From Longibacter salinarum (GTDB taxonomy: Bacteria > Bacteroidota > Rhodothermia > Rhodothermales > Salinibacteraceae): a stretch of 64,000 bases of DNA. Location of the stretch: positions 806,001 to 870,000 of the forward strand of contig NZ_PDEQ01000001.1 in NCBI RefSeq assembly GCF_002554795.1. Direction: 5' to 3'. Position 1 is the stretch's first letter, and each line of letters starts with the position of its first letter. The notes below the pieces were generated by a model, which did no database searches, was not told where the DNA came from, and saw only the letters and a program-made list of their open reading frames with translations. The translations under genes were made by a program, and so were the position numbers. Below are positions 1 through 64,000 of this stretch, one piece after another.

Positions 1-2
1 AT

Positions 3-245
3 CCGGATCACGGCATCATCGGCTCACGCGCCGGACTGTTGCAGATGCGCGACTACTTGACGGCTCTGAGCGAGTTCGTCCAGGCAAAACGGGCCGAAGG
101 CGTCGACCTCGGAACGCTCAAGAAGGAAACGAATCTGCCGGGATTCGAGGAGTACTCTTCGGACGACTGGCCGCTGCCACTCGCACAAAACCTGGAAGCG
201 GTGTATCGCGAGCAGATGGGCAATACGCCCGCAACATCTTCCTAA
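3..245 (+). CDS. Metallo-beta-lactamase-fold hydrolase, C-terminal fragment (cut by window edge)
   Basis: The frame is open from the first bases of the window and ends at a TAA at 243-245, so only the last ~80 residues are present and the real start lies upstream. The visible part begins PDHGIIGSRAGLLQMRDYL, which resembles the late metal-ligand loop of MBL-fold hydrolases (PGHG followed by a helix with a DYL-type motif). A TTG/ATG start near 39-45 would give a 66-68 aa protein, but the HG motif sits upstream of it, so I prefer an edge-truncated gene. The family call rests on one short motif; substrate is unknown. It converges with menD. Confidence 0.5.
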   Translation, partial: PDHGIIGSRAGLLQMRDYLTALSEFVQAKRAEGVDLGTLKKETNLPGFEEYSSDDWPLPLAQNLEAVYREQMGNTPATSS

Positions 246-286
246 TCCGATTTCGTTAACCGTAACCGGGCGCTCATTGCACCCTG

Positions 287-2086
287 TTACTGCTTTGCGA
301 GCACCTTCGCGACCGCCTCGGCGCACTGCGTGTCGAGGCGGTCGTGTATGTGGCGATTGTCGTTTCGGTCCGTCTGGACCTCGATGATTGTCGACGTACC
401 CTCGGTTGCAGCACGCCCGCATGCCTCATCGTAGACAGACGCAAGGTCATTCAGCGTCTGCGCCTGAGCCCAGTGCAGACCGAACGCCTCCACGGCACGC
501 GAAAAGTCAACCGACTGCGGAGTGGCGAAATATGACTCGAAGACTGTGTCGTGATCGGAGATAGGCAGAAAGTGAAAGATGCCCCCTCCCTCGTTATTGA
601 TGAGCACGACGACGACCGGATGCTTCTGCAGAAGAGCGAGCGACGACATATCGTGAAGCGCAGCCAGATCTCCGATGACGAGTGTCGCTGGGTCTTCCGT
701 CCCAACGGTACAGCCCGCCGCCGTCGCGATCGTCCCGTCGATCCCGCTCGCCCCCCGGTTGGCCAGCACGGACACCCTCGCTCCGTCCGTATGAGCGTAG
801 CGGTTTGCATCCCGCACAGGCATGCTACTCGCCAGCACGAGAGCATGGGATGCAGGAATCCGTCGCGTGATCAACCGCGCAACGCCGGGCTCAGACAGTC
901 TCGGGGTGTCATCTGCAGCCATTAGCCCATTCTGAAGGGTCTCAGCAACCGTCGTGTCCGCCTGGAGCCACCGCTGGGTCCATTTGCTCGCCCCCTGTCG
1001 CTCGCTTCGCTCAACGAGGCCTGCGCACACAGGAGCAACACGAGCCTCAATGTGGTCGGTTACGCGATGATCAGGGTCGAAGCGCGACGGGTCCGGGCGC
1101 ACGACCGCATACACGGAGGGAGCGGCATCCCGTAGAAGGAGGCGGAGCCGCTTCGAAACAGCACGACCGCCAAAATGCAACACGACCTCCGGTGCCCATG
1201 CGTCACCGGCGTCGCTGTCAGCGAGAATGCTGTCTGCATGGGCGACCCGCGGGGCTGTCCCAGCCGACCCGAGCCGCAATCCGGACGTAATGTCTGGGAT
1301 AAGCGGCCACTGCACGTGCTCGGCGAACGACCGGACCGCTTCCATTTCTTCCTTGCCATCCAGGCGTCCCGCCACGATCAATCCGCGTTCGACGCCCCGT
1401 ACGTGTTGAGCAAGCACATCCATCACCGCTGCTGTCACAGACGGCTGTGCGGTCGGGCGCCGCATCAACGGCTCTCTGGATCCAGCCCACCGCCGCAAGC
1501 GCTTCGAGAGCGTCGGGAGTGGGCCATTAGAGACCGGCTCCAACGGCTTTCGAAACCCCGCATTGAGATGAACCGGTCCCGGAGGAACGCGCATCGCGTG
1601 TGAAACGGCCTCATCTACGGTGGAGAGGACGGCTTCAAGCGGTATGTTGCCCGACGGCGGCGGAAGATCGACAAAGTGCCGCGGATACGACCCGAAAATG
1701 TCCACCTGGTCAATCGTCTGGTTCGCGCCAGATCCCCGCAGTTCCGGTGGCCGGTCGGCCGTCAGGCAGAGTAACGGGACGCCATCGACGGAGGCTTCGA
1801 CGACGGCGGGCAGACCGTTCGCCACAGCCGTTCCGCTCGTCGTGATCCACCCGGCCGGTCGCCCCGTCGCGCGACCGTATCCGAGGGCAGCGAAGGCCGT
1901 CCCCCGTTCATCGACGTGCACGACCACCTGCGTATCCGGATGCTCGGCAACGGAGACGGTCAACGGTGTCGAACGCGAGCCCGGAGCGACGAAAAACGTA
2001 TCTATGCCGCAGCGGACGAGCTCTTCGACGATGCTTCGAGCCCAGAGGTACGTCGTATTCTCGGCGTCGAGCGGGGAACGAGTCAA
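287..2086 (-). CDS. menD: 2-succinyl-5-enolpyruvyl-6-hydroxy-3-cyclohexene-1-carboxylate synthase (MenD)
   Basis: Thiamine-diphosphate enzyme that condenses isochorismate with 2-oxoglutarate (losing CO2) to SEPHCHC, the second step of menaquinone synthesis, in the cytoplasm. The 599 aa length is close to the family norm. The N-terminal domain shows APGSRSTPLT (about 34-43), the TPP-activating glutamate in HVDERGTAF (E60) and TSGTAVANG; the C-terminal domain has the GDL...INNEGGGIF cofactor-binding segment (about 468-505). The start is a TTG at 2086, 66 bp after the menF stop; it keeps the normal N-terminus of the family. It is the last gene of a probable minus-strand operon with menF, a histidine phosphatase and a membrane protein. 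Confidence 0.96.
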   Translation of the reverse strand: MTRSPLDAENTTYLWARSIVEELVRCGIDTFFVAPGSRSTPLTVSVAEHPDTQVVVHVDERGTAFAALGYGRATGRPAGWITTSGTAVANGLPAVVEASVDGVPLLCLTADRPPELRGSGANQTIDQVDIFGSYPRHFVDLPPPSGNIPLEAVLSTVDEAVSHAMRVPPGPVHLNAGFRKPLEPVSNGPLPTLSKRLRRWAGSREPLMRRPTAQPSVTAAVMDVLAQHVRGVERGLIVAGRLDGKEEMEAVRSFAEHVQWPLIPDITSGLRLGSAGTAPRVAHADSILADSDAGDAWAPEVVLHFGGRAVSKRLRLLLRDAAPSVYAVVRPDPSRFDPDHRVTDHIEARVAPVCAGLVERSERQGASKWTQRWLQADTTVAETLQNGLMAADDTPRLSEPGVARLITRRIPASHALVLASSMPVRDANRYAHTDGARVSVLANRGASGIDGTIATAAGCTVGTEDPATLVIGDLAALHDMSSLALLQKHPVVVVLINNEGGGIFHFLPISDHDTVFESYFATPQSVDFSRAVEAFGLHWAQAQTLNDLASVYDEACGRAATEGTSTIIEVQTDRNDNRHIHDRLDTQCAEAVAKVLAKQ

Positions 2087-2152
2087 GACGGAAGCGGACG
2101 GTAGACTGATGGCTGAATAGACGGGCGCGGCGGCGAGACTCGTCGCCTAGCG

Positions 2153-3568
2153 TTAATCGACAAGGCTAAGAAAGTTACCGATCTTCTGCTCGATCTCGTC
2201 CCATTCCTCTTGCGGATCCGACCCTCGCACGATCCCGGCGCCGGAGTACAGCGCCATTTGCGCTCCCCGGATGCGAGCCGACCGGATCGCTACCGCAAAT
2301 TCGGCTTCATCCTTCCCGATCCACCCCACCGGTCCGGCATACCAGCCTCGGTCAAATCCTTCCCGTTCACGAATCGTCTCCAGCGCGCGCTCCGACGGCA
2401 CGCCGCCTACTGCCGGCGTCGGATGCAGTGCAGCGAGAAGTGCCACCGGCGAGACATCGTCGTTTAGCGTCCCCTCGATCCGTGTCCAGATGTGACGCCC
2501 CCCGGACAATTTCATTTCGGTCCGCTGATTCGGGCTGTCGAGCGTCGTGCAGAGCGGCGCCAACATTTCTCGGATCGCATCCTCCACAAAAGCATGCTCC
2601 CGCCGATCTTTATCGCTCGTCATGAGGTCATCTCGCAGCGCTCGATCTTCCCGTGTCGTCTGCGCACGTGAGCGCGTTCCCGCAACCGCTTCGCTGTAAA
2701 CGGTGCAATTCGTTTGGCGAAATAACCGCTCTGGAGAGGCACCGACGAAGGTGCTATCGCCGCCGAAGTCGAACGAGAAATGAAAACAATTCGGCGTCGC
2801 CGGTGCAAGTTGTTGAAGCACCGCGTACGGATCGACGTCTACGTCGTGCGAAAGCGTAGCACTACGCGCCATGACCACCTTTTCCACGGCCCCTGCCGAA
2901 ATACTCTCGAGCACGCCCTGAATGATCGACATCCAGTTTTCCCGAGCGGGCACATCCGTCCGACCCGTAGGCGAAGGGAAACCTGGCGACCTCTGTCGTT
3001 TAGCGGGTAAAAGCAGTCGGTTCACATCGGCAACTACTTCATCAATGTGCTTCACATCTGAAGGGCCGACGATGTTGCAGACGATGTGTTGCTCGGAGCC
3101 CGACTGAATAAGTTCAAAGCGCGGCAACACAAAGCGATACGTGCCGAAGGACTCCCAACCGCGATCCGGGTAATCGTTATTCGTCGCCTGAAACGCATCG
3201 AAGCGCATGCCGCCGTAGTAGCGGGCTCCGTCGGGAAGACTCTGTGCCCGGGCCACGATCGCATCCTCAAGTACATCTGTGTCCACGGCACCGCTTTTAC
3301 CGCTCAAGACCTCTGCAGCCCCGACAGCTGCAACTGACCGATCTGTCCCACGCCCGGCCCAGTAAACGGACGTCTCGAATGCCTGCGACCGCAGGAAGTC
3401 TGCGGTATCGACTCGCTGCTCCACGTCAACGAGAACGCGACGTACGGTACGGTGACCGTTGACGCCCTGAATCGCCGCCCGCACCTGGCGGACCAGCGAC
3501 GATCGAACGGCATCGGCAGCGTCGATCTGCCTCACACGGGAGACGGCAAGTGAATCAGAGGTATTCAT
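2153..3568 (-). CDS. menF: Isochorismate synthase (MenF-type)
   Basis: Converts chorismate to isochorismate, feeding MenD directly downstream. The 471 aa protein has a variable N-terminal half and a C-terminal chorismate-binding domain (about 195-465) with GASPERLF, the EAVAGTRSR segment, HPTPAVGGVP and a C-terminal GAGIVRGSDPQEEWDE motif, all typical of MST-family enzymes. MenF and EntC share this fold; the adjacency to menD argues for menaquinone rather than siderophore synthesis. The ATG at 3568 lies 44 bp downstream of the phosphatase stop, consistent with one transcript. No strong ribosome binding site is visible, as is usual for this lineage. Confidence 0.95.
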   Translation of the reverse strand: MNTSDSLAVSRVRQIDAADAVRSSLVRQVRAAIQGVNGHRTVRRVLVDVEQRVDTADFLRSQAFETSVYWAGRGTDRSVAAVGAAEVLSGKSGAVDTDVLEDAIVARAQSLPDGARYYGGMRFDAFQATNNDYPDRGWESFGTYRFVLPRFELIQSGSEQHIVCNIVGPSDVKHIDEVVADVNRLLLPAKRQRSPGFPSPTGRTDVPARENWMSIIQGVLESISAGAVEKVVMARSATLSHDVDVDPYAVLQQLAPATPNCFHFSFDFGGDSTFVGASPERLFRQTNCTVYSEAVAGTRSRAQTTREDRALRDDLMTSDKDRREHAFVEDAIREMLAPLCTTLDSPNQRTEMKLSGGRHIWTRIEGTLNDDVSPVALLAALHPTPAVGGVPSERALETIREREGFDRGWYAGPVGWIGKDEAEFAVAIRSARIRGAQMALYSGAGIVRGSDPQEEWDEIEQKIGNFLSLVD

Positions 3569-3612
3569 GTTGCGAACTGAGCGATCGAAAAATACGCCGA
3601 GTGATGGCGTCG

Positions 3613-4272
3613 TTATGCGGCCGTAGCCAGGTGGGATGTACAGTTTAGAAGGTCTGCTCGAAACACACCGTCACGGTACACGACCCGGTTCACGCATGTA
3701 TTGGAATGGCCGAGGGTCGACATGTGGGATAGGTCATAGTCCTCGCATATCGAAGCAAGAAGCACGCGAAGGAAGCGCCCGTGCGTCACGGCGAGAATAT
3801 TTCGTCCGCCTTCGACCTCCACGATATGCTGGGCTGCTCGTACTGCGCGCTCCCGCACGTCAAGAATCGACTCGCCCCCATCCACCGCATGGCCGTATTT
3901 CCCGTTCGACCAGAAGGTCTTGATCTCCTCAAGAGAAGAATCTCTGGTGTCCGACGGCGGCTCTCCTTCGAGCACGCCCCATGACATCTCCCTCAGATCA
4001 TCCAGCTGGCACCGTTCAACGGATTCGAGATGCTTCGTTACGATATCAGCGGTCTGTTTTGCTCGGACGAGCGTGCTAGAGTACACCACATCGATCGATT
4101 CTGCCGCAAACCGCCGTCCCAGACGTTGAGCCTGGCTCCGGCCGGTTTCGTTGAGAACGCTGTCGATGCCGCTACCCTGCACGATGCCTTTCCGATTGTA
4201 CTCGGTTTCACCATGCCGGACGAAATACAACACCGTCGCCTCGGGCGGCGTGGGGTCAGTTGTTAGCATCAT
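3613..4272 (-). CDS. Histidine phosphatase family protein (phosphoglycerate-mutase-like)
   Basis: A 219 aa phosphatase of the branch with a phosphohistidine intermediate. RHGE at residues 19-22 supplies the nucleophilic His20, and VTHGRF (about 162-167, His164) supplies the second catalytic histidine. Other family features are the early NxxGxxQG-like stretch after RHGETEYN and a YSSxLxRAxQTA-type segment. Substrate cannot be read from sequence: relatives include cofactor-dependent phosphoglycerate mutases, CobC-like and broad-specificity phosphatases. It sits between a membrane protein gene and menF with short gaps (61 and 44 bp), so it is probably co-transcribed with menaquinone genes. Because a cofactor-independent mutase (gpmI) is encoded elsewhere in the window, a glycolytic role is less likely. 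Confidence 0.88.
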   Translation of the reverse strand: MMLTTDPTPPEATVLYFVRHGETEYNRKGIVQGSGIDSVLNETGRSQAQRLGRRFAAESIDVVYSSTLVRAKQTADIVTKHLESVERCQLDDLREMSWGVLEGEPPSDTRDSSLEEIKTFWSNGKYGHAVDGGESILDVRERAVRAAQHIVEVEGGRNILAVTHGRFLRVLLASICEDYDLSHMSTLGHSNTCVNRVVYRDGVFRADLLNCTSHLATAA

Positions 4273-4333
4273 TCAGCGTGTACAGGTGTCTAGAGCGAAG
4301 TTGTACGACGGCCGTACTCGGGCCGCACGCGCA

Positions 4334-5005
4334 TTAATTTCCCGGCTTGCGCGAATCTCCCCAGCGATCGAGCATCTCGGATGCCATTTCATCGAGTTGT
4401 GGGATCGGCAGTCGTCGGTTTAAAGCAACGCGGATCAGAAAGGCGCGGAGAACCTGGTCGGGCAGCGGGAGCGAGTACATTCGCCGGATGGCAGGTCGGA
4501 GAGCGAATTTCATCCCCTTGTCGACTAGTTGGAACCGTAGTGCGATAAACCCGCTCAGCCCCACGATCACGGCTACCTGTGCGCCCGAGGACGCGAGAGC
4601 GCTCAGAATGAGAACGTAGTAAAGTGCCTGAGCCAGCACGTTCTCAAGATACCCGAGCAGACGTGCGGCGAGCTCGCTAACGAGCGAAGGTCCAAAAAGC
4701 GTCCAGAGTCCGTGCACCCCGAGCATGGCACCAGCTGCCCATACTGGTGACAGCGTCCATAGGAAGATGGGCAGTAACCAGAGCGAGAGCGTACGAGGCG
4801 AACGCAGCCAGACGGACGCCCAGGCGACCAGGGTATCGATGCTCACTGCATCCAAGACGTCTGTAGCGTACGTCTCCAGCTCCTCCTCCCGCACGTGAAA
4901 CCAGAGCCCCTGCTCAGTAAACAAGCCGTAAGGCGTGTCCACGAACGTGCGACCATCCGCGTCAGACGTTGGCTCAGTACCAGAACGTGGACCTGACTCG
5001 GTCAT
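4334..5005 (-). CDS. Predicted integral membrane protein of unknown function
   Basis: A 223 aa protein with an acidic N-terminal stretch of about 70 residues, then several hydrophobic segments (around LWLLPIFLWTLSPVWAAGAM, ALYYVLILSALASSG and VAVIVGLSGFIALRF) and a basic, soluble C-terminal tail ending RWGDSRKPGN. I do not recognise a family. The start was put at the ATG at 5005; an upstream TTG at 5011 would add two residues. It is the first gene of the minus-strand run toward histidine phosphatase, menF and menD. A link to quinone or envelope biology is only contextual. Confidence 0.75.
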   Translation of the reverse strand: MTESGPRSGTEPTSDADGRTFVDTPYGLFTEQGLWFHVREEELETYATDVLDAVSIDTLVAWASVWLRSPRTLSLWLLPIFLWTLSPVWAAGAMLGVHGLWTLFGPSLVSELAARLLGYLENVLAQALYYVLILSALASSGAQVAVIVGLSGFIALRFQLVDKGMKFALRPAIRRMYSLPLPDQVLRAFLIRVALNRRLPIPQLDEMASEMLDRWGDSRKPGN

Positions 5006-5296
5006 AAACAAAACTCGGAAAGTCAGCAGCTAGATGAAGTCCAGTGCACTATGCGAGTCAAGCGTACCCGAAAGCGAAGAGGCAGTTTCAGTATTTTTTG
5101 AAAGATCGAACCGTAAATGCAAGGCTTGGCGCCGCCTTGTCCCAGTGACCGCACCGATCGTGGTCGTAGTGGCGCATATCAGGTCGGTAATCAGACGTTC
5201 TCGTAATCGAACGATGAGCAGGAAGCATGTGGGAAACGCCGCTCTCTTGGCTCTGTCCTTCTCTTTCCATTGCTCTCCCAAAAATGACGGAGCATT

Positions 5297-5758
5297 ATGT
5301 CTCTCGAACGACCGATTTCTGAATTGCTCGAACGAGCCGGCGTCGTGGTATACACGTCTCCCACGACCACGGTGCAGGAGGCCGTCGCGACCATGTCCGA
5401 GCACAATATCGGCTCCATTCTCATTCTAAAAGACAACGAGGATCTGGTCGGCATCTTTTCCGAACGCGACCTACTCACTCGGGTCATTGACGCGGGCCTG
5501 GATCCGGCGTCAACCCCGATCGAAGACGTCATGACGGGCGACGTGATTGTTGTGTCGGACGAGACGTCGCGCGGCGAAGCCCTCCAGATCATGCACGACA
5601 ACCATATCCGGCATCTCCCGGTCGCTGACGAGTCGAACCTGTACGGAGTCGTTTCGCTTCGCGACCTGCTTCAGTTTGAGAAAGAAATGCAGGAGCAGGA
5701 AATCGCACAACTGCGGCGCCTCGTACTCGACAAGCCGTACCCGAGCTACCCTGGATGA
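5297..5758 (+). CDS. CBS-domain-pair protein
   Basis: A 153 aa protein made almost wholly of two CBS motifs (about residues 14-65 and 78-135). Typical segments are VQEAVATMSEHNIGSILI, GIFSERDLLTRV, VMTGDVIVVSDET and HLPVADE..LYGVVSLRDLL. CBS pairs bind adenosyl ligands such as AMP, ATP or SAM and act as sensors; stand-alone proteins like this usually partner with an unlinked enzyme. The C-terminal tail (about 138-153) is polar with no catalytic domain. The gene is divergent from the membrane protein at 4334-5005 across a 291-bp gap and stops 11 bp before the convergent DUF4230 gene. Confidence 0.93.
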   Translation: MSLERPISELLERAGVVVYTSPTTTVQEAVATMSEHNIGSILILKDNEDLVGIFSERDLLTRVIDAGLDPASTPIEDVMTGDVIVVSDETSRGEALQIMHDNHIRHLPVADESNLYGVVSLRDLLQFEKEMQEQEIAQLRRLVLDKPYPSYPG

Positions 5759-5769
5759 GCGTATCTACA

Positions 5770-6513
5770 TCACCGCCCGTCGCCTTCTCCCCTTGGTACC
5801 GACTCGGACTCCGGCGGGCCGGTCGGGGTCAGAACAAAATCGTCCCCCACCCGAAATTGAAAGCTTGGGTTCGCTACGCCCGCGGATTCGAGAGCCGGCG
5901 TCAACATGCTCCGCAGCGCGCGTGCGGTGTTTATTTTCGGCTGCGTCGATGACGCGAGCTGGGCGTTCGCCTGGCGGCGGAAGGTCGCTTCGACACGTGC
6001 AAGAGCATCTCGCTGTACCTCTTCTTGCATGTCCGTCGTGAACATTTTCATCCAACCACTTGATGATGTCCGGACCTCCAGCTGCCGAAGGTCCGGCTCC
6101 ACGCTCTGAACGGACAACTCTGGCACCTGCACCGTGACCCTCCTATCCTCAACCGCGATCATCTCCGAGGTGAGGTCCTTCACGTTGAAACCGTATGACA
6201 CGGTGCCAGGAATGCGAACGCGGACGGACGCGGTGCCAGTGGTGTAAGGTAGGAGTTCCGGCTGCGTGATCTGCAGCATTGATGTCATCCACGACGGCGT
6301 CATAAACGACGTCGAATCAATGTCGATCGTCGCGCTCATATGCAGCTTCCCGGTCACAAGCACAGAGGCCGGCGTCTCGCTCTGTACCGTTGTGACCACG
6401 GTCCGCCGGACCGTCGCTTCGGACGGACCACGGAGCCACCAGACAAATACCGCGGCGATCAGGGCACCGGCGACGATCCCTCCGAGAATGGCGCCACGCT
6501 GCGTAGATGTCAC
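5770..6513 (-). CDS. DUF4230 family membrane-anchored protein
   Basis: A 247 aa protein with one N-terminal transmembrane segment (about 8-27, ILGGIVAGALIAAVFVWWL) and an extracytoplasmic beta-rich domain containing VRIPGTVSYGFNVKDL followed by VTVQVPEL, the pattern of DUF4230 proteins. These proteins are widespread in Bacteroidota and Firmicutes without an assigned function. A helical segment (about 150-200, rich in QEEVQRDALARVEATF) follows. The C-terminal ~20 residues are polar and disordered. The gene converges with the CBS protein and is separated from the DMT transporter gene upstream by about 50 bp, so the two may share a transcript. Confidence 0.8.
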   Translation of the reverse strand: MTSTQRGAILGGIVAGALIAAVFVWWLRGPSEATVRRTVVTTVQSETPASVLVTGKLHMSATIDIDSTSFMTPSWMTSMLQITQPELLPYTTGTASVRVRIPGTVSYGFNVKDLTSEMIAVEDRRVTVQVPELSVQSVEPDLRQLEVRTSSSGWMKMFTTDMQEEVQRDALARVEATFRRQANAQLASSTQPKINTARALRSMLTPALESAGVANPSFQFRVGDDFVLTPTGPPESESVPRGEGDGR

Positions 6514-6562
6514 GGGTGGTCAAGGTTTTGTCATAGGAAATCGACGAGCGCAGCCGAAACGG

Positions 6563-7633
6563 TTACGCCGGGCCAATGCCGAACAACGATTGTACGCGGG
6601 TGAGTAGTTCGGCGTTTGATAGAAGGACGAGTCCGACAACGGCGAGAGCAAGCCCCCAGATGTTCGTCTTTGTCAGGCGCTCACGCCAGAACGCGACGCC
6701 AAGAAGGGCAGCCAGTACGACGATCGAGATGTTGTTAATCGGGAAAACAACCGTACCCGGTAATTGCTCGAGGGCACGGAGAAGAAATTCCAGGGAGCCG
6801 TAATTGATGATCCCGAGGCCGATTCCCCAGACCCATGTTTGCCGGTCCGGCCATACTCCCGTGCGAATGCCTTTCTGTACGACGTAGACGAGCCCGATTA
6901 GAAACGAGATGCCGAATGCGAGGAGGAGAAACATGAAACGGCTGTTATCGGCCCCAAAGCCCTCCTGGAACGTTTTCATGGTGATGTCGACCGCTCCGCC
7001 TGAAAGGAACAGGATAAACAGTGTCCCCAGAACTTTCGCGTTTGGTTCCGGCACGTCGAGTCCTCTTTCTTCCTCTACGAAGACGTCGCTCTCCTCGGGC
7101 GCCCCCTCACCTTCGGATGCTGCCGTTGTTACGTATGCGCCGGCCGTGGCCGGTACGCCCTCATGGACCGGTTCACTGTTCCGAATGGGTTCATCAATCG
7201 CATCAGCGCTCCCATCTGGAGTCTGGGCAATCAGAAAGAACGCCACAGCCGCACACCCCATTCCGATGAGTTGCATCACAGACGGTTCTTCGGCCCAGAT
7301 AAGCCATGAGGCGAGAAACGGAAGCACAACGGACACGCGCATCACGCCGATGGAGAGCCCCATTCCCGCCACATCGGTAGCGACCATCAACATGAAAAAC
7401 CCGAAGATGAGAAGCGCTCCCGTTCCGATCCCGAGCAGGAGAAGTGGACCGGAGAGCGTCAGTCCATCGGAGGCTCCCCGTCCGCCGATCGCGATCAGAA
7501 CCCCGGCCACACCAACGGCAGCCGCGTAGTTGATTGTCAGGAGTGCGGTCCGATCAAGCTGACGCTGCCCCGCCACCTTGAAAATCATCCCAATGGAAAC
7601 GCTACAGAGAACCGCGAGAGATAGATACAGCAT
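6563..7633 (-). CDS. EamA/DMT-family transporter
   Basis: A 356 aa polytopic membrane protein with about ten hydrophobic segments in two repeats, as expected for drug/metabolite transporters. Between the halves lies an unusually long acidic soluble linker (about residues 150-205, rich in E, D and S), longer than in ordinary DMT proteins. The second half ends in a PGTVVFPINNISIVVLAALL-type helix pair characteristic of EamA proteins. The substrate is unknown. I chose the ATG at 7633, which begins directly at the first helix (MLYLSLAVL); a GTG at 7687 would add 18 residues of non-conserved sequence. It lies downstream of the YbbR gene. Confidence 0.85.
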   Translation of the reverse strand: MLYLSLAVLCSVSIGMIFKVAGQRQLDRTALLTINYAAAVGVAGVLIAIGGRGASDGLTLSGPLLLLGIGTGALLIFGFFMLMVATDVAGMGLSIGVMRVSVVLPFLASWLIWAEEPSVMQLIGMGCAAVAFFLIAQTPDGSADAIDEPIRNSEPVHEGVPATAGAYVTTAASEGEGAPEESDVFVEEERGLDVPEPNAKVLGTLFILFLSGGAVDITMKTFQEGFGADNSRFMFLLLAFGISFLIGLVYVVQKGIRTGVWPDRQTWVWGIGLGIINYGSLEFLLRALEQLPGTVVFPINNISIVVLAALLGVAFWRERLTKTNIWGLALAVVGLVLLSNAELLTRVQSLFGIGPA

Positions 7634-7716
7634 GCAGAAAGAGAGGAAAACGCAGAATGAGGAGGGGCGTCTCGTGACGTTAACCACGAGACGTCGTGCA
7701 ATGAGTGACCGTTCGT

Positions 7717-8724
7717 CTACTCGCCTGTGACGAACGTATAGTAGCGCAGACGCTGCGGGAACGGCTTCGGATCGCGAATCTGAAGATCCGAGGGCACCGT
7801 AATTTCCGGCTCCACGAAGCCCGACGTGTCGGAGCGAATTTCTTCGTACGACACCGTCGCAAAGAAGCCAGGGGCCGTTTTCGCTTCGAACGTGTGCTCA
7901 AACAACACCCGATACTTCACGGTGATCACGGAGGGCTCCAATGCAACGAGGTTTTGGTCGGACGGCACGCCGCTTACTTCGACATCGACGCGAAGGGAGT
8001 CTTCGGTGAAGCGACCTGCCTGAGCCACCGCTGCTACGGACGAGATGCTCCTCTCAAGGAGCTGGTCAAGCGTGTCGGAGAGTGGCACCTGTACGCGCAC
8101 AGAGTCCCGCACATCGTCCAGGGTAATCGCTTTCGTTGGCCAGGAGGCGAACGACTCGACAATCGACCGCGCCCCGGAAATGGTCACCGAATCCGGCCGT
8201 AGACGCAAGGGCCCGAGCATTTCGTAGGATCGCGGCATGTCAACGGTCACCTTCGACCGGATCGGAAGTCGACGCTCCGTGCGAGTTTCCGTGGGTACGT
8301 CGATCTGCTGTGGCGAAACACTCACAACCTGAATGTTCTGGGTTTCAGGAACTGCGAGAGCACTGCGGACATCGACGGGCGAGTTGGACACGTCGACCGC
8401 TACCTCCGGGGGATTGAGCCGGAGTAAGATGAGTTGTAGTCCCTGTCCCTTCAGTTCCACACGAACGGCCTCCGGTGGAAGGCTCGTGAGAGCACGATCC
8501 GGCGGCAGGTTGACGACCTGCGTGGGGATATCGATCACAACGGTCCGCTGCTCATCAAGTGTAAGCGTAAGCCACAACGTCGCCGAAATTAAAACGCAGA
8601 CGGCAATGACAAGAGTACGATTCGGGTCTTCCGGCTCATGTTGGCTGTTGCCGGACGTCTGAAACACCTTGCGAAGGCGTTCCCAGAAAATAGGACCTTG
8701 TGAACCGGTATCCGTCGAGGGCAC
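7717..8724 (-). CDS. YbbR-like domain protein (CdaR-like)
   Basis: A 335 aa protein with a cytoplasmic N-terminus of about 38 residues, one transmembrane segment (about 39-57, TLVIAVCVLISATLWLTL) and a periplasmic region of tandem YbbR-like beta domains, recognisable by VVNLPPDRALTSLPPEAVRVELKG and later PDSVTISGARSIVESF. YbbR/CdaR proteins usually sit beside the diadenylate cyclase cdaA and modulate c-di-AMP synthesis; no cyclase gene is adjacent here. The downstream neighbour is a DMT transporter, and a 218-bp gap upstream separates it from the divergent flippase gene. Confidence 0.85.
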   Translation of the reverse strand: MPSTDTGSQGPIFWERLRKVFQTSGNSQHEPEDPNRTLVIAVCVLISATLWLTLTLDEQRTVVIDIPTQVVNLPPDRALTSLPPEAVRVELKGQGLQLILLRLNPPEVAVDVSNSPVDVRSALAVPETQNIQVVSVSPQQIDVPTETRTERRLPIRSKVTVDMPRSYEMLGPLRLRPDSVTISGARSIVESFASWPTKAITLDDVRDSVRVQVPLSDTLDQLLERSISSVAAVAQAGRFTEDSLRVDVEVSGVPSDQNLVALEPSVITVKYRVLFEHTFEAKTAPGFFATVSYEEIRSDTSGFVEPEITVPSDLQIRDPKPFPQRLRYYTFVTGE

Positions 8725-8942
8725 GTCGGGGACAGCAAGTTAGAGGGTCAGCGGTCGAGAATGGGCGGTGAGTCGCGCCGGAATCATGCCTTGCACGCGG
8801 GCTCTCGCGTCTGGTTCGCTTCCGGATATGGGATCCGTGTGCGTGGATGCGGAACACCCTATGAAGCCGGTGTCGCAAATCGCCGTACCGTTGATCTTGC
8901 CGGGCAAGCATTCGTACCATTGGCCGTACCCTCAGGCATCAC

Positions 8943-10511
8943 GTGCCCATCTCTTCCCTCTTTGCCAGCACACGCTCCGTCGTGGATATCGGAAATCTAA
9001 CCCGTCGAGTTGCAAAGGGAAGTGGGATTGTATTCGCCGGGCAAATGGCGGGGAAGCTGATCGGCATGTGCCTGCAGATCGTGCTGAGTCGAGGGCTCGG
9101 GGCCGCTCTATATGGCACGTACACGCTGGCTATAAGCGTCATGCAGATCATGCGGGAGATCGGCACGCTCGGCCTGCACGGAGGCGTGGTCCGATTTAGT
9201 TCGGAGGCTCGCGCGAAGGACGAATTGGCTCGCGTCAAGGGAACGCTCATAGCCAGTCTGGGCCTTGGCCTCGCCGCGGCAACGGGCCTCGCCGGCATCC
9301 TGTACATCTCAAGCACTTGGCTGGCCGTCCAGGTCTTTTCGGATGCTGCACTCGCGTCCGTGCTTCGCAGTTTTGCCTTCGCGCTCCCGTTCTACGTTTT
9401 CACCTTTCTCTCCTCCCGGGCCGCTCGCGGACTGCAGGTGATGACCGCGGACGTCACCGTCGGTACAGTTGCTCAGCCGCTGATGAATCTTCTTTTCGTC
9501 GGCACGGCATTCGTCTTTGGTTGGGCGCTGGACGGAGCGGTGATGGCATTCGTCGCGTCGTCGGTCGTCAGTGCCGGACTCGGTCTCTACGTCGTCATAC
9601 GGATCGCCCCCGTCCTGCGAGATGGTGACGTCAAATCCGCGTTCGATGTTGGCGGCTTGCTCGGCTACTCCCTCCCCGTCATGGGCGTTACCCTGACGGC
9701 CCTGTTCGTAGATCAGGCAGATCGGATCATGATCGGTCTGCTGGCCACCTCCGCAGACGTTGGCCTTTACAATGTTGCCGCCCTCCTCGCGACTCAGGTT
9801 CGCTTCATGCTCACATCCGTGAGCGCAACCTTTACACCGCTGATTTCCGACCTGTACCACACCGGGCGCCGCAGTGAACTGAGAAGCCTTTTTCAGGTCA
9901 CCACGCGATGGATCGTAACCTTGTCGATTCCGCTCGGACTTGCGCTCGTTCTTTTTCCCGAACCACTCCTCTGGCTATTCGGTGCTGAGTTCCTCCCGGC
10001 CGCCCCGGTCGTCATGGTCCTCGCTGTCGGCTCCTTTCTGAACGGCGCCATCGGGACGATCGGATTGATGCTGCAGATGAGCGATCACGAGCGGCTCGTT
10101 CTCGTGGACAACATCGCCCTCGCTGTGATCAATGTCGGTCTCAACCTGTGGCTGATTCCGATCTACGGCCCGGTTGGAGCCGCCGTAGCAACGGCTGTCT
10201 CCGTCACGATGGTCAACGTGATTCAGTACCTCCAGGTAAAGTACCTGCTCGACGTCACCCCCTTCAGTGCGGCCTACCTCCGTCCCATCGGAGCCGGCAT
10301 TGTCTCCGGCATCGCCGGCTGGGGCGCGAGTGCGGCACTCGACCCCTGGTTCCTCCACGAGGTTGTCGGCATGCTTACGACAGGCGCGACGTATCTCGGC
10401 GTGCTCTTCTTTATCGGGCTCCCAGAGGAAGACTGGGATGTCGTCGCTCCCGTTCTGAAGCGGACCGGACTCGACCGATTCATTTCATCGACGGCGTCGG
10501 ACCGGGACTAA
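8943..10511 (+). CDS. Oligosaccharide flippase / polysaccharide biosynthesis protein (Wzx/MATE-like)
   Basis: A 522 aa integral membrane protein with about 12-14 hydrophobic segments and the MOP-superfamily pattern: N-terminal KGSGIVFAGQMAGKLIGM, LSRGLGAALYGTYTLA, and mid-protein VDQADRIMIGLLATSADVGL. Proteins of this type flip lipid-linked oligosaccharides across the inner membrane. The start is a GTG at 8943; the first helix begins at about residue 20, so the N-terminus is plausible. It opens the glycan locus and converges with the sulfotransferase gene 59 bp downstream. Two or more glycosyltransferases nearby support a role in exporting an envelope glycan. Confidence 0.92.
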   Translation: MPISSLFASTRSVVDIGNLTRRVAKGSGIVFAGQMAGKLIGMCLQIVLSRGLGAALYGTYTLAISVMQIMREIGTLGLHGGVVRFSSEARAKDELARVKGTLIASLGLGLAAATGLAGILYISSTWLAVQVFSDAALASVLRSFAFALPFYVFTFLSSRAARGLQVMTADVTVGTVAQPLMNLLFVGTAFVFGWALDGAVMAFVASSVVSAGLGLYVVIRIAPVLRDGDVKSAFDVGGLLGYSLPVMGVTLTALFVDQADRIMIGLLATSADVGLYNVAALLATQVRFMLTSVSATFTPLISDLYHTGRRSELRSLFQVTTRWIVTLSIPLGLALVLFPEPLLWLFGAEFLPAAPVVMVLAVGSFLNGAIGTIGLMLQMSDHERLVLVDNIALAVINVGLNLWLIPIYGPVGAAVATAVSVTMVNVIQYLQVKYLLDVTPFSAAYLRPIGAGIVSGIAGWGASAALDPWFLHEVVGMLTTGATYLGVLFFIGLPEEDWDVVAPVLKRTGLDRFISSTASDRD

Positions 10512-10570
10512 CGTCAGACTAGAAGGGCGCGGATGGTCGACAACGTCTGTCCGGTCCACCTCCCCCTTGC

Positions 10571-11485
10571 TCAACGCCAGCCGTGCTTTCGAGCCCGACG
10601 GCGGATAACGATGCGTAGCGACTCGGCAATGAGAGCAATCGCGTCCGACCAGAAGTCCGTATCAAAAGCCACGGGCGGCGTCGGATACCCGTAGTCGTGC
10701 ATTTGCTCCCGCGCAACGCGTTGTATCACCCATCGGCGAGCGGGAGGCAGACGGTCCTTCCACTTCTGGGTGTTTGACGGATCCACGGGTCGCCTCGTGT
10801 TCTTCTTCCATGGCTCCGCACTGAGAGCGTCCTCCGCGTTCTCGTGAAACGACAACATCCCGGGATCGAAGGGGAGGCGCAAAAACGAGCACACCTTTCG
10901 TAGTTCGTCCTCGGGGTGACGCAAGAGGTCCTCGTACCGGAGATCATGGAAATGGCCACCGAGCGCGGATCGATAGGTGTCAATCTGCTCGGCGTAGCGC
11001 CTCCAGGTCCAGGCGGTTTCAATGATGGTGTCCCGGTTCCATGGCATCGGTTGCTGCGACAGGTAAACATCCCGCGGATCGCGCGTGATGGCGATAAATA
11101 CAGCCTGCGGAAAGTGCGTCCTGATCGTGTCGATGTGAGCGAGGTGATCCGGCGTTTTCTCTCCCCAGACGCGAGCCGCTTTGCGTGCGGCATACGTCTG
11201 AAGCAGTACCCGAAGGATGTCTGCAGGAGCATCACCGGCCGCGTCACGAATCTGCTGCCATTCCTCCGCAGAGAGATGCATGTCTTGCACGCCCGACTCG
11301 GCTTGGAGAAAACGGATGGCTTCGGCTTTCGCTTCCGCCGACGGAGAGCGATTTGCGACGTCGCATTTCGTAAAAAAATGCGTCTCTGGTGCGATGGAAA
11401 TGTCCGCGTGCGCGTCGAGCATCGCGCTGAACAGCGTCGTGCCGGACCGCGGCATTCCGACCACGAAGACGGGACTGGCAGGCAT
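10571..11485 (-). CDS. PAPS-dependent sulfotransferase
   Basis: A 304 aa cytoplasmic sulfotransferase. The 5'-phosphosulfate loop is GMPRSGTTLF (about residues 10-19) and the 3'-phosphate-binding motif is RDPRDVYLS (135-143); both are diagnostic of enzymes using 3'-phosphoadenosine-5'-phosphosulfate. I set the start at ATG 11485 because the open frame continues upstream to 11710 into the coding region of the next glycosyltransferase and that extension is low-complexity (SRSSRLGPPDRTAREG-like). Its place among glycosyltransferases and a flippase suggests it sulfates a glycan, though lipid or protein acceptors are possible. The gap to the upstream GT stop is 59 bp, so co-transcription is likely. 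Confidence 0.92.
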   Translation of the reverse strand: MPASPVFVVGMPRSGTTLFSAMLDAHADISIAPETHFFTKCDVANRSPSAEAKAEAIRFLQAESGVQDMHLSAEEWQQIRDAAGDAPADILRVLLQTYAARKAARVWGEKTPDHLAHIDTIRTHFPQAVFIAITRDPRDVYLSQQPMPWNRDTIIETAWTWRRYAEQIDTYRSALGGHFHDLRYEDLLRHPEDELRKVCSFLRLPFDPGMLSFHENAEDALSAEPWKKNTRRPVDPSNTQKWKDRLPPARRWVIQRVAREQMHDYGYPTPPVAFDTDFWSDAIALIAESLRIVIRRRARKHGWR

Positions 11486-11544
11486 GTCGGAGCGTGAGAT
11501 AGGCGTTTCGTCGTCTGGGTTGAAGCGCGAGCTGGATCCCGAAT

Positions 11545-12597
11545 CTAGCGTGCCAGCACCTCCCGGTACAGATCGATCGTCTGGCGCGCGAGAACGGGCC
11601 ACTCCAACTTGTCGAGAGGCGCCCTCTCGGGCCGTTCGGTCCGGAGGACCCAGTCGAGAGCTTCGCGAAGCCGTTTCGGCGTCAGGGTTCCATCGTACGT
11701 GTGAACCCACTCCGGTCCGACGTTGTCGCGCAATTCGCCCATCGCGCCCCGGTTGGGAACGAGTACGGGACGGTTGAAACTGAGGGCAAGGAGGGCGCTC
11801 CCAGAATGCAGGATGTGATCGTACGGGAGCACAACAAGATCCGACGCAGCGAGGTATCTCGGCATGAGATCCTCCGGGACGTATCGGAGATCGAGACGAA
11901 TGCGTGAGTCTCGTTGAGCTGCCATCTGAATAGACTCGCGCAGGGTGTCAGTGCTCGGCTCTCCGACGACCAGCAGGCGTGCGTCGCCCTCACACCACTG
12001 GCGAAAGATTCGTACGAGGTGCGGGACGTTCTTGTACGGGCGAATACGTCCGACGTAGAGGAGGACCGGCGCATCCCGATGCAGTCCGAGATTTGCCCGC
12101 GCGTCGTCTCGGTCATGGGGGTCCGGATACGCGTCTCTATAGTGGCCATGCGGAACGATGGCGGACGGGACATCTGAGAGCGCACCGATTTCACGCCGGG
12201 CCATCTCCAACCCGTCCTGGCTCAGCGAGATGAAGCCATCTACGAGGCTCGGAAAAACGGACCAGAACATGTTTTCAAGGCCGGCGTGATGCGACTCGTG
12301 AGGACCGAGATCATGTCCGGTCCAGACGACCCGAGTGCCTCGCATCCGGGCCAGCGCCAGGGTGGCAATCTCACCCATAACATAGCTGGCTGATCGCCAC
12401 CAGTCGTCGAGGCTAAGAAAATCGTCAGGCCAGTGAACGTGGATGATGTCGTACGCCCCACTCACCGCGCGCTTCGGCGTGAACTCGTCGACCGTAACGC
12501 CTTCCTCCCCTTCCATCGCGGAGTACAACAGGCGATTGTATGGATTCCCGGTCTTGTTATCGAACGCTGGCCAGGCAAGAATGCGGAGAGAAGACAC
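11545..12597 (-). CDS. Glycosyltransferase, GT-B fold (family 4-like)
   Basis: A 350 aa enzyme with a Rossmann-type N-terminal half (HVHWP at 53-57, then VVWTGHDLGPH) and a C-terminal donor-binding half starting at PVLLYVGRIRPYKNV, followed by SDLVVLPYDHILHSGSALLA, the region where GT4 enzymes bind the nucleotide sugar with an E/D-rich loop. The arrangement resembles mannosyl- or glucuronosyl-transferases of exopolysaccharide pathways, but donor and acceptor cannot be assigned. It lies between another glycosyltransferase (51 bp upstream) and the sulfotransferase (59 bp downstream) on the same strand. Confidence 0.9.
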   Translation of the reverse strand: MSSLRILAWPAFDNKTGNPYNRLLYSAMEGEEGVTVDEFTPKRAVSGAYDIIHVHWPDDFLSLDDWWRSASYVMGEIATLALARMRGTRVVWTGHDLGPHESHHAGLENMFWSVFPSLVDGFISLSQDGLEMARREIGALSDVPSAIVPHGHYRDAYPDPHDRDDARANLGLHRDAPVLLYVGRIRPYKNVPHLVRIFRQWCEGDARLLVVGEPSTDTLRESIQMAAQRDSRIRLDLRYVPEDLMPRYLAASDLVVLPYDHILHSGSALLALSFNRPVLVPNRGAMGELRDNVGPEWVHTYDGTLTPKRLREALDWVLRTERPERAPLDKLEWPVLARQTIDLYREVLAR

Positions 12598-12648
12598 AAT
12601 CGATCGGAGAAAAGAGACGTTGAGCGAAGAGAGGACAACACGATCAGA

Positions 12649-14100
12649 CTATCTAGTCAGAGCGGACGGCCGATGCTGCCTGCAGGCCTCGTCGAGAAAT
12701 CCAGCCATTCGGCGCGCCTGTTGCTGCCGGTTGTGCTCCTGGATCTGATTCCACGCCGCTCCCGGACGAGGATTCCCTTCCTTCCAGGCGGTGTAATGTG
12801 CGAGAATCATCTCTTGCGCCGATCGCGCATCGTTCCAGTCGACGATCTGACCGGCTTCGTGGGCGTCCAAAAGCGAGGCCGCATCACCATCGGGCGGACC
12901 GACACCGATGACCGGGCGCCCGCTCGCGAGGTATTCGTAGAGCTTGCTCGTGATCATTCCCCGCGCCTGAGCAAATGGTTCGATGACGAGGAGAAGAAGC
13001 GTCGACGCTGCCATCTCACGAATCGCGTCCGCGTGTGGAATAAACGGAACGCGCTCGACCCGGTCCATCAGGTTTCTTTCTTCAATGGCATCTACCACGG
13101 CCGGGTCCACCGTGCCGATCAACCGTACTTTGAGGTCCGGAATGTCGCTGTTGTCCTGTAGAGCCGCAAGCGCATCCCACACGGCCGTCGGATTACGACT
13201 CGCGTATAGCTTCCCGACGTGAGAAAGCACGAACGAGCGATCGCCCGAATCCTCCTTGCTATGCGCCGCCGCCAGGGATGACCCCTCGGACACCGTCGGC
13301 CCGTCGGGATGGACGACGGAGAAGGCGCGGGCGTCAAAGCCATTTTCGACCACTCCGTACGTTCCCTCTTGCTTGGACCGAAAGAGCTCAGCCCATGACG
13401 GACTCACCGTCGTGACGAGGCTGGCATCACGAAGCACGCTTTTCTCAAGCCGTTCGTCGAGACGGCGAGCCCATCCGGTATGGGGAAAGTCGTCGTAGTA
13501 GCTGATGTCGGTCCACGGATCGTGGAGATCAGCGATCCACGGCAAGCCACTGGCGCGGGCGAGACTCCGGCCGACAAGATGGACCGAGTGGGGCGCTCCC
13601 GTCGACAGAACGGCGTCGAAGCGCCCGCTGTCCAGCAATTCCTTCCCTCGAACATGTGCGAAGGGCCACCATCCGACGCGGGCATCCGGGATGAACACGT
13701 TCGCCCGGATCCAGCGTGCTGCTTTTTCCAGAAAAGAGCGATCCTCTCCAAGTGATCCGGCCGGCAGCCCTTCGTCCCCTTTCACCTTCTTGTACAAAGC
13801 CAGCGGATCGAACGCTCCGGTCCGGTGAACCTGCACCGAATCCGGCACGGCGCTGAGCAGGGATGGATCACGGTTCGGATAGGCGCCCTCCTTAACCGTC
13901 AGTACTTCAGGCTGCCAGCCGGCGTCCTCGAGGTACTCCAGGAACTGTAAGATACGTTGCACGGCCGGGCCGCCAGCCGGCGGCACGTAGTAGGCAACAA
14001 TCAGGACACGTCGAGCAGCCACAGAGTGTGTGGTGTTATGAACGTAAGGCGGATCGAGCGGGCGATTATGTTCCTCAGGCTCCGTTGCCTCGGTCATCAT
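12649..14100 (-). CDS. Glycosyltransferase, GT-B fold (family 4-like)
   Basis: A 483 aa enzyme. The N-terminal domain begins VLIVAYYVPPAGGPAVQR and contains WIADLHDPWTDISYYDDF, a common signature of GT4-like transferases; the C-terminal domain has LSHVGKLYASRNP, RVERVPFIPHADAI and MITSKLYEYLASGRPVIG, the donor-binding loop. I chose ATG 14100, preceded by a GGAG nine bases upstream (one of the few good ribosome binding sites here); it overlaps the end of the YfhO gene by 26 bp, implying translational coupling. The open frame extends to 14205 but that part is inside the upstream gene and is not conserved-looking. Confidence 0.9.
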   Translation of the reverse strand: MMTEATEPEEHNRPLDPPYVHNTTHSVAARRVLIVAYYVPPAGGPAVQRILQFLEYLEDAGWQPEVLTVKEGAYPNRDPSLLSAVPDSVQVHRTGAFDPLALYKKVKGDEGLPAGSLGEDRSFLEKAARWIRANVFIPDARVGWWPFAHVRGKELLDSGRFDAVLSTGAPHSVHLVGRSLARASGLPWIADLHDPWTDISYYDDFPHTGWARRLDERLEKSVLRDASLVTTVSPSWAELFRSKQEGTYGVVENGFDARAFSVVHPDGPTVSEGSSLAAAHSKEDSGDRSFVLSHVGKLYASRNPTAVWDALAALQDNSDIPDLKVRLIGTVDPAVVDAIEERNLMDRVERVPFIPHADAIREMAASTLLLLVIEPFAQARGMITSKLYEYLASGRPVIGVGPPDGDAASLLDAHEAGQIVDWNDARSAQEMILAHYTAWKEGNPRPGAAWNQIQEHNRQQQARRMAGFLDEACRQHRPSALTR

Positions 14101-16657
14101 CGCCATCGGCTCCGGTTTGTTTCCCTTCTTCGGCCGCACGTCCTTCCTCCTTCCGACGCCGATAATACGGAAGAGCAAGCATGAACGCGACACCTCCGTA
14201 CACAATCGCCGTCGTCACACCCGATATCAACGTACCGTAGCGGTCGGACGCCGGCGTGAACGTCATGGTGAGGGTGTGGGACCCGGCTGGCACGTGCACT
14301 CCACGCAGCAGGTAGTTCACACGATGAATCTGCACCTCCTCCCCATTGATCGAAGCCTCCCACCCCGCTGGATAATAGACCTCGCTTGCCACGAAAAGAC
14401 GCGGCGAATCGGTCTCGACGGACCAGGTAATTTCGCGAGGCGAATACTCTTCCAGCGTCACGGACGCGGTCGATGTGGAATCGATCGGGCTGATCGGTCC
14501 GTCCAGCGGCTCCGGAAGAACCGCCATTTCGCGCGGGTTGAAGTCTCCACTCCGTAGGAAAGACCACGTCTCCTCCGCGGACTCGATCACACGGGTGGAT
14601 CCGACGAGATAGCCACGCGGCACCGCATTGGCATTTTCCAACACAAGAACGCCGCTTTGCTCGTCCTGAAAGACCACGTCGGTTCCCGGCAACTGCTGCG
14701 TCGAGAGGATGTAGCGGGCATTCATCATATCGACCGCGTTGTCGCTGATGCCTCCGTTCGGGCCACGGAGGATGTGGTCGAGGTAGTCCTGATACCGCTG
14801 AAGCTTGGCGCCGTGGTAACCACTAAGGGACTGGTGCAAGTAGGGTGTGTAACCATCGCCGCTGAGGCCGGAGGCTCCCGGTCGACGAAGCGGAAGCACT
14901 CGGAAATGGCCTGCGCCGCCGAGTTCATCCTCGCGTTCCTCGAGCCATTGATCGAAGGCGAACGTTTGAATTTGCTGCTCCGCATCGGGAGTCGGCGAAA
15001 AACTTTGATCGTTCAGGTACCGTCCATCCACGGTCCATAGGTCGATAAGAACCACCAGCACGACGCCGGCGGCCGCGACTGAGGCCGGTGCGGTTTCGCG
15101 CCGATACAACATCAAAAGTCCGCCGGCGACCAGGAGAGCCAAGAGGGAGCGCAGCGCATCATCCGAAAACGACTCTTCGCGAGCGTCCCTTCGCTTCTGA
15201 ATCTCCTGCTGCGCGGCCTGACGCACCCGTTGCTGTCCAACATTCGGATACTGCTGGCGAATCATCTGGACCAGGCGCGCTTCCTCGTTGGGCTTCTCGA
15301 AATCCAGCAACGCGTCGCCGCCGAGATAGAGGAGCCCGACGAGAGCTACCATCGCGCCGAACGCGTACATCGTGGCTTTCGTCTTTTTCTCCTCAACAGC
15401 CTTCTTCTTCGTGCGACGGAGCACGTCATTGAGCCCAATTCCCGCAAGCACAGCAATAGCGAGGACCGAGATACTCAGCCACGTCTCCGGCGCCCTGAAG
15501 GCGTCGAAGTACGGAAAGAACTCAAACATCGGCCGGTTTACAATAGCGAGATGCCGCCCGAAGGCAAAGAGAATGGTTACCAGTGCACCGGCCGCGAGTC
15601 CCTGCACGACGCGGGTACGAACACGGTAGACAGCGAGTCCGGCGAGGGACAGCGCGACCGCGCCGACGTAGTGCGGCCCCGCGGTGAAGGGCTTCGGGCC
15701 CCAGTACGTCCCCCCCGAGCCGCCGAATGCATCAGCGACCGCAAGCGTGATGATCTCGCCGATGCCCTGACTCCAGCGCATGGCGTTCTCCCATCCCATA
15801 TTTCCTCCCTCGCCCGTCCCAGACGCCGCGCCTCGGACGCTAAACTGCTTGTACTCCCACGTCGGCCAGTACGGCTGAAGCACCATCAGCAGCGCGAGAA
15901 TGGTACCAAGCGCGAGCCACCCGGTGGCTTTCGCGATCGGCTTCCACGTTCCATCACGCACCGCACCGATCATCTCCACCAGCCACCAGACGAAGGCCAG
16001 CATCAGGACGTAGTAGGTGATCTGCGGATGTTGCGCCCGCAACTCGACGGCGAGCACGATCGCGAAACAAAAGCCTCCGAGTGGACCCGGATTTCGTAAT
16101 GTGTACGCAAACGCTAGAAGAATGAATGGGGCAAACGCGAGCGCGACGAATTTTGTCTGATGCCCTGCCGCGAGAATGATCGGCATGTACGTTGTGAAGC
16201 CGTACGCGATGCCGGCAAGCAGGCTCGAGAAAAAGTTGCCTGTCAGGTAAAACGTCAGTAGATACGCTCCCGCGAGCATCAGAAACAGATGCGTACTCGG
16301 CCATGCGTACGGTCGAAGCGTATTAATGACGGTGTCGACCTGGGGAATCTCCGACCCGTAGTTAATGAGGTAGCCAGGCATACCACCGAATGCATTCGGC
16401 GCCCACAGCGCGTCGTCCCCGGTCTCCTCCTCGTACTGAATCATCGCTTCCGCCATCCCACGCCACTTCACGATGTCGGTCCCATGGAGGCCCTTTCCGT
16501 CGAAGTGAATCGGTGCGAAGAAGCTGACCGACAGCACAATGAACAGGAGCATGGAGACGCCGTGACGAGCCAGCGGCGACAGGCTGCTTAGAAACCCGTC
16601 CTGAGCGTGTGGCGGACGACCGCGACGCGACGAGCTCCGGGCAGAAGACGATGACAT
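14075..16657 (-). CDS. YfhO-family large integral membrane protein
   Basis: An 860 aa polytopic protein with about 13 hydrophobic segments and a large extracytoplasmic beta-rich domain near the C-terminus (about 640-810) before a last helix. The N-terminal half includes the pattern KWRGMAEAMIQYEEETGDDA and ALWAPNAFGGMPGYL, which is typical of YfhO proteins; related GT-C-like proteins act as lipid-linked sugar transferases (in Gram-positives YfhO glycosylates teichoic acids). The periplasmic part with LRGVHVPAGSHTLTMTF is also typical. It overlaps the following glycosyltransferase start, so they are probably coupled. The exact acceptor is unknown. Confidence 0.88.
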   Translation of the reverse strand: MSSSSARSSSRRGRPPHAQDGFLSSLSPLARHGVSMLLFIVLSVSFFAPIHFDGKGLHGTDIVKWRGMAEAMIQYEEETGDDALWAPNAFGGMPGYLINYGSEIPQVDTVINTLRPYAWPSTHLFLMLAGAYLLTFYLTGNFFSSLLAGIAYGFTTYMPIILAAGHQTKFVALAFAPFILLAFAYTLRNPGPLGGFCFAIVLAVELRAQHPQITYYVLMLAFVWWLVEMIGAVRDGTWKPIAKATGWLALGTILALLMVLQPYWPTWEYKQFSVRGAASGTGEGGNMGWENAMRWSQGIGEIITLAVADAFGGSGGTYWGPKPFTAGPHYVGAVALSLAGLAVYRVRTRVVQGLAAGALVTILFAFGRHLAIVNRPMFEFFPYFDAFRAPETWLSISVLAIAVLAGIGLNDVLRRTKKKAVEEKKTKATMYAFGAMVALVGLLYLGGDALLDFEKPNEEARLVQMIRQQYPNVGQQRVRQAAQQEIQKRRDAREESFSDDALRSLLALLVAGGLLMLYRRETAPASVAAAGVVLVVLIDLWTVDGRYLNDQSFSPTPDAEQQIQTFAFDQWLEEREDELGGAGHFRVLPLRRPGASGLSGDGYTPYLHQSLSGYHGAKLQRYQDYLDHILRGPNGGISDNAVDMMNARYILSTQQLPGTDVVFQDEQSGVLVLENANAVPRGYLVGSTRVIESAEETWSFLRSGDFNPREMAVLPEPLDGPISPIDSTSTASVTLEEYSPREITWSVETDSPRLFVASEVYYPAGWEASINGEEVQIHRVNYLLRGVHVPAGSHTLTMTFTPASDRYGTLISGVTTAIVYGGVAFMLALPYYRRRKEEGRAAEEGKQTGADGDDDRGNGA

Positions 16658-16727
16658 GTGAGCGTAGAAATGGCTTCGAAGGGAGGAGAAAGCTGAGAAA
16701 CAGCCCGCAGCAGGCAGGAAACGGGGG

Positions 16728-17711
16728 CTATGATGCAGGCGGTGCCGTTTGAGTGCTTTGAATCAGGTGGGACGCGCATTCCCGGGCCAGATTAGCAAGA
16801 GCGCGACGGGGACCGGAATCGGAGCGGGCATACGCGTCCAACCACGGCCCATCAAAGAGAGCAGCGCGATCCAGTTCGTGCCGCCCCTTCAGATAATGGA
16901 AAATCGCAGGTGCCTCGGCATCGTCGGGCGACGTAGCAAGCTCCCAGTTGTACGTGTGGTCCAGGAGGTCGTACTCTACCTCATTAGATAGCAGCGCGAA
17001 GGCAACCGCCAGTTGCTCCGCGACCCAGTATGCGTACGTCGTTTTCTGGCGCGATGGAAAAAAGCGAGCGTACAGGCGGTGAGCCGTCTCGCGAAAGAGA
17101 CCGGGAAGCGACTCCACGGCCGACGACGCACGACGCGACACGAGTTCGTAGGCGATGCGAGGAGCATGGTAGCGGACGATCTCCACCGCCGGCTTCGTCA
17201 TCACCATGACCCCACAATTGAACAGCGGGATGTCTCGAGGGAAACGCGCGTCCTGTACATCGGCAGCGGACGCTCCATCGGGGACGGCAAACTCGCGAAT
17301 CAGTGCGTCCAGCGGTCCCGCCTCCTGCGAACCGATCTCCCCCATCATGCGGCCACGGAACTGCGCTCGGCCGGGGTCGAGACCGTCCACCATGGGACCG
17401 AGATCTGCGAATGAGCACGTGTCGGCGTCCAGGTAAAGCAAAACGTCGTAGGATGTGTCCGCCGGGAACAGTGCGTTGAATTTATTCGCGAAGAGCCAGC
17501 CATAGTGGCGGGGCATTACGCGAACGTTTACGTCCCCCATCGACTCAAGCTGTTGCCGATCGGTGGCGGGCATGTCACGCCCATTCACCGAAAGGGTAAT
17601 GGGAGCGTCGGATAGCGCACCGGCACGAGACCGGATGCTGTAAACGAGCAGCTTCATCATGTTGATGAACGCCGACTCGGGCTCCCCCACGATGGAGATG
17701 CGAACGCGCAT
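16728..17711 (-). CDS. Putative glycosyltransferase, GT-A-like (DxD motif)
   Basis: A 327 aa protein. After an N-terminal VRISIVGEPESAFINMMKLLV strand-helix unit, it shows VLLYLDADTCSFADL (about 90-104); DAD at 95-97 would be the metal-binding DxD of GT-A enzymes such as GT8. PLFNCGVMVMTK further on matches the FNAGVMV-type segment of that family. Substrate cannot be assigned. It is separated from the YfhO gene by 70 bp and from gatC upstream by 41 bp; the compact spacing suggests gatC and this gene may be transcribed together although their functions are unrelated. Confidence 0.82.
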   Translation of the reverse strand: MRVRISIVGEPESAFINMMKLLVYSIRSRAGALSDAPITLSVNGRDMPATDRQQLESMGDVNVRVMPRHYGWLFANKFNALFPADTSYDVLLYLDADTCSFADLGPMVDGLDPGRAQFRGRMMGEIGSQEAGPLDALIREFAVPDGASAADVQDARFPRDIPLFNCGVMVMTKPAVEIVRYHAPRIAYELVSRRASSAVESLPGLFRETAHRLYARFFPSRQKTTYAYWVAEQLAVAFALLSNEVEYDLLDHTYNWELATSPDDAEAPAIFHYLKGRHELDRAALFDGPWLDAYARSDSGPRRALANLARECASHLIQSTQTAPPAS

Positions 17712-17752
17712 ACGTGGAACCGTTAATGACTGCTGTAACGACAGGCGTTTCC

Positions 17753-18040
17753 CTATTCGATGACTTTAGGGACGCGGAAATGTTTGCCGTCGGTGTCGGG
17801 CGCGTTGCTGAGCGCCTCGTCCCGCGAGATTCGAGACGTACTGGAATCCTCGCGGGTACGATTTGCAAGTTCTAGGACGTGTGTCATCGGCTCCACACCG
17901 GAGGTGTCAACACGGTCAAGGTCCTTCACATACTCCAGAATGCGGTTGAGATCTTCGGCAAGATCGCTCTCCTCTTCTTCAGAGAAGCTCAGTCGAGCAA
18001 GAGCAGCGATGGATCGAACATCGTCGCGAGACACAGACAT
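17753..18040 (-). CDS. gatC: Asp-tRNA(Asn)/Glu-tRNA(Gln) amidotransferase subunit C
   Basis: A 95 aa protein matching GatC: MSVSRDDVRSIAALARLSFS, then EEEESDLAEDLNRILEYVKD, ending in LSNAPDTDGKHFRVPKVIE, the expected C-terminus. GatC clamps GatA to GatB in the complex that amidates misacylated Glu-tRNA(Gln) or Asp-tRNA(Asn). gatA and gatB are not in the window, so the genes are dispersed. I used ATG 18040; an in-frame start at 18055 would add five residues. No clear ribosome binding site is visible. Confidence 0.95.
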   Translation of the reverse strand: MSVSRDDVRSIAALARLSFSEEEESDLAEDLNRILEYVKDLDRVDTSGVEPMTHVLELANRTREDSSTSRISRDEALSNAPDTDGKHFRVPKVIE

Positions 18041-18277
18041 AGCGCGATTTAGCACTAAAAAGTATGGTTACGAACACACATCGTCTCGCCCGAATCCAGA
18101 GAGGCATGAACCCCGACATCCGGGTCGAACGAGAGCAACGAGAATCACAGCCAGGGGTTTCTTCTCGCAGCCCAATCACGACCGTTTCTGGGTCATCCGG
18201 CCGGAGCGACACCCGACATTCGTCGTGCTCCCGCGTTGCTTTCTCCTTCCGGGTGAACGCCCCGGAAGGTGACATCG

Positions 18278-19072
18278 CTATACCGCTTCACGCTGAACGT
18301 CTCTGATCATATGAATGAGCGTCGTAGCCGCCCGGAGACCGTACTTCGGGCGCGGCTCGACGTAGACTTCGAGGCTTAGCGACCCGACGTAGCCAACGCT
18401 ATACAGGCCGCGCAACTGGTGGAACCAATCGATGTCTCCCTCCCCAAAGGCCGTATCTTCCCAGTAGCCGTCCGTAATGCGGCCATCCGCGCATCGAACA
18501 TGGGCGATCCGCTCGCCAAGAGCCTCCAATCCTTCCGCCGGACGCTCGCCGGCACGTAGCGACGCCACTGGATCCCAGGTTGCGCGGACATTCGGATGGT
18601 CCACCATAGCAAGAAGACTGGCGAGTTCCACACCGGTACGACAACCGGTTTCCGTTCCGTGATGGACGCACACGAGCACGTCATGCGCCTCCGCACGGGC
18701 TCCCGCACGGCGCAGGGCGTCCGCCATTCGGTCGAACGAGACATCTTCCTCGGCTGCGAACGGCGGGATGACGACGCGGGGACACCGAAGGCGGTCGCAG
18801 AAGTTGAGCGTCTCGTCGAACGTGACGAGGTCATTCATCCACGCAGCCGTGTCACTGACCGGCCCCTCGAACATGCTCGGCACGATGGCCGACAGAAACT
18901 TGCCGGAGCTCTCCAGCGCATTGCTGATTTTGGATTCGTTGACGCGGGGCACGCGGTCCTCCGCGCCGCCGACGGTGCGAAGCTCGACGCCTTCCAACCC
19001 CCACAACTCCGTGTAGTGGAGCGCGCGGCCGAGGTCGTTCGTAACAGTGTCAGTGAGCCAGACGGGTAACAT
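18278..19072 (-). CDS. Sugar phosphate isomerase/epimerase-like TIM-barrel protein
   Basis: A 264 aa protein with the pattern of xylose-isomerase-like TIM barrels: LWGLEGVELRTVGG near the N-terminus, RCPRVVIPPF, a VCVHHGTETGCRTG segment with metal-type residues, RATWDPVASLRAGE and HVRCADGRI, then GEGDIDWFHQL and LSLEVYVEP. Catalysis in the family uses a divalent metal held by Glu/Asp/His; candidates are visible but I cannot place all four ligands. Start set at ATG 19072 (MLPVWLTDTVTN); the longer frame to 19138 has a non-conserved hydrophobic lead. Substrate unknown. It is followed downstream by a 237-bp gap before gatC. Confidence 0.82.
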   Translation of the reverse strand: MLPVWLTDTVTNDLGRALHYTELWGLEGVELRTVGGAEDRVPRVNESKISNALESSGKFLSAIVPSMFEGPVSDTAAWMNDLVTFDETLNFCDRLRCPRVVIPPFAAEEDVSFDRMADALRRAGARAEAHDVLVCVHHGTETGCRTGVELASLLAMVDHPNVRATWDPVASLRAGERPAEGLEALGERIAHVRCADGRITDGYWEDTAFGEGDIDWFHQLRGLYSVGYVGSLSLEVYVEPRPKYGLRAATTLIHMIRDVQREAV

Positions 19073-19278
19073 GTGGTGGATGGATTCCGGCAGTAAGACG
19101 ATCACCGTCTGTACGGCAAAGCCACGCGTTAGGTGCACTTCCGATCGTCAATCTCCGCAATTTCGCTGGATCTCACGATCGCTTCGCGCTCTGTAGGCCG
19201 ATGAAGGATGCTGTTCGCGCCGTTCGGTCGCCGAATCGGGTTGACGCAGTCGCACGAGTTACGACCTGGCTAACGAGT

Positions 19279-19316
19279 AAAAAAGCCCGGCCTCCGGGCG
19301 AACCGGAAGCCGGGCT
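19279..19316 (-). terminator. Rho-independent terminator of the giant secreted protein gene
   Basis: Stem 19284-19297 pairs with 19303-19316 (14 positions, one mismatch) around a short loop, and a run of six T on the minus strand follows (19279-19284). It lies 60 bp after the stop of the minus-strand gene at 19376. Confidence 0.92.
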
Positions 19317-19375
19317 TCGAATGGTTGTGCCATCACCTGCGCATGGCCGCAGGGTGCGTCCCGTCCGAGTCGAGG

Positions 19376-22300
19376 TTAACGGACCACCGTCATCCGTCGG
19401 GTCTCACTGAAGCTGTCACCCGTGACGCGGATGAAGTAGACGCCACTCGACAGCTGGGATGCGTCGATGGTCATCGACTTCGTGCGATTGGGCTCCAGCG
19501 GTCCGTCGTGGACCGTCGCGACGCGGCGGCCGAGAAGGTCGAACATCGTAATCCGGACGTTTTGCTTCGACCGGACGGTCAAATCCATCGTCGCTCTGGC
19601 TGTGACCGGGTTCGGAGCCGTCTTCGACAGCTTGTACGCCCGATCCAACGTTTTCTCGACCGGAATGGTCTTCGAGTACGATGTGGATCCGTCGACATTC
19701 ACCTGGCGAAGACGGAAGGAGTGCTCACCATAGGCGAGTTCTTCTTCGACCGTAAAGGCGTATGCCGAGCCCTCGGACTTGGCAGTTTGTCCATTCACAA
19801 ACCCGACGGAGCGGAAGGAGGAGGCACCATCGGGCTTCACCTGGACCTCAAAGCCCGTGTCCTTCACCTCAGACTTCGTGCTCCATTCGAGAACGATGTT
19901 TTCCTCGGTCTGATGCCCCGTGAACGACGCAATCTCGACCGGAGCCGGCGCATCCTTCGGCGTGATACGGAGGCGGTAAGCGGGGACGCGTGATGTATCC
20001 AGCGATGCCTTAGATGCCACAGGCGATGTATCTACCGTTTCACTCAGCGGGACGATCTCTGGAGTTGATTGCCGGTCATTATTGGACAGGCGAAGGTGAA
20101 GCGCCTCCACGGATGCGCCAGTCGTCGAAGATAGCGACTTGTCTGTCGAGAACGTGAGTTCGGGTGACGTTGCGGCTTCGTTCATCTTCCACCTCGCATC
20201 GGGTCGATCAAGTCGCTTAACGCCATCGTCGGACGTATCGGCCGTACCTTTCGTATCGATCAATTCGATAATCCACGAGTCCGGTATGTTCTGCGTCGCT
20301 GCAACGTGAATATCGAGACGAGCACTTACGCCTTGCGAAAGGACCTGTAGATCGACCGTAACAGGGTCATCCGGGATCGGAAGACTTTCGACAGCCTTTG
20401 GCCCAACGGATCCATCATGCAACCTACCCAGCGGGGCAAGTGTCACGTACCGGCTAGCCAACGGTGTATACTTAGCCGCATCAAACACGTCCCAATCAGT
20501 CGAGGATCGGTCCGTAAATCGGATCCAAGCCGCCTTATCGTAGGCAACCACGTTTCCATCGGTCTCCTGCGCGATAAGCCTCAACTCGATACGTTTTGGC
20601 GGTGAAGATGCAGAATGCTTTGACGCACCTAAAATCGGTTTCGTGTCGCCGAAGACGCGACCTGAAAGTGGAAACGTAACCGATTGATCAACACCCGAGC
20701 CATTTCGGTCAACGAAAAAGCCCTGCCATGCTCCGATTACAGTGCTGGTTGTGGTCGAGAGCAATGTATACGAGCCAGTGTTTCCGTTGGCATCTGTTCC
20801 ACTACTGTAGGGATCCCAGGCTTGAACATCCGCCTGGAACGAGTTCGTGAAGGCATTGCCCCCTGCAGTCATTGTGCTGATATCGAAGTTGTAGGGATAC
20901 GGATTGGCTAAAAAATGTGTTGTACCCACGGGCCCCGTTGGTAGAGGGTCATCGATTCCAACCGTGACCTCACTTTGACCTGTTGGTTCACCCTTCGTGG
21001 GCTGAATGACGAGAGATGGATCAATCGGATCCGCATCATCCGTACCGAGATCATCGAACAAGTACAGCATCGCACCTCGACCGTTCACCAGTGGGGTAGC
21101 GGGAGAGCCGGTGCTGAAAGACTGAGACGACTCATCCCATGTGTAAAACATGGCAGACGGCAGGTTGAACTCGATCAATGCAGGATCCGAGTCACTCTTG
21201 AGATCACCTGCAGTTATTGATCCCCCAGACTCCGTTTCAAGCGGCGCGCCAATCATGCGCCACCCGGCGTCCCCTCCTTTCGTACCTGTTACTGCATTAC
21301 CTTCATTACCAACCGAACCTTCGATCACCAGAGAAAGCGTCAAGAGCGGGCTGACCGCACGGTCCGACGAGCCGATCGTATAGAACCTTCCGTCTTGCAG
21401 TTTAACGTCCGCAAACGTGATGGCATCACCTTCAACGCCAGCAGCAGTCGCTTCTTCAATCCAGTTCGTACTGCACCCATTATTGTCGTTCGGGTCGTCA
21501 CTGCAAGAAATCAATACGTAATTGGAGGGAAGCCCGATGTCCTGGGCCGGATCGGATCCAAGACCAGCATCACTCAGATTGAAGGTTACATCTACCGTGA
21601 TTGCCGAACCGCCGTCGTCGTTCCGATCGATATACCATGCCCTCTGCATGCGGCTGACGAGGGTTAAGCTGCCATATGTCTCCAAATCGGACGTAGCAAC
21701 GAAATTTTCCGTATCCGGGGTTCCGTGACCTGCGAAGAGGAAGTCACCGCTCGTGTCGAGGCCACCAATATCATCTAAGCGAATACCGCCCAGTTCTGCA
21801 CCGGCATGCACCTCTTCCGGGTCGGGACCATCGTTGTTTGCGTCGACGAAGCCAACACCCAGGACATCGCCACCGTAGCCATAGTCCGTGTCGCCGGTGT
21901 ACTCGTCGACGTTGCCTAAAGCATACTTGGCAGTAAGATAGTTTGAGACAATGGTACGCTGAGCCTCGTTCAATGAGGCACGGTACGCAATCAAGTCACC
22001 CAGCTCACCATCTAAAAACTGGGTCCTTGTGAGGTCGACGGTATTCGGGTTGCCGCTTTTGCGGTTTCCGTTGCCATTTCCATTCCCGTTCCCGCCTCCA
22101 CCGCCTGTAGCCTCCTCGATTCGGGCACCGATAATGGCATTCGTTCCAGATATTGGACCAGAAGAAGTATTGTCAATCCCTCCGACGTTGACGCGGAAGT
22201 CGACAAGCCCCCCAGAAAATTTAGAATCGAATATCTGTAGATCCCCGGTGGACTCACCGCCGATCTGGACCTCATTTCCGGCTTGCGTCGAAAACACCGA

Positions 22301-25057
22301 TACGCCACCACCTTGGTCGTCATACCCCACTTCACGTACCTGAATCTGGTTACCTGGATCTCCATCCGTAAATAGCACCGACAGAATGGTCTGATCGGCA
22401 TCTGCTGTTGTCGATGCAGCAGCGAAAAGAGTGTTCTCGCTGGCCGCTATGTTCGTCAGCGATGGTACAGCCAAGTATTGCGCTCCGCGAAACGAAACAG
22501 ACGGGCGGGTATCGAAGACAGATGTCGAGGCGGTGAATGTAGGTGATGCGCCTTCTCCGACCGCATCGTTCGAGTTGCCAGACCGATCCGACCAGGTGTC
22601 GACCGGATCACCGTTTGCAAGATTCAGACTGGATGCATCAAGCCAAACCGCAAGATTGTCACGGTCTCCCACACCACCAGGCCCGTGAGGACCGATGCGG
22701 TCATTATCAATCAGCCGCAAGTCCGCCCTCGATTGCGCCCCAACCGTTGCCCCGGATGGATTGGAGAGCGTTAGGGTAACGGTCTCATTGAATTCCACGG
22801 TCGCATCGTCGTTTACAGCAATCAGGATCGACGCGGTCGTCTGGCCCGCGGGAATCGTTACCGGAGACGTTGTAATCGGAGAGAAATCGTTGCCGGGGTC
22901 GGGTGGTAGATCAAATTCGACAGACACGTTCGTGCCAACCACATCGCTCAACTGGACTGTAACCGTTGCATTCTCCCCCTCCGTCCCGATAAATGAGCTT
23001 GCGGCAAACTCAACCGTCGGAGCCGTCTCGTCATCAGTGATGCTTACAAATGCAGACGGAAGCGTACCACCACTACCGTAAAGTGTCGCACCGTTTTCAG
23101 CCGCCACAAGAGTGATAACGACCTCTTCGGTACCTTCGTAAAGAGCATCATCAAGAGCGGTGATATTGATCGTCTTGTCATTTTCGCCCGATGAAAAAGT
23201 CACACTTCCATCAGGGCTCGACGGATCAAAATCCTCTCCCGGTGTGGCTTCGCCAGAAAACTCGTAATAGATCGTTTCCCCTCCTGCAGCTGCTTCACTC
23301 AGTGAAACAGTTGCCGAAGCTGCACCGCCATTTTCAATAATAGACGACGCTCCCATAGAGACGGTCGCCCTCGGTAGGGTGCCGTCATCGTCAATGATGC
23401 CGTAGTTGAAACTTGAGACGTCTCCTGCTCGCAGAAAATCGCCAGAGGTCGAGAGATTCAAGAGATCCACCGTTACGAACTCCGTGTTATTCTCTTCTGT
23501 CGCGTCACCAACAACAGCGACAGGCTCTGGAGCGCTAGGAGCCACACTCGGGTCATTTAAATTAAACGTCGTCACGCCTCCGGGAACGGTAAGCGGGGAT
23601 GTACTCGCACAGCAGGTTTCGTAGTCGGCCCCCTGGATAGGCCCGTTTGCCCCACTTGTTACCCGCACATCCACGGTCAGGGGCGTGCGGTTCGGATAAT
23701 TTAGTTTGAGGGGAATGGTTGGCGCTGTACTACCTGAATCGCCTTCGAAACCGCTGTTATCCGACTCCGCGAATGAAATCGTACGCTGAATTCTAGCGAG
23801 CGCTATGTAATCGCCATCATTGATCGTAATGGGATCACTTTCATATAACCCGGTTGTGGTGTTCTCATCAAGATCGTAAAACGCTGCTCCGTTGCTGAAA
23901 TCACCATCCCGGTCGATGAAAACCGCAAAGTCGTCGTAGCTTCCCAGTGAGCCAGACAGATCACCCGAAATCGTGAGAGATGCCGTCGACGTGTTTGTAA
24001 GGTCGACTCGCCACTCGCGCAACGTCTTTTGAACGCTACCATCCCCATTCGGACGTTCTTGATTGGAAAACGCTGGCGTTTTGCCATCGTGACCAATGAA
24101 TGCAAATCGGCCGCTACCGAACGATGATGAGCTGACACGAAGGTCGGAAGACTGTGCAGCTAAGTGGTCGCCGAGGGCAGCCACGCCAATGACGTCACCT
24201 GCAGCCCCAATCCCCGCGAGATCAAATCGATACGTCGCATCTGTGAATAGGTCCGTATCAATCGTGATACTGTACTTTTCAGCGAGATATGTGTAAACCG
24301 ATCGGAGCTCCGCCGCATTGAGACTTCGATTAAACACGATCACCTCTGCAACGTCGCCGATCAGTCCATTTCCAATCGAAGCGCCGGTCACACCGACAGA
24401 TCCTCCTCCACCGGTGTTGACGGACCCGTTGATGACGAGATCTACTTCACCGGAACCGGTGTCAACCATCGACGAGATGACGTTAAACGACGTTGCTCCG
24501 GACGCACTCGATGTCGCCCGGGTCGTACCATTTGGACCTCCCTGTCCCCTACTCCCACTGGCAGAGAGAAAATTGAAGTAGTTTGGCCCGGCCTTGACCT
24601 CGTAGCCCAAGACTCGTTCGCCCTGATTCCATAGAAATTGCTCCTGCCCTTCGATGGCACCCGTACGGCGCGATACAGTGATTATTGTATTATCACTATT
24701 GGACAGCCCGTCAAGCCCTGATACCATGTTTAGGACGTCATCGCCGTCGAATTCAACGACGGGGAGCCCGTTGAGAACCCCTTCCCGATAGGTAGGGTCT
24801 CCGTTGATCGACGTGGGAGCGTTTGCATTCCCAGATTGATCTGCCCAGTCAGTGAGCGTCGTACCATCGGCATCTGCAATCCCCCGGTCGGCCCGAAGCC
24901 ACAGAACATTGTCTCCACTATTTCCAACGCCTCCCGGCCCCGTCTGTGCAACCGCAGGCGTGGATGGCAATGCAACGAGCAAAATCACGGCAATCAAAAT
25001 CGGTAACTGCTGATATACCGACCGGCCGGTTAGAGAATTGATGTTGTACATTGGCAC
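19376..25057 (-). CDS. Giant secreted multidomain protein: two LamG-like modules, three Calx-beta repeats, T9SS type A sorting domain
   Basis: A 1,893 aa protein with a signal peptide (hydrophobic core about 17-37, cleavage near PAVAQ). Order seen: LamG-like module (about 45-250, opening GPGGVGNSGDNVLWLRADRG); a module ending near 430 with VIGVAALGDHLAA; three Calx-beta-like repeats (about 430-785), each ending in an acidic IDDD/ITDDE/LIDND calcium-type turn; a second LamG-like module (about 790-1010, opening GPGGVGDRDNLAVWLDASS); a Gly/Asn linker; a second VLGVGFVDANNDG module; a long beta-rich region with an Fn3-like part near 1720; and a C-terminal ~80-residue Por-type tail (PNPVTARATM, FDLLGRRVATVHDG, SSGVYFIRVTGD). 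The tail is the signal for type IX export and surface attachment. The gene is visibly more AT-rich than its neighbours. Ligand unknown; adhesin or glycan-binding is inference. Confidence 0.9.
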   Translation of the reverse strand: MPMYNINSLTGRSVYQQLPILIAVILLVALPSTPAVAQTGPGGVGNSGDNVLWLRADRGIADADGTTLTDWADQSGNANAPTSINGDPTYREGVLNGLPVVEFDGDDVLNMVSGLDGLSNSDNTIITVSRRTGAIEGQEQFLWNQGERVLGYEVKAGPNYFNFLSASGSRGQGGPNGTTRATSSASGATSFNVISSMVDTGSGEVDLVINGSVNTGGGGSVGVTGASIGNGLIGDVAEVIVFNRSLNAAELRSVYTYLAEKYSITIDTDLFTDATYRFDLAGIGAAGDVIGVAALGDHLAAQSSDLRVSSSSFGSGRFAFIGHDGKTPAFSNQERPNGDGSVQKTLREWRVDLTNTSTASLTISGDLSGSLGSYDDFAVFIDRDGDFSNGAAFYDLDENTTTGLYESDPITINDGDYIALARIQRTISFAESDNSGFEGDSGSTAPTIPLKLNYPNRTPLTVDVRVTSGANGPIQGADYETCCASTSPLTVPGGVTTFNLNDPSVAPSAPEPVAVVGDATEENNTEFVTVDLLNLSTSGDFLRAGDVSSFNYGIIDDDGTLPRATVSMGASSIIENGGAASATVSLSEAAAGGETIYYEFSGEATPGEDFDPSSPDGSVTFSSGENDKTINITALDDALYEGTEEVVITLVAAENGATLYGSGGTLPSAFVSITDDETAPTVEFAASSFIGTEGENATVTVQLSDVVGTNVSVEFDLPPDPGNDFSPITTSPVTIPAGQTTASILIAVNDDATVEFNETVTLTLSNPSGATVGAQSRADLRLIDNDRIGPHGPGGVGDRDNLAVWLDASSLNLANGDPVDTWSDRSGNSNDAVGEGASPTFTASTSVFDTRPSVSFRGAQYLAVPSLTNIAASENTLFAAASTTADADQTILSVLFTDGDPGNQIQVREVGYDDQGGGVSVFSTQAGNEVQIGGESTGDLQIFDSKFSGGLVDFRVNVGGIDNTSSGPISGTNAIIGARIEEATGGGGGNGNGNGNGNRKSGNPNTVDLTRTQFLDGELGDLIAYRASLNEAQRTIVSNYLTAKYALGNVDEYTGDTDYGYGGDVLGVGFVDANNDGPDPEEVHAGAELGGIRLDDIGGLDTSGDFLFAGHGTPDTENFVATSDLETYGSLTLVSRMQRAWYIDRNDDGGSAITVDVTFNLSDAGLGSDPAQDIGLPSNYVLISCSDDPNDNNGCSTNWIEEATAAGVEGDAITFADVKLQDGRFYTIGSSDRAVSPLLTLSLVIEGSVGNEGNAVTGTKGGDAGWRMIGAPLETESGGSITAGDLKSDSDPALIEFNLPSAMFYTWDESSQSFSTGSPATPLVNGRGAMLYLFDDLGTDDADPIDPSLVIQPTKGEPTGQSEVTVGIDDPLPTGPVGTTHFLANPYPYNFDISTMTAGGNAFTNSFQADVQAWDPYSSGTDANGNTGSYTLLSTTTSTVIGAWQGFFVDRNGSGVDQSVTFPLSGRVFGDTKPILGASKHSASSPPKRIELRLIAQETDGNVVAYDKAAWIRFTDRSSTDWDVFDAAKYTPLASRYVTLAPLGRLHDGSVGPKAVESLPIPDDPVTVDLQVLSQGVSARLDIHVAATQNIPDSWIIELIDTKGTADTSDDGVKRLDRPDARWKMNEAATSPELTFSTDKSLSSTTGASVEALHLRLSNNDRQSTPEIVPLSETVDTSPVASKASLDTSRVPAYRLRITPKDAPAPVEIASFTGHQTEENIVLEWSTKSEVKDTGFEVQVKPDGASSFRSVGFVNGQTAKSEGSAYAFTVEEELAYGEHSFRLRQVNVDGSTSYSKTIPVEKTLDRAYKLSKTAPNPVTARATMDLTVRSKQNVRITMFDLLGRRVATVHDGPLEPNRTKSMTIDASQLSSGVYFIRVTGDSFSETRRMTVVR

Positions 25058-25227
25058 GAAGGGGGAAATGTCAATCAGTACGTATAAATTCGACCGCCAA
25101 CTTCAACCCAGGAAAGAGCACACGGCTACTGGATGAATGGCTTTTCCATTTCGGCGGCGATGACCTAACATCGGATGGTCAGGGAAACCTCAGGTCTCAA
25201 TGTCCCAGAAGCAGCGAAAGCGACGAT

Positions 25228-25581
25228 TTATTCGCTTTGAACATCATCTGACTTACGTAGCCGAGCCAGAGCATATACACCACCAGCGACTACGAGAAAC
25301 CCGAGTCCACCATCGACCGGGACGGTCCGCTCACCTGGCGGCTCTAAAACAGGTGCGTTTGGGTCGTTCACTCTTTCCATTCCAGACGTAGCGTGCCGCT
25401 GGGACTTAGGCGCTGCCGGCTCCGCCCAGGGCGGTAGGTTCGTCGCTCCACCCGATGGCCTTTGTTGCGCAGGTTCGTACTGCGGCGCATATCCACCGTC
25501 GGCTGTCTGCCCCGCCGTGGGCGCCGAAGCCACGCCCGCAAGCGCGAGGATACAGAGAAAGGCAGAAATAAGGTTTCTCAT
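25228..25581 (-). CDS. Small exported protein with PID-CTERM-like C-terminal sorting tail
   Basis: A 117 aa protein. Residues 1-24 form a signal peptide (LISAFLCILALAGVASA). The middle is low-complexity, Pro/Gln/Ala-rich. The C-terminus reads VPVDGGLGFLVVAGGVYALA followed by RLRK, i.e. a short acidic-glycine motif, a hydrophobic helix and a basic end, matching the architecture of PID-CTERM sorting tails known from Bacteroidota. The resemblance is by pattern only. It lies upstream of the giant T9SS protein on the same strand with a 170-bp gap, so the two could be co-expressed. There is no recognisable functional domain between the signal and the tail. Confidence 0.72.
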   Translation of the reverse strand: MRNLISAFLCILALAGVASAPTAGQTADGGYAPQYEPAQQRPSGGATNLPPWAEPAAPKSQRHATSGMERVNDPNAPVLEPPGERTVPVDGGLGFLVVAGGVYALARLRKSDDVQSE

Positions 25582-26328
25582 ATGTCAAGCCGGTGAGCAT
25601 CAGTGGTTCGTCGGAGCTGGATTGCGCGACCCCGTTAGGCTCCATCCACGACTGAAGCCACAATCGAAACGCTTTGTAAGAAAACCCCCAGTAAGGTCGT
25701 ACGGAAGCAGTGACGTTTCCGAAGGTAAATTCGACAAGAGACATGCCCATTACTCATCCAAAAACGTGGGCATGCTTATCGATTAGGAGCTGAGCCGCTC
25801 GAAAACAGTCCGAAACAGCCCGATTAACGGCAAGCTGCCGGAAGAATCTTCACGTCGTGCGCAAAGTGAATGATCAATACGTAACAATACGCAGTTCCAA
25901 AACACCGCCCAAGACGCCTCAATCGGCACTTTAACGACGAAAGTGTGAATATTAAGATTGTGTGGTTCATCCATAAAATTGACGATTATCATGATTCTAG
26001 CTAACTCGTAGACGAATACACTACGCCGAGCACAAATTATTTACTAACGTTAATTTAAGGTGCGACAAAGCGTGTCTGGGCCGGTGATTATGTAACACAG
26101 TGGGTAATTTCCTCCAATCTATATGCACCATCGATCAGGATCGGTCAACAAATATTACCCTTGCCTTAAATAGTAACTCCTCGAACCTAGCTGAAACGAG
26201 GAGACAGATTGACCGGAAAATAGAGGCACATGCCGGTAACCTGACCATATACTAGGTACATTCGTGGGCGCAAGCTGCGTCCTCAATTCGCCCCGCTTCG
26301 TCCCCTCCGAACCTTCTCCCCGATTCTC
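25582..26328. other. 747-bp gene-free, AT-richer region with palindromes
   Basis: No credible coding frame: the longest minus frame (25783-25992) has no recognisable features. It holds a spaced palindrome CATGCCCA (25742-25749) / TGGGCATG (25767-25774) and a small hairpin near 26178-26202 (CCTCG...CGAGG). The stretch 25920-26250 is clearly more AT-rich than the genes around it. It must contain the promoters of the PID-CTERM-like gene (minus) and the dehydratase-like gene (plus); I could not assign -33/-7 boxes with confidence. Confidence 0.6.
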
Positions 26329-27324
26329 ATGACTCCGTCGCCTCCCCCTTCAACATTGCCTGTTACGTATGACGATGTCTTGGCAGCGGCCGATCGGCTG
26401 AGAGGGGTGGCGCACCAAACACCTGTCGCGACGTCTCGCACGATCGATCGTAGAACGGACGCTCAGGTATTCTTCAAGTGCGAAAACCTGCAGCGCATCG
26501 GAGCCTTCAAATTTCGCGGCGCCTATAACGCCCTCTCCCAGCTGCCAGCTGACCTGAAGAAGCGTGGCGTTATCACGTACTCGTCCGGTAATCACGCACA
26601 GGCGGTCGCTCTGTCGGGACAGCTTCTCGGCATCGAGACGGTGATCGTCATGCCGGATAACGCTCCACGCGTAAAGCTGGAGGCGACACAAGGCTACGGA
26701 GCGGAAATCGTGACATACGACCCCGAGGAAACTGTTCGTGAGAGCCTCGGGCGGGAGATCGCCGACGAGCGAGGATTAACGCTCATTCCTCCCTACGACC
26801 ACAAAGATGTGGTGGCCGGACAGGGAACGGTCGCAGATGAACTCTTCCAGCAGGTGGGCTCGCTGGATGCTCTCCTGGTCTGCGTCGGAGGCGGTGGCCT
26901 TCTCTCCGGCTGCGCAATCGCCGCAAAACATCATGACCCCGATTGCCAGGTGATCGGCGTCGAACCTGAAGCTGCGGATGATGCGGCTCGCTCCTTCCAC
27001 TCCGGCACGCTCCACACGGTGCATAACCCGGACACCGTCGCTGACGGAGCACGCACCCCGCACCTGGGCGACGTCACCTTTCCTCTCGTCCGGGCTCATG
27101 CGGACGATATCGTCACCGTCCCCGATGCGGACATTGTCCGCGCCATGCACTTTGTATGGGAGCGGATGAAGCTGATTATCGAACCCACGGGCGCACTCGC
27201 CGCCTCCGCACTGCTTAATGGCACCGTCCCCGGTGACCAGCGACGGATCGGCGTCATCCTCAGCGGAGGAAACGTCGACCTTCAGCGGGCGACAGAGCTT
27301 TTCAACGCCTACGACGTCATCTAG
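26329..27324 (+). CDS. Threonine dehydratase/serine racemase-like PLP enzyme
   Basis: A 331 aa fold-type II PLP enzyme. The Schiff-base lysine is K61 in GAFKFRGAYN; SSGNHAQAVA (86-95) and the glycine-rich phosphate loop VGGGGLLSG (188-196) follow. It would deaminate threonine to 2-oxobutyrate and ammonia (or serine to pyruvate), or act as a serine racemase. The length ends after the catalytic domain, so the C-terminal regulatory domain of biosynthetic IlvA is absent; this argues for a catabolic or racemase-type enzyme, not feedback-controlled isoleucine synthesis. No ilv genes are nearby. Start is ATG at 26329. The next gene starts 50 bp downstream. Confidence 0.92.
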   Translation: MTPSPPPSTLPVTYDDVLAAADRLRGVAHQTPVATSRTIDRRTDAQVFFKCENLQRIGAFKFRGAYNALSQLPADLKKRGVITYSSGNHAQAVALSGQLLGIETVIVMPDNAPRVKLEATQGYGAEIVTYDPEETVRESLGREIADERGLTLIPPYDHKDVVAGQGTVADELFQQVGSLDALLVCVGGGGLLSGCAIAAKHHDPDCQVIGVEPEAADDAARSFHSGTLHTVHNPDTVADGARTPHLGDVTFPLVRAHADDIVTVPDADIVRAMHFVWERMKLIIEPTGALAASALLNGTVPGDQRRIGVILSGGNVDLQRATELFNAYDVI

Positions 27325-27373
27325 ACCTGCGCCCACACCCCCACCTCTCCTCCCCTGCAGTCCCTACTCTTTC

Positions 27374-28222
27374 ATGGCCGCTGTGCCTTCCCAGCTCGCT
27401 GATCTGAAGTCTTACCTCGACTCGCTGGTCGACCGATACGAACGGCCCGAATTCATCCCAGACGATCCGATCTCCGTCCCGCATGCATTCGACGACCCTC
27501 GAGATCAGGAGGTGATTGGGCTCTACGCGGCGCTTCTCGCGTGGGGACGTCGAGAGACGGTTCTTAACAAGATGGAGGATCTCTGCGAACGGATGGACTT
27601 TCGCCCCTACGCCTTCGTCCGCGACTTCGATGCAGTACGAGACCGCGCCGCCCTCGATGGATTCGTCCATAGGACGTTTCAACCAATCGACGCCTTCTGG
27701 TTTACCAAAAACCTCAGTGCAGCCCTCGCTAGACATGAAACGGTCGAAGGCATTTTCGCGGACCACCTTGCTCCCTCGGCTGACCACGCCGGCCCCGCAA
27801 TTCAGGGGTTCAGCACGACGATCATGAGCATGAATGACCGCACGCCGCAGCGCCTCCAGAAGCACCTGGCGCGACCAAACGCGGGAAGCGCATGCAAGCG
27901 CCTAAACATGTACCTCCGATGGATGGTGCGCCCCGGGCCAGTGGACCTGGGCATCTGGTCCCGAATTCAGCCTGAGCAACTTCTCTTGCCCCTCGACGTG
28001 CACGCCGGGCGGCAGGCCCGCGCCCTCGGGTTCGTCGAGCGGAAATCTAATGACTGGAAGGCCGTGCGCCGACTGACCTCGGCATGTCGCCTCCTCACTC
28101 CCGATGACCCGGCGCGCTACGACTTCGCTTTCTTCGGCGTCGGTGCTCACGACGATCCGCTCGCAGACGAGTTTACGGGGGGCAACAAACTGGACGTAAG
28201 CTCGCTACCAACGGATCGGTAG
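27374..28222 (+). CDS. DUF2400/TIGR02757 family protein
   Basis: A 282 aa protein matching a family common in Bacteroidota: LKSYLDSLVDRYERPEFI at the start, then FDDPRDQEVIGLYAALLAWG, RCH-like helix region NMYLRWMVRPGPVDLGIW, and PLDVHAGRQARALGFVERK with YDFAFFGVGAH at the end. Biochemical function is not established; the PVDLGIW/LPLDVHAG segments resemble the HhH-like context of DNA glycosylase relatives, but I claim no activity. Start set at ATG 27374 because the longer frame from 27218 lies inside the previous gene. Its last 76 bp overlap the 3' end of the convergent flavin reductase gene. Confidence 0.88.
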   Translation: MAAVPSQLADLKSYLDSLVDRYERPEFIPDDPISVPHAFDDPRDQEVIGLYAALLAWGRRETVLNKMEDLCERMDFRPYAFVRDFDAVRDRAALDGFVHRTFQPIDAFWFTKNLSAALARHETVEGIFADHLAPSADHAGPAIQGFSTTIMSMNDRTPQRLQKHLARPNAGSACKRLNMYLRWMVRPGPVDLGIWSRIQPEQLLLPLDVHAGRQARALGFVERKSNDWKAVRRLTSACRLLTPDDPARYDFAFFGVGAHDDPLADEFTGGNKLDVSSLPTDR

Positions 28223-28692
28223 CTCGATTGGTAGTACAGCACGGCGCCATTATCCACGCCGTCGTGCAGGCCAACGACGTGACCGAGAAACAGGCTGTGG
28301 TCCGCTGCCGGCAAGACGGAATGTCGAGTACAGTTCAGGACGCTCGTCACGTCCTCAATGATCGGCGTCCCAAACTCGTTAATCTTGTGCGGTACGTTCT
28401 CAAATTGCTCCGCGCCAGTCAAATGAGGCTTTGCGAAATGATTCGCAAGGTGCACCTGTCCTTCCCCGATGATGTGGACGGCAAAATGGTCTGCCTCCGT
28501 CAGCAGTCGGTGCGATTCCGCCGTCTTCGTCACGTTGAATGAAATCAACGCCGGATCAAGCGATACGCTCGTGAACGAGCCAATGGTGATACCTCGTATT
28601 TCTTCACCATGGCTCACAGTCACGACGACAACAGGAGAAGGAAGCCGCCGCATCGTCAAACGAAAGGCCGTTGCATCGACCGGGTCAGTCAT
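28147..28692 (-). CDS. Flavin reductase family protein (FMN-binding split barrel)
   Basis: A 181 aa protein of the flavin reductase-like family: LTMRRLPSPVVVVTV at the start, then GITIGSFTSVSLDPALISF (the FMN phosphate-binding segment), FAVHIIGEGQ and a C-terminal ALFLGHVV-type strand with VLYYQSSYRSVG. Members reduce free FMN/FAD or transfer hydride to a partner monooxygenase. Start is ATG 28692 (MTDPVDATAF). The family core ends near YRSVG; the remaining ~24 residues lie in the 76-bp overlap with the convergent DUF2400 gene, so this tail may be poorly conserved. Confidence 0.9.
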   Translation of the reverse strand: MTDPVDATAFRLTMRRLPSPVVVVTVSHGEEIRGITIGSFTSVSLDPALISFNVTKTAESHRLLTEADHFAVHIIGEGQVHLANHFAKPHLTGAEQFENVPHKINEFGTPIIEDVTSVLNCTRHSVLPAADHSLFLGHVVGLHDGVDNGAVLYYQSSYRSVGSELTSSLLPPVNSSASGSS

Positions 28693-28765
28693 ACTGGAGA
28701 GGGGAAACAGAAAGGATAGACCGCCGACGTGTCGAGCGCCAGCGCAAACAATTTGTATCAACGAC

Positions 28766-28816
28766 ACGAAGCCGACGCATCAGCATGGACGACAGATCCA
28801 TTGACGTCGGCTTCGT
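28766..28816. repeat. Nested inverted repeat between dnaJ and the flavin reductase gene
   Basis: ACGAAGCCGACG at 28766-28777 is the exact reverse complement of CGTCGGCTTCGT at 28805-28816, with an inner ATGGA/TCCAT pair in the loop. It lies just after the dnaJ stop (minus) and before the flavin reductase start. There is no T-run on either side, so it is not a classical intrinsic terminator; it could be an RNA processing or factor-dependent termination structure. Confidence 0.75.
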
Positions 28817-28849
28817 TACGCTCCGGAAAGGACACGAGCGATCCGTGCG

Positions 28850-29989
28850 TCAGGAGAAAACGTCGCGGACGCGGCTGAAGAACGACTTCTCGGGCGGCCC
28901 GGGCTCCGGATCCGGCTGAAAGTTTTCGTGATCCGCAAGCTCTTCAAGCATTCTAAGTTCTTCTTCGTTGAGCTGTTGCGGGGTCCAGACGTGAACGCGA
29001 ATCATCTGGTCACCGCGCTTATTACTGTTGAGATCCGGAATTCCGCGTTCTCGCATCCGAAGAATGCGTCCCGCTTGCGTTCCGGGATCCACTTGCAGGC
29101 GCGCTCTACCCTTCAGCGTCGGCACCTCGACCTCCGTCCCGAGCGCGGCCTCCGAAAACGAGAGGTATACATCTGTGTAAATGTCGAGGCCGTCCCGAAC
29201 GAAGTCCTGATGCTCTTTCTCCTTGATCTCGATCCGGAGGTCACCGGTCAAGCCACCGCGAAGTCCCGCATTTCCGGCGTCGGACAGGGTGAGGAAGTTG
29301 CCCTCCATAACCCCCGGAGGCACGTTAATCGAAATCGTCTCCTCCCCTTCGACCCGGCCTTCACCACCACAATCGTCGCAGGGATTCTCAATAATGCGCC
29401 CTTCCCCGTTACACTCAGGGCAAGACTGCACATTCACAAACTGTCCGAAGACAGACTGCGAGACCTGACGGATCTCTCCCGTGCCGTCGCATTTCGGGCA
29501 CATGATGTAGTTCTCTCCGTCCATCCCCCCTTCGGCACCCGTTCCATCACAGGTCTCACAGCCGATGAATTTGCGGACCTTAATATTCTTCTCGACGCCC
29601 TCGGCAATTTCTTCCAGCGTCAGCGGAAGCGTAATTCGAAGGTCGCTCCCCGGACGCCCTCGCGTCCGACGAGACCGCTGACCAAACCCGCCGCGGCCAC
29701 CGAAGATGTCGTTGAACGCGCTGAAGATGTCGCTGATATCCTGGAATCCGCTGGCACCGCCGTTCTGGCCGAGCCCCGCGTGTCCGTAGCGGTCATACCG
29801 CTGACGCTTTTGCTGGTCGGAGAGAACGTCGTACGCTTCCGCAGCCTGTTTGAACTTCTTTTCTGCCTCGGGGTCATCCGGATTTCGATCCGGATGATAT
29901 TGCATGGCCTTTTTGCGGTACGCCTTTTTGATCTCTTTCTCGGAGGCATCTTGTGCAACTCCGAGAATGTCGTAATAATCTTCCGGCAT
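28850..29989 (-). CDS. dnaJ: Chaperone protein DnaJ
   Basis: A 379 aa type I Hsp40 co-chaperone. J-domain 1-70 with HPD at 32-34; a Gly/Phe-rich stretch ([13 protein letters not shown]); four zinc-finger repeats ([32 protein letters not shown]); then the substrate-binding C-terminal domains. It stimulates DnaK ATPase and hands over unfolded clients. The start is ATG 29989 ([10 protein letters not shown]); an in-frame extension to 30073 is non-conserved. It is downstream of grpE with a gap of about 187 bp. dnaK is not in this window. Confidence 0.97.
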
Positions 29990-30176
29990 GAGGACGTGTG
30001 AAGTTCGGAGAACAGACCGGTGCCTCGGAATGAGGCCCCCGGCATCAGCGAAAGGGTGTTGAAGGGTACGCAATCAAAGCGTGTCGGGAGCGTGGCGCCG
30101 CCTTGTCCACGCCAAAGATCCTGCCAGACCGGCTTCAAACCGTGGTGGTCGGCGGCCGCTCAACACGAGGAGAAGG

Positions 30177-30809
30177 TTACGAAGCGACAATAACGCGGCT
30201 GTGGCGAATGACGCGGTCGCCCATCCGATAGCCCGGCTGCACCTCAGTCAGCACCGTACCCGGCTCGACGCCTTCAGGGGCCGGCTGCTGCATCATGGCT
30301 TCGTGCAGGGACTCATCAAACGGCTCCCCTTCGGCATCGATGCGTTCGACGCCAAGACTCTGGAGCTCGTCGACAAACTTGCGGTGGACCATCTCGACAC
30401 CGTTGCGGAGCGAATCATAGGCGGCTTCTGCATCCTGCTTCTCCGCCAGTTCCTCGGACGCATCCATCGATCGTCCCATATCGTCGAGAACGCCCAGCAT
30501 GGCCTTCACGACATCAACCTGCCCCGCACTGTAGCGGCGCGTGGTCTCCCGGTCCATGCGGCGACGAAAATTCTCGAACTCGGCGGCTTTCCGCAAATAC
30601 TTCTCGTTGACCTCGTCCAGTTCGTTCTGCACGGAGGAAAGCTCCTGCTGGAGCTCTTCGATCCGCTCTGTGGCCTCTACGCTCAGGTCACCAGCTTCAC
30701 CGGAGGCTTCCGGCTGCTCGCTCGACGCCTCCTCGGAAGGCGTTTGTGCCGCGTCGGCGGATTCGTTTTCCGCCGATTCATTTATTTCTGTCGATTCAGG
30801 TGTACTCAC
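30177..30809 (-). CDS. grpE: Nucleotide exchange factor GrpE
   Basis: A ~210 aa protein with an acidic disordered N-terminus, a long coiled coil (ERIEELQQELSSVQNELDEV) and the C-terminal head (PFDESLHEAMMQQP, GYRMGDRVIRHSRVIVA), the hallmark of GrpE, which releases ADP from DnaK. Start is uncertain: I use GTG at 30809 (MSTPES), whereas a TTG at 30836 would add nine residues. It lies between hrcA and dnaJ on the same strand, the common heat-shock arrangement. Confidence 0.95.
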   Translation of the reverse strand: MSTPESTEINESAENESADAAQTPSEEASSEQPEASGEAGDLSVEATERIEELQQELSSVQNELDEVNEKYLRKAAEFENFRRRMDRETTRRYSAGQVDVVKAMLGVLDDMGRSMDASEELAEKQDAEAAYDSLRNGVEMVHRKFVDELQSLGVERIDAEGEPFDESLHEAMMQQPAPEGVEPGTVLTEVQPGYRMGDRVIRHSRVIVAS

Positions 30810-31054
30810 AGGAACGTTCGACGGACTGGTTAACAAAACATGATCGGAGCCGAGAGGCGACTCGGCGGGGTGGTATCCACCCGGAAGATTCCGTGCCGTA
30901 ACTACACTCGCTTTCCGACGGTTCTCCCGGTTAAAGGTTCGCGGTGGAGAACCAGCAGACGCCGGCTACGACGAGCTGGGACTGCACTTCACACAATTCT
31001 TCTATACGAACACCCCGTGAGGGTGACTGCTCACCACGACCTATCCGCGACGCG

Positions 31055-32230
31055 CTATTCGTCCCCCGACGTGTCTGGAAGGCTTCCAGACTGGTCCATG
31101 ATGGACTCAACATCCGTTATTTCTGCGCCAAGCGGCACATCAGATTCATCCCCCGAGGGCCGATTCACAACCGCCGCCATGCTCTCCACAAGAGCGACAA
31201 CTCTCCAGTACTCCATGCGCGTCGGGCCGATTACGCCAAGCACACCGACCGTCCCGCCGAAACTGTAGGGCGACGTCACAATCGAGTAGGAATCCATATC
31301 CTCCAGTCCCTCGCTTCCGATCTTAATCGCCGCCTGTCCGATCGCATCGCTCTCGACGTCGAACACGGTCTCGAGCCACTCAACGACACGATCCTCGTCT
31401 TCGATTACTTCAATGAACCTGCGGACATCGTCGGGCTCCTGAAACTCGGGCTGCGTCAATATATTCTGCGTTCCACCAAGCCGCAGGCGAGCTTCGTTCG
31501 GTTCACTAAAGATCGGGTTCGAGCGATCCATAATAAACTGAACGACTCCCGTCGGATCGTCGATATCGCGGACACGCTCCTCGTGCGTTTCCCGGATTTC
31601 TTTCAGCGTCAATCCGGCCAGTCGCTCGTTCAGGATTGACACAACGCGGCTCAGCTCTGAACGGCGAAGATCCGACTCAAAGCCTAAAACGATCGTCTTC
31701 ACGAGACCGCCGCTCACGCTGAGCACGAACATCAATCGACCGCCAGTGAGCGGCACGATGTCAAGTTGCTCGAGCGTGCCACTGGACATATTCGGCGTAA
31801 GCGCAACACCGAGCAGATTTGTAAGCTGGCTCAGAAGTCTCGTACTCTCCCTTAACAGCTCGTCGGTATCAGCCACCAAAGAGGCAAGCTGAATTGTGAG
31901 AGCGCGGCGCTCAGCAGGCGTCAGCTCTGGCGTGTCCATCAGGCTATCGACGAACGTTCGATAGCCAAGCTTGGTCGGCACACGACCGGCAGACGTATAC
32001 GGATGTCCGAGATATCCCATGTCCTCCAGATCCGACATGGTATTGCGGATCGAGGCGGGACTCAGTCCGATGTCGAACTGCTTTGAAAGCGAACGCGACC
32101 CAACGGGACCCGCCGTGTCAACAAATTGCTTGACGACCAGGCCCAGGATGTCTTGCTCTCGCTCGCTAAGCTCCGGTCGGTCTTCGAATGATGTTGACGA
32201 TGTATCGCGAGGGGAATTCGGATTACTCAC
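31055..32230 (-). CDS. hrcA: Heat-inducible transcription repressor HrcA
   Basis: A 391 aa repressor. The N-terminal winged helix includes LSEREQDILGLVVKQFVDTA and GSRSLSKQFDIGLSPASIRN, followed by MSDLEDMGYLGHPYTSAGRV, all typical of HrcA; the C-terminal GAF-like domain has YSIVTSPYSFGGTVGVLGVI and GPTRMEYWRVVALVESMA. HrcA normally binds the CIRCE inverted repeat (TTAGCACTC-N9-GAGTGCTAA). I searched upstream of hrcA, grpE and dnaJ and saw no such element. The C-terminus is extended by about 35 residues. Start is GTG 32230. Confidence 0.95.
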   Translation of the reverse strand: MSNPNSPRDTSSTSFEDRPELSEREQDILGLVVKQFVDTAGPVGSRSLSKQFDIGLSPASIRNTMSDLEDMGYLGHPYTSAGRVPTKLGYRTFVDSLMDTPELTPAERRALTIQLASLVADTDELLRESTRLLSQLTNLLGVALTPNMSSGTLEQLDIVPLTGGRLMFVLSVSGGLVKTIVLGFESDLRRSELSRVVSILNERLAGLTLKEIRETHEERVRDIDDPTGVVQFIMDRSNPIFSEPNEARLRLGGTQNILTQPEFQEPDDVRRFIEVIEDEDRVVEWLETVFDVESDAIGQAAIKIGSEGLEDMDSYSIVTSPYSFGGTVGVLGVIGPTRMEYWRVVALVESMAAVVNRPSGDESDVPLGAEITDVESIMDQSGSLPDTSGDE

Positions 32231-32497
32231 GATCGCTCACAGGTTATGACTGGCTCTGCGAACTACGATCGAGGGCCGATCGCGGACACATTGGTCCATC
32301 AATCGACCCTCGTGATGCTATGTACTTGATAATTTTTGTCGGGTTTCGCCGCAACACAGCCATTTCCCTGCTTCAGACACGGCCTTCAAATCTCGCATGG
32401 TCAAATACGGGTAAACAGCGAAGATACAGGAATATAGCACGGTTGGACCGCGTGCGGAGAGACCACCTGGACGGTTCACCGTTCCTATGCGAAAAAA

Positions 32498-33736
32498 CTA
32501 CCGATCACGCCCCGTCCGACGATCCGCGCCGGCGTCTTGATCGGACCGCTCTCGCGCTGCAGAGCGCCCATCATCCAACCGCCGAAGTTCGGTCTCACGG
32601 TTAACCTCGATCGTCCGATCCTCCGTCTTGATGGTATCCGTACGCGTTCTTCGAACAGAGTGACCAACGGCTTCATCCTTCCTCTCGCGTCCGTTCTCGT
32701 TCCGGCCGGACGTCCGGGCACGGGACCGGACAGACATGTTATTGTCGTTAGCATCGGAGGTCTTCTGTTCGAATGTCTCATCTTTCGTTCGACCACGACG
32801 TTCACCTCCATGTTCGATCGCTCGCTCGGATCGGCGATTCCTGGCAGACAAGTCACGTCGATCTTGTCGTCTCCTTCTCACGTCAGGCCGCCGTCGATCG
32901 CGGTCTGGACGACGATTATGTTCCACGCGATGGTGAACGCCATATTTGTACCTCGACCCCGGCCTATGTGAGGATCTAGCGGACGTCGACCCGTGAAACG
33001 GGCTTCGGTAATCGAATGACCGGAACGCAGCATGACGATCATCAAAGATGCCGATGTCATCAGGCAGGAGCGGGATCGGTGCCAACCGCTGGTGTCGATG
33101 TGCGCGAATGAGGCGACTTCGGCGAATGGGCACGGCCTCTCCTCGCCGAAGACGAACAACGGCTGCACGGAGGACACGGGGTCGGTAATGCCCCCTCGAC
33201 GGTTCGAGAGCGAGAATCTCATAGCCTCGTCGGGGCTTTCCGATCAAAGCAACGTCTCGATCCAGCGCAACTCGTCCGCCCCTCCAGATTCGGGCCCGCG
33301 TCCGACGAATACCTCGCGGGAGTCGATCGACTGTGCCCAGGTAGCGGCCACGACGATAGACATCAATGCCTTCGATGACGATGTCAACATGAGCTCGGCG
33401 CCAGGACGCACGTCTGGTCACATAGCGATAGCGCGTGTGGCCCTCGAACCTGCGTGCCCGCCGGTGTTGCCCTACGCGAATGACCTGCCGATATTCAAAT
33501 CGTGGCTCGATCCGCGCACGATGCCACCGTCGCCACGGCCAGTCGCCAGCATTTTGCAACCTGTGTTTGGCGTCGGAGTCTGCCTGCACATATGCAGCAT
33601 CTGATGCCACGGCTGATCCCGACCCGAATACCCAAAGCAGGGAAACCGTGCAAAAGAGAACCGTAACCAGAACGCGGCTCGGTACGTTCTCAAAACGGTT
33701 CGCGGAAGAAGCGGCCTTCGTCGTCAGTCTCAGCAT
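32498..33736 (-). CDS. Arg-rich exported protein of unknown function
   Basis: A 412 aa protein. After a putative signal peptide (hydrophobic segment VLVTVLFCTVSLLWVFGSG, cleavage near ASDA) the protein has an extremely basic, Arg/His-rich middle (about 60-270) with recurring RYR, RRG and RIWRGGR motifs, and a long Arg/Asp/Glu-rich tail of charged repeats (RDRRRPDVRRRRQDRRDLS and similar) that is predicted to be disordered. The start is ATG 33736; the longer frame to 33862 lacks support. I do not recognise the family. It is divergent from sppA. The arginine-heavy composition is unlike its neighbours; a matrix, nucleic-acid-binding or adhesive role is only speculation. Confidence 0.6.
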   Translation of the reverse strand: MLRLTTKAASSANRFENVPSRVLVTVLFCTVSLLWVFGSGSAVASDAAYVQADSDAKHRLQNAGDWPWRRWHRARIEPRFEYRQVIRVGQHRRARRFEGHTRYRYVTRRASWRRAHVDIVIEGIDVYRRGRYLGTVDRLPRGIRRTRARIWRGGRVALDRDVALIGKPRRGYEILALEPSRGHYRPRVLRAAVVRLRRGEAVPIRRSRLIRAHRHQRLAPIPLLPDDIGIFDDRHAAFRSFDYRSPFHGSTSARSSHRPGSRYKYGVHHRVEHNRRPDRDRRRPDVRRRRQDRRDLSARNRRSERAIEHGGERRGRTKDETFEQKTSDANDNNMSVRSRARTSGRNENGRERKDEAVGHSVRRTRTDTIKTEDRTIEVNRETELRRLDDGRSAARERSDQDAGADRRTGRDR

Positions 33737-34251
33737 AACGACCTGCAGGTTTTGGAGAGAGGCTGGGTCATCGAAATAGACGTCGTTCGTAATGCGCGGA
33801 ACGACGACGCGCCCCATAGAAGCCCCGAAATCATGCCGTCCCCTTGCTAGTCCGCCGTCCATCGACCCGAACCCGCGTTCTGAGCCGATGAAGCCGTGTT
33901 CTTCTTACCAGAAGATCAGTCCGGTCTTGTTCAGCGTATTCTTTACTACACAGTCGAGTGTCTTCCAGGGTGGACACCATGGCACCTTGCGAGGCGATGA
34001 ATGCCCGAAATGCTTGCACGAACTCACCGGGTTCGGAGAGTGGAGCTTTGCGTTGCGTTTGCTTCCAGGGCATCGGTGCGACGATTCTGTAGCAGATCGA
34101 ACAGACACCAAAATCCACTGCGCCCCCGGAAACGTGTCGCCACGCATTGTGTGTAACCGTCGCGTCTTCTGGCCCGTGTTCTATGTAGGCTTCATCGCGT
34201 CACCCTGCGCAAGGGCTCTCTCTTCCCCGTTCACCCACTGACCGGTTTAAC
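33737..34251. other. Divergent intergenic region upstream of sppA
   Basis: 515 bp with short overlapping frames only (for example 33831-34118 minus and 33792-34241 plus), none recognised or supported by codon pattern. It should carry the promoters of sppA (plus) and the Arg-rich gene (minus). I see no terminator hairpin or repeat in it. Confidence 0.5.
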
Positions 34252-36054
34252 ATGCGGTTTTTATCCACCTTAGCGGCGAGTGTCCTCGGCACTCTCATCG
34301 CCGTTGGGGCCCTCCTACTCTTCGTCTTCTTTTTCATCTTTGCTATCAGTCTGTCGGCGGATACAACGCCGCAGGTACAGCGCAGCACGATCCTCACTCT
34401 CGACATCCAGGGTCCCATCCCAGAACGGGTCTCGAAGGATCCGTTCACACGTGCGATTGCCGATCAGCCGAAGTACGACGTGAGTGATGTCCTCTCCGCA
34501 CTTTCGAAAGCTGAGAAAGACGATCGGATCTCCGGCCTATGGATTCGCCTGAAGGGCACGCAGGCCTCATGGGCAACGCTGGAACAGATCCGAAATGCGA
34601 TCACAGCATTCCGTGATAGCGGAAAACCAGTCATCGCTTCGAGCGGGGACTTCGGCATGATCGAGAAGGATTATTTCCTCGCGAGCGCAGCGGACAGCAT
34701 ATATGCGGGCCCGGTCACGGCATTCGAGTTCAACGGATTTTATCTCCCGCAGACGTTCTTCAAGGGGACGCTTGACAAACTGGGAATCGAACCCAAGGTC
34801 GTCCGCGCCGGACAATACAAGAGCGCCATTGAGACCTTCACGCGAAATGATCTGTCGGAGGAGAATGAGGAGCAGCTGCAGGCAATCATCGATACGCAGT
34901 ACGACGTTTTCTTAAATGCTATCGCCGATTCCCGCTCGATCGACGAGCAACGGCTACGTGACATCGCGAGCACCGATGCTCCGATGGATGTTCGTCCAGC
35001 GAAAGACCTCGGGATGATTGACGATGTCCGATACACCGACGAGGTCGTGGATGTCCTGCGTGGAATCGTCGGCGTCTCCCCGTCGGACGATGTCCGGATG
35101 ATGGGTATAGATGACTACGCGAGAGTGCCGAGCAGCGATGTCGGGCTGGAGACGACCGGTGACGGACGCGTCGCCGTCATCTACGGAACTGGACAGATCG
35201 TCCCGGGCGACGACGACGGAGGTGCCTTTGGCAGCTCCGGTATGATGGCGTCCGATCCGATCATCGAAGCTTTCGAAAATGCCCGCGAGAACGAGTCGAT
35301 CAAGGCGATTGTCTTTCGCGTGGACTCACCCGGCGGCTCTGCGGCTGCCAGCGAAGCCATCTGGCGTGCCGTCAAGCGAACGAAGGAAGTAAAGCCCGTC
35401 ATCGTATCTATGGGCAATCTGGCGGCATCAGGTGGTTATTATGTTGCCGCGCCGGCGGACACCATCGTCGCGAGCCCAAGCACGATCACGGGCTCGATCG
35501 GCGTATTCGGTCTCCTGTTTAACGTAGAGGGGCTCTTGACGGATAAGCTCGGCGTCGGCCTCGACAACGTCAGCACCAGCGATCTGGCGGATATGTACTC
35601 CCCGTTCTCGGACTTTTCGGAGCAGGAACGGACCCTCCTTGCCAGCTCCATCGACCGAACCTACCAGACGTTCCTCCAGCGTGTTGCAGAAGGACGCAAG
35701 ATGTCGGTTGAAGCAGTGGATTCGGTCGCGCAGGGACGCGTCTGGACCGGACGTGATGCGCAGGAAGCGGGTCTCGTTGATGTCCTCGGCGGACTATCTG
35801 AAGCCGTTCGCATCGCGGGCGAAAAAGGCGGTCTCGGTGAGGGCCCGTACGCGGTGCAAACCCTTCCGCGACAGAAGACCTTCTTCGAGAAACTGAACGA
35901 AGATCTATCGAGTCAGGCAGCGCGCGTCTACTTCGATCAGACAGCGTCCGACCTCGAACGTCAGATGCAGGCAAAGCGTGACCGGATTCGATACTATCTC
36001 AGTCAGTCCGGGACGGTGCAGGCGGTACTGCCCTACGAGATTGACATCCAGTAA
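34252..36054 (+). CDS. sppA: Signal peptide peptidase SppA, 67-kDa type
   Basis: A 600 aa membrane protease that degrades cleaved signal peptides. One N-terminal transmembrane segment (about 3-35), then two duplicated peptidase S49 domains. By analogy with E. coli SppA the dyad is K190 (in AGQYKSAIETF of the first half) and S393 (in NLAASGGYYVA of the second half); both are present. GSIGVFGLLF and later VAQGRVWTGRDAQ are also family hallmarks. Start is ATG 34252. A strong terminator follows 31 bp after the stop. Confidence 0.96.
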   Translation: MRFLSTLAASVLGTLIAVGALLLFVFFFIFAISLSADTTPQVQRSTILTLDIQGPIPERVSKDPFTRAIADQPKYDVSDVLSALSKAEKDDRISGLWIRLKGTQASWATLEQIRNAITAFRDSGKPVIASSGDFGMIEKDYFLASAADSIYAGPVTAFEFNGFYLPQTFFKGTLDKLGIEPKVVRAGQYKSAIETFTRNDLSEENEEQLQAIIDTQYDVFLNAIADSRSIDEQRLRDIASTDAPMDVRPAKDLGMIDDVRYTDEVVDVLRGIVGVSPSDDVRMMGIDDYARVPSSDVGLETTGDGRVAVIYGTGQIVPGDDDGGAFGSSGMMASDPIIEAFENARENESIKAIVFRVDSPGGSAAASEAIWRAVKRTKEVKPVIVSMGNLAASGGYYVAAPADTIVASPSTITGSIGVFGLLFNVEGLLTDKLGVGLDNVSTSDLADMYSPFSDFSEQERTLLASSIDRTYQTFLQRVAEGRKMSVEAVDSVAQGRVWTGRDAQEAGLVDVLGGLSEAVRIAGEKGGLGEGPYAVQTLPRQKTFFEKLNEDLSSQAARVYFDQTASDLERQMQAKRDRIRYYLSQSGTVQAVLPYEIDIQ

Positions 36055-36084
36055 TCGGATCCCGCCATCTGCATGACCTAGGAC

Positions 36085-36117
36085 ACGGGCCGCTCTCGCC
36101 GGAGCGGCCCGTTTTTT
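36085..36117 (+). terminator. Rho-independent terminator after sppA
   Basis: Perfect 10-bp stem 36085-36094 (ACGGGCCGCT) with 36103-36112, followed by a T-run (36112-36117). Placed just after the sppA stop. Confidence 0.95.
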
Positions 36118-36143
36118 ATTCTGCACATTCGCGGTGGACGTTA

Positions 36144-36524
36144 TACCTTTTCGACTTTCAAAGGTCGGTGTCTCCAACGGCTTCGATTCGGCGGACGCAC
36201 CACACCCTAGCAGAAGATCGTCTAAACGGATCCCGTTGAAAACTTGCTTGGCGGATGGATCTCAAAAACGCACGCTCGGTCGTTCCTGTCTAGTCGCAGG
36301 CCGGGCGGTGATCCGATGACACGTGTGCTATAGACACGGTGCGCGAAACAAACGAGGCGTGGTTGCGCAGGCGTCCCAAGGACCGACCGTCGGGTCGAGA
36401 GGTCCGTCCTTTGGATGGTCGAAGGCGGTCCGCCAAACAGGTTCTTAACCGGTTCTCTTCCCAACGCGCAGCCGCTGCGAGGACACGGCTTGGGCGACCC
36501 CGACGATATCATTCGGAAAACGTA
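36144..36524. mobile_element. MITE-like inverted-repeat element, copy 1 (long form)
   Basis: The two arms (36144-36240 and 36447-36524) match, in inverted orientation, the two arms of a second copy at 49685-49857; about nine bases in ten agree by eye over the arms. Ends are imperfect inverted repeats (CCTTTTCGA at the left versus CGTTTTCCGA reading in from the right) and each is bounded by TA (36144-36145 and 36523-36524). Between the arms is a ~206-bp insert absent from copy 2 that itself carries an inverted pair (TTGGCGGA near 36248 and its complement near 36427-36435). No ORF resembles a transposase. The right end abuts the TAA stop of the DUF2339 gene (minus). Confidence 0.7.
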
Positions 36525-38864
36525 TTAGTTCTCCTCGTCGACTCGCACTCGATCCTCTTCCCCACTCGGCAACAGACCCGGTAGCAGGTATCCAGCAAGC
36601 AGCAGCACGATACCGAACCCAAGGAAGATGAAGATGCGAGCAGCCGGGGACAGAGCGGAGAGATCCAGGAGAAACAGTTTCGCTACGACGAGCAAGAGCG
36701 TCGCGAACCCGGCATACTGCACCTCTGAGCGATTGGACACCGTTCCGAAAATGATGCCGACCATCGCGGTCGCCCCCCATATCGACGATACGATTCCGGC
36801 CCCGCCTCCGAAGCCGTCAACCACGTGAGCGGTCCACACGAGCCACAGAACCAGTGTCCCAAGCCGGTAGACTGCCGCTACGACCTCGGGGCGACTCCAT
36901 ACCGCTACGCTGACGAACAGACCCACCACAGCGAACTGAACGATGGCCGTCTCGAGTGTCATCGTGCCCATACCCGATGCCCAGATCTCCGTCGCGAACG
37001 ACATCGAGACGAGTAGAAAGAGCCCGTGGCTGACCCAACCGACCGTTCGTCGTACCGGAGACAGCACGGTTCCATTCACAAGCTTTGGAACGCGGGCGAT
37101 CGCAAACAGCGTTGTCGCGTGCAGCGCCCAGATGAAGCGCGTCCAGGTCAGTGCGTGGCTTGGCTCGCCGATCATGTGCCACGTCCATGCTGCAAGAAGT
37201 GAATTGGCCCCAACGAAATAAACGCGTCGGACCGAACGAGACCGCACAAGAAATGCGCTACCGAACATCAGCACAGCGACAATTAAGCGACCCGTCATTG
37301 TCGAAAGGTCACTCTCTATGCGCGGGAGATCCACTTGAAACGACTCGACAGCGACGAGGAGGAAAAGGATGTGGCCAACCGTACGGAGCGCCCGAGGGGC
37401 CCCTCGGCGAGCGATCGCGAAATGTCCTGCCGCCTGAACAGCCAGGAGAACGGTGATGTATGGTCCGTCTACCGCTGTTCCAATAGACGCTGTCACAAGT
37501 AGAGACGCAAGCACGGCATAAACGGTACGTTCTAATTCGAGCGCCATTCGGCTCGCCCACTCGCTCCCCAGTGCGTACATGACTGCGAGGACAAGCATGA
37601 GGAAAGCAGCGGCCCCTTCGCCTAGATCCCAGTTCGCGACCGTTATAACCACAAACAGCGTCGGCGTGACCGTGGATGCAAAAATGATCCCGGTCTTCGT
37701 CCAGAGACTACGTGTCGTCTCCTCGGCTCCCTCCTCCGTGGTACGATTCTCAACCTGGGACTGGACCCACGCGGGCAATCGAGACATCCACCGTTCTCGT
37801 AGCGCACCAGCGCGTACAATTTGGTACGCGAGAGGAATCACGGCCGATGCTAGCCAGGCGGCAACCGCACTCACCTGAATTGACACCCGGTCCACGTCCG
37901 TGGCATCGCCGGTGCCGACGAACGAGAGCGTAGAGACCCACGCGACCAGCGTGACGAGCCACATGCCTCCGATGGAGGTGTACAGCATCGTAATCCAGCC
38001 GCGTAACCAAAAGAGCGACGTGGTCAAGACAAGCACGACGAGAGCGTACCCGACGAGACCCGGCACCGAACCGGCATCCGTGTAGAGCACGAAGGGCGTC
38101 GCGTAGGCGCCCAACGAGCCGATGACCGCCATGATCGGCTCCTCCTGCCGCACGGCCACCCCGAACGTCCCAAGGGTCACAATGACCATCAGGGCGAACG
38201 CCGCCGGGTAGCCAGCCAGGCCGTAGAGCTGATAGGCGCTGAAGATGGAAACGTAAAGCGTAGCAGAGCTCCCGCCCAGAAGGACTTGGCCGAACCGCGG
38301 GCGCTCGTCATACAGCCGAAGCCCAGCATACAGCAAGCTCACACCGAGTCCGCCGCCGAAGGCGATACGAATAATCGGGCCGAGCCAGTTCTGCTCCACC
38401 GCGTAGCGAAAAAGAAAGGCAAGGCCGAAAAGCAGTAGCGCGATTCCGATGCGGCTGAGCCAATCCTCTGTTGTCGCTCCGAGCACGGTCTTCAGCCACC
38501 CACCCGCACGGCCGGGGAGAGCGGTCCCCATCCGGCGGGACGACGTTGCCTCTCGCGAGCCGCCCTTGCCAAACCGATCGCTATCCGCACGTTCCGCCTC
38601 GGCTTCGCCCTCTACCGTCCGTGACGACCCACCGGTGGCGGATTCACTTGACTTGAGCTCGGCTGGAGACGTGGAGGCACGTCCCGCCTGTTCTTCCGAT
38701 AGCACATCGTTCTCCGGTTCAGACGATGACGTGCGCGAGCCAATCTCACGTTCGATGCGGAGGACCGCGTCGAATAATTTGTCGACGCGTTGCTCCAACC
38801 GATCAACTCGGTCGCCGAGGTCCGGATTATCGTTCTTGCGCGGTGAGGTCTCGTCCGGTGGCAC
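36525..38864 (-). CDS. DUF2339 family polytopic membrane protein
   Basis: A 779 aa protein with a short N-terminal coiled coil (LGDRVDRLEQRVDKLFDAVL), a polar acidic linker and then some 20 or more hydrophobic segments, with the FGGGLGVSLLYAGLRLYDERPRFGQVLLG pattern (shown in part) typical of DUF2339. Function is unassigned; such proteins are found in many Bacteroidota. The gene is 47 bp downstream of gpmI. Its stop codon TAA is directly followed by the TA of repeat copy 1. Confidence 0.85.
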   Translation of the reverse strand: MPPDETSPRKNDNPDLGDRVDRLEQRVDKLFDAVLRIEREIGSRTSSSEPENDVLSEEQAGRASTSPAELKSSESATGGSSRTVEGEAEAERADSDRFGKGGSREATSSRRMGTALPGRAGGWLKTVLGATTEDWLSRIGIALLLFGLAFLFRYAVEQNWLGPIIRIAFGGGLGVSLLYAGLRLYDERPRFGQVLLGGSSATLYVSIFSAYQLYGLAGYPAAFALMVIVTLGTFGVAVRQEEPIMAVIGSLGAYATPFVLYTDAGSVPGLVGYALVVLVLTTSLFWLRGWITMLYTSIGGMWLVTLVAWVSTLSFVGTGDATDVDRVSIQVSAVAAWLASAVIPLAYQIVRAGALRERWMSRLPAWVQSQVENRTTEEGAEETTRSLWTKTGIIFASTVTPTLFVVITVANWDLGEGAAAFLMLVLAVMYALGSEWASRMALELERTVYAVLASLLVTASIGTAVDGPYITVLLAVQAAGHFAIARRGAPRALRTVGHILFLLVAVESFQVDLPRIESDLSTMTGRLIVAVLMFGSAFLVRSRSVRRVYFVGANSLLAAWTWHMIGEPSHALTWTRFIWALHATTLFAIARVPKLVNGTVLSPVRRTVGWVSHGLFLLVSMSFATEIWASGMGTMTLETAIVQFAVVGLFVSVAVWSRPEVVAAVYRLGTLVLWLVWTAHVVDGFGGGAGIVSSIWGATAMVGIIFGTVSNRSEVQYAGFATLLLVVAKLFLLDLSALSPAARIFIFLGFGIVLLLAGYLLPGLLPSGEEDRVRVDEEN

Positions 38865-38911
38865 ACTTTTATGCTTCGATTGCGGGTCACGTGCGATCGG
38901 GCGGCACCAGG

Positions 38912-40444
38912 CTAGAGGTCAACCAACACGTCGCCATCCATAGCCTCCGGCGCTTCGACACCGAGCATTGCCAGAATCGTCGGCGCGACATCTCCGAGCT
39001 TCCCGTCCCGTACCGGCCCCTGTACGTCGTCATGAATCACGATGTGCGGGACAAGTGACGTGGTATGCGCTGTGTGCGGGGACCCGTCCGGATTGCGCAG
39101 CTTGTCTGCGTTTCCATGGTCCGCGATGATGCTGACGGAGTATCCCTCCTCGCGGGCCGTATCGACGACCTCTCGTGCCGCCTCATCCACGGCCTCACAC
39201 GCCTGCACCGCCGCTTCGAAATCACCCGTGTGGCCCACCATGTCCGGGTTCGCAAAGTTGAGAACGACGAGATTGTATGCCTCATCCCCAATCGCTGCGC
39301 ACGTGCGTGCAGCGACTTCGGGCGCACTCATCTCGGGCTGCAGGTCATACGTCGCAACCTGTGGTGACGGAATCAGAAGCCGATCTTCTCCTAGAAAGGG
39401 CTCTTCTCGTCCCCCACTGAAGAAGTAGGTCACGTGTGCATACTTCTCCGTCTCAGCAACGCGCAGTTGCCGGCCTCCATTTCGGCTGATGACCTCCCCG
39501 AGGGTATCCTCAAGGTTCAGTTTATCGAATGCGACGGGTACATCGAAGTCATCGTCATACGGTGTCATCGTGGCGTAGTACAGATCGTCGATCGGCTCAC
39601 GCTCGAAGCCGTCGAAGTCTGTCTCCGTGAAGGCACGCGTTAGCTGTCGCGCACGGTCTGCACGGAAGTTGAAGAAGATGATCGCGTCCCCGTCCTGTAC
39701 GCGTCCACCTCCGTCAACATTCATCTTGACGGGCTCGACGAACTCGTCTGTGACGTCATCATCGTAGCTCGCCTGCAGGGCATCGACGGGATCATCAAAT
39801 GCTTCTCCTTTGCCGTCGACCAGCAGGCGATACGCTTTCTCCGTTCGCTCCCACCGATTATCCCGATCCATTGCATAGTACCGTCCCACAATGGAGGCGA
39901 TACGTCCAATACCGATCTCCTCAGCCTTCTCCTGAAACTCGCGCACGTAGCCGACGCCGCCGGTTGGGCTCGTATCACGCCCATCGGTAAAGGCATGAAC
40001 ATTCACGTCGTCGGAATCCACTCCCTGGTTCTGGGCGAGTTGAAGGAGGCCGTACACGTGCTCGAGCGTCGCATGCACGCCTCCATCGGAGAAGCATCCC
40101 ATGAAGTGGAGGGCTCCACCGGTTTCCTTGACGTGATCCGTCGCGTCAACGAGCGCCTCGTTCTCGAAAAAGGATCCATCCTCGATCGCTTTCGAGATGC
40201 GTAGGATTTCCTGGTAGACGATACGACCAGCGCCGAGATTTGTATGCCCTACCTCCGAGTTACCCATTTGCCCTTCTGGAAGCCCGACGTCCGGACCGGA
40301 CGCGCGGAGGATGCCGTTGGGAAAGCGCTCCATCGCGTCATCCATGAACGGCGTGTCCGCCGCATGAATTGCACTAACAGATGGGTCTTCGGCAAGACCC
40401 CATCCATCCAGAATAATCAGAATGTGCTTTTGGGTCCCGTCCAT
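38912..40444 (-). CDS. gpmI: 2,3-bisphosphoglycerate-independent phosphoglycerate mutase
   Basis: A 510 aa manganese enzyme interconverting 3- and 2-phosphoglycerate in glycolysis/gluconeogenesis. LIILDGWG (metal ligand D13) opens the protein; the phosphoryl-acceptor serine is S63 in MGNSEVGHTNLGAG; later DGRDTSPTGG, FNFRADRARQLTRAF, ADHGNADKL and HTTSLVPHI give the remaining metal-binding segments. Start at ATG 40444; a longer frame to 40492 is not conserved. The stop is 47 bp from DUF2339, and nth lies 111 bp upstream, so the three genes may be one transcript. Confidence 0.97.
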   Translation of the reverse strand: MDGTQKHILIILDGWGLAEDPSVSAIHAADTPFMDDAMERFPNGILRASGPDVGLPEGQMGNSEVGHTNLGAGRIVYQEILRISKAIEDGSFFENEALVDATDHVKETGGALHFMGCFSDGGVHATLEHVYGLLQLAQNQGVDSDDVNVHAFTDGRDTSPTGGVGYVREFQEKAEEIGIGRIASIVGRYYAMDRDNRWERTEKAYRLLVDGKGEAFDDPVDALQASYDDDVTDEFVEPVKMNVDGGGRVQDGDAIIFFNFRADRARQLTRAFTETDFDGFEREPIDDLYYATMTPYDDDFDVPVAFDKLNLEDTLGEVISRNGGRQLRVAETEKYAHVTYFFSGGREEPFLGEDRLLIPSPQVATYDLQPEMSAPEVAARTCAAIGDEAYNLVVLNFANPDMVGHTGDFEAAVQACEAVDEAAREVVDTAREEGYSVSIIADHGNADKLRNPDGSPHTAHTTSLVPHIVIHDDVQGPVRDGKLGDVAPTILAMLGVEAPEAMDGDVLVDL

Positions 40445-40555
40445 AAAATCAGAGTCGAATCGTGGTAAAAGGTGTATGCGTATTGACGCCACGTACCGCC
40501 ATCACGGCGGCATTTGGCTACTGCGACATGTGCCCGGTCGGATCAGTACGGCACA

Positions 40556-41404
40556 TCATCCATCTACTCGGTAATCCTTCGCCGTTTTGGTCGTTTCACC
40601 GGTTTGCGTCTTGAACACATTCATGGAGCCACAGCGTGGACATGCAACTTGCTCGACGTTATTCCGGTCGACGTGGACGGCCGGGTCGTCAAAATAGTGA
40701 TCGCGCGTTTTGCAGTAGTACGTTCCTTTGTTCTTATCTAGCCCGTCGATCGGGTCTGGTAAGCGCTGCAGACGTTTGTTGTACTTGCAGACCTCAATCA
40801 CCGGACAGGCACCGCACTCTGGGCTTCGCGCGGTACACGTATAGCGGCCATGTAGAATTAGGAGGTGATGTGCGACGCCCCAGTCCTCCTTCGGAATGAC
40901 TCGCTTGAGCTGCCTCTCAACCTTCGCCGGCGTGTCTGCACCCTCTTTGACAAGACCGATCCGGTTCGACACGCGGAATACGTGCGTATCCACCGGAAGC
41001 GCGTCTACATCATACGCAACGTTGGCGACAACCTGAGCGGTTTTTCGTCCCACGCCGGTCAGCGTCTGCAGCTTGGAGACAGACTGCGGAATCTCACCCC
41101 CAAAATTCTCGACGACCTGCCGCCCCATCTTGGCGAGATACTTCGCCTTATTATTTGGAAAGGTAACCGATGCGATATACGGATGAATCTCCTCCGGATC
41201 GGCCTCTGCAAGATCGTGAACGGTCGGAAAGGCTTCGAAGAGATCCGGCGTCACCTTGTTGACGCGGGCATCCGTGCATTGCGCCGACAGGATGACGGCC
41301 ACGAGCAGTTCGTACGGATTTCCGTGATCGAGTTCGGTTTCAGGTGTGTCAATCGTCGACTTCAGTTGATCCAGCGTAAACTTCGCGCGCTGTCTGCGTC
41401 CCAT
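40556..41404 (-). CDS. nth: Endonuclease III with an extra C-terminal Cys-containing extension
   Basis: A 282 aa bifunctional DNA glycosylase/AP lyase removing oxidised pyrimidines. HhH motif LTGVGRKTAQVV carries the catalytic lysine (K121), and PVDTHV carries D139. The [4Fe-4S] ligands fit C-x6-C-x2-C-x5-C (C190, C197, C200, C206). About 75 residues follow the cluster, including C231 and CPRCG (C255, C258), a short metal-binding-like module not present in the ~211-aa E. coli enzyme. Start is ATG 41404; upstream extension to 41668 is non-conserved. It is divergent from the DUF4105 gene. Confidence 0.95.
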   Translation of the reverse strand: MGRRQRAKFTLDQLKSTIDTPETELDHGNPYELLVAVILSAQCTDARVNKVTPDLFEAFPTVHDLAEADPEEIHPYIASVTFPNNKAKYLAKMGRQVVENFGGEIPQSVSKLQTLTGVGRKTAQVVANVAYDVDALPVDTHVFRVSNRIGLVKEGADTPAKVERQLKRVIPKEDWGVAHHLLILHGRYTCTARSPECGACPVIEVCKYNKRLQRLPDPIDGLDKNKGTYYCKTRDHYFDDPAVHVDRNNVEQVACPRCGSMNVFKTQTGETTKTAKDYRVDG

Positions 41405-41576
41405 GCGGTGAGATCGTGGCAAGCGGATGAAAGAAACGGGGGCAAAACGGAGATGGCGCCGTCCGGGCGTTTTCAACTGAACCTCTGCGCGTGATTGCTC
41501 GTCTACACACGACACGGAGAGCGGAGGCACACGCGCTCGGTGAGACCGAGTCGGACCAAGCTCCAATTGCGTTTCT

Positions 41577-42938
41577 GTGTATGCGCCCCCTCGCCCACGG
41601 TTCGTCCCTTTTCTGAAAACAACACTGCTCGTGCGCTCGATTCGCTCTGCGCTTCTTTCTCGTTTCACCCTGCGCTACGCATTCCTTGTCGCCTGTTCTC
41701 TCACCTTCCTGTTTCCAAAACCGGGCAACGCACAGGAGATCCCTAAACTCTCCCCCGATGCGAAAGCATGGATGGTGACGATTTTGCCGGGCGATGCCGT
41801 GTACACCGAGTTCGGCCACAGCGCGATTCGCATCGCAGACCCCGTGCACCAACTCGACCGTCTGTACAATTACGGCACGTTCAACTTCAACGAGCCGTTC
41901 TTCGTGCTGAAGTTCACTTACGGGCAGTTGAACTACATGCTCACGACGGAGCCCTACGGCCCTGCACTTCCCTTTTACAAGCGAGTTGAGCGACCGATTA
42001 TCGAGCAACGTCTGAACCTGACCGCCGGGCAGGTGCAAGATCTGTATGCGTTCCTCGAAGTGAACGCGCGTCCAGAGAATCGCACGTATCGCTACGACTT
42101 TCTTTTCGACAACTGCTCAACGCGTGTCCGAGATGCGCTTGAGAGTGCGGTTGGTCCACTCGTGCAATTTTCGGGAGAGCCCAATCCAGGCAAGAGTTTC
42201 CGACGCCTCCTCGACCCATATGTGGCCGATCGGCGTCTTTTAGACGTCGGCTTCGATCTTGGACTGGGGAAACCGGCGGACCAGATCGCGTCTCCACGCG
42301 AAGCGATGTTCTTGCCCGATTACCTCTTCGAGGCCTTCGAGAATGCCAAAATCATGACGCCGGATGGCCCCGAACCGCTCGTGACAAAGACGGATACGCT
42401 GTTCTGGGTTGACGGCTACGAGGCGACGGAGGCAACCTTCCCCTGGCCTCTCGTCCTCACGTGGGGGCTTCTCGGCGTCGGCGCAGTATGGACGGTCCGG
42501 CAGGCACGCGTATTCGCTCGAGGTCCACGCGACACAGACGTGGGGGCCTGGGGGGACGCTACGCTGTTTGGCATCAGTGGACTTGCCGGACTTATCATCT
42601 GCTTTCTCTGGTTCATCAGCGAGCATCAGGTCACAGACCAAAACTGGAATCTGTTCTGGGCCTGGCCTACGCATCTCGCACTCACTGTGGCGATAGTCCG
42701 CAATGTCCGCCCCCAGTGGATACAGGGGTATACTGCAGTTGCCGCGATCAGCACCGGCCTGCTCGCAGCCGGCTGGTTCTTATGGCCCCAGGATCTCCAC
42801 AACGCCATTTTCCCCATTGCGCTGCTTCTTACTCTGCGGCTGGGATGGTTCGCCTACCGTCTGAGCCCAGAACAATCAACCATTGAACAACCTCCGGAGA
42901 GGTCGGAAACCGTGGAAGCATCCGCTCCGACTCCATAA
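41577..42938 (+). CDS. DUF4105 (Lnb-type N-terminal) membrane protein
   Basis: A 453 aa protein: N-terminal signal/anchor segment (about 25-53), a DUF4105 domain (about 60-250) with VYTEFGHSAIRIADP, LYNYGTFNFNEPFF and DFLFDNCSTRVRDALE, then several C-terminal transmembrane segments (starting WPLVLTWGLLGVGAVW). The domain is shared with lacto-N-biosidase N-termini and many Bacteroidota proteins; it is predicted to be extracytoplasmic with a conserved His/Asn/Cys motif but its activity is not established. The start is uncertain: GTG 41577 gives this length, GTG 41631 would shorten it. A shared terminator lies 41 bp after the stop. Confidence 0.85.
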   Translation: MYAPPRPRFVPFLKTTLLVRSIRSALLSRFTLRYAFLVACSLTFLFPKPGNAQEIPKLSPDAKAWMVTILPGDAVYTEFGHSAIRIADPVHQLDRLYNYGTFNFNEPFFVLKFTYGQLNYMLTTEPYGPALPFYKRVERPIIEQRLNLTAGQVQDLYAFLEVNARPENRTYRYDFLFDNCSTRVRDALESAVGPLVQFSGEPNPGKSFRRLLDPYVADRRLLDVGFDLGLGKPADQIASPREAMFLPDYLFEAFENAKIMTPDGPEPLVTKTDTLFWVDGYEATEATFPWPLVLTWGLLGVGAVWTVRQARVFARGPRDTDVGAWGDATLFGISGLAGLIICFLWFISEHQVTDQNWNLFWAWPTHLALTVAIVRNVRPQWIQGYTAVAAISTGLLAAGWFLWPQDLHNAIFPIALLLTLRLGWFAYRLSPEQSTIEQPPERSETVEASAPTP

Positions 42939-42972
42939 CTGCCCCCCTGAATCGAACCGAGGGGGGACAAAT

Positions 42973-43013
42973 AAAAAAACGAGGACCTACCGCGGAGGTA
43001 GGTCCTCGTTTCA
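42973..43013. terminator. Bidirectional terminator between DUF4105 gene and pseudokinase gene
   Basis: Perfect 13-bp stem 42979-42991 / 42997-43009 with a 5-nt loop. On the minus strand it is followed by seven T; on the plus strand by a weaker T-rich stretch. It closes two convergent genes. Confidence 0.93.
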
Positions 43014-43050
43014 TTGTTTGATCCCGGACCGCTGGTCCAGGCACGATGGC

Positions 43051-45336
43051 TTAGTCCTGGAGACGGAACTGAATCCAGACGGCTGTTCGCGACGGTACGG
43101 GTTTACCGTCGACCTTCGCCGGGATGAAGGTTGCGTCTTCCACAACGCGCAGTGCCTCATCATCAATGGCACTGCTCACTCCACGCGTGACCTTAGCCTC
43201 ACGGACGGTACCATCCGCATTCACGACGGCCTGCATGTAGACACGGCCTTCGACGCCCCGCCGTGCAGCCGAGGAAGGATAACGCACTTCTTTGTGAAGG
43301 GCCTCAAGTCCTCCCTTCACCGTTGCTTCCTCATCGACCACCGTGTAGATGTCGCCTTCCTTCATATTTTCGCGGCGTTGCTGCTCTTTTTGCCGCTTGG
43401 CCTGAGCGAGTTGGATCGCTTCGAGTTCGCTCTTGGCCTTCTCCAGCTGTTCCTGGGCATACGTATCGCCTTCTTTCGCTTCCAGTGCGCGCCGGTAGAG
43501 GGCGACAGCATCTTCGTAGCTGCCTTCCTGAAACGCGACATCGCCCTGGGCGCGATAGCGCTCGTACGCCGACTGATTCTCACGCTGTGTCTGGAGCAGA
43601 CTGTCGGCCTGAGCAATCAAGTCCATCACTTCATCGGTCGTCTGCGCGTCCGACGCCTGCTCAAATGCCGACTTCGCCTGCGCATACTCTTCGCGGCTCA
43701 TGTAATCGCGACCGCGCTGCATGGCTCGACGATAGATCGTCTGAGCACGCGCCTGCTGGGCCTGCTGCTGCTGGCGGACGATCGCATCGAGGTCCTCATC
43801 GCTTCCGCCGCCCGAGCGGAGTTCGGCGATGACCTGATCCTGCCGCTGCTCTGCGCGGTTGATCCGGCGCTGAACAGACTCCTGGTCCCGGATGTCCATA
43901 GCCGAGTAGTAACTCGACGTGGCTTGCGAATACATCTGGAGCGCATCACGCATGTCTCCCGAGGCGTACGCCGCATCGGCTTCAGCCATCAGCGAATCGC
44001 CTTCGGTGACGCGAGTCGTGAAAGCCTGCTGCCCCCCGGATCCCATCATCTGGTCAATTTGCCGCAGTCGCTGTTGCGCGAACGCGTCGTCCGTCCGGAC
44101 GTCAAGCGCCTGACTGTACGCCTGGCGGGCGGCATCGTAGTTTTCAGCTTCATACAGCGAGTCGGCCCGCGTACGAAATTCCTCGTACGAGCCGTCGCTT
44201 CCTCCGGCAAAAACGAAGTACCCGACGCCGCCGAGCAAGAGGAGAACAATAGGGAGCCCAACGAGGAGCGCGGTGTTCGAGGATTCTTTCTTCTTCCGGC
44301 TTGATCGACTGCTGCGGGAACGGGTCCGCGCGGGACGCTCACGACCTCCGGTTGACAGAACTTCAACCTCACCGGTTGCAGGACCTGACGACTTCGATTC
44401 GGCCTCTTCCTGTTCGAGTTCAGACGGAATAATCGAGTAGCCACTCTCTGTCCCGTCGTAGCGCGTCGAGGACTCCTTCAACGCTTTCGACAGCGCCTCT
44501 GCCGACTGCAGACGCTTCGACGGATCCACTTCGAGGGCATCGATGAGGGCTTCACGTACGCCAGGGGCACTGAACGCATCAGCATCCTGAATCAGGTCGG
44601 CCAGGGGGTCATCTCCTTCGAGGCGATCGCTCGCGTCCGGAAGTTCGCGACCCGTCACCATGTAGCAAATGGTCGCCGCGGCTGCATACACATCCGTCCA
44701 CGGTCCCTGGTTGCCACGCGGCGTATACTGTTCGATTGCCGACGTCCCCTGCTGGACGAGAGCCGACAACTCGCCACCCTGACGGGCCAGCTGAATGTAG
44801 GCGCCACGGAAACCCGTTAGCAGAACGGCTCCGTCCTGACATAGCCGTACCGTTTCCGGGGATACGCCGCCGTGATAAAGTCCGTTATCGTGGGCAACCT
44901 GGAGCGCCTCCAGGATTGGCACCATGATCGTCAGTGCCGCCTTCTCCGACAACGTCCCCTTACTTTCGAGACCTTTTCGGAGAGACATGCTCTGCTTGTG
45001 CGGGCGAGCTCGGTACACTGTACCGTTTGCCTCGAACACCTTGTAGCCCGAGGGGAGGGCATCGTGATCGAGTTGGCTAAGGACGCTCGACTCCTTCTGG
45101 AAGTACTCCATTCCCGACTGAAAGAGCTGCGACTCCTTGTCGCCCCCCTTGATGTCGATCGAGGTTTTCCCCGACTCGCGTTCCACGAGATGGACGGGAA
45201 AGAATTCGCGGATGACGGTCGCCGTTTCCGAGTCGACCGTCTCTCCCAGATACTTGATGTCGAACGGCCCGGGATCGCCCAGTGTACGCTTAATGGTGTA
45301 CTGCTTATTCAGTACCGTTAGCGGGGCCAGTTCCAT
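43051..45336 (-). CDS. Membrane pseudokinase fused to TPR/coiled-coil region and TonB C-terminal domain
   Basis: A 761 aa protein. Residues 10-290 resemble bacterial serine/threonine kinases of the VAIKEYFP/HRDIKPEN type, with GPWTDVYAAAATICYMVTG retaining the late-lobe motif, but the three catalytic motifs are changed: the lysine position is R43 (VIREFF), the HRD-type loop is HGGVSPET (155-162, no Asp) and the DFG is TGF (174-176). Hence it is probably a pseudokinase. A Ser/Arg-rich linker precedes one transmembrane segment (about 355-377); 385-670 is a helical TPR/coiled-coil region (for example ALEVAKEGDTYAQEQLEKAK-like repeats); the last ~80 residues form a TonB-type domain (RYPSSAARRGVEGRVYM, VNADGTVREAKVTRG). 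Start is ATG 45336. Stand-alone, with tRNA genes upstream. Confidence 0.85.
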   Translation of the reverse strand: MELAPLTVLNKQYTIKRTLGDPGPFDIKYLGETVDSETATVIREFFPVHLVERESGKTSIDIKGGDKESQLFQSGMEYFQKESSVLSQLDHDALPSGYKVFEANGTVYRARPHKQSMSLRKGLESKGTLSEKAALTIMVPILEALQVAHDNGLYHGGVSPETVRLCQDGAVLLTGFRGAYIQLARQGGELSALVQQGTSAIEQYTPRGNQGPWTDVYAAAATICYMVTGRELPDASDRLEGDDPLADLIQDADAFSAPGVREALIDALEVDPSKRLQSAEALSKALKESSTRYDGTESGYSIIPSELEQEEAESKSSGPATGEVEVLSTGGRERPARTRSRSSRSSRKKKESSNTALLVGLPIVLLLLGGVGYFVFAGGSDGSYEEFRTRADSLYEAENYDAARQAYSQALDVRTDDAFAQQRLRQIDQMMGSGGQQAFTTRVTEGDSLMAEADAAYASGDMRDALQMYSQATSSYYSAMDIRDQESVQRRINRAEQRQDQVIAELRSGGGSDEDLDAIVRQQQQAQQARAQTIYRRAMQRGRDYMSREEYAQAKSAFEQASDAQTTDEVMDLIAQADSLLQTQRENQSAYERYRAQGDVAFQEGSYEDAVALYRRALEAKEGDTYAQEQLEKAKSELEAIQLAQAKRQKEQQRRENMKEGDIYTVVDEEATVKGGLEALHKEVRYPSSAARRGVEGRVYMQAVVNADGTVREAKVTRGVSSAIDDEALRVVEDATFIPAKVDGKPVPSRTAVWIQFRLQD

Positions 45337-45611
45337 GGATAAACGCTCTGAACGTGATTGAGTGGAAAGTCAGGTCCGGCTGCCGCCACGTGGGTGTGGC
45401 GACGTCCGAGATAAGAATTTTAAATACGCTACCGGATGCAGGCAGCGGATGTGATCGTGGGTAGCGGAAGAGTCCGCATACACGATTCAAGAGGCGGCGC
45501 TGCTCGTGCCGGGCGTGAGTGTACGCCAAAAGACGAGCCCACTTTGCGCCAATACTGCGCAGGAGGTGAGGAACATCTTTGTACCAATGTAACATCCGTG
45601 ACGAAAAGGAC
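45337..45611. other. Upstream region of the pseudokinase gene
   Basis: About 275 bp with only short shadow frames. It should contain the promoter of the minus-strand pseudokinase gene. An A/T-rich stretch around 45410-45425 (GAATTTTAAATACGC-like) is the best candidate for a promoter, but no boxes were assigned. Confidence 0.4.
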
Positions 45612-45648
45612 AAAGAAAAGGCCCCGATAGCGGCGCCATCGGGGCCTT
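45612..45648 (-). terminator. Rho-independent terminator after the tRNA pair
   Basis: Perfect 11-bp stem 45618-45628 / 45638-45648 (AAGGCCCCGAT type) followed by T-rich sequence on the minus strand. It ends the tRNA-Glu/tRNA-His transcript. Confidence 0.9.
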
Positions 45649-45667
45649 CCAAGAAATTTAAAACTTG

Positions 45668-45742
45668 TACCGCGTACGGGATTCGAACCCGTGTTACCGC
45701 CGTGAAAGGGCGGCGTCCTAGACCAGACTAGACGAACGCGGC
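45668..45742 (-). tRNA. tRNA-Glu (anticodon TTC)
   Basis: Full cloverleaf on the minus strand: anticodon stem-loop CCGCC CTTTCAC GGCGG, T arm ACGGG TTCGAAT CCCGT and an acceptor GCCGCGT/ACGCGGT. The first acceptor pair is G1-U72 (wobble). The discriminator is A and CCA is not encoded. It shares a transcript with the tRNA-His gene upstream and is followed by the terminator at 45612-45648. Confidence 0.96.
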
Positions 45743-45776
45743 AGGTAAAAACTGCTCCTCTATGTACTTTCTTCGG

Positions 45777-45850
45777 GGTGACCGGAGGGATTCGAACCCT
45801 CGGCCTCCAGGACCACAACCTGGCGCTCTAACCGACTGAGCTACGATCAC
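45777..45850 (-). tRNA. tRNA-His (anticodon GTG)
   Basis: Minus-strand cloverleaf with acceptor GTGATCG/CGGTCAC, anticodon stem-loop CCAGG TTGTGGT CCTGG and T arm GAGGG TTCGAAT CCCTC. The base at 45851 would be G-1 and the discriminator C73 is at 45777, the special extra pair of tRNA-His. CCA not encoded. 34 bp separate it from tRNA-Glu. Confidence 0.96.
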
Positions 45851-45851
45851 C

Positions 45852-46265
45852 ATGTATGCCCTGTCCTGGAGTGAAACGACCCATTTTCGGCCGTTCCCGA
45901 TTGCAGGATTCAAAGGGTACAAGCGAATCCATCCGATGTCAAGGCGCGACTGTGGTGCCTCTGTGAAATCATTTTCGCGATTTCAACGGCATCTTAAGCG
46001 CGGTGCGAGTCGTTTTCGAGACCCGTCGTCGCTCGATGTTGCTCTGCGCGCTGCGGTATTCATTGACGATATCGACCCGGCTGAGTTCCGCCATTTTCAG
46101 GCTCTACCGTTTCTCCATCGAATGCCCTCATGATCTACACGCAACCGCCGTTTCCTCATCCACTCCGCTGACCATTCGCAGGGTTCGTAGCGCCCTGGAA
46201 AGACAGCACCCCAGAACATTTACAAGATTCCGAGCCCACCGAGGTCGCCCTCTTCTATCCACATA
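45852..46265. other. Region between tRNA-His and ribH
   Basis: About 410 bp without a credible ORF. It holds the tRNA promoter (minus) and an inverted repeat GAAATC (45963-45968) / GATTTC (45977-45982). No other signal seen. Confidence 0.45.
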
Positions 46266-46302
46266 CAAAAGCAGGCCGCATCGAGTCGGCAGATGCGGGC
46301 CT
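46266..46302 (-). terminator. Rho-independent terminator after ribH
   Basis: Stem 46273-46282 / 46292-46302 (AGGCCGCATC / GATGCGGGCCT, one bulged G), followed by a GC pair and four T on the minus strand. Confidence 0.75.
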
Positions 46303-46336
46303 GGCTGTCTGCCTCGGATGTGCGCTAAGACCATGA

Positions 46337-46801
46337 CTACAGCTTCTCCATCAGGTTCGCCATTTCGATAGCTGCCGCAGCTGCCTCCGCGCCCTTGTTG
46401 CCGGCTTTCGTGCCCGCACGTTCGATCGCCTGCTCGATGGTCTCGGTCGTGATAACGCCAAAGATCACCGGAACGCCCGTTTCCAGAGACGTGCTCATCG
46501 TACCGCTCGTTGTGCCGGAGCACACGTAGTCGTAATGCGACGTGGCGCCTCGAATGACGGCGCCGATGCAAATCACGGCATCATACGACCCCGATTCCGC
46601 CATTTTCTTGGCCGCTACCGGAATCTCCAAGGAGCCGGGCACGCGCGCAACAACGACCTCGTCCGGGTCGCCGCCATGTCTCTTGATCGTGCGGAGGGCT
46701 CCGTCCAGCATTTCTTCCGTGATGAAGTCGTTGAACCGGCTGACGACGATGCCAAAACGGTGATCACGGACAACGAGGTCTCCTTCGAGGTACTCAGGCA
46801 T
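46337..46801 (-). CDS. ribH: 6,7-dimethyl-8-ribityllumazine synthase
   Basis: A 154 aa enzyme that joins the pyrimidinedione with dihydroxybutanone phosphate to form lumazine, the penultimate step of riboflavin synthesis; family members build pentamers or icosahedra. [40 protein letters not shown] with the catalytic histidine (H89) and [16 protein letters not shown] are all standard. Start is ATG 46801. No other rib genes are in the window, and I saw no FMN riboswitch upstream. Confidence 0.97.
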
Positions 46802-46940
46802 AGGTATAAGCGCGTACGAACTGAGGAATAATCAGAGAGGGCGGACGATGGTCTTCGCCCTGTGGCGCGACGATACTACGCCCGCGCAGCATCCTTTCGT
46901 TCCCGCCAAGGCGTGGACATCGGATGCAACCAGGAGTGAG

Positions 46941-47780
46941 TCATCTGCCATCGCCCCTCCACCGTCGAGCAATAGGCCTCCATTCTCGCTCTGAAAGGCC
47001 CAGACGCCCCAGCCGTTCATCGCGGCGCTCACTCCCACCATGATAGTCAGATCCGCCTGTCATGAGCAGCCCGGAAGATTGCACCTTCGTCTTGTAGTAG
47101 TCGACCAGGTAATCCGGATGAGATGGTGAGATACATTCGATCGCGTCTACACCGGCTCGTTGCAGGTTGCGCATGACGTGACCCGACATCCACTGGCCCG
47201 GATGGGCAATCGAGACGAATCCGCCGGCCTCGTGGATGACGTCAACGGCCTCCCTGGCCGGTCGACCAGGCGCAGCCACGTAAGCGGGAGCATCGTTTCC
47301 AATGTAGCAGTCGAACGCCTCCTGCATACCCTCCGCATGTCCCTTGCGGCACAGAATCCGTGCTAGATGCGGCCGGCCGAGGGCAGCTGTTGGCCCCGCT
47401 TCATCCTCGACCTCATCCAGTGTCACCGTCACTCCCTGATCTTGAAGACGATCGATCATCGCTTGCATTCGACCGCGCCGGCCGTCGCTGAACGCATCCA
47501 AATATGTTCGTAGGCGGTCGTTCGATGGGTCGAACGCGTACCCCAAAAGGTGCACAACATTGTCCGAGATGGTGACGGTGAGCTCGACCCCGGGCAGTAA
47601 TTCAAGTCCGTGCTTTTCTGCCGCAACTCTCCCTTCCTCTAGGCCTGCAATCGTATCGTGATCGGTAATTGCGACCACCTTCAGTCCCCGCTCCGCCGCC
47701 TTCTCGATAAGTGCCGTTGGTGACAGGACGCCATCCGATCGATGGGTGTGCGTGTGCAGGTCTGCAAAAATGCGGCGCAT
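46941..47780 (-). CDS. PHP-domain phosphoesterase
   Basis: A 279 aa metal-dependent protein. The N-terminus has DLHTHTHRSDG (H9 and H11) and TDHDT (D40, H41), with a C-terminal GSDYHGG; these are the PHP metal ligands. Family members include RNase AM/3',5'-bisphosphate nucleotidases. Substrate cannot be fixed from sequence. Start is ATG 47780; the ribH gene starts 139 bp downstream of its stop, so they may form an operon. A short upstream gap separates it from the divergent HIT gene. Confidence 0.9.
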   Translation of the reverse strand: MRRIFADLHTHTHRSDGVLSPTALIEKAAERGLKVVAITDHDTIAGLEEGRVAAEKHGLELLPGVELTVTISDNVVHLLGYAFDPSNDRLRTYLDAFSDGRRGRMQAMIDRLQDQGVTVTLDEVEDEAGPTAALGRPHLARILCRKGHAEGMQEAFDCYIGNDAPAYVAAPGRPAREAVDVIHEAGGFVSIAHPGQWMSGHVMRNLQRAGVDAIECISPSHPDYLVDYYKTKVQSSGLLMTGGSDYHGGSERRDERLGRLGLSEREWRPIARRWRGDGR

Positions 47781-47953
47781 GCCGGAGGAATAACGATATT
47801 GAAAGGCACGGTTTACGGTTCGGTCCGTTCAGACTCCATCTCTTCTATCCATGAGTTCGCACGCTGACGTGCTCGTCTCAGTTGCACGTTGCACCTTAAC
47901 TTGACGGCTTCTCCCTACACGTGTCCTGTCTCAACTAGAACCAGCCGCCTTTT

Positions 47954-48475
47954 ATGGATCGATTGTGGAGCCCCTGGCGCTCGACGTACGTTTCAGATGC
48001 AAATGATGATACCGACCACAACGACGACGCCTCCGTCTTTACGGCGCTGCAGCAGGACGGAAAGGAAAAGGGAACGGACGCCGAACATCTGATTCTCTGG
48101 CGTGGAGAGCACGTGTTTGTCATCATGAACCTGTATCCCTACAACAACGGGCATCTTCTCATCGTGCCGTATCGCGAGATCCCGTCGTACATCGACCTTT
48201 CGACGGACGAGCACCACGCGATTGCGGATGCGATCGACCGGTGCATGATGTGGCTTAACGCCGCCCTCGAGCCAGAGGGCTTCAATGTCGGAATGAACGT
48301 CGGGCGGGCGGCCGGTGCCGGCATTCCCGAGCATCTCCATGTTCACGTCGTGCCGCGATGGGGCGGCGACACGAACTTTATGCCCACAACGAACGAGACA
48401 AAGGTCCTCCCTGAATCGCTCCGACAGACCTACGATAAGCTCTCCGCCGTGATCGCAAAAACCGACGGATCGTGA
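47954..48475 (+). CDS. HIT-family nucleotide hydrolase/transferase
   Basis: A 173 aa protein with the histidine triad HLHVHVVPRW (H127, H129, H131) and the upstream NLYPYNNGHLLIVPY segment. Members hydrolyse nucleoside phosphoramidates or transfer nucleotidyl groups; the N-terminal pattern DRLWSPWRSTYV is typical of Ap4A-phosphorylase-like HIT proteins in this group. Start is ATG 47954. The DUF72 gene follows 55 bp downstream on the same strand. Confidence 0.95.
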   Translation: MDRLWSPWRSTYVSDANDDTDHNDDASVFTALQQDGKEKGTDAEHLILWRGEHVFVIMNLYPYNNGHLLIVPYREIPSYIDLSTDEHHAIADAIDRCMMWLNAALEPEGFNVGMNVGRAAGAGIPEHLHVHVVPRWGGDTNFMPTTNETKVLPESLRQTYDKLSAVIAKTDGS

Positions 48476-48530
48476 TGTCACCCTCGGCGTAGGGTTTCTC
48501 TCCGCCCCGCTCCCCAGTTCTGCGTTATCA

Positions 48531-49607
48531 ATGTCTGACGCTGAAAGCGACGCCACCACCCATCGCACCCCGGATCAATCGATCGAAGACATCCGACGTG
48601 AGGTCGATGATTATCGCTTCGATCACGTCCACCCGAACGCTCGGTTCGGCACCGCAAGCGACCGGTACGGAGGCTGGGTCGGGCAGATTTATCCCGAGAG
48701 TGCGTACGCGACGAAAATTTCCGAGCGCAAGCGACGGTTGGGTGGTGAGCAGTTCACCGAGCGGCGGGTGCCCGTGAGCAGCGTACGGGACTACTTCGAC
48801 CACTTCGGCTGCCTGGAGATTGACTTCACCTTCTACCGCCCTCTCCTCGAGAGTGACGGGTCTCCCTCGAACAACTACGGCGTCCTGCAGAATTACCTCG
48901 ATCATGCCCCTGAGGATGCCTCTTTTTTGCTGAAAGCACCTCAGCAGTTTTTCGCGCGCACGCTTCGGCGCGGCGGCAATTACGTTGACAACGAGGATTT
49001 TCTTGACCTCGACGTGTACCGCCGAACATTTCACGAGCCGGCGCTCGACCTCGTCGGCGATCGGCTAGCGGGCATCATCTTCCAGCAGGAGTATCAGCGC
49101 GTGCGCGATAGCCCAAGCCCGGAAGCCAATGTCGAGGCCCTCGACGACTTCTTCGGCCCACTGGGTCGCGACGCACAGATCCACATCGAGCTTCGATCTG
49201 AGCACTTCCTCGAACCGGTGTACTTTGACTGGCTGGAGGAGCGCGGATTGGGGCATGTTTTCAGCCACTGGACGTGGCTTCCGCAAATTCGAAAGCAGTG
49301 GACCATGTCCGGGGAACGCCTCACGGCCGCGAATGGAGAGGTCGTCACGCGCCTTCTGACGCCCCGCAACGTGAAATACGCCGATGCCTACGCACAGGCG
49401 TACCCGTTCGACAAACCGGTGCCTGAGATCTGTGATACAGAGGGCGCCCGCGACATGGTGCTGGACGTGACCGCCCTGGTTTACCGCGCTGAGGCGCAGA
49501 ATGCGCTGGTGAACATCGTCGCAAACAACCGGGCCTGGGGCAATGCGCCGGACCTGGCACGGGCCATCTCGCACCGCATCCTCGACGAGGAGGAGAAACG
49601 AAGCTGA
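48531..49607 (+). CDS. DUF72 family protein
   Basis: A 358 aa protein matching DUF72, a TIM-barrel-like family: FGTASDRYGGWVGQIYP, a GCLEIDFTFYR motif, FLLKAPQQFFARTLRR, IIFQQEYQ, IHIELRSEHFLEP and GLGHVFSHWTWLP. Function of the family is not established. Start ATG 48531 is supported by the charged N-terminal extension of ~30 residues. It is the last plus-strand gene before repeat copy 2. Confidence 0.88.
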   Translation: MSDAESDATTHRTPDQSIEDIRREVDDYRFDHVHPNARFGTASDRYGGWVGQIYPESAYATKISERKRRLGGEQFTERRVPVSSVRDYFDHFGCLEIDFTFYRPLLESDGSPSNNYGVLQNYLDHAPEDASFLLKAPQQFFARTLRRGGNYVDNEDFLDLDVYRRTFHEPALDLVGDRLAGIIFQQEYQRVRDSPSPEANVEALDDFFGPLGRDAQIHIELRSEHFLEPVYFDWLEERGLGHVFSHWTWLPQIRKQWTMSGERLTAANGEVVTRLLTPRNVKYADAYAQAYPFDKPVPEICDTEGARDMVLDVTALVYRAEAQNALVNIVANNRAWGNAPDLARAISHRILDEEEKRS

Positions 49608-49684
49608 CGGTCAGACATCGACCAGGGGATGGCGGTGCAGCACGTCGATCGTCAACACGCCCGATTCCACCATGCCATCATATA

Positions 49685-49857
49685 TACGTTTTCCGAATGG
49701 TATCGTCGGGATCGCCCAAACCGTGTCCTCGCAGCAGCTCCGAGTTGGGAAGAGACCCGTTTCAACAATACACGTTCAAGCGTTCTTCTGCTAAGGTGTG
49801 GCGCGTCTGCCGAATCGAAGCCGTTGGAGACACCGACACCTTAACGTCGAAACGGTA
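49685..49857. mobile_element. MITE-like inverted-repeat element, copy 2 (short form)
   Basis: 173 bp matching both arms of the element at 36144-36524 in inverted orientation but lacking its ~206-bp middle. It is bounded by TA at 49685-49686 and 49856-49857, with inner ends CGTTTTCCGAATGG and (reverse-complemented) CCGTTTCGACG. The right boundary immediately follows the ruvX stop codon on the minus strand. No transposase or other ORF of substance. Confidence 0.7.
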
Positions 49858-50286
49858 TTATCGGGCATCTAGGTAATCCTGGAGAATGACAGCAGCCGCG
49901 GCCGCATCGACTCGGCCCTTGTCATACCGCCCAGGTTGGCGGACGCCTGCTTCTCGAAGTGCGCCTTTCGCAATTTCCGAACTGAAGCGCTCGTCCTGTC
50001 TGACCACGTCGACGCCGGAAATGACCTCCCGAAGCTCCTCGACGAACTCGTCCACAAAAGCCGTCGAGTCATTCTCCTCGCCGTCTAGAGACAGCGGCCA
50101 TCCAACGACGAGAATTCGGATTCCCTCCTCTTCGTGAATCCGCTTCAATTCCTCCACGGCTGCCTCTGGCGCAAATGTGCCGTGAACCTGAGAGAAGACC
50201 TGCAAGGGATCTGAGCGGGCAATCCCAACCCGCTTTGTGCCGATATCCACGCCGACTGCTCGTGGAGTTGATTCGAGTAAACTCAC
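49858..50286 (-). CDS. ruvX: Holliday junction resolvase-like protein RuvX (YqgF)
   Basis: A 142 aa RNase H-fold nuclease. AVGVDIGTKRVGIARSD contains the first catalytic aspartate (D14), and the later VVGWPLSLDGEE and RQDERFSSEIAK motifs complete the acidic site. Its roles in bacteria include 16S rRNA 5'-end maturation or junction resolution. It starts 12 bp downstream of the HU-like gene stop, so they are co-transcribed. Stop codon TAA is followed directly by the TA end of repeat copy 2. Confidence 0.93.
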   Translation of the reverse strand: MSLLESTPRAVGVDIGTKRVGIARSDPLQVFSQVHGTFAPEAAVEELKRIHEEEGIRILVVGWPLSLDGEENDSTAFVDEFVEELREVISGVDVVRQDERFSSEIAKGALREAGVRQPGRYDKGRVDAAAAAVILQDYLDAR

Positions 50287-50298
50287 AAACGCGATCGC

Positions 50299-50685
50299 TC
50301 AGGATGAGTGGTTGGTCGAGCTGCCGTCTGGCGCATCCGCGCTACCCTCAGGAATATCGTAATCGAGCTCGCGGAGCGGCGTCTTCAAAACCTCCTGGAT
50401 TCGCTTCCCGGGGCGAAAGTGCGTTTTCCGTCGGCTCGGAATGAATACCGGTTCGTTTGTCTTCGGATTGCGAGCTTTGGGTTTCGCCTTTGTCTTCTTC
50501 ACCTCGAAGACGCCAAAGTCTCGAAGTTCGACTCGCCGCTCAGGATCTGCCTCGATGAGCAAATCGCCCAGCGCGGTGAGCACGGCACTCACCCAGGGTT
50601 CACTCTTGTAAATGGGCTCATCCATGAGCTGCGCAACCTTTCGCGCAACATCTTTTTTTGTCAGCGTCTCGGGACGATCGGACAT
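50299..50685 (-). CDS. HU/IHF-family DNA-binding protein with C-terminal extension
   Basis: A 128 aa histone-like protein: LTKKDVARKVAQLMDEP at the start, RRVELRDFGVFEVKKTK and PKARNPKTNEP, then PSRRKTHFRPGKRIQEVLK, the DNA-binding arm and C-terminus. About 30 residues beyond the core (from LRELDYDIPEGS) are acidic. Family members bend and compact DNA. Start at ATG 50685; seven residues of the longer frame to 50703 are unneeded. It precedes ruvX by 12 bp. Confidence 0.93.
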   Translation of the reverse strand: MSDRPETLTKKDVARKVAQLMDEPIYKSEPWVSAVLTALGDLLIEADPERRVELRDFGVFEVKKTKAKPKARNPKTNEPVFIPSRRKTHFRPGKRIQEVLKTPLRELDYDIPEGSADAPDGSSTNHSS

Positions 50686-50865
50686 TGTGCCTGAAGCAAC
50701 CATGAGCGTGCAGCGAGGCGCGCTCCCCGAAAAGAGAGGCGCGATGAGTTACGAACGAGTACAACATATTCCGGATCACCCGGATCTTCAACCACTACCC
50801 GGCGGATTTTCCGGGCCCAACAATCGGTTTTCGTTTCCGATTAGAGATCTCTCGGCGCGTCTCTT

Positions 50866-53127
50866 TTACTCCTCAAAACGATACACTCCGTAGAGGCCGT
50901 CAATGCGCTTGAGACGTTCCTTGAGGCGTTCCAGATGCTTCAGATCCGCCACGTGAAGCGTTACACGCCCCTCGAACACACCGTCTTCGGAATCGATTGT
51001 CAGCGAACGAATGTAGGTGTTCAAGTTTTTCGAAATAACCGTCGTGATGTCATTTAGCATATTGGCTCGGTCCTCCCCCATGAGCCGCAGCGCCGCGACG
51101 AAGTGCACGTCCTTCTGGTGACTCCAGTCAACGTCCTGAATCCGATGCGGATGGTTGTTGAGCAGATCCGTCGCATTCGGACAGTTCGTCCGGTGAATGT
51201 TAATTGAGCCGGTCTTGCTGACAAAGCCGAAGACGTCATCCCCGGGAATCGGGTTGCAGCACGAGGAGTAGTTGACCTTGATGTCGCGCTGCATCTCCCC
51301 GTCAATGACCAGAGCTTGCCTGCCGCTGGTCTGTGCCGTCTCGAGGAAGTTCTCGTACTGCTCGCGCAGCGACTCCTCGTCATGCTGCTCCTCCTCTTCT
51401 GAGGCGAGCGTTCCGTCCTTGATGTAGGCAATCAGGTCCTGCGGATCGTAGATCCCAGCACCGATCTCATAGAAGAGCTGCCGTAGATCCGGGAACTTGA
51501 TGTCGTGCGCGTACTGCTGAAGATCATGGTCGCTGACCTCCAGGTGGGCCTTCTCGGCCGCTTTCTCCCACACCTCACGGCCATGCTCCGCCGTTTTCCG
51601 CCGCTTCTCGTTCTTCCAGTGCCGGATGCGGCTTTTGGCCTTGTGCGTCTGGACGAAGTTCTCCCAGTCCGGATTCGGATGCTGCTTCTTGGAGGTGATG
51701 ATCTCGACCTGGTCGCCGCTCTGCAGTTCGCGTGACAGCGGGACCATCTTGCCATTCACTTTCGCCCCGATGCACTGCATGCCCACCTCGGTGTGGACCT
51801 TAAATGCGAAATCGACCGGCGTCGCCCCTTTTGGAAGCGTCATCAGATCGCCCATCGGCGTGAAGACGTAGATCTCCTCGTCGTAGAGGTTCAGACGAAA
51901 CTCCTCGACGAACTCGGTCGCTTCCTCCGGTTTCGGGCTATCCAGCAAGTCCCGGACCCATTCGAGGAACTGCTCCATCTCCTCGTCGACGTTCTTCCGT
52001 CCTTCCTTGTAGCGCCAGTGTGCGGCCACCCCTTTTTCCGCCACTTCGTGCATCCGGTCAGTACGAATCTGCACCTCCACCCGACGGCCACCGGGGCCGA
52101 GCACGGTCGTGTGCAGGCTCTGGTAGCCGTTGCCTTTCGGGTTCGAGATGAAGTCGCGGAAACGCGTCGGGAGCGGTTTATACACATCCGTGACGACGGA
52201 GTACACGCGCCAGCAATCTTCCTTCCCCTTCTTCTCGCGCGTATCAGCGTCGAGTTCGTTGTCCGTATTCAGCACAATCCGAATCGCAAAGATGTCGTAG
52301 ATCTCATCGATCGGCTTGTCCTGCCGCTTCATCTTGCGATGAATCGAATAGACGTTCTTGACGCGGCTATAGATTTGAAACTGATACCCTTCTTCGTCCA
52401 GCCGCTCCTCCATGGGCTCGATGAAGGCCGCGATAAACTTGTCGCGCTTCTCGGCCATGTCGCTGATCGTCTCGACAATGTGCTCATACGCCGACGGGTC
52501 GAGAATCTTCAGCGAGAGGTCTTCGAGCTCACTCTTGATGGAGTGCAGTCCAAACCGATGCGCGAGCGGAGCGAAGAGGTCTAGCGTTTCGCCCGCCTTC
52601 TTAAGTTGCTTCTTCTTCGGCAGGGCATCAATCGTCCGCATATTGTGCAGACGGTCTGCAAACTTCACCAGGATGACGCGCAGATCCGTGGCCATCGAAA
52701 GCATCAGCTTCCGGACATTCTCAGCCTGGCCCAGCTCACGGCTCTCGAAGACGCCGCTGATCTTCGTCAGACCGTCGATGACGGTTGCGAGCGTCTCGCC
52801 GAACTCCGACTCGATGAAGTCAAGAGAGAGCTCCGTGTCCTCGACCACGTCGTGGAGCAGGGCTGCGGCGACGCTCAGGTCGTCCAACCCGATGTCTCGG
52901 GCCACAATCGTTGCGACCTCGAGAGGATGGCTGATGTATCGCTCCCCAGAAGCACGCCAGTCGTCTCGATGTGCCCAGTAGCTAAGCCTGAAGGCCCGAC
53001 GGAGAAGATCCTCGTCGACTGAGGGGAGGTGCGTCCGGCAATGCGCCAACAGGTTTTCGAGACCTTCGACGTATTGCGGCTCCATGTCGAGGTCGTCTTT
53101 GCGCAGGACGGCCGAAGCTTGAATCAT
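50866..53127 (-). CDS. RelA/SpoT-type bifunctional (p)ppGpp synthetase/hydrolase
   Basis: A 753 aa protein. The HD hydrolase domain is intact: H53, H67 (SHPLE), HDVVEDT (H92-D93 with E96/D97), so (p)ppGpp hydrolysis is expected. The synthetase domain has IYSRVKNVYSIHRKMKR, YDIFAIRIVL and RDFISNPKGNGYQSLHTTV, including synthesis-type acidic residues, followed by a TGS domain (PKGATPVDFAFKVHTEVG), the conserved zinc/RIS region (CCNPIPGDDVFGFVSKTG) and a C-terminal ACT domain. A single long Rel enzyme is typical here. Start is ATG 53127; an upstream GTG at 53187 would add 20 residues. No dksA or relA is adjacent. Confidence 0.94.
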   Translation of the reverse strand: MIQASAVLRKDDLDMEPQYVEGLENLLAHCRTHLPSVDEDLLRRAFRLSYWAHRDDWRASGERYISHPLEVATIVARDIGLDDLSVAAALLHDVVEDTELSLDFIESEFGETLATVIDGLTKISGVFESRELGQAENVRKLMLSMATDLRVILVKFADRLHNMRTIDALPKKKQLKKAGETLDLFAPLAHRFGLHSIKSELEDLSLKILDPSAYEHIVETISDMAEKRDKFIAAFIEPMEERLDEEGYQFQIYSRVKNVYSIHRKMKRQDKPIDEIYDIFAIRIVLNTDNELDADTREKKGKEDCWRVYSVVTDVYKPLPTRFRDFISNPKGNGYQSLHTTVLGPGGRRVEVQIRTDRMHEVAEKGVAAHWRYKEGRKNVDEEMEQFLEWVRDLLDSPKPEEATEFVEEFRLNLYDEEIYVFTPMGDLMTLPKGATPVDFAFKVHTEVGMQCIGAKVNGKMVPLSRELQSGDQVEIITSKKQHPNPDWENFVQTHKAKSRIRHWKNEKRRKTAEHGREVWEKAAEKAHLEVSDHDLQQYAHDIKFPDLRQLFYEIGAGIYDPQDLIAYIKDGTLASEEEEQHDEESLREQYENFLETAQTSGRQALVIDGEMQRDIKVNYSSCCNPIPGDDVFGFVSKTGSINIHRTNCPNATDLLNNHPHRIQDVDWSHQKDVHFVAALRLMGEDRANMLNDITTVISKNLNTYIRSLTIDSEDGVFEGRVTLHVADLKHLERLKERLKRIDGLYGVYRFEE

Positions 53128-53360
53128 GTACTCAGAGGGCGGGAAGTGCGAAGTGCCGGGTAGTATGGTACCTTTGGAAACTCGCAAGGTTCACCCCACC
53201 TTCTCCCCTCGTCCGGGATCCGATTCTCCTGTAGGTGGAATAAAACAACGCGCGTGCGTCTCTCTGCATGCAGCTTCATGCCAGGCGGTATTGACGCTCG
53301 ACGTTTACTATTATTTTGCCCTGCATGCCCATCGATTACGAGCAGCGGCGTGAGCCGGAC

Positions 53361-53395
53361 AAAAAAAGCACCGCCCCTGAGCAGAGGCGGTGCTT
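53361..53395 (-). terminator. Rho-independent terminator at the end of the ribosomal cluster
   Basis: 10-bp stem 53366-53375 / 53386-53395 (AAGCACCGCC type) followed by seven T on the minus strand (53361-53367). It lies 29 bp after the rplQ stop. Confidence 0.95.
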
Positions 53396-53424
53396 CGGCA
53401 AACGTCTATCCTTCAGAAGGCTGA

Positions 53425-53895
53425 TCACGCAGCGCCTGCTGCGGCTTCTTCTGTCTCTTCGTTTTCATCGCGATGGCCTTTACCGCTTCCACGACGTGTG
53501 CGGCTCTTACCGCTACTTGCAGTAGACGGCTGCACGTCGTTGTAATCGACGAGTTCGACCAGCGCCTCCTCCGTACCGTCTCCACTACGCTTGCCCAGCT
53601 TCACGACGCGGAGGTAGCCTCCAGGACGATCGCCGACCTTGACGCCGACCTCGTTGAAGAGCTCCTTGACGGCCTCCTTGTTCTGCAGGCGACGGAAGAC
53701 CTGACGACGGTTATGCTCCGTGTCGTCCTTGGCTCGGGTAATGAGCGGCTCGATGAAGGGACGGAGCGCCTTCGCCTTGGCAACGGTGGTCCGGATCTTC
53801 TTGTGCTCAATCAGCGCGCTGGAAAGCGACTGCAGTGTCGCCTTCCGGTGCGAGCTGGTGCGTCCGAGTTTCTTTCCTTTCTTGCGGTGTCTCAT
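53425..53895 (-). CDS. rplQ: 50S ribosomal protein L17
   Basis: A 156 aa large-subunit protein. [38 protein letters not shown] and [16 protein letters not shown] mark L17. It carries a ~40-residue C-terminal extension beyond the usual ~116-120 aa (acidic/basic low complexity ending [11 protein letters not shown]). It is the last gene of the cluster, separated from rpoA by a terminator-like hairpin at 54043-54068. Confidence 0.97.
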
Positions 53896-54042
53896 ATCTT
53901 AATCTTATGCGTCTTGCGTTGTGCAGTACCGTTGGCGCTTGGCGCGCTGCGGTCCCCGTCAGCCGGGGGGCAGCCACGCGCGACGCCACACGCAGAACAG
54001 AAGTCCGTTCCGTAAACGTAGGGCCTTGATCGACCTGCACGG

Positions 54043-54068
54043 AAAAGGGCCTCCCGGTAGAAGGCCCT
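54043..54068 (-). terminator. Intrinsic terminator-like hairpin between rpoA and rplQ
   Basis: 7-bp stem AGGGCCT (54046-54052) / AGGCCCT (54062-54068) with four T after it on the minus strand. A further copy of the pairing sequence (54019-54026) could pair instead with the 5' arm, giving a second conformation. It may reduce rplQ transcription. Confidence 0.6.
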
Positions 54069-54089
54069 CGTCCGAACCGTCGAGATGAA

Positions 54090-55076
54090 TCAGGTGCTGG
54101 CCTGTTCTTCGAGGTATTCTTCGACGTTCATTCCGAACTCAAGGCCACGGTCGTCAAGAACTTCAACGAGCTCTTGAAGCGACTTCCGACCGAAGTTACG
54201 GAACTTGAGCATCTCGTTTTCTTCGCGGCGCACGAGGTCGCCAATCGTCTTGATGCTCGCTGCCTTGAGGCAGTTGTGCGAACGGACCGAGAGGTCGAGC
54301 TCGTCCACAGGCTGCGCAAGCAGCTCGCGGATCCGCTTGACTTCCTCGTCCACTTCCTGCTCTTCCACGACCGGCTCCGGTTCTTCATCGAGGCTGATGA
54401 AGAAGTTAACATGATCGCGGAGGATGCTCGCAGCCTGCGTAAGCGCCTCTTCCGGCGTGACCGAGCCGTCGGTATCGACGTCAATAGCGAGCTTCTCATA
54501 GTCAATGCGCTGACCGACACGCGTCGGCTTGACCGAGTACTTCACGTTGCGGATCGGCGTGAAGATGGAGTCGATCGCGATCACACCGATCGGATCATCT
54601 TCGCGCTTGTTTTCCTCGGACGGCACATACCCACGTCCGTTGCCGATGCGGAGGTCGACGTTCACAACCGCGTCCTCAGCAAGCGTCGCGATGTGGAGGT
54701 CCGGATTCAGCACCTCAAATTCGGCTGTTGCGTCGGCAATATCTGCCGCCGTCCAGTTACCCGGCCCTTCGAGGCTGAGGTGAAGGTGTCCTTCCTGAGC
54801 TTCTTCGCTTTTAAAGCGAACCTCTTTCAAGTTAAGGATCACGTCCGAGACGTCTTCGGTGACGCCCGGAATCGTGGAGAACTCATGCTGGACCCCATCG
54901 ATTTTAATAGCGGTGATGGCGAGGCCGCGGAGGGACGACAGCAGCACCCGGCGAAGGGCGTTGCCGATTGTCACGCCAAAACCGCGTTCGAGCGGTTCGA
55001 CGATAAAACGCCCCGAGGTGTCCGAGGCTTCGTCAACCTGGACGCCTTCCGGCATCTGAATCCCGTAGTTATTCAT
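54090..55076 (-). CDS. rpoA: DNA-directed RNA polymerase subunit alpha
   Basis: A 328 aa subunit that nucleates RNA polymerase assembly. FIVEPLERGFGVTIGNALRRVLLSSLRG (shown in parts) is the dimerisation core; GVTEDVSDVILNLKEVRF follows; the C-terminal domain (from about 250) has ELDLSVRSHNCLKAASI and FGRKSLQELVEVL for promoter DNA and activator contacts. Start is ATG 55076. Located downstream of rpsD with a 187-bp gap. Confidence 0.98.
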   Translation of the reverse strand: MNNYGIQMPEGVQVDEASDTSGRFIVEPLERGFGVTIGNALRRVLLSSLRGLAITAIKIDGVQHEFSTIPGVTEDVSDVILNLKEVRFKSEEAQEGHLHLSLEGPGNWTAADIADATAEFEVLNPDLHIATLAEDAVVNVDLRIGNGRGYVPSEENKREDDPIGVIAIDSIFTPIRNVKYSVKPTRVGQRIDYEKLAIDVDTDGSVTPEEALTQAASILRDHVNFFISLDEEPEPVVEEQEVDEEVKRIRELLAQPVDELDLSVRSHNCLKAASIKTIGDLVRREENEMLKFRNFGRKSLQELVEVLDDRGLEFGMNVEEYLEEQAST

Positions 55077-55263
55077 ACGCTCGGTTCGGTAGAGATTTTC
55101 AACAAACGCGTGGAAAGCAGTCGTTCGGTCACGTTATTTCGTGCCGCACGCTTCCCGTATAAGCAGGTGGCCGCGAAGCCGGTCGAGGTCGACTTGCGTG
55201 GACACCACGCCGCTGCAACTGCAGTGGTCGTCGTGTCGGCACGCAGAGTCGCCGTCGGGCCGA

Positions 55264-55866
55264 TTACTTCGAGTAGAGCTCGACAATCAGCTGCTCATTT
55301 ATGTTTTCTGGAATGTCTTGCCGGTCCGGGTAGTCCAGAAATTTACCCTTCATCGCGTCCCGGTCGAAGTCGAGCCAGGAGAAGTTCCGGCGCTGACGCT
55401 GAACATTGTCCTTGACAACCTCGAGGTTGCGGCTCTTAGGACGAACCGACACGACGTCGTTCGGGCGAAGTGCGTACGACGGGACATTCACAATCCGGTC
55501 GTTCACCATAATGTGGCGGTGCGACACGAACTGGCGAGCCTGTCGGCGCGTGCGCCCAATTCCGAGACGGAAGACCGTGTTGTCGAGACGCGACTCCAGA
55601 AGAAGCAGCAGGTTCTCACCGGTCACCCCTTCCTGGCGCGATGCCTTATCGAAGAGGTTCTTAAACTGCTTCTCGAGCAGACCGTATGTGTATTTTGCTT
55701 TCTGCTTCTCTTTGAGCTGAACCGCGTATTCGCTCTCGCGACGGCGACGGCGACGGCCGTGCTGTCCCGGGGGGTACGGCTTCCGCTCCAGCGCTTTCGA
55801 CGGGCCGAAGATCGGCTCCTTGAAGCGACGTGCGATTTTTTGCTTGGGGCCTCGGTAACGAGCCAT
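55264..55866 (-). CDS. rpsD: 30S ribosomal protein S4
   Basis: A 200 aa 16S rRNA-binding protein that also regulates alpha-operon translation in other bacteria. MARYRGPKQKIARRFKEP opens it; RREYAVQLKEKQKAKY, TRRQARQFVSHRHIMVNDRI (S4 RNA-binding module) and LDYPDRQDIPENIN follow. The N-terminus lacks the Cys of zinc-type S4, so it is a C-minus form. A 187-bp gap separates it from rpoA. Confidence 0.97.
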   Translation of the reverse strand: MARYRGPKQKIARRFKEPIFGPSKALERKPYPPGQHGRRRRRRESEYAVQLKEKQKAKYTYGLLEKQFKNLFDKASRQEGVTGENLLLLLESRLDNTVFRLGIGRTRRQARQFVSHRHIMVNDRIVNVPSYALRPNDVVSVRPKSRNLEVVKDNVQRQRRNFSWLDFDRDAMKGKFLDYPDRQDIPENINEQLIVELYSK

Positions 55867-55958
55867 GTGTGAGGGAGACGAGTTTCGTATTTCGAGAAAT
55901 ATGGGGTGGAAGCACCGTCCGAGCCCGTGGCCCGAACCGCCTTCCTAGAATCGAAAAA

Positions 55959-56363
55959 TCAAACGCGGCGGCGCTTCGGAGGACGGCAGCCGTTGTGCGG
56001 GAGAGGCGTGACGTCGCGAATCGTCGCAACTTCAATGCCCACCTCCGACATGGCGCGGATCGCGCCCTCACGACCGGAACCAGGCCCCTTCACGAAGACG
56101 TCTACGCGGCGGAGGCCGAGATCGTAGGCTTCCTGTGCAGCAGCTTCGCCCGCCTTCTGTGCGGCGTATGGCGTATTCTTGCGGCTACCTTTGAAACCCA
56201 TCTTACCGGCGCTCGCCCACGAGATGGTGTTACCGTACTGATCGGTAATCGTCACGATGACGTTGTTGAAGGTCGCCTTCACGTAGGCACGACCATTCGA
56301 CTCAACAACGACATTTTTCTTACGTGCGGAGCGCTTGCCCCGCTTCTTTCCTCCTTTGGCCAT
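55959..56363 (-). CDS. rpsK: 30S ribosomal protein S11
   Basis: A 134 aa protein of the 30S platform: [42 protein letters not shown] and [14 protein letters not shown] are standard. The extended basic N-terminus ([12 protein letters not shown]) is longer than in E. coli. Start is ATG 56363. Confidence 0.98.
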
Positions 56364-56546
56364 AGTGGTCAGTCGATTCGATACAATGTGTTACGTCTCT
56401 GCACCCGGAAGAGCCCGCGGCGCAGACGATCGGAGATCTACAGGAACCCATACGAACGCCGTACATCGCTATCGCGAAGCGCTCGCACAAATGCCTGGCA
56501 CGACACGAGCCATGTTATCGCTCGGCACGCCGCGCCAAAGCTGAGC

Positions 56547-56927
56547 TTACTTGCGCGGTGCAGCTTTCTTGCCGGCAACCGTCTTGCGACGCCCCTTACG
56601 AGTACGCGCGTTCGTACGTGTGCGCTGCCCGTTCACGGGGAGACCTTTACGATGACGCAGCCCGCGGTAACAGCCGATGTCCATGAGGCGCTTGATGTTC
56701 ATCTGCACCTCCGTACGAAGCTGTCCCTCAACGGTGAACTCGTCCTCGATGATACGGCGCACCTGGCGCGTCTGGTCTTCCGTCCACTCACGAGGGGACT
56801 TCTCGAGGTCGATACCGACACGTTCGATAATATCCTGGGCTCGGGATCGCCCGATACCGTAGATATCCGTCAACGCGATCTCTCCGCGCTTGTGATCCGG
56901 TACGTCAACTCCTGCAATACGTGGCAT
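56547..56927 (-). CDS. rpsM: 30S ribosomal protein S13
   Basis: A 126 aa protein at the 30S head: [24 protein letters not shown], then [15 protein letters not shown] and [21 protein letters not shown], ending in a basic tail (GKKAAPRK). Start is ATG 56927. rpmJ, usually just upstream, is not found in the 489-bp gap to infA. Confidence 0.98.
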
Positions 56928-57416
56928 AAATGGGTTCGGTTATGCGTGCTCTCAAATGGTTAGCGGCACTCCGCCTCTCAGGATCGAGAGACTGTAGCCT
57001 CCGTCATCCAGGTCATGACTGCGAAACAGACGCGCCAGACCGAGATGCGGCCGGGATCCCCCTGCGACTCGCTCTCATTTTTTGAGCGGTCGTGACCGTG
57101 CCCGACGTTCCCACTTCTACGTAGGACGGCGATGCACGTACGGGTCGGGCGAACCGGCTGTAATCGTTTGGTGGAATGACCCGTTGAGAAGAATCAGTTG
57201 ATGCCTTCTCGCTAGCGGTGACACCTCTGCCGCACCACCGGTTTCTCGGCGGTGCCACTCCAGACACGTTCATACCCCATCGCATCCGGAAAGGTTCAGG
57301 CTCGGCACCAGTACCTCCATGAAGACTGTGCCTGATTTTGACACGCGCCTCCATCGGCCGCTCACAGGTGTTCGTCGGGACGACTACGCCCCAGAAAACT
57401 GTGAGTGAGCTCGGTC
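56928..57416. other. 489-bp gap between rpsM and infA with no rpmJ
   Basis: Read on both strands. The longest minus frame (57013-57354, 113 aa) has one Cys and no L36 pattern (C-x2-C-x12-C-x4-H). I see no RNA gene or terminator. It may carry a promoter for rpsM and the alpha genes. Confidence 0.6.
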
Positions 57417-57635
57417 TTACTTATAGCGATACACAATCCGGCCCTTCGACAGGTCATAAGGGGAAAGCTCCACCTTGACCCGATCGCCTGGGAGGATCTT
57501 AATGTAGTTCATCCGCATCTTGCCCGAGAGGAGGCCGAGAATCTCGTGCCCATTCTCTAGCTTGACGCGAAACTGCGCATTCGGGAGAGCCTCGATGACT
57601 TCTCCATCCTGTTCGATGGCTTCTTCCTTAGCCAT
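57417..57635 (-). CDS. infA: Translation initiation factor IF-1
   Basis: A 72 aa OB-fold factor ([55 protein letters not shown]) that binds the 30S A site. The ATG at 57635 overlaps the map stop by 8 bp, so translation is coupled. Length matches the family. Confidence 0.98.
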
Positions 57636-58461
57636 TAGCTGTGGTGTTGTGTGTGACAGATGTTTTCGTCTCGTAGGGCGGGTCGACCACATCCTCGATG
57701 TAATCGAACGTGGTGAGGATCTGCGGCTCATCCTCGTCCACCGCAATCATATGTTCGTAGTGTGCAGAAGGCTTCCCGTCCGCGGCTCGGATCGTCCAGC
57801 CATCAGCGTCGACATCTACAGATGCCGTGCCCTGGTTAACCATGGGCTCGATGCAGACGGTGAGTCCGCGCTTAAGCTTCCGGCCCGATCCAGGCTTTCC
57901 GAAGTTCGGGATCTGCGGTTTCTCGTGCAGCTCTTTTCCGATACCGTGTCCGACCAGATCGCGTACGACGCCGTATCCACGTTCCGAACAGTAGGCGTCG
58001 ACAGCGTGCCCGATGTCTCCGATCCGGTTACCAACAATGGCCTGTTCGATACCCAGATGCAAGGCCCGGTACGTCGTCTGACATAGGGCCTGTGCTGCGT
58101 CATCGATCTCCCCTACCGCGAAGGTGTAAGCGCTGTCGCCGTAGTAGCCGTTCAGCTTCACTCCGCAGTCCACGGAAAGCAGATCGCCTTCCTGAAGCGT
58201 GTAATCGTTTGGGATGCCGTGCACCACCACGTCATTCACGGACGTGCAGAGCGTACCCGGAAAAACGTTATCCCCAACTTGATAGCCCTTGAATGCGGGC
58301 TCGGCATCGTGTGTTCGAATAAAGTCTTCCGCGATGGCGTCGAGCTCTTCGAGCGTCGCACCCGGCTGGATGTACTCAGCAACTTTACCGAGCGTACGCC
58401 CCACGAGATCGGCGCTCTCGCGCATCAGGTCGATCTCGCGCTGGCTCTTCAGTTGGATCAT
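57628..58461 (-). CDS. map: Methionine aminopeptidase, type I
   Basis: A 277 aa enzyme removing the initiator Met co-translationally. It contains the pita-bread metal ligands: [17 protein letters not shown] (two Asp), [16 protein letters not shown] (His) and CIEPMVNQG (Glu), plus the last Glu/His near [17 protein letters not shown]. Start is ATG 58461 ([11 protein letters not shown]); a longer frame to 58515 adds 18 residues with a hydrophobic character. The last eight bases overlap infA. Standard place downstream of secY. Confidence 0.97.
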
Positions 58462-58564
58462 GAAAGCACCTTTTATTCGTTGGACGAACCGCTGGAACAG
58501 GTTCATAGGCATCACCGAAACCTGGGGCCGTCACCCATTCGGACACGGACTCGTTCTACGGCGA

Positions 58565-59884
58565 TCACACGCGACGGCCGCGCATCTTACCGCTCTTCAT
58601 GAAGCCGTCGTAGTGGCGCATGAGCAGATGACTTTCAATCTGCTGCAGCGTGTCAAGCGTCACCTGGACAAGAATCAGAAGGCTCGTTCCTCCGAAGAAC
58701 ATCGCGAAGCCCTGCGTCACGCCAAATGCCATAGCGAACGACGGCAGGATCGCCACGAATCCGAGGAAGACCGATCCCGGCAGCGTGATCCGCGTCAGGA
58801 TCGTATCAATGAACTCGCTCGTCTGCTTACCCGGTCGAATGCCAGGGATAAATCCACCCTGACGCTTCATGGTGTCCGCCATTTGCTGTGGGTTCACCGT
58901 GATCGCCGTATAGAAGTAGGTAAAGAAGACAACGATCACGAAGAAGAGCACAGAATAGCCAACGCTGTCGATCTGGCCGAACCAGGCGCCGATCTGCTGT
59001 GCCGTTTCGTTATCCGGCATGAACGACGCGAAGGTGCTCGGAATGAACATGATCGACTGGGCGAAAATGATCGGCATCACACCGGCCGCGTTCACGCGAA
59101 TCGGGAGATACTGCGTCGAGCCCCCGAAGGACTTCCGTCCAACGACTCGCTTCGCATACTGCACCGGAATCCGGCGCATACCCTGCGAGACGAGCACAAC
59201 CCCTGCGGTAACGAGTACCCAGACGCCGACCTCGATCAGGACGATAAAGATGTTGTCGCCGTTGATGTCGATCTCGTTGAAGAGCGACTGCGGCAGGAAG
59301 GCAATGATACCCACCATAATGACGAGAGAGATCCCGTTCCCGATGCCCTTCTCGCTGATCCGCTCGCCGAGCCACATGACAAAGACGGTACCACTCGTGA
59401 GAACGAGAACCGTCGTGATCATGAATAGCGTCTTGTCGATCACGATCGCGCTCCCCGTCTGACCGTAGCTCAGGTTGATCGCATAACCGATCGACTGCAG
59501 CGCCGTGATTCCAACGGTGCCATACCGCGTCAACTGTGTAATTCGGCGGCGACCGTCCTCTCCCTCACGCTGCAGCTTCTGGAAGTACGGGACGACCGCT
59601 CCCATCAACTGGATGATAATCGAGGCGGTAATGTACGGCATGATTCCCAACGCAAATATGCCCGCCTGGCGGAACGCACCGCCGACGAACATGTCGAGGA
59701 AGCCGAAGATGCCACCATCTCCGGATGCCGCATTAATGTCGGTCAGGGTCGCAGCATCGACGCCCGGGAGCGTAACATACGTCCCAAAGCGGTAGACTAC
59801 GAGAAGACCCAGCGTATACAGGATGCGGTTCCGCAGGTCCTCAATCTCCCAGATGTTGCGAATACTTTCGGCGAATCCAGCCAT
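58565..59884 (-). CDS. secY: Preprotein translocase subunit SecY
   Basis: A 439 aa channel protein with ten transmembrane helices. GIFALGIMPYITASIIIQL, LSYGQTGSAIVI, GIGNGISLVIM and IMFIPSTFASF are SecY signatures, and the tail (LLMRHYDGFMKSGKMRGR) is cytoplasmic. It is part of the spc operon between rplO and map. Confidence 0.98.
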   Translation of the reverse strand: MAGFAESIRNIWEIEDLRNRILYTLGLLVVYRFGTYVTLPGVDAATLTDINAASGDGGIFGFLDMFVGGAFRQAGIFALGIMPYITASIIIQLMGAVVPYFQKLQREGEDGRRRITQLTRYGTVGITALQSIGYAINLSYGQTGSAIVIDKTLFMITTVLVLTSGTVFVMWLGERISEKGIGNGISLVIMVGIIAFLPQSLFNEIDINGDNIFIVLIEVGVWVLVTAGVVLVSQGMRRIPVQYAKRVVGRKSFGGSTQYLPIRVNAAGVMPIIFAQSIMFIPSTFASFMPDNETAQQIGAWFGQIDSVGYSVLFFVIVVFFTYFYTAITVNPQQMADTMKRQGGFIPGIRPGKQTSEFIDTILTRITLPGSVFLGFVAILPSFAMAFGVTQGFAMFFGGTSLLILVQVTLDTLQQIESHLLMRHYDGFMKSGKMRGRRV

Positions 59885-60016
59885 AACGTCCGTCGGTCTG
59901 TGCTCGGGTACCGCGGTGCGAGCCGAACACGTCGTCTGATTCAGATAGAGGGAAAGGGCAACCCGGTCGGCCGACGGTCCCGATGATGGCGAGACTGTCA
60001 GCCGACGGATTAGAGG

Positions 60017-60484
60017 TTACGCGTCGAGATCGGTGACCGATCCACCCGCATCCTCGATCTTTTTCTTTGCGCTCTCGCTGAAGGCATGCGCCGACACCTC
60101 GAGGGCAACGTCGATCTCGCCGTCACCGAGAATCTTGACGTATTCGGGATCGCGGATGGCGCCAGCCGCATCGAGAACCTCCGGCGTGACCGGTTCGGAT
60201 GCATCGATCCGACCGTCGTTCACGAGACGCGCGATGCGCGACACGTTGACGATGCTGGGCTCCACGCGAAAGTTGTTGGTGAAGCCGAACTTCGGGAGGC
60301 GGCGGTAGAGAGGCATCTGGCCCCCCTCGAACCACATCGGGCGGTTCTTCGAACCGGACCGGCTGCTCTGTCCCTTGTCGCCGCGCGTGGACTGGTGTCC
60401 ACCGCGACCGGAACCGACGCCGCGTCCGAGACGCTGCTTATCTTTCGTGGCGCCCTCTGCGGGCTTGAGATTGCTGAGATCCAT
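60017..60484 (-). CDS. rplO: 50S ribosomal protein L15
   Basis: A 155 aa protein: MDLSNLKPAEGATKDKQRLG, GSGRGGHQSTRGDKGQSSR and FEGGQMPLYRRLPKFGF are typical of L15; it binds 23S rRNA late in assembly. Start is ATG 60484; an upstream in-frame extension to 60637 is non-conserved. The gap to rpmD is 166 bp. Confidence 0.97.
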   Translation of the reverse strand: MDLSNLKPAEGATKDKQRLGRGVGSGRGGHQSTRGDKGQSSRSGSKNRPMWFEGGQMPLYRRLPKFGFTNNFRVEPSIVNVSRIARLVNDGRIDASEPVTPEVLDAAGAIRDPEYVKILGDGEIDVALEVSAHAFSESAKKKIEDAGGSVTDLDA

Positions 60485-60650
60485 AATCAGTGTCGTTGGG
60501 CTGGCGCTCGCACCGACGCGGCCGGACGTTCCGGAGCGTGGACGCGAACTCGCATGAGTAGAGATGTCGAGATGTCGTAGCAGTGAATATGAGAAGCGCC
60601 AAACGGCTGTTCTCCACACGCCTGGTCGGGCGATCACTGCGGCAAAGACC

Positions 60651-60836
60651 TTACGCGTCGAGCTCTTCCACGTCTACAAGGTGAGCCACCTTGCGGATCA
60701 TGCCGCGAATCTGCGGCGTGTCGTCCTGCTCGACGGTCTGGCGGATCTTACGCAGACCGAGGGCCTTCAGCGTGTCCCGCTGCTTCTTCGAGCGAGAGTT
60801 CGTGCTTCGGACCTGCGTGATTTTCAGTGTAGCCAT
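60651..60836 (-). CDS. rpmD: 50S ribosomal protein L30
   Basis: A 61 aa protein: [40 protein letters not shown] and [14 protein letters not shown]. Length and pattern match bacterial L30. It lies between rpsE and rplO in the normal spc order. Confidence 0.97.
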
Positions 60837-60902
60837 CGCGTTACGTCGTTGGTCGATGAGGCGAGGGGCGACGCGTGTCGCCGGCTCGCAGGGATGGTGA
60901 GT

Positions 60903-60955
60903 ACGCGACCGGAGCTTTGTTCACAGGGGCTGTACCCCTTCCTCCCCGGTCGCGT
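60903..60955. repeat. Nested inverted repeat between rpsE and rpmD
   Basis: Perfect 10-bp arms ACGCGACCGG (60903-60912) and CCGGTCGCGT (60946-60955) enclose a second hairpin AGGGG/CCCCT (about 60925-60939). In the minus-strand mRNA this gives a two-stem structure just after the rpsE stop and before the rpmD start. No T-run follows. Confidence 0.8.
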
Positions 60956-60968
60956 CGGCGGGCCTGCC

Positions 60969-61493
60969 TTACCCGTTGAATACTTTCTCCAGCGGGATGC
61001 CGCGGCGGCGAGCCACCTCGATGGCATCCTCAAGCTTATCGAGCGCGTTGATCGTCGCCGCAACCTGGTTGTGCGGGTTCGACGTACCGAGCGACTTCGA
61101 TAGCACGTTGGAAAGACCGGCGCACTCGAGCACGGCACGTACACCACCACCGGCGATAACACCTGTACCTGGTGCAGCAGGCTTGAGAAGGACGCGGCCA
61201 GCATCCTGCTGACCAATCACTTCGTGCGGGATCGTGCCGTCACGAATCGGAACGCGGACGAGATTCTTCTTGGCGTCCTCCGCTCCTTTCGAGATCGCGC
61301 TCGACACGTCGTTTGCCTTACCGAGGCCAGCGCCGACGAGTCCGTCTTCGTTGCCGACGACAACGACTGTGTTAAACGAGAACCGGCGACCGCCCTTCAC
61401 GACCTTCGAGACGCGGTTGACCGCCACAAGGCGATCCACCCAATTCTCCTGCCGCTTATCGGCGTTGACCCGTTTTCTTCTGTTCTTTGCCAT
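60969..61493 (-). CDS. rpsE: 30S ribosomal protein S5
   Basis: A 174 aa protein: [39 protein letters not shown] and [16 protein letters not shown]-like [13 protein letters not shown], then GAGVRAVLE-like [13 protein letters not shown]. It contributes to decoding fidelity and mRNA entry. Start is ATG 61493. Confidence 0.98.
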
Positions 61494-61579
61494 GATGGTG
61501 GGTTCGTGCGTAGTGCAAAAATGACGTCATGTGCGACGCGCCAACCGATGTAGTCCGGCGGTGCAGCGCACGTGCTCAA

Positions 61580-61939
61580 TTACAGGTGAAGGCCGCCTTC
61601 ACGGGCTCCTTCCGCCAGGGCCTTGATTCGGCCGTGGTACTTATAGCCACTTCGGTCGAAGACCGCCTTTTCAATGCCTTTCTCCTTGGCACGTTCGGCG
61701 AGGATTTCGCCCACCTTCCGGCTCTCGTCCGTCGGGTCGTCTCCGTCAACGCCGTCTTCGAGGCTCGACGCCGAAGCGAGCGTGTGCCCATCGAAGTCGT
61801 CGATGAGCTGCGCGTAAATGTACTTGTTCGACCGGTACACCGACAGCCGGGGACGGCTCGGCGTACCCATAATGGTCGACCGAATGCTTGCGTGGATGCG
61901 CTTGCGGCGCGCGGCGGTTTCTTTGTTGCCCTTGGCCAT
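61580..61939 (-). CDS. rplR: 50S ribosomal protein L18
   Basis: A 119 aa 5S rRNA-binding protein: [40 protein letters not shown] and [20 protein letters not shown]. Start is ATG 61939; the longer frame to 62008 is not conserved. A 200-bp gap separates it from rplF. Confidence 0.97.
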
Positions 61940-62139
61940 TGCTACAGTTCCGTGTTGTAATGCACATTTCGTCGAACCAGACTGCGCGTCCGGCGTGCGC
62001 CTGACCATATCGATCGGCGCGGAAGTTTGGTGGGTCGAAGCCAGTTGACCGCCGGCCTGCTGTCGGCCTGCGATGTCGGCTCGACCGTTGCCACGAGACC
62101 GCCCGCGATACGAACGGCCGCGTGAAACGGGGGGCGACG

Positions 62140-62694
62140 CTATCGAGCAGCAGTCTTACCGGCTTTCAGCGGTACATGCTCACCAACGTAGCGAACACCC
62201 TTGCCGTTGTACGGCTCCGGCGGGCGAAGGCTGCGAATCTTCGCTGCAACCTGGCCGACAAGCTGCTTGTCGATGCCTTCGATGACGATAACGTCGTTCT
62301 TGCCACGACCACTATCGACGCTGATGTCGATTTCGTCCGGTGGGAGGAAAAAGATCGGGTGCGAGTAGCCGAGGGCGAGTTCGAGCGTGCCGTTGCTCAC
62401 GGACGCACGATAGCCGACCCCGATGATCGTCAGCTCCTTCTTGTATCCGTTCTCGACGCCTTCCACCATGTTGGCGAGAAGGGAGCGCGTCAGCCCGTGC
62501 ACCGAGCGGTGGCGCTTCTGATCCGTCGGACGGTTCACAACGATGCTTCCGTCTTCGACTGTAACGTCCATATCCGGGTCGACCTGCTGGGAAAGCTCTC
62601 CCTTCGGACCCTTAATGGTGACGAAGTTTTTCGCATCGACGTCGACATTTATGCCGTCGCCAAGTTGGATTGGCTTGCTACCTATACGAGCCAT
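62140..62694 (-). CDS. rplF: 50S ribosomal protein L6
   Basis: A 184 aa protein: [49 protein letters not shown] and a C-terminal [20 protein letters not shown] segment near the L11-stalk base. Start is ATG 62694. Confidence 0.98.
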
Positions 62695-62854
62695 GAGATG
62701 AACCTATGTGTTGCAGGGTGTAAAATGGGTGCGCACCGGAGAAGAGTCGCTGTACGACCTGCCTCCGGGCGGAGCCGTAAGCCGGGTGCCGTCCAGGATG
62801 TTGACCCGAGGACACCGGCGTGCGGCCAGAAGGCTGGCGCAGTAAGGGCGGCGT

Positions 62855-63259
62855 TTAAAATACCGTTGCCAAGACTTCGCCTCCGACGTTGAAGCGACGA
62901 GCTTCCTTATCGCTCATCACACCGCGCGATGTCGACAGAATCGCGATGCCCAGGCCGTTCTTGACCCGCGGCAGATTCTGCGCGTTGCGGTACTCGCGGC
63001 GGCCGGGCGTCGACACGCGCTGAAGCGTGCGGATGGCGGGCTCCCCCGTCTCCTCGTCGTATTTCAGATAGACGCGCAGGCGCCCCTGCTTGCCATCTTC
63101 GACGTTGAGGTAGTTCTTGATGAACCCCTTCTCAAGCAGGATCTGCGTAATCGCACGCTTGAGTTTCGAAGCGGGAATGTCAACGTACTTGTGGTTCGCC
63201 TGCTGCCCGTTTCGAATGCGGGATAGGTAATCAGCGACGGGATCGTTTACGGCACTCAT
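62855..63259 (-). CDS. rpsH: 30S ribosomal protein S8
   Basis: A 134 aa protein binding helix 21 of 16S rRNA: NDPVADYLSRIRNGQQA, IPASKLKRAITQILLEKGFI and GLGIAILSTSRGVMSDKEAR. S8 represses its own operon in E. coli by binding mRNA; whether it does so here is unknown. Start is ATG 63259. Confidence 0.98.
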   Translation of the reverse strand: MSAVNDPVADYLSRIRNGQQANHKYVDIPASKLKRAITQILLEKGFIKNYLNVEDGKQGRLRVYLKYDEETGEPAIRTLQRVSTPGRREYRNAQNLPRVKNGLGIAILSTSRGVMSDKEARRFNVGGEVLATVF

Positions 63260-63349
63260 CTCAGTCGTGGTGTTTCGCGGTTCGGTGATCGTCGGGACCC
63301 CGGCGGCAGAGCGTCTCCACAGCCGGTGCGAGCCGCCGGTAACATCGGG

Positions 63350-63619
63350 TTACCAGCTGGACTTGCGGATTCCCGGAATCTTGCCCTCCAGGGCCAGTTC
63401 ACGGAAGCAGATACGGCAGACGCCAAAGGCCTGCATGTAGCCACGGGCGCGGCCGCAAATCCGGCAGCGGTTATTCTGCCGTACGGGGCTGGCATTGTTC
63501 GGTATCTTCTGAAGCTCAACCCAGCGGCCTTCGTCCTTCAGCTTCTGGCGCTTCTCTTTGTACTGCTCGTGCATGCGTTCGCGCTTCTCTTCACGCGCGA
63601 TCCAGCTCTTCTTCGCCAT
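63350..63619 (-). CDS. rpsN: 30S ribosomal protein S14, long form with zinc motif
   Basis: An 89 aa protein: [20 protein letters not shown], then CRIC-x12-CRIC and IPGIRKSSW. The length matches Bacteroidota S14, but the four cysteines of the zinc ribbon are complete, whereas relatives of this length usually have lost some. Start is ATG 63619. Confidence 0.97.
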
Positions 63620-63685
63620 GTCAGTGTCGTTGTGCGTTGTCGAAAATCTGTCGCGGGCCGGTGTCGTCCGGCGCGGGGGTCGGGG

Positions 63686-64000
63686 TTACGCGGCTTCCTC
63701 CTCTCCGCGGCGAACGAACGGCATCCCGAGCCCCTTCAGAAGCGCGTATGCCTCCTCATCGTTCTCAGCGGTTGTCACGAACGTGATGTCCATGCCGCTG
63801 ATGCGATCAACATTATCCATGTCGATCTCAGGGAAGATGGTCTGCTCTCTGATGCCGAGCGTGTAGTTCCCGTGCCCATCAAAGCTGCGGTCCGGCACAC
63901 CCTGAAAGTCACGGATATTCGGCAGCGCCAGCGTGATCAGGCGATCGAGAAACTCGTACATCCGGGCATCGCGCAGCGTCACGCGGACGCCGACGGGCAT
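63686..64000 (-). CDS. rplE: 50S ribosomal protein L5, 3' part (cut by window edge)
   Basis: The frame is open to the end of the window, so the N-terminal part is missing. Visible are [57 protein letters not shown] and the C-terminal [20 protein letters not shown] segment; L5 binds 5S rRNA in the central protuberance. The apparent start at 64000 is internal to the gene. Confidence 0.97.

Follow-up and report, generated by a model that had tools for sequence, protein, structure and literature searches.

Two MITE families (non-autonomous DNA transposons), termed A and B, in all likelihood account for the repeats found in a 64-kb stretch of the Longibacter salinarum genome (the window); both duplicate a 3-bp TNA target, and one copy of B is nested in the first of two A copies. 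The families are new, while the kind of element that they represent is already well known.

Copy 1 of A (36144-36524, plus strand) comprises 173 bp of A, with the ends TACCTTTTCGAC... and ...CGGAAAACGTA, aligned with 25 other two-ended copies, and is split by the nested B (36240-36444, plus strand, 205 bp), whose terminal inverted repeat has the consensus GAACCTGTTTGGCGGA; copy 2 (49685-49857, minus strand) consists of 173 bp of A without B. A repeat search recovered the two arms that these copies share in inverted orientation, one of 99 nt at 82% and one of 79 nt at 90% (matches 36143-36525 and 49684-49858), and imperfect inverted repeats are present at the ends of both copies, in agreement with the first-pass annotation of this DNA. 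That annotation had, however, treated 36144-36524 as a single element, which holds for the A part; the extra ~205 bp, which it overlooked, belong to the separate nested family B. Copy 1 is bounded by TTA on the left (36141-36143) and on the right (36525-36527), giving the boundary layout TTA-TACC...CGTA-TTA, and the right-hand triplet is the minus-strand TAA stop of a gene for a DUF2339 membrane protein (36525-38864, minus strand; PF10101, E = 5e-65). At copy 2, the target duplication on the ruvX side (TTA, 49858-49860) is the TAA stop of ruvX, the called part of which, including the 3' end, spans 49858-50250 on the minus strand (PF03652, E = 4e-31), and the other flank (49682-49684) reads ATA, one base off TTA. 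The nested B lies between TGA (36237-36239) and TTA (36445-36447), the latter with one base changed. These imperfect duplications of A copy 2 and nested B are consistent with the decay of old copies. Elsewhere in the window, at 42963-43025, an intergenic 29-nt inverted repeat (83%, 5-nt loop) unrelated to A or B is possibly a terminator.

A whole-genome search of the 4.4-Mb genome (G000) returned 51 matches for copy 1 and 34 for copy 2, so that the earlier expectation of many copies genome-wide, drawn from two in 64 kb, was borne out and the repeats can be regarded as genomic families. The matches to copy 1 form two sets, covering either the outer parts only (the 173-bp A) or the inner ~205 bp only (query positions ~107-318), and this inner part, B, also occurs alone at other loci. 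Two-ended copies were recovered for A (n = 26) and B (n = ~80). With the 16-bp B end GAACCTGTTTGGCGGA as the query and up to 3 mismatches allowed, 146 and 162 matches (~300 ends) were obtained versus 24 for a reversed-pattern control, which indicates roughly 140 B copies in the genome. The length of A is ~173 bp, with a second subfamily of ~190 bp, and that of B is ~200 bp; neither has any coding capacity, and both have inverted termini, those of A being imperfect and of the type TAC(C/G)GTTTTC (ends TACCGTTTCGAC and TACGTTTTCCGA, further written as TACGTTTTC and TACGTTTTCCGAAT) and those of B measuring 16 bp. Copies of both families are dispersed and stand between unrelated flanks, as MITE copies do. 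Bacterial MITEs have been described as short, gene-less, intergenic and multi-copy elements with terminal inverted repeats (PMC10969869), and A and B match them in all these features, with no match to either sequence in plasmid and phage collections. The first reading of the repeats as MITEs, with many copies in the genome and target duplication at the boundaries, was right in its general idea.

Rearranged forms were also encountered. At one locus (G000:C5:265014-266398, L115), seven B-type units stand head-to-tail with a period of 197 bp, adjacent units sharing a terminal repeat, and this array is a tandemly amplified MITE. At three others (L005, G000:C8:40919-41175; L004; L008), half of A is joined to a whole or cut B and the other half is absent, which suggests deletions or one-ended rearrangements at B.

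The target rule emerges from the flanks of the two-ended copies. Identical 3-bp flanks, all of them TNA, were found in 13 of the 26 A copies, versus 5.3 expected on re-pairing left and right flanks; for B, they were found in 42 of the 82 listed pairs, to which a few loci contribute two overlapping pairs, versus 18.0 expected on the same re-pairing. Among copies with TNA on the left and right alike, the two middle bases are the same in 13/18 cases for A (5.3 expected, P = 2e-4) and in 41/51 for B (19.8 expected, P = 2e-9). TTA/TAA predominates among the A duplications, and no duplication longer than 3 bp was seen at the flanks of A or B. The repeated unit is consequently the triplet TNA with its matching middle base, and not TA at both boundaries as first annotated; the "TA" consists of part of the TNA triplet together with the opening bases of A itself. 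In the same way, a TAA stop does adjoin both copies in the window, as had been described, but the stop is the duplicated triplet itself and does not merely have a boundary TA beside it.

Not one of the 97 listed A and B insertions lies inside a called gene, the gene calls coming from a script that took its codon usage from the window, and the duplicated triplet is the exact stop codon of a called gene in 7/26 A copies and 7/71 free B copies. Since TAA and TGA are TNA triplets, an insertion at a stop codon regenerates that codon, and the encoded protein stays as it was. The C-terminus of RuvX, ending in ...QDYLDAR before the stop, is the same in another genome of the genus (G001), in which the gene ends in TGA and has no A element directly behind it, so the insertion on the ruvX side left the protein unaltered. 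Random TNA sites outside coding sequence, stops included, would yield 3.1 exact-stop cases for A (P = 0.025) and 3.9 for B (P = 0.10), figures whose background is one 64-kb window with a simple gene caller; the effect is therefore mostly that of the target rule and of selection against gene disruption, and a small excess of A at stop codons remains beyond the target rule. Safe-site targeting, by which A above all would be actively directed to stop codons beyond the TNA rule, for example via the sequence context of gene ends, we regard as unlikely. A related case is ISPsp10, an IS427-group element of Pseudomonas that was inserted at TAA, with the target site supplying a stop codon and a TA duplication being reported; there, however, the target provides the stop of the element's own transposase gene, whereas the triplet at A or B preserves the stop of a host gene (PMC4133298).

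The nesting of B in A was resolved by deleting B plus one triplet, which renders 11 A copies collinear with uninterrupted A copies. The insertion point inside A reads CCGTTGA in four copies; in the other seven it is (A)CGTTTGA or close to it. Four of these seven, members of the ~190-bp A subfamily, carry B in the opposite orientation. B has entered A in at least three independent insertions. At targets elsewhere, B leans towards GTTCA/GTTGA-like contexts and, the centre of A reading GAACGTTTGAACGTATACCGTTGAAACG, a preference of B for such contexts may be the reason why A so often hosts it. An alternative would be that A and B form one composite that moves as a unit, solo A and solo B being its deletion derivatives, and this would suit both the carriage of B by at least 11 A copies and the pair of composites L001 and L002, in which B occupies one shared site and the full-length identity is 91%. 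Such a unit is nevertheless very improbable: B sits at two different sites in A and in both orientations, removal of B with one triplet restores an uninterrupted A, and solo B has target duplications of its own at many other loci. Separate families thus remain the preferred reading, and the likeness of individual A+B composites indicates that some of them have probably spread together.

The first-pass annotation had also offered a terminator or 3'-end processing element as an alternative. A transcription terminator or processing RNA acting after genes would agree with the copies placed exactly at stop codons, but the TNA rule alone already predicts 3.1 such cases for A and 3.9 for B, and many copies lie upstream of genes. 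No intrinsic terminator (hairpin plus T tract) was found in A or B, and sppA has its own at 36085-36112. Folding was not clearly better than that of shuffled sequences (z = -1.05 in the case of A copy 2 and -1.60 in that of 36250-36454, a segment that overlaps B with a shift of 10 bases), covariation was essentially absent from a 49-copy B alignment (-0.15 kcal/mol), and an Rfam scan gave no match. We therefore hold this alternative to be highly improbable, and a host function of A or B is not supported.

As to the family of the elements, the IS5 family/IS427 group (PF13340 plus PF01609/PF13586 transposases) and its derived MITEs resemble A and B in the 3-bp TNA duplication. The IS427 group duplicates TNA, and the rule was measured on PF13340 elements of relatives: those in the same bacterial family have TNA duplications, for example, TCA-GAGCCTGTATTC...-TCA and TTA-GAGGCTGTTTAG...-TTA, and a further end of this kind is GAGTCTGTTTTG. 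In the form GAACCTGTTTGG, the B terminus resembles these three ends; as GAACCTGTTTGGCGGA, it fits the type GA(G/A)(C/G)CTGTTT and was compared with the PF13340-element ends GAGCCTGTTTC, GAGGCTGTTTA and GAAGCTGTTTT, the first two of which are also like the B end written as GAACCTGTTTG. By its ends and target rule, B is best filed as a putative IS427-group MITE. A, likewise a MITE, shares the TNA rule with B but has an unrelated terminus that is unlike IS427 ends. Unlike the IS427 group, neither A nor B carries a transposase. Among eukaryotic elements, PIF/Harbinger Tourist-like MITEs make a 3-bp TNA-type duplication, and the likeness of A to them would appear to be limited to this target rule. 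The IS630/Tc1-mariner type with TA duplication, to which the repeats had at first been assigned, is extremely improbable, for although many boundaries contain TA, the A terminus itself begins with TA, the middle base of TNA matches on both sides far above chance in both families (as in the IS5-family/IS427-group elements of relatives), TCA and TGA are frequent among the duplications, and B starts with G, so that TA is not the duplicated unit.

The history of the copies can be arranged as follows: (i) transposases supplied in trans would cut at TNA, duplicate the triplet and so spread A and B; (ii) B would be mobilised via its IS5-family/IS427-group ends, presumably by a transposase of that group; (iii) a B element jumped into an A element, producing copy 1; and (iv) insertions at stop codons would survive on account of the rebuilt stop and unchanged protein.

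An autonomous element with A or B ends, for which a search had been proposed, was not found among the PF13340/PF01609 genes of the genome, a draft of 22 contigs, nor among the PF13340 loci of 27 genomes of the bacterial family in a non-exhaustive search. Recent IS copies tend to drop out at the contig ends of draft genomes. Several candidate parents were rejected: (i) the only PF13340 transposase element of the genome (L095) has the ends GCAGTGTTTGAAAA/GCTCTGTTTGAAAA, which are not A or B ends; (ii) the remaining PF01609 matches (IS4-like, L155/L156) are partial genes at contig starts; (iii) the variant A loci are without a transposase carrying these ends; and (iv) two pairs of B ends in another genome (G068), 1316 bp and 622 bp apart, enclose no recognisable transposase. 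The longer of these two (G068:C8:47414-48729; L225:915-2230) spans 1316 bp between long, near-identical inverted B-type ends, and the DUF1223 (PF06764) gene inside it may be a passenger carried between MITE ends.

Other genera within this bacterial family have MITEs of ~160-255 bp that carry the 16-bp end of B (or GAAGCTGTTTGGCGGA) around different interiors, mostly with TNA duplications, and outside the family only single scattered matches to the B end were found. A is restricted to the genus within the sample, with many copies in the genome studied here and one, at another place, in G001, the only other genome of the genus. There, the interval from the sppA to the DUF2339 orthologue is free of A; the genome's identity is ~70-82% in matching stretches and its intergenic DNA is unalignable, and for this reason no exact orthologous empty site was aligned. 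Exact 20-mers searched in GTDB genomes gave one chance match, inside a Saprospiraceae gene, and three lone matches to the B end in viral contigs, without a partner end, were taken as chance. The intergenic DNA of the genus (in G001, the C379 and C102 ends, L089 and L090, and C43, L093; also the flanks of L155/L156) contains many degenerate short tandem repeats of the GTTGAGGC/GTTCAGG type, in which TNA sites like those that B uses are numerous.

Taken together, these results offer an explanation for repeats that seem attached to stop codons: with TNA as the duplicated triplet, a transposase can strike TAA or TGA harmlessly, a safe-site effect that may extend to other TNA-duplicating elements and their MITEs. 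The presence in one genome of roughly 140 copies of a single MITE family, with relatives across the bacterial family, bears on how intergenic regions and the ends of genes are annotated.
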